Assembly (NCBI GenBank): GCA_041486365.1
Contig: JBGPLH010000063.1
Location: forward strand, 1 to 12,647
Source of the DNA: JBGPLH01 sp041486365 [NCBI: Thermodesulfobacteriota bacterium]
Lineage (GTDB): Bacteria > JAUYMQ01
Direction of reading: 5' to 3'
DNA length: 12,647 nt
In this document: positions 1 through 12,647 of the stretch, piece after piece
How the letters are laid out: each line of letters begins with the position of its first letter
Position numbering within the stretch: position 1 is the stretch's first letter
Made by a program: the position numbers and the translations under genes
The notes under the pieces: generated by a model
The model's database searches: none
Seen by the model: the letters and a program-made list of their open reading frames with translations, nothing else
What the model was told of the DNA's origin: nothing

Positions 1-752
1 CCTTCAAGTCGCCCCACCACGACTGGCGCGCGCTGCCGCAGTTCGAGAAAGCATACGCGGACACCGAGATTCGGATGCCGAGCGAGTCGGATCCCTGGCT
101 CGGCTTCACGGACGGCAACACGTTCCTGGGGACGAACCGGTTCCTCCCGGGGCTCGTTCGCGACTACTGCCGCGCGATCACCTCCGCGGACTTCCTGATC
201 GGGCGCGTGCTGGACCGGATCGACGCGATGGGCGCGCGGGAGGACACCGTGGTGATCTACGCGGGCGACAACGGCTACCTCTGGGGAGAGCACCGCCTGG
301 TGGACAAGCGGTGGGCCTACGAGGACTCGATCCGGATCCCCTTCCTCGTGCGCTACCCGAAGACCCTGCGCGATCCCGGGCGCCCCGCCGGGCAGATGGT
401 CCTGAACATCGACGTGGCGCCCACGCTGCTCGATCTCGCGGGGCTCCCGATCCCGGCCTGGATGCAGGGCCGTTCGCTTGCGCCGATCCTCGCCTCGCGG
501 GAGGCGCCGGGACGCGAGGCCTGGCTCTACGAGCACTTCCCCGACTACCCCTACCCCGTGCCGCGCATCCGGGCGGCGCGGACGCCCGCGCACAAGTATG
601 TCGAGTACGAGGGAGGCACGGGGCCGGAGCTCTACGATCTCGCCGTGGACCCGCGCGAGAGGAGGAACCTGATCGGAACAGGGGAGGGCGTCGCCCTGCT
701 GCCGCGCATGAAGGGGCTCCTGGCGTCCCTGCGCAGGGAGATCGAGGGCTGA
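1..752 (+). CDS. Sulfatase (alkaline-phosphatase superfamily), C-terminal part
   Basis: This is the 3' part of a sulfatase gene whose start lies left of the window; the first full codon is at base 3 and the stop is TGA at 750-752, leaving about 249 residues. The diagnostic stretch is AGDNGYLWGEHRLVDKRWAY. It holds the D-N pair of the metal site and the GEH and DK residues that sulfatases use for the metal and the sulfate ester, followed by the usual SIRIPFLVRYP. A later DVAPTLLDLAGLP and the C-terminal LYDLAVDPRERRNL are also typical of type I sulfatases that hydrolyse sulfate esters of sugars or aryl alcohols. The CxPSR/CxAxR motif that becomes formylglycine would lie upstream, so activity and cell location cannot be judged. 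The substrate is unknown. The next gene is convergent, with a 25-base gap. Confidence 0.93.
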   Translation, partial: FKSPHHDWRALPQFEKAYADTEIRMPSESDPWLGFTDGNTFLGTNRFLPGLVRDYCRAITSADFLIGRVLDRIDAMGAREDTVVIYAGDNGYLWGEHRLVDKRWAYEDSIRIPFLVRYPKTLRDPGRPAGQMVLNIDVAPTLLDLAGLPIPAWMQGRSLAPILASREAPGREAWLYEHFPDYPYPVPRIRAARTPAHKYVEYEGGTGPELYDLAVDPRERRNLIGTGEGVALLPRMKGLLASLRREIEG

Positions 753-777
753 TCCATTTCGTCAGCGCCGCCGATTC

Positions 778-1182
778 TCACACGGCGGGCACGGGCAACG
801 GGTTCGTCGCGTAGAGAACGGAGCGCTCGAGGCTCTCGTCCCGCAGGTGCTGGATCGCCTGGTACTCGGGCGACGTCACCATCGCGACGAATGCCCCCCG
901 CGTCGGGTACTCGACGAGGAGCAGGCTGTCCCAGCGCTCGCTCCCGATGAGGAGCTCGTCGGGCCGCCCCATGTAGAGCACCCGGCCGCCGACCTTCCGA
1001 AGATGCGGCGTCACGGCCTCCCCGTACTTCGCGTACATCTCCGCTCCGCCCGCCGGCTTGAACCGGAGCAGGTTGAGCATCACGACGGGCCCTTCGTCCG
1101 CACGGCTCGCGAGCGACTGGAACGCTTCGGCGTTGGGTCCTTCCAGGAGACCCTTCGGGGCGGTTTCGGTGGGTCGGGTCAT
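778..1182 (-). CDS. DUF1330 family protein (134 aa)
   Basis: This small cytosolic protein has the DUF1330 (dimeric alpha/beta-barrel-like) pattern. VVMLNLLRFKPAGG near residues 33-46 is the first strand, followed by an AEMYAKYGEAV helix. Then come a glycine-rich VGGRVLYMG, the WDSLLLVEYPT strand and AFVAMVTSPEYQAI, the usual 'F..m..dp.Y..' helix before the C-terminal strand. The biochemical role of the family is not established. The ATG at 1182 is preceded by GGGAGGA about 8 bases upstream, which supports this start over the in-frame-shifted longer reading. The gene is divergent from the metallo-hydrolase at 1297, sharing a 114-base leader, and convergent with the sulfatase. There is no sign of membrane segments or export. 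Confidence 0.88.
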   Translation of the reverse strand: MTRPTETAPKGLLEGPNAEAFQSLASRADEGPVVMLNLLRFKPAGGAEMYAKYGEAVTPHLRKVGGRVLYMGRPDELLIGSERWDSLLLVEYPTRGAFVAMVTSPEYQAIQHLRDESLERSVLYATNPLPVPAV

Positions 1183-1296
1183 GGCTTGAATCCTCCCGGG
1201 TGTGAGGCGAGGCTGAATTCTTGATCGAAGGGATCCAGAAGTGCAATCTGGGGCGGGCGCGAGTCATCCGGTGCGCGCAATCCGAAGGAGGTCCCG
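1183..1296. promoter_or_regulatory. Divergent intergenic leader between DUF1330 and MBL hydrolase genes
   Basis: Two genes start outward from this 114-base gap, so it must hold both promoters. On the minus strand a weak sigma70-like pair can be read: TTGCAC (1241-1246 complement), an 18-base spacer, and AAGAAT (1217-1222 complement), upstream of the DUF1330 gene. For the plus-strand gene I see only a poor match (TTGATC at 1222-1227 with CAATCT 17 bases on). The promoter boxes are tentative. The existence of a divergent control region follows from the gene layout. Confidence 0.3.
1285..1292 (+). promoter_or_regulatory. Strong ribosome binding site deciding a GTG start
   Basis: AAGGAGGT is a near-perfect anti-SD complement, ending 4 bases before GTG at 1297. 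The next in-frame ATG (1312) is about 19 bases from it, too far for good use. This selects the GTG start. Confidence 0.75.
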
Positions 1297-2568
1297 GTGG
1301 CCGTCAATCCGATGGAGCGTTTCACGACGATGGCGGGCAGGCCCCCGGAGGAGGCGACGTTCTTCTGGACGGGCGGCCCCGTGGAGGTCGCCGGGCGGAC
1401 CTGGTTCCAGTCGCTGTTCAGCGGCTGCACGGCCTTCGAGACCGATGAGGGGATCGTGCTCGTGGACACCGGCCAGGCCCGCATCGCGCCCCATCTCTCG
1501 GACCTCCTGCGCCAGAAGACGGCGCGACCCGTTCACACGGCGATCTACACCCACGGCCATCTCGATCACGCCTACGGATTGCCGGCGTTCCTCCTCGAAG
1601 GGCAACCACGGCCCCGCGTGATCGCTCATCGCGCGACGCTCGGGCGCTTCGCGCGCTACGTGCGCACGCCGCGGCACAACGAGGCCATCAACGCGCGGCA
1701 GTTCGGCGGCAGCCCGGATCCCGCGAGCATCGGGGCCGCCGGAGGGCTTGTCCGCGCGCCGGAGATCCTCCCGGACACGCTCTACGACGACCGCTTCCGC
1801 TTCGAGGCGGGCGGACTCACCTTCGAGCTTCACCACGGCCGGGGCGAGACGGACGATCACACGTGGGTCTGGTGTCCGGAGCGCGAGGTGCTCTGCACGG
1901 GCGACCTCTTCATCTGGGCCGTCCCGAACGCGGGCAATCCGCAGAAGGTCCAGCGCTATCCCGGCGACTGGGCAAATGGGTTGCGCGAGATGGCCGCGCT
2001 CGGCGCGCGCAGCCTCTGCCCCGGGCACGGCGGGCCCGTCGTGGACGATCCGCCGGCAATCCGGCGGATGCTGCTGGAGACGGCGGACTATCTCGACGCG
2101 ATCGTCGAGCGGACACTCGCGGTCCTCGAGGACGGATCGCCCCCGCACGTGGACATCGTGCGCCGGGTCGAGATCCCCCGGAGCGATTCCCCGTGGCTCC
2201 AGCCGGTGTACGACGAGGCGGAGTTCATCGTCCGGAACGTGATTCGGGACTATGGCGGCTGGTGGTCGGGGAGGCCGGGCGATCTGAAGCCCGCGCCGCG
2301 GGACGCGGTAGCCCGGGAGATCGCGCGTCTCGCGGGAGGCGCGCTCGCGCTCGCGGCCCGCGCGCGGGAACTGGCGGCGCAGGGCGACCCGCGGCTCGCC
2401 TGTCATCTCGCCGACTACGCGCTCGAGGCCGAGCCGGGCGACGCGCAGGTGCAGGCCGCGGCAGTGGAGGTCTACGAGCGGCGGGCGGCGGCCGAGACGA
2501 GCCTCATGGCGACGAACCTCTTCCACTCGGCGGCGGCCTACGCGCGCGCCGGGCGGCCGTTCGTATGA
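1297..2568 (+). CDS. Alkylsulfatase-like metallo-beta-lactamase-fold hydrolase (423 aa)
   Basis: This is an MBL-fold metal-dependent hydrolase with an alkylsulfatase-type helical dimerisation domain. Metal-binding residues are THGHLDH (H86, H88, D90, H91), HHGRGETDDHTW (H179/H180, E184, H188), CTGDLF (D203) and PGHGG (H244). The GETDDHTWVW stretch and the C-terminal half, from about residue 305 (RDYGGWWSGRPGDLKP, then LAGGALALAARARELAAQGD, LACHLADYALEAEPGD), match the SdsA1/BDS1-type dimerisation domain. Those enzymes desulfate long-chain alkyl sulfates. The family's usual C-terminal SCP2-like domain is absent: the protein ends just after the dimerisation helices, at 423 residues rather than over 600. 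No signal peptide is seen, whereas SdsA1 is secreted. It is probably not a classical alkylsulfatase, and the substrate may be another ester or thioester. The rhomboid gene follows after 22 bases. Confidence 0.88.
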   Translation: MAVNPMERFTTMAGRPPEEATFFWTGGPVEVAGRTWFQSLFSGCTAFETDEGIVLVDTGQARIAPHLSDLLRQKTARPVHTAIYTHGHLDHAYGLPAFLLEGQPRPRVIAHRATLGRFARYVRTPRHNEAINARQFGGSPDPASIGAAGGLVRAPEILPDTLYDDRFRFEAGGLTFELHHGRGETDDHTWVWCPEREVLCTGDLFIWAVPNAGNPQKVQRYPGDWANGLREMAALGARSLCPGHGGPVVDDPPAIRRMLLETADYLDAIVERTLAVLEDGSPPHVDIVRRVEIPRSDSPWLQPVYDEAEFIVRNVIRDYGGWWSGRPGDLKPAPRDAVAREIARLAGGALALAARARELAAQGDPRLACHLADYALEAEPGDAQVQAAAVEVYERRAAAETSLMATNLFHSAAAYARAGRPFV

Positions 2569-2590
2569 AAAATCCCGGTCGGCCCCCGCG

Positions 2591-3589
2591 ATGAGCGATC
2601 CCGAATCGACTTTCCTCCTGCGCGCGACGCGCGAGCGTGCGGTCGCCGACGAGTGGGCCCTCGCGCTCTCGGCCGACGGCCTGGCGCCGCGCGTTTGGCC
2701 CTCGGGATACGGTTTCGCGATCGGGGTTCCCGAGTCCCAGGCCTCCCGGGCAGGCGACGTGCTCCGGATGTACGACCAGGAGAACCGGCGCGTGGCGGGG
2801 GCGCCGGCGCCGCCCGAAGGGTGGCCATCCCCTCCCGTCGGCGCGACGCGCCCTTCCGACTGGGAGGGCGAGGCTCCTGCCGAGCCATCCTGGAACGAGT
2901 TCAACCTGGAAGGGGTCGCCACCGCCGCCGCGATGCTCGCGTTCTTCTTCCTGACCGAGGCCGGGCGCCCCCTCGAGGGCTGGCTCGGCCGGGGGAGCGG
3001 CGACGCGGATCGGATCCTTCACGGCGAACCCTGGCGGGCGGTCACCGCGCTCACGCTGCACGTCGATTTCCCCCACGCCCTCGCCAACGCGTTCTTCCTG
3101 GCGCTCTTCCTTCCCGCTCTCTTCCGGGCGCTCGGCGGCGGAGTCGGGGGCCTCGCGTTCCTGCTCTCGGGGATCTCCGGCAACCTGCTGAGCGCGCTCT
3201 TCTACGGGGCCGATCATCGGGCGGTCGGGGCTTCGACGGCCTTGTTCGGCGCAGTGGGACTGCTCTCCGCCCTGGCCGCGGGGCGGCGCGTGCGCGCGCG
3301 TGGACAAGACCGGGCCGGGACCGGCGGAGGCCTTCGCGGTCGCGCCTGGATTCCGCTCGGAGCGGGGCTGGCCCTGCTCGGCCTGCTGGGCGCCGGAAGG
3401 CGGGCCGATCTCGTCGCGCATCTCTTCGGGCTTCTCTCGGGACTGTCGATCGGGGCGCTGCTCTCCCTCGCGCTGCCGCGCCGCGCGGGCGAGGCCGTCC
3501 AGCGGGTCTGCGGCGTGCTCGCCATCGCGCTGGTCGTGGCCTCCTGGCTCGCCGCGCTCCACCGCTTGGGGTCAGGCTTGACTTATTGA
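2591..3589 (+). CDS. Rhomboid-family intramembrane serine protease (332 aa)
   Basis: This polytopic inner-membrane protein has rhomboid catalytic features. In helix 2 there is HVDFPHALAN (H162 and N166, the HxxxN oxyanion pair). The nucleophile motif is GASTALFGAVG, with S215. The general base is in ADLVAHLFGLLSGL, with H277. The N-terminal ~65 residues are soluble and alpha/beta-like (resembling DUF2007/GlpG-type cytoplasmic domains). They are joined to the membrane core by a low-complexity linker (about 70-100) that contains a dispersed-repeat translation (WEGEAPAEPS). The last residues, GSGLTY, and the stop codon come from a 25-bp interspersed repeat, so the native C-terminus has probably been replaced. 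The start has no clear SD but lies 22 bases after the hydrolase stop, which suggests coupling. The catalytic Ser and His are intact, so it is probably active; substrates are unknown. Confidence 0.88.
   Translation: MSDPESTFLLRATRERAVADEWALALSADGLAPRVWPSGYGFAIGVPESQASRAGDVLRMYDQENRRVAGAPAPPEGWPSPPVGATRPSDWEGEAPAEPSWNEFNLEGVATAAAMLAFFFLTEAGRPLEGWLGRGSGDADRILHGEPWRAVTALTLHVDFPHALANAFFLALFLPALFRALGGGVGGLAFLLSGISGNLLSALFYGADHRAVGASTALFGAVGLLSALAAGRRVRARGQDRAGTGGGLRGRAWIPLGAGLALLGLLGAGRRADLVAHLFGLLSGLSIGALLSLALPRRAGEAVQRVCGVLAIALVVASWLAALHRLGSGLTY
2861..2886. repeat. GC-rich dispersed repeat read in frame inside the rhomboid gene
   Basis: The stretch GGGAGGGCGAGGCTCC followed by TGCCGAGCC encodes WEGEAPAEP in the rhomboid frame and GSAGASPSQ on the other strand. 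It contains a short palindrome, GGCTC (2872-2876) and GAGCC (2882-2886), around a 5-base loop. From memory, EGEAPAEP/GSAGASPSQ translations recur in many unrelated proteins of large environmental genomes (notably planctomycetes), which is why I call it a dispersed repeat; only one copy is in this window. The element may extend left to about 2819. Confidence 0.5.
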
Positions 3590-3592
3590 CTT
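3568..3592 (+). repeat. 25-bp interspersed direct repeat, copy 1
   Basis: This copy begins GGGGTCAGGC and continues TTGACTTATTGACTT, with an internal tandem TTGACTTA (3578-3585, 3586-3593). It is identical over 25 bases to copy 3 (7991) and differs at one base from copy 2 (4656). It lies across the 3' end of the rhomboid gene, giving its last codons and its TGA stop (3587-3589). Its sequence resembles units I recall next to REP-associated tyrosine transposase genes in other genomes; no transposase is present here. Confidence 0.85.
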
Positions 3593-3622
3593 ATTGGGCT
3601 CTGGGAGCGTGGGAGGAACGTC

Positions 3623-4651
3623 ATGCCGAAACAAAGCCGCCTGATCGGTCCCGACGGGAGCGTGCGCGTGGGGATTTTCCCGGATCCCGTCCGTGAAGTG
3701 AACTTCCGCGATTTCCGCCTGCGCACGCCCTTCGGCCGCCCGCGCGGCCCGCTCGCGCGCCACTTCGGCTTCAACCAGTTCCAGTTCCTCGGCATCCTCT
3801 CCGAGGAGCTGGTGCTCGGCTGTGCCATCGCGGACGTGAAGTTCCTCGGCACTTCCTTCGTGTATTGCTACGAGCCGTCCACACGCCGCCTGACGGAAGT
3901 CTCCTTCAAGGTCCCCCTCGCGATCGGCACCCGTTTCAATCAGACGCCCGAGACCGGCAGCGTCTCCTTCCGGATGGGAAAGAACCGGATCGAGATGATC
4001 GGGAGCGAGAGTCCGCGGCAGCGGCGGCTCCTGGTCGATCTCGCGCGCGGCGTGTCCATCGACGCTGTGTTCGACGAGGAGAAGCCCCCGATGCAGCCGA
4101 TGTTCATCTGCACGGAAGTCGGCGCGACGGGATGGGTCTTCGCCCGCAAGACCGCGGGCGTGCCGGTGACGGGAACCGTGCGGTGGGAGGGGAAGACCTG
4201 GGACCTCGCCGCGATCGGCGCCTTCGGGCACCACGACTGGAGCGCGGGCTACATGCGCCGGGAGACCTTCTGGAATTGGGGCTGCCTGGCCGGTCGCGCC
4301 TGGGACGGGCGTGTCGCGGGGATGAACGTCTCCTGCGGCGTGAACGAGACGAGCTTCACCGAGAACTGCTTCTGGGTGGACGGCCGCCTGCACAAGATCG
4401 ACACGGTGCACTTCGACTACGATCGCGAAGACCTCGACAAGCCCTGGCGACTGACTTCGTACGATGGCCGGATGAAACTGGAGTTCCGTCCGGAGGGGAA
4501 GCACGCGGAGAAGGTGAACGCCGGGTTGCTCGCGACCAACTTCGTGCAGCTCTTCGGCCGTTACCAGGGCTGGCTCGAGATCGCCCCGGGCGACCGCGTC
4601 GCGGTGGACGGCATGCTGGGCTACGCCGAGCGGCACTACGCGAAATGGTAG
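3623..4651 (+). CDS. DUF2804 domain protein (342 aa)
   Basis: This is a full-length DUF2804 protein of unassigned function. Recognisable landmarks are an N-terminal RLRTPFGRPRG, a central KVPLAIGTRFNQTPETGSVS segment, the strongly conserved GAFGHHDWSAGYMRRE (H203, H204, D205, W206) with ETFWNWGCLAG, and GMNVSCGVNETSFTENCFW. The rest is rich in beta strands (VHFDYDREDLDKPWRL, MKLEFRPEG), consistent with the lipocalin-like two-barrel folds proposed for related families. That points to binding or conversion of a hydrophobic ligand, but this is inference. There is no signal peptide or transmembrane segment. GGGAGG at 3611-3616, 6 bases before the ATG, supports the start. The gene is flanked on both sides by copies of the 25-bp repeat (ends at 3592 and 4656), as if it were a discrete module, and is convergent with the SDR gene. 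Confidence 0.85.
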   Translation: MPKQSRLIGPDGSVRVGIFPDPVREVNFRDFRLRTPFGRPRGPLARHFGFNQFQFLGILSEELVLGCAIADVKFLGTSFVYCYEPSTRRLTEVSFKVPLAIGTRFNQTPETGSVSFRMGKNRIEMIGSESPRQRRLLVDLARGVSIDAVFDEEKPPMQPMFICTEVGATGWVFARKTAGVPVTGTVRWEGKTWDLAAIGAFGHHDWSAGYMRRETFWNWGCLAGRAWDGRVAGMNVSCGVNETSFTENCFWVDGRLHKIDTVHFDYDREDLDKPWRLTSYDGRMKLEFRPEGKHAEKVNAGLLATNFVQLFGRYQGWLEIAPGDRVAVDGMLGYAERHYAKW

Positions 4652-4655
4652 GTCC

Positions 4656-4680
4656 GGGGTCAGGCATGACTTATTGACTT
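4656..4680 (+). repeat. 25-bp interspersed direct repeat, copy 2
   Basis: It begins GGGGTCAGGC and continues ATGACTTATTGACTT, with one change (T to A) from copies 1 and 3. It starts 5 bases after the DUF2804 stop. Similarity to copy 3 continues on the right, where copy 2 reads GATCGCCCCG and copy 3 AATCGCCTCG, and on the left through TCC. Confidence 0.83.
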
Positions 4681-4683
4681 GAT

Positions 4684-4719
4684 CGCCCCGTGCGACGGCA
4701 TCTGTGTCGACAGGGGGCG
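4684..4719. terminator. Imperfect hairpin between convergent genes
   Basis: CGCCCC (4684-4689) pairs with GGGGCG (4714-4719), and inside it CGAC (4693-4696) pairs with GTCG (4706-4709), leaving a 3x4 internal loop and a 9-base apical loop. It sits between the stops of the DUF2804 (+) and SDR (-) genes, directly after repeat copy 2. It could act as a bidirectional terminator or as the stem of the repeat element. There is no T-tract on either strand, so termination activity is uncertain. Confidence 0.3.
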
Positions 4720-4724
4720 CTCGC

Positions 4725-5591
4725 TCAGAGTCCCAGAACCTTCGCGAAGAAGGCGTCGAGCACGCGGTCGGGAAGCAGCCAGCGCAGGAACGCTTGAACC
4801 TTCGCCTCGGTGCCGATGAGCGTACGCGTCCTCGGCCGGGGCGACGTGAGCGCCGCCTCCACCGCCTTCGCCACCTCTTCAGGCGGAACCGCCCCCGCGC
4901 TCACCTTCTTTGCCGCCGCCCGCATCTTCTCGAGGGCCGTCCCGTAAAGTCGCTCTGCCTCCGGTGGAAGTTTCGCGAGCCGCTCGTCGGCGGCGGCCTC
5001 CGATTTGTCCCAGATCGGCGTGGCGACGGCGCCCGGCTCGATCAGTGAGACTTCCATGCCCGAGCCCCGCAGCTCCCGCCGGAGCGATTCATTGAGCGCG
5101 GCGAGCGCCGACTTCGAGGCCGCGTAGGGGCCCACGAAGGGCAGGGCGTTGCGGTCGCCGATCGACCCGATGTTCACGATCCGCCCCTTCGCCCGCCGCA
5201 GGAGCGGGAGGAAGGCCTGCGTCACCGCGACGGCACCGATCACGTTCACCTCGAACTGCTTGCGCAGGTCGTCCAGAGGGACGAACTCCAGCGGCGACGA
5301 GACGACAATCCCCGCGTTGTTGACGAGCCCCGCGAGCCCCGCGTCCCCCACTGCCGCCCGGACCTCCTTGGCCGCCTGCTCGATCGCGGCGGCGTTCGTC
5401 ACGTCGAGCAGGAGGGGCGAGAGGCGTCCCGATCCCTCCCGGCCGATCCGCTCCGCGTCGGCCTGCGAGCGGACACCCGCGAAGACGAGGTAACCCAGGC
5501 CCGCCAGGTGAAGCGCGCACGCGTGGCCGATTCCCGTGGACGCTCCCGTGACGACGACCGCCCCTTTACCCACGTTCCCGTTCGCTGCCAT
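4725..5591 (-). CDS. Short-chain dehydrogenase/reductase (SDR), 288 aa
   Basis: This is a classical SDR, an NAD(P)(H)-dependent alcohol/ketone oxidoreductase in the cytosol. The Rossmann nucleotide motif is TGASTGIG (residues 15-22), followed by the adenine-ring Asp in LLLDVT (D63) and NNAG (91-94). The catalytic set is S143 (NIGSIG) with YAASK (Y156, K160), then EPGAVATPIW. The R following the second strand (GVRS, about 41) suggests a preference for NADP(H). Length and the substrate-loop region (WDKSEAAADERLAKL) resemble the retinol/17-beta-hydroxysteroid dehydrogenase-like branch, but the substrate cannot be read from sequence. The ATG is preceded by GAGGTG about 7 bases upstream. It is the last gene of the minus-strand cluster, 100 bases after the TetR stop, with a palindrome in that gap, so it may be both read through from upstream and separately controlled. 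Confidence 0.92.
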   Translation of the reverse strand: MAANGNVGKGAVVVTGASTGIGHACALHLAGLGYLVFAGVRSQADAERIGREGSGRLSPLLLDVTNAAAIEQAAKEVRAAVGDAGLAGLVNNAGIVVSSPLEFVPLDDLRKQFEVNVIGAVAVTQAFLPLLRRAKGRIVNIGSIGDRNALPFVGPYAASKSALAALNESLRRELRGSGMEVSLIEPGAVATPIWDKSEAAADERLAKLPPEAERLYGTALEKMRAAAKKVSAGAVPPEEVAKAVEAALTSPRPRTRTLIGTEAKVQAFLRWLLPDRVLDAFFAKVLGL

Positions 5592-5633
5592 CCGGACACC
5601 TCGCTCCCGAAAATGACCTTTGCTCGATACCCC

Positions 5634-5647
5634 GAACCGCCCGGTTC
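5634..5647. promoter_or_regulatory. Candidate TetR operator upstream of the SDR gene
   Basis: GAACCG-CC-CGGTTC is a perfect 6-base inverted repeat with a 2-base spacer, 43 bases upstream of the SDR start, in the 100-base gap after the TetR gene. Size and position fit a TetR-family dimer site that could block an SDR promoter. I saw no second copy upstream of the iron-sulfur gene. Assignment to this TetR is inference. Confidence 0.45.
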
Positions 5648-5691
5648 ATCCGGACGGCAGGGCTCATCCTGACTCGCCCGCCTCCGCCGGG

Positions 5692-6357
5692 TCAAGCCGG
5701 ACTGGGGTCCTGCCCGAGGTACGCGGCGAGACACCGGGTGACTTCGCGGACGTAGGCCTCCTCGTTCTTTCCCTTCCCGCGCAGAAAACAGTCCCGCAGC
5801 GAGCTCTCGACGAGGCCGAACTGGATCTCCGCCGCGACGCCCGGGTCCATGGGTGGCGTCAATCCTTCGGCGATCCAGCGGCGCAGCGCGGCCTCGACGG
5901 CCGCGACCATGCGGGCCCGGTTCGCGTCGCGGGCCGGACCGCCTTCGTGCGGATCGTTCGTGAGGAGGAACACCGCGAGAGGCCCGTCCGACTCGCGAAC
6001 GTACCGGTAGATGTTGCGAACGATCACCCCGATGTCGGCCGGATGGAGGTCGGCGTTCACGCCGCCGAAGGCCGCCTCCGCGAGCCCCCTCCCGTAGCGG
6101 TCTCCCACCGCCGCGAGCAGCCGCGCCTTGGACGCGAAGAGGTGGTACACCGTTCCCTCCGCGACGCCGGCCTCCTTCGCGATCTCGTCCACGCGCGAGG
6201 CCCTGAAGCCGCGCCGGGCGAAGATCCGCGCGGCCGTCTCCAGGATCCGCGTGCGCCTCCCCTCGGGATCCTGCGTCCAGGTCCGCCTGGCCCGCGTCGC
6301 GCGGGCCGGCGACTTCGCGGCCGCCGTGCCCGCTCTGCGCGCGGCCGACGCCTTCAT
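5692..6357 (-). CDS. TetR-family transcriptional regulator (221 aa)
   Basis: This is a one-component DNA-binding repressor with an N-terminal helix-turn-helix. RRTRILETAARIFARRGF (about 34-51) forms helix 1. RVDEIAKEAGVAEGTVYHLF (about 55-74) is the HTH with the characteristic GTVYxHF-like recognition helix, followed by KARLLAAV. The rest (about 90-221) is the alpha-helical ligand/dimer domain. The first ~30 residues are a basic, Ala/Arg-rich extension. The ATG at 6357 shares its A with the stop of the upstream iron-sulfur gene (TGATG), a classical translational-coupling arrangement. This supports the start over much longer in-frame readings that run into the upstream gene. Being co-translated with an enzyme gene and followed by an SDR suggests it senses a substrate or product of this cluster; the ligand is unknown. 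Confidence 0.9.
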   Translation of the reverse strand: MKASAARRAGTAAAKSPARATRARRTWTQDPEGRRTRILETAARIFARRGFRASRVDEIAKEAGVAEGTVYHLFASKARLLAAVGDRYGRGLAEAAFGGVNADLHPADIGVIVRNIYRYVRESDGPLAVFLLTNDPHEGGPARDANRARMVAAVEAALRRWIAEGLTPPMDPGVAAEIQFGLVESSLRDCFLRGKGKNEEAYVREVTRCLAAYLGQDPSPA

Positions 6358-7979
6358 CACGACACCCGCCCCGCGCCGCCGCGCCGCCGCCAGGCCCTTC
6401 GTGCGTGCCAGGCAATCCGGTGGAAGATTGTCTCGCCCGGCGGGAAGCCGAAGATGCGGGGGAACGCGAGGAAGAGCCGACGGTTCCCGGAGAGTCGCAC
6501 CCGCCCGAGGAGCAGCGCCCAGACCGGGCTCGCCTCGCGCCGGTGGATCGCGAGGTAGACCGCGCCCGTGGAACGGATCGTGAGATCGGGTCGTTCCGCC
6601 TCGCCTGGGAACACGTCGCAACGCTGGTCCGCGACGCGGATGACCCAGCGGCCCCCACCCTCGCCCGTGAGATGGATCTGCGCGGTGAAGTTCAAGCCCT
6701 TCGCCTCGGTGGACCGGAAGTAATGGGGCATGTTGCGCATCATCGAGTCGATGTTGTTCGTGCGGATGCGCGGGAGCGTGACGAGCCGCACTCCCCGCGC
6801 GGAGGGCTTCGCGATGTCGGGCGGCGTGCGCCATTCGCCGGGGGGGATGCCGTGCTTCTCGCGGGCGCTCTCCGTGTCGATCACGAATTGCTCGTCGGCC
6901 TCGGCCCGCTGGCGGGAGAGCGGCTTCAGGACGTGATCGAGGTAGTCCCGGCGCACGCGCTTGTCGGCGTGGAAGAGGTCGGCCATCTCGGCCGGGCAGG
7001 TCGATACGCAGTTGAAGCAGCGGTACTCGACCTTGAAGGCCATCGATTGCCAGAGCGCCGCCAGCTCAGCGTCGCTCCAGCGCTTCTCGAAGCGCTTTGG
7101 ATTCGCCTCGCCGAGATCGCGCATCAGATCGAGGAACCCGGGGATCGAGTCGCGGTAGGTGTGGTTGTAGCAGGCGAAGAAGTCGAACTGCCCGTCGCTC
7201 TTGATCGCCTCCGTCGGGCAGGACGCCACACAGAGGTTGCATTCGACGCAGGGGTTCCACGCGATCGGCTTGTCCCATTCCGGCGCAGGGAACTCGAGGT
7301 TCGTGAGCACGGTGTCGATCAGGCAGTAGGCGCCGAACTCCCGGTGCAGAAGGTTGCGGCTGAGGCCGATCACCCCGAGCCCCGCGGCCTGCGCGACGAG
7401 CTTGTGCGAGAGCGGCCAGATCTTGTCGGCCCAGCGCTGTGACACCTCCTGGGGCCATCCGATCGTCGTGGAGAGGCCCTCGCCGCCCAGCCCGTTGATC
7501 GCCCGGACCGTCAGGCGGCTCATCTCGAAGACCCGCTCCTCGCAGGTGTACAGCTCGTGGTTCGCCGTGGGCAGGTAGCGCGACTGCATCGCCGCGCGGT
7601 TCTCCCCGGCAATCAGGCAGACGAGGCTGCGCGTGTGAGGGTAGATCCAGAGGATCTCGTCGCGCTCGTGGGCGATGGCCGGATCGTCGATCGAGATGAT
7701 CCCGACGTCGTCGGCGAACGCGAGGATCCGTTTCTTGAAGTTCTCGGCCGAGAGCGGGGCGCGCAAGGCGCGCTGGGGGATCGCCTGGCCGTCCAGCGCC
7801 TGCATGTCCACGAAGGGGAACCGGTGCGCCGAGTGTGGCGGGAGCGTCTTGTCCCGCGGGCGGCCCGGGGCGGGGAAGGGGAACGCCCAGTCCTTATAAG
7901 AGTTGCGGTGTCCGCGCGGCGTCGCGGGCCCCGCTTCGCCCTCCTCGGGAGGCGCCTCACTCCTTCGCGATCGGAACAT
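6357..7979 (-). CDS. QueG-like 2x[4Fe-4S] protein fused to a C-terminal SCP2 sterol-carrier domain (540 aa)
   Basis: This is a cytosolic redox protein with two modules. Residues ~75-230 resemble the core of epoxyqueuosine reductase/reductive-dehalogenase-like enzymes: DDVGIISID, then AAGLGVIGLSRNLLHREFG followed by AYCLIDTVLTNLEF. Next is CVECNLCVASCP (C244, C247, C250, C254), then C270 and CFNCVSTCP (C321, C324, C328), the cysteine set for two 4Fe-4S clusters as in QueG, with an enlarged segment between C270 and C321. Residues ~415-510 (GLNFTAQIHLTG, GRWVIRVADQRCDVFPG, DLTIRSTGAVYLAI, LLLGRVRLSGNRRLF) match an SCP2 lipid/sterol-carrier domain. The QueG signature around the catalytic Asp is not evident, so tRNA modification is unlikely; cobalamin use is possible but unproven. 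I infer reduction of a hydrophobic ligand held by SCP2. The start is supported by GGAGG (7986-7990), 6 bases away. TetR overlaps its stop; SDR follows. Confidence 0.88.
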   Translation of the reverse strand: MFRSRRSEAPPEEGEAGPATPRGHRNSYKDWAFPFPAPGRPRDKTLPPHSAHRFPFVDMQALDGQAIPQRALRAPLSAENFKKRILAFADDVGIISIDDPAIAHERDEILWIYPHTRSLVCLIAGENRAAMQSRYLPTANHELYTCEERVFEMSRLTVRAINGLGGEGLSTTIGWPQEVSQRWADKIWPLSHKLVAQAAGLGVIGLSRNLLHREFGAYCLIDTVLTNLEFPAPEWDKPIAWNPCVECNLCVASCPTEAIKSDGQFDFFACYNHTYRDSIPGFLDLMRDLGEANPKRFEKRWSDAELAALWQSMAFKVEYRCFNCVSTCPAEMADLFHADKRVRRDYLDHVLKPLSRQRAEADEQFVIDTESAREKHGIPPGEWRTPPDIAKPSARGVRLVTLPRIRTNNIDSMMRNMPHYFRSTEAKGLNFTAQIHLTGEGGGRWVIRVADQRCDVFPGEAERPDLTIRSTGAVYLAIHRREASPVWALLLGRVRLSGNRRLFLAFPRIFGFPPGETIFHRIAWHARRAWRRRGGAGRVS

Positions 7980-7985
7980 CTGCTC

Positions 7986-7990
7986 CCTCC
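7986..7990 (-). promoter_or_regulatory. Ribosome binding site abutting repeat copy 3
   Basis: GGAGG on the minus strand lies 6 bases before the ATG of the iron-sulfur/SCP2 gene. It directly touches the edge of the 25-bp repeat (7991), so the repeat forms the gene's 5' leader or promoter-proximal DNA. Confidence 0.6.
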
Positions 7991-8015
7991 GGGGTCAGGC
8001 TTGACTTATTGACTT
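7991..8015 (+). repeat. 25-bp interspersed direct repeat, copy 3
   Basis: It is identical to copy 1 over 25 bases, beginning GGGGTCAGGC and containing tandem TTGACTTA (8001-8008, 8009-8016). It lies immediately upstream of the iron-sulfur/SCP2 gene, in the same + orientation as copies 1 and 2. A long hairpin begins 13 bases to its right. Confidence 0.85.
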
Positions 8016-8028
8016 AATCGCCTCGCGT

Positions 8029-8062
8029 GGGGCCATATTTGAGGCCGCCTCAAATATGCCCC
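8029..8062. repeat. Long stem-loop next to repeat copy 3
   Basis: This is an almost perfect inverted repeat. GGGG, an extra C, then CATATTTGAGG on the left pairs with CCTCAAATATG then CCCC on the right, around a 3-base CCG centre. The stem is 15 base pairs with a single bulged C at 8033 or 8034. The AT-rich middle of the stem stands out from the GC-rich surroundings. There is no T-tract after it on either strand. It may be the structural half of the repeat element (REP-like) or a transcription barrier between divergent units. Confidence 0.6.
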
Positions 8063-8122
8063 AGCATAGGGGAGGCCATCCCGGATCACAAGGAGAGAAA
8101 AGCGGGGCCGATTCCAATGGAG

Positions 8123-8152
8123 AAGGCCCCCTCCCTTCGGGGAGAGGGCCTT
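8123..8152. terminator. Strong hairpin with TTCG tetraloop (probable terminator)
   Basis: AAGGCCCCCTCCC (8123-8135) pairs with GGGAGAGGGCCTT (8140-8152) with one C-A mismatch, closing on a C(TTCG)G tetraloop, one of the most stable RNA loops. It lies 33 bases after the stop of the SGNH remnant on the minus strand, where a terminator for that gene would be expected. The following minus-strand bases (CTCCATTGG) are not a good T-tract, so it may work as a stabilising or Rho-assisted terminator. Confidence 0.5.
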
Positions 8153-8184
8153 CGGCCCGGTCTCACGATCTCGAATCCCGCGTT

Positions 8185-8391
8185 TCAGGGCCCGAAGGGA
8201 CCGCTGGTCCAGGTCACGGCCGCGAGGTCCTTCTGCCCCTTGGCGGACGGGTGGAAGCAGTCGAAGGGGGAGACCTGATTGGAGACGAAGGTGTAGTTCG
8301 CCGAATCGCTGCCGTACTGGTAGTAGTGATTCGTGTCGTTGGTGTTGTACTCGTTACGGAGGATCCGGGCGGCCTGTCGCCGGACCAGACA
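8185..8391 (-). pseudogene. 3' remnant of an SGNH/GDSL-family hydrolase gene
   Basis: Read on the minus strand, this stretch gives NEYNTNDTNHYYQYGSDSAN, then YTFVSNQVSPFDCFHPSAKG and QKDLAAVTWTSGPFGP, then TGA (8187-8185). SPFDCFHPSAKGQ is the C-terminal catalytic block of SGNH/GDSL esterases (Asp and His in DxxHP, then SxxGQ..LA..W). There is no start codon in frame, and an in-frame TGA lies at about 8449-8451, inside the methyltransferase gene. Only the last ~60 codons remain, so the catalytic Ser (GDSL), Gly and Asn blocks are gone. A strong hairpin follows it. It is most simply a gene truncated when the region to its 5' side was replaced by the methyltransferase gene. The exact left limit of the homology is uncertain. 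Confidence 0.65.
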
Positions 8392-8402
8392 TGGGAGGAA
8401 TG

Positions 8403-9401
8403 ATGATCCGCACGACGGTGGTCGGCTCCTGGCCGATCCCGGTTGGTCTCAAGCCGCGGCTCACCGCCTACTACAAGGGAGCGCTCGGCGATGAGGAGGC
8501 GCACGACGTGCTCCAGGCGGCGGCGCGAATTGCCATGGACGAGCAGCGGGCCTGTGGGCTCGATCAGATCATGGGCGGGGAGGTCTTCGCGCCGGACTTC
8601 GTGCACCACGTCCCGCCGCGTCTCGCCGGGATCCGCTGCCTGAAGCCCCGCGATCACCGGGCGGGCTACGAGGGCATCGCGTCCTACGAGATCGAGGGGG
8701 ACATCAATGCGCCTCGCGGGACCGGGCATGCGCTCGCGTACCGGCGCGAGAAGGCCATCGAGCCGCGGCTGGACAAGGCGGCCGTGCCGGCGCCGCTCAC
8801 GATGACGATCCCCTTCCTCGGCGACCCGCGCCGGGAGGAGCAGATGGAGAACGTGGCGCGCGTCGTGGAATCCGAGGTCCTCGACATGGCGGCCGCGGGC
8901 GCCGCCGAGGTTCAGCTCGACGCACCGGCGGAAGCCGTGGCGCTCCTCACGGGCGCGCAGGGCGTGGAGGACGTGCTCCGCTGGCTCCTCTACCCCTTCC
9001 GGAACGCGAAGAAGATCCGGCGCACGATCCACTTCTGCCTGGGCGACATGGGCCGGCGGCCTTTCACGCAGGAGCAGAACTTGCACGCGCTGCTCCCCGC
9101 GCTCGAGGGTCTCGAAGGGCGGGTGGACCGCGTGCACCTGGAGTGCTCCTACGCGGGGCAGTGGAAGGAGCGGGATCTGCTCGGGGAGGTGCCCTCGTCC
9201 ATCGAGATCATCGCGGGGATCGCCGACGTGAAGCGCGAGCCGCAGAGCGTGGAGGACCTGCGGGAGAAGATCGCCGCGCTGCGGGAGGTAATCCCGGACA
9301 AGCGCCTGCTCGTCTCCTCGTCCTGCGGCTGCGGGCGTCAGACATCCGAAGAGGCGCGGGCGCTCATGACGAACCTCGTCCGGGCGGCGCGATCGGTATG
9401 A
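8403..9401 (+). CDS. Core-MetE-like cobalamin-independent methionine synthase family protein (332 aa)
   Basis: This is a single-domain member of the MetE C-terminal/UROD-MetE barrel family, which transfers methyl groups to a zinc-bound thiol. It opens with the typical MIRTTVVGSWPIP and ends with the zinc-site region. Ligand candidates are H210 and C212 (IHFCLGD), E247 (VHLECSY) and C308 or C310 (SSSCGCGRQ), in MetE order. At 332 residues it lacks the N-terminal half of canonical MetE (about 750 aa), which binds the polyglutamyl folate. It therefore probably takes methyl groups from a corrinoid protein or another donor, or acts on a different thiol. GGAGG at 8394-8398 favours the start at 8403 over the in-frame ATGs at 8391 and 8400; the former lacks an SD. 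Its SD lies at the truncated end of the SGNH remnant. It is convergent with the metallohydrolase gene, 19 bases apart. Confidence 0.88.
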   Translation: MIRTTVVGSWPIPVGLKPRLTAYYKGALGDEEAHDVLQAAARIAMDEQRACGLDQIMGGEVFAPDFVHHVPPRLAGIRCLKPRDHRAGYEGIASYEIEGDINAPRGTGHALAYRREKAIEPRLDKAAVPAPLTMTIPFLGDPRREEQMENVARVVESEVLDMAAAGAAEVQLDAPAEAVALLTGAQGVEDVLRWLLYPFRNAKKIRRTIHFCLGDMGRRPFTQEQNLHALLPALEGLEGRVDRVHLECSYAGQWKERDLLGEVPSSIEIIAGIADVKREPQSVEDLREKIAALREVIPDKRLLVSSSCGCGRQTSEEARALMTNLVRAARSV

Positions 9402-9420
9402 TCCGGGGCGGAGCTTCTCC

Positions 9421-11133
9421 TCATTTCCCAACCCCCGCCAGGAGCTTCCGGTAGTAGTCCCGCGCGCGGTCCAGCCGCTGGTGCATCCCCTGGCCGCGCG
9501 TGTCGCCGGGGATGTTGCTGTAGGACGATCCGATCAATTCGAGCAGGCGGAGCTGGTTGTCCACGAGCGCCGGAAGCCTCCGGGCGGACCATGTGGGCCG
9601 CGCGTCGACGACGACGTACACCGGCGACGTGTGGGCGACCGCGCCGTTCTCGCAGACCGCGCTCGCCGCCAGCCACTGACTCTCCGCGATCGGCCGCTTG
9701 ATCTGGATCGAAAGCTCGTTTAATCGACCGGGGTTCGTGACTTCCTGGATCACGCCGCCGTCGCCGAAGAGCGTGAGCGATCGCAGCACGCCGATCGCAG
9801 GGTGGCTGCGCGCGCGCGCCCGGATCGTTACCTGATCCCCGCGCCTCCGGTCGATCTCGCTCCCGGGCAGCTGCCCGTCCACGGTGAACTCGAGCCCCGG
9901 GCCGTTACTCACGAAGGTACGGCCCCTGCGAAGACCGTCGAACCACGCGTCGAGGTCCAGACGCCGGCCCGTGTAGACGTAGGTCCGCACCTCGCCCATC
10001 GTCGCTCCCCAGGGCACGTCGCTTCCCGCCGCGGCCGTCAGGCGGAAGCCGAGATCGAGATAGTCGTGGTAGAGCTGCGTGTTGATCCGGTTGAACTGCA
10101 GGAGCTCGACGTAATCGATCCCGCCGGTCGTCACGTACCATGGAAATCCGCGCAGCGTGCCGTACCCGTTCCACGCGAAGTGGGCAAATCCGACAAGCGC
10201 CCCCTTCTGGGCATGGATTCCGTCGAAGGCAATGTCGTAGAAGTCGTAGGCGTTCATGTCGCGGAACAGGTGATCGATGTTCAGGCCGACGACGTGGCCG
10301 TTCTCCGCGCGGGGCTCCTCCTGGCCGGACACGATCCAGGTGTTTCCTTTGCGGAGTCGGAACTTCCTGCCGAACCCCCGCTGCTTGAACTCGGTCCCGA
10401 CCTGCCCTTCGCCGAAGGCGACATAGTGATGGCCCATCTCCAGGACGTTCACGACGTGCACGTCGGTCGCCCGCGCGTACCGGAGCAGGAACTCGCGCTG
10501 GCTTCGCTCCACCGTGGGATGGTGGACGTGCACGTCGCCGGACCACCACCCCTCACTCGGAAGATCGATCCAGCGGCGAAGGGTGATCGTGCGGCTGCGC
10601 GCCCGTTCGCCCCGGAGCGTGATCTCCTCGACCACGGGCACGTACTCCATCCCGTGATCCACCGCGATGCGCCAGCGGCCCTCCGGGAGCGTGATCGAAA
10701 ACTCGCCGGGAGTCTGGTACTCGACGGGCTCCTTCCAGTAGGGAAGCGGCGGGGGCAGATCGATCAGGGTCCCGAGATCGTCGGCCTGGCGCCGGGGCCC
10801 CATGTCGCGGACCGGACCAATCCAGCGGGGATCGGATTGGAAGGCGACGCCCAGCATGAAGTCCTCGGGCGTGGATACCCCGGCGAGGACCCGGCCGTCG
10901 GGGGGCAGCCGGACCCTGCCGTCGCTGCCGGTGATGCATACCATCGCGGGAACGAGAGCCCCGGTGGACGCGTCCTTCATCCGAATGTGAAGCCGCGTCA
11001 CGGCGGCCTCGGCCGCCGCGCCCGGGAGAAGGATCGTCGCAAGGACGATCGTCCCGGCCAGGGCGACCATGCTGATCGGCTTCTTCAAGATCGCTCCCGT
11101 TTCGCGCTTTCGAGAGGGTCGATGCCCCGCCAT
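9421..11133 (-). CDS. Exported CehA/McbA-type PHP-domain metallohydrolase (570 aa)
   Basis: This is a predicted secreted or periplasmic hydrolase. A hydrophobic segment, MVALAGTIVLATILLPGAAA, followed by EAAVTRL is a signal peptide (cleavage near AEA-AV) or lipoprotein-free leader. A beta-rich N-terminal part (to about residue 210) precedes the PHP metal-binding core: GWWSGDVHVHHPTVE (HxH), EMGHHY, ENGHVVGLNIDH, GFAHFAWNG and TAAAGSDVPWG. A C-terminal immunoglobulin-like part (about 435-535) follows. CehA and McbA hydrolyse carbaryl ester bonds, but most relatives are uncharacterised, so the substrate is unknown. The ATG at 11133 overlaps the upstream stop (TAATG). However, TTG at 11088, with GGGAG 5 bases upstream, would give a neater leader beginning MKKPISM, and may be the true start. 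It is the second gene of a two-gene unit with the L,D-transpeptidase. Confidence 0.83.
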   Translation of the reverse strand: MAGHRPSRKRETGAILKKPISMVALAGTIVLATILLPGAAAEAAVTRLHIRMKDASTGALVPAMVCITGSDGRVRLPPDGRVLAGVSTPEDFMLGVAFQSDPRWIGPVRDMGPRRQADDLGTLIDLPPPLPYWKEPVEYQTPGEFSITLPEGRWRIAVDHGMEYVPVVEEITLRGERARSRTITLRRWIDLPSEGWWSGDVHVHHPTVERSQREFLLRYARATDVHVVNVLEMGHHYVAFGEGQVGTEFKQRGFGRKFRLRKGNTWIVSGQEEPRAENGHVVGLNIDHLFRDMNAYDFYDIAFDGIHAQKGALVGFAHFAWNGYGTLRGFPWYVTTGGIDYVELLQFNRINTQLYHDYLDLGFRLTAAAGSDVPWGATMGEVRTYVYTGRRLDLDAWFDGLRRGRTFVSNGPGLEFTVDGQLPGSEIDRRRGDQVTIRARARSHPAIGVLRSLTLFGDGGVIQEVTNPGRLNELSIQIKRPIAESQWLAASAVCENGAVAHTSPVYVVVDARPTWSARRLPALVDNQLRLLELIGSSYSNIPGDTRGQGMHQRLDRARDYYRKLLAGVGK

Positions 11134-12647
11134 TACCGGCGCCGCCCCCGCAGCTTCGCGTCGAGCGCCGCGTCCAGCCCGTACAGATCCGTGAAGGAGT
11201 CGACCGATCCGTCCTCGTTCGCGACGGCGGTCCAGTAGCTCACGTACACCGGCACGTCCTCCGAGAGATACACGCGCTGCGTCTTCGGATCCGCTAGGGC
11301 CTCTTGCAGGCGCTCGGGCGTCCATTTCGGATCGGGCGCGAGGAGCCAGAGGGCGAGATCCATCGGCCGCTCCACACGGATGCAGCCGTGGCTGAGCGCG
11401 CGCTTGTCCTTCGCGAACAGGCGAGGCGTGGCCGTGTCGTGAAGATACACGTCGTACTCGTTGGGCAGGACGAACTTGAAGTTCCCGAGCGGGTTGTCGG
11501 GGCCGGGCCGCTGCCGAAGGCGGTAGGGGAAGCCGTCCGCGGAGACCTTCGACCAGTTGATCGACGACGCCGGGACGGCGCCGCCCTCGCGCAGGCCCAG
11601 CACGTCCATGTGGTTCTCCGAGAGCCACGAAGGATCGCGCCGGAGCTTCGGCAGGATCTCCCGCACGGCGATGCTGGTGGGCACGCGCCAGGAGGGATGC
11701 AAGACGATGTGCTCCACGTGCGCGTGGAAGATCGGCGTGCGCCATCCCTCCAGGCCCACGATGACCTTCATGCGCGTGACGAGCCGTTCCTTCTCGTAGG
11801 TCTCGAGCCGGAATCCGGGGACGTTCACGAGGATGTAACGAGCGCCGGGATCCTCCGGCATTCGCCTCCACCGCTCCATGTTGAGCTCGATCTGGCGCGC
11901 CCTTGTCGCCGCGGGGACGTTGATCGCGGCGAGCGTCTGCTCGCCGATCACGCCGTCGGGCTCCAGGCCGTGCCGGCGCTGGAACTCCCTGAGTCCGTCC
12001 GAGAGCCGGGCGTCGTAGCGCCGGGAGCGCTTCCCGTCGGAGGCTCCCTCCGCAGCCAGAAACCCCTCCCGCTCGAGGCGCGCGGCCAGCGCGTCCAGTC
12101 GCGCCGCGGAGGACGCTTCTCCCGGGCGCAGCGTCGGCGCTACTGATATGGAGTCGGCCCTCGCGCCACCGATGGAGTCGGCCCTCGCTACGCTCGGGAC
12201 CTCCGGCGGGACCTCCGGTGGCACCTGCGGCCAGCCGCCCGACTTCGCGATCTCGCGATAGCGGGGGAGCGCCTCGCGCAGGCGGACGTAGGCGAGGTGC
12301 TTCGGGGCGAGCCCCGCCAGCACCGCCCGCGGATCCTCGTTCGTGGTCGCGCGCTCGAGCGGGGGCCCGAGGTCGATCGCGTGCGGGGGGATGTGCCAGC
12401 CCGGTTCCATTTGGCCCGGCGAAAGCCGGCCTACCGAGACGTCGGACGCATAGCGAAGAAAGGCCAGCGTGAGGTCGAGATCGAGCGAGAACCGGTCGGC
12501 GTCGGATGCCCGGCCCTTCCCGCCGATCCGGTCCAGTCGCGATGCGAGGTCGCGCGTCGGGTAATCGGACGGCTCGAGCCCCTCGCGGTCGGCCTGCTCG
12601 AGTGCGAGGAGAAGCGAGTTCGCCCGGGCCGCGGACTCGCCGGGGCC
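11133..12647 (-). CDS. YcbB/LdtD-like L,D-transpeptidase, start missing
   Basis: The frame is open to the window edge, so about 504 residues are visible and the signal peptide/start lies beyond it. Order: a helical scaffold region (LDLTLAFLRYASDVSVGRL), a linker with short repeats, a peptidoglycan-binding-like domain (YDARLSDGLREFQRRHGLEP, DGVIGEQTLAAINVP), and a YkuD catalytic domain. The catalytic domain starts at NMERWRRMPED, continues through PGFRLETYE and reaches VYLHDTATP and the active-site motif ALSHGCIRVERP; the Cys codon is at 11382-11384 and the conserved His precedes it. These periplasmic enzymes make 3-3 (mDAP-mDAP) peptidoglycan cross-links, or attach proteins to the wall. All catalytic motifs are intact. 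The stop overlaps the start of the metallohydrolase gene (TAATG), so the two are probably co-translated; no functional link is known. Confidence 0.9.
   Translation of the reverse strand, partial: GPGESAARANSLLLALEQADREGLEPSDYPTRDLASRLDRIGGKGRASDADRFSLDLDLTLAFLRYASDVSVGRLSPGQMEPGWHIPPHAIDLGPPLERATTNEDPRAVLAGLAPKHLAYVRLREALPRYREIAKSGGWPQVPPEVPPEVPSVARADSIGGARADSISVAPTLRPGEASSAARLDALAARLEREGFLAAEGASDGKRSRRYDARLSDGLREFQRRHGLEPDGVIGEQTLAAINVPAATRARQIELNMERWRRMPEDPGARYILVNVPGFRLETYEKERLVTRMKVIVGLEGWRTPIFHAHVEHIVLHPSWRVPTSIAVREILPKLRRDPSWLSENHMDVLGLREGGAVPASSINWSKVSADGFPYRLRQRPGPDNPLGNFKFVLPNEYDVYLHDTATPRLFAKDKRALSHGCIRVERPMDLALWLLAPDPKWTPERLQEALADPKTQRVYLSEDVPVYVSYWTAVANEDGSVDSFTDLYGLDAALDAKLRGRRR
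12148..12188. repeat. Two 17-bp direct repeats inside the L,D-transpeptidase gene
   Basis: ATGGAGTCGGCCCTCGC occurs at 12148-12164 and 12172-12188, a 24-base period that keeps the reading frame and encodes two ARADSI units in SVARADSIGGARADSI. It lies in the linker just before the peptidoglycan-binding-like domain, where family members usually run straight from a GGWP..VP segment into LRPG. Confidence 0.7.
12196..12231. repeat. Three 12-bp tandem repeats inside the L,D-transpeptidase gene
   Basis: The units GGGACCTCCGGC (12196-12207), GGGACCTCCGGT (12208-12219) and GGCACCTGCGGC (12220-12231) encode PQV-PPEV-PPEV in the minus-strand protein. The first two differ at one base, indicating recent duplication; the third is more diverged. 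They adjoin the 24-base repeats, so the whole insert is built from two kinds of short repeats. Confidence 0.65.

Follow-up and report, generated by a model that had tools for sequence, protein, structure and literature searches.

Transposable elements in which a tyrosine transposase gene is flanked by terminal inverted repeats (TIRs) sharing the motif GGGGWSAS, termed TIRYT or TIRtron, were described by Di Nocera et al. 2013 (PMC3733652), who also reported families of TIR repeats in some genomes, occurring singly, as dimers or in groups. In a later survey by Quentin et al. 2018 (PMC6006769), 20 of 26 TIRYT transposases belong to subclass 2.1, whose tails are of the HTH or Bac_DnaA_C type; the sections of that survey drawn on here report no REP-like sequences with this subclass. 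Two further systems bear comparison, namely the REP/REPIN sequences with their RAYT (TnpA-REP) transposases, and the IS200/IS605 elements. Canonical REPs carry a GT[AG]G foot and a longer palindrome, while IS200 ends are subterminal hairpins rather than inverted terminal repeats, and the IS200 transposases are without a DnaA-C tail.

The present study concerns three copies of a 25-bp repeat in a stretch of 12,647 nucleotides (the window) from a Thermodesulfobacteriota bacterium (contig JBGPLH010000063.1). Judged by sequence comparison, the three repeats are very probably solo terminal-repeat copies of a TIRYT-type transposable element, a reading to which we assign a probability of about 85%. 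Within the window the unit alone is visible, and the features of a TIRYT TIR family that were looked for are found in a relative, the JAUYMQ01 MAG 'Deltaproteobacteria bacterium C24_metabat.bin.90' (G001). The features of the window are listed in Table 1.

Table 1. Genes, repeat units and palindromic features around the three repeats of the window.
Feature	Position	Strand	Remarks
Rhomboid gene	2591-3589		Pfam
TIR-type unit copy 1 (solo)	3568-3592	+	0 mismatches; overlaps rhomboid ORF 3' end
DUF2804 gene (PF10974)	3623-4651		Pfam
TIR-type unit copy 2 (solo)	4656-4680	+	1 mismatch; between convergent DUF2804 and SDR genes
Stem-loop between convergent genes	4681-4722		After copy 2, not part of repeat
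SDR gene	4725-5591	minus	Pfam
TetR gene	5692-6357	minus	Pfam
Fe-S/SCP2 protein gene	6357-7979	minus	SCP2 over cut-off, 4Fe-4S models below cut-off
TIR-type unit copy 3 (solo)	7991-8015	+	0 mismatches; 5' leader of minus-strand Fe-S/SCP2-TetR-SDR genes
Perfect 12+1+12 palindrome, TetR-operator-like	8034-8058		Adjoins copy 3, not part of repeat
Meth_synt_2 gene	8391-9401		Pfam

The unit reads GGGGTCAGGC(T/A)TGACTTATTGACTT and is built of GGGGTCAGGC followed by a doubled TTGACTTA. At its outer end, GGGGTCAG provides the GGGGWSAS motif in 3/3 window copies. The initial annotation of this DNA had reported three same-strand repeats at gene borders, each with a doubled TTGACTTA-like unit, and this description holds: the copies all lie on the plus strand at those borders with 0-1 mismatch, the doubled unit is present, and dinucleotide-shuffled windows (n=200) contained no copy of the 25-mer. 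It had also placed DUF2804 alone between copies 1 and 2, and SDR, TetR and Fe-S/SCP2 between copies 2 and 3, which Pfam and the ORFs bear out; no transposase gene is among the genes recognised between the units. The flanks of copies 2 and 3 are similar, with the three preceding bases and 8/10 following bases identical. The rhomboid ORF ends within copy 1, which covers its final 22 bases including the stop TGA (3587-3589), and the C-terminus ...WLAALHRLGSGLTY of the window rhomboid takes its last 6 residues, as well as its stop, from copy 1. The DUF2804 stop is separated from copy 2 by a 4-base gap. Between copy 3 and the Fe-S/SCP2 ATG (7979, minus strand) there is an 11-base gap containing the ribosome-site-like GGAGGGAG, which directly abuts the unit, and copy 3 is placed between this stretch and the operator-like palindrome of the operon.

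The hairpins that the initial annotation had noted after copies 2 and 3 are both there, but their sequences are unrelated and only that of copy 3 clearly folds better than shuffled sequence (window:8022-8066, z -5.40, with 0/200 shuffles folding as well, against z -1.57 and 16/200 shuffles as good for window:4650-4725, which spans copy 2 and its hairpin). Neither is retained as a part of the repeat, the copy 2 hairpin because its sequence differs from that of the copy 3 hairpin, and the latter because its core precedes the same operon in a unit-free G001 locus. This core, TTGAGSCCGSCTCAA, has its sole window site at 8039-8053 (≤2 mismatches; 0.09 expected), and in the 4.1-Mb G001 it is found (≤1 mismatch) only at C41:524-538 and C41:556-570 (reversed control 0), both sites being upstream of the Fe-S-TetR orthologues in a stretch free of units. 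The 8034-8058 palindrome is best read as a predicted autoregulatory TetR operator, while the stem-loop at 4681-4722 possibly serves as a transcription end.

In genome_contigs, a search for the 25-mer with one base left free gave 14 stretches, 10 of them in the JAUYMQ01 MAG, 2 in a Nitrospinota MAG, and 1 each in a Nitrospiria genome and in Desulforamulus putei. At ≤3 mismatches, G001 contains 18 copies (8 forward and 10 reverse; reversed control pattern 0), the Nitrospinota MAG 5, and the Nitrospiria and Desulforamulus genomes 1 each. In a plain mismatch scan of the individual loci, allowing substitutions only, 100 shuffled units averaged 0.14 matches (maximum 2), and the diverged partners mentioned below (L092:160, L103:3508 and L099:3413) come from a separate fuzzy-regex scan. 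A viral origin was rejected, the 25-mer having no match in viral_contigs. G001 is also the closest genome to the window among those compared, that is, in comparisons of the whole window with G001 and of window:3400-8200 with 98 genomes (relatives of G001, G001 itself included). With the latter query, 13 genomes gave any match, G001 scoring 1287 bits and the runner-up 153. For six stretches of genes in the window, alignment to G001 gave 70-75% DNA identity, each stretch matching a different contig.

The candidate parent element was found in G001. The initial annotation had suggested looking for a Y1 transposase gene bordered by the repeat, and one is present on contig C244 (L092, identical to L010), as a 1,060-bp element at 160-1219. 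Its right end is an exact, reverse-oriented unit (1195-1219), which overlaps the 3' end of the Y1 ORF (260-1204), and its left end is a diverged forward unit (160-184, 4 edits). The ORF encodes a 314-aa transposase matching PF01797 Y1_Tnp (4.8e-10) and PF08299 Bac_DnaA_C (6.9e-10), both above the Pfam cut-offs, and containing the motifs NHLH (HUH) and YIHQNP (Y...NP). Against the NCBIfam REP-transposase model it scores 63.8 bits, under the 80-bit cut-off, and its one match by sequence in the PDB (E ≤0.1) is DnaA, over the tail. The L092 copy may be inactive, its left end being degenerate. The four unit-bearing genomes G001-G004 contain 3, 4, 4 and 8 PF01797 matches, respectively. The second G001 Y1 gene (C110) is bordered by inverted ends of another sequence (GGGGTCAGACCCC...), and no such inverted ends were found for the third (C176). 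In G002, exact units are present but none lies beside the gene at its four Y1 loci.

Besides the complete element, G001 contains paired and solo units. Its 18 units comprise 3 facing pairs (6 units) within 140 bp, 2 units with a diverged partner, 1 element end, and 9 for which a partner was not seen. Inverted pairs of 79-132 bp occur at L095, L101, L102 and L103, with end-to-end single-strand folding in four pairs at z -5.0 to -8.2. The stem of the unit itself is GTCA/TGAC, of 4 bp only (-2.2 kcal/mol as DNA). Target duplications of more than 3 bases were not seen when 21 pairs or elements were searched for exact flanking repeats. The trinucleotide ACC directly precedes GGGG in 11/18 G001 units, and among five paired or full elements it is found on one side only in four and on both sides in the fifth. 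These are small numbers, and the one-sided ACC hints at a resemblance to the one-sided target of IS200/IS605.

Inverted ends of this type were also found at loci of homologous transposases. With the G001 transposase as query, matches at E ≤1e-20 were found in 55/192 genomes (relatives of G001, with G001 included), and 30 homologue loci were laid out, of which 29 were parsed (L122 was left out). Inverted GGGWSAS-type ends with at least 15/24 bases agreeing were present in 16/29 loci (14 at ≥18 and 2 at 15-16), weak inverted ends in 2/29 (11 and 13 of 24), and none in 11/29; the reversed-motif control gave pairs in 3 loci, the best at 11/24. The GGGWSAS motif behind these counts was picked after seeing earlier loci, yet agrees with the published GGGGWSAS. 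The 11 loci without ends include L106, which is the G001 element itself and escaped the motif owing to a T missing from its left end, and L108 and L134, which lie near a contig edge. A frequent end form among the homologues is GGGGTCAGGTCTTGACATTTGACAT, which is built like the window unit.

The G001 element resembles TIRYT/TIRtron in having a Y1 gene bordered by inverted GGGGWSAS repeats (here GGGGTCAG), and in its moderately abundant dispersed copies, which are single, dimeric or grouped in the published families, where overlaps with gene ends are drawn too (PMC3733652). It differs in that the unit of GGGGTCAGGC and doubled TTGACTTA and the present hosts do not appear in the text of that paper as drawn on here, and the window carries solo copies only, without a transposase gene. 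A literature text search for GGGGTCAGG together with transposase returned only papers on eukaryotic or medical subjects, as judged by title and the start of the abstract. By domain and motif alone, the transposase is placed in TnpA-Y1 subclass 2.1, whose HUH and Y...NP core, C-terminal Bac_DnaA_C and few copies per genome it shares; unlike in that survey, which in the sections used here had no such case, the end of the G001 gene itself belongs to a dispersed repeat family (PMC6006769). With IS200/IS605, the element shares the Y1/HUH transposase family (PF01797); target duplication was not seen here.

The units tend to be sited at gene ends. A predicted gene 3' end lies ≤30 bp from 15/23 units (20 of G001, including the diverged L092:160 and L103:3508, and the 3 of the window), compared with 7.3% of random positions at the same loci, and 2/23 units lie inside a predicted gene compared with 82% of random positions, both figures leaning the same way and the pairs not being independent. 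Genes were predicted by a custom codon score, for which ten genes of the window served as the training set, and the 15/23 figure is biased upward because the unit carries stop codons, which end any frame entering it, even in a gene cut by an insertion. When gene ends outside the unit only are counted, the figure is 7/23 against 7.3% expected (P about 0.001). Siting at gene ends is thus a tendency of the unit family that is independent of gene identity. Copy 3 departs from it, lying 5' of its neighbour gene. The units occur in both orientations relative to genes, and the GC skew of the contigs, considered for unit orientation, is everywhere within 0.035 of zero.

This siting would also fit units that serve the host in regulation or processing, whether as protein-binding sites, as RNA elements or within a terminator, and that resemble transposon ends by chance, as two of the three window copies stand at gene 3' ends and the third in a 5' leader beside the operator-like palindrome, in line with the 15/23 proportion. 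We consider this very unlikely, given that one Y1 transposase gene has an exact copy as its end, that inverted pairs exist, that the 25-mer (bar its free position) is shared by unrelated phyla, that orthologous G001 genes are without the unit, and that the orientation relative to genes is not fixed.

It had further been proposed that the direct repeats are recombination borders, allowing deletion or exchange of the DUF2804 or the SDR-TetR-Fe-S module. The three direct copies in one orientation at the borders would fit this, as would the difference in gene order between the window and G001, where orthologues are spread over six contigs (DUF2804 on C2, Fe-S/TetR on C41, SDR on C408, metallo-beta-lactamase-like on C29, DUF1330-like on C80 and methionine-synthase-like on C180). 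However, the unit is absent at ≤7 substitutions from the examined G001 stretches with orthologues of seven window genes (L087, L059, L090, L088, L091 and L089; three of these cover whole contigs). Gene order also differs at borders without a unit, with the metallo-beta-lactamase-like, DUF1330-like and methionine-synthase-like genes each on its own contig, and the units of G001 flank other genes. A length of 25 bp is also short for homologous recombination. Contig C41 ends soon after TetR, which hides whether SDR comes next. The leader of the orthologous Fe-S gene in G001, read beside that of the window, is without the unit, and G001 DUF2804 ends with the same codons as in the window (CACTACGCGAAATGG), followed by TGA with no unit after it. 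The G001 rhomboid homologue on C480 ends in ...WVVALR and a stop, as against the window end encoded by copy 1; the stretch surrounding it is unit-free, and an inverted pair lies about 6 kb away on the same contig. Module deletion or swapping was accordingly rejected as unsupported, and we hold recombination between the repeats to be very unlikely.

In part the initial annotation was right: it had raised the mobilisation of non-autonomous units by a transposase of the Y1 type, which gains good support from G001, where the 25-mer ends a Y1 gene and has solo and inverted-pair copies. The REP class that it had suggested for them is not the exact one. Canonical REP/REPIN sequences of a RAYT would share the dispersal as non-autonomous solo and inverted-pair intergenic repeats, as well as the superfamily of their Y1 transposase, but the unit reads GGGGTCAGGCTTGAC..., without a GT[AG]G foot or long palindrome and with a stem of merely 4 bp, and the DnaA-C tail points to subclass 2.1, which is without reported REP sequences, so that this identity is ruled out as extremely improbable.

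The reading as solo ends of a TIRYT-type element suggests the following mechanism. The parent would be an element of ~1 kb with inverted units at both ends and one Y1/HUH transposase gene, the product of which has a C-terminal DnaA-like helix-turn-helix. The transposase would recognise the unit as single-stranded DNA, through the GTCA/TGAC mini-hairpin beside GGGG and then the TTGACTTA repeats, and its HUH and tyrosine residues would cut and join the unit in the manner of IS200/IS605 and TnpA-REP, leaving the target unduplicated. The result would be a scattering of pairs and single ends, often to gene 3' ends, and the window would contain three such insertions at three gene borders. That the units delimit genes would then reflect where insertions are tolerated, rather than any movement of the genes as modules.

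A broader generalisation, which we offer as doubtful speculation, is that Y1 transposases of the DnaA-tailed subclass 2.1 disperse miniature and solo TIR units with a preference for gene 3' ends, at which the units may supply new stops, as in the window rhomboid, and thereby tailor gene ends in several phyla. For the most part the repeats look ordinary, as scattered ends of a known small bacterial transposon type that have settled between genes. For the window, the unsupported 'exchangeable module' account is removed, and the repeat is separated from the neighbouring operator-like palindrome. For the family, a Y1 transposase with a DnaA tail is now linked to dispersed repeats, its subclass being reported without REP-like repeats in the sections of PMC6006769 drawn on here, and the sharing of one 25-mer by the solo, paired and full forms makes the origin of solo TIR units testable.

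The window contains a palindrome that resembles a TetR operator and precedes the Fe-S/SCP2-TetR-SDR genes on their upstream side; the core of this palindrome occurs twice in G001 (a JAUYMQ01 MAG, the closest relative among the genomes compared), both times upstream of the orthologous genes and nowhere else in that genome. An open stretch reaching the start of the Meth_synt_2 gene may be what is left of the C-terminal part of a lipase/SGNH-like gene; DNA resembling window positions 8194-8355 was found twice in G001, at 74-77%.

Features and their coordinates
Feature	Location	Strand	Sequence detail
Palindrome	window 8034-8058
Open stretch	window about 8188-8400	minus	ends ...FDCFHPSAKGQKDLAAVTWTSGPFGP-stop
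Second G001 Y1 transposase gene	L094 5812-6926 (G001:C110)		inverted ends GGGGTCAGACCCCTTTA...

The 25-mer is present, identical, in Nitrospinota, Nitrospiria and Desulforamulus genomes (L002, L011, L003, L004). It is arranged as inverted pairs in the Nitrospinota MAG, and the exact unit was not seen adjoining any of the four Y1 loci inspected there.

The second Y1 transposase gene of G001 is bordered by different inverted ends, and this genome therefore holds two such families. Among the loci of transposases homologous to the G001 Y1 transposase, the transposase frame crosses the right end in ten elements (L107, L109, L114, L115, L117, L118, L121, L123, L125 and L127), with 6 bases from the last sense codon to the element end. 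Because the frame stops only at the TGA within the outermost TGACCC, the protein tail is encoded by the terminal repeat.
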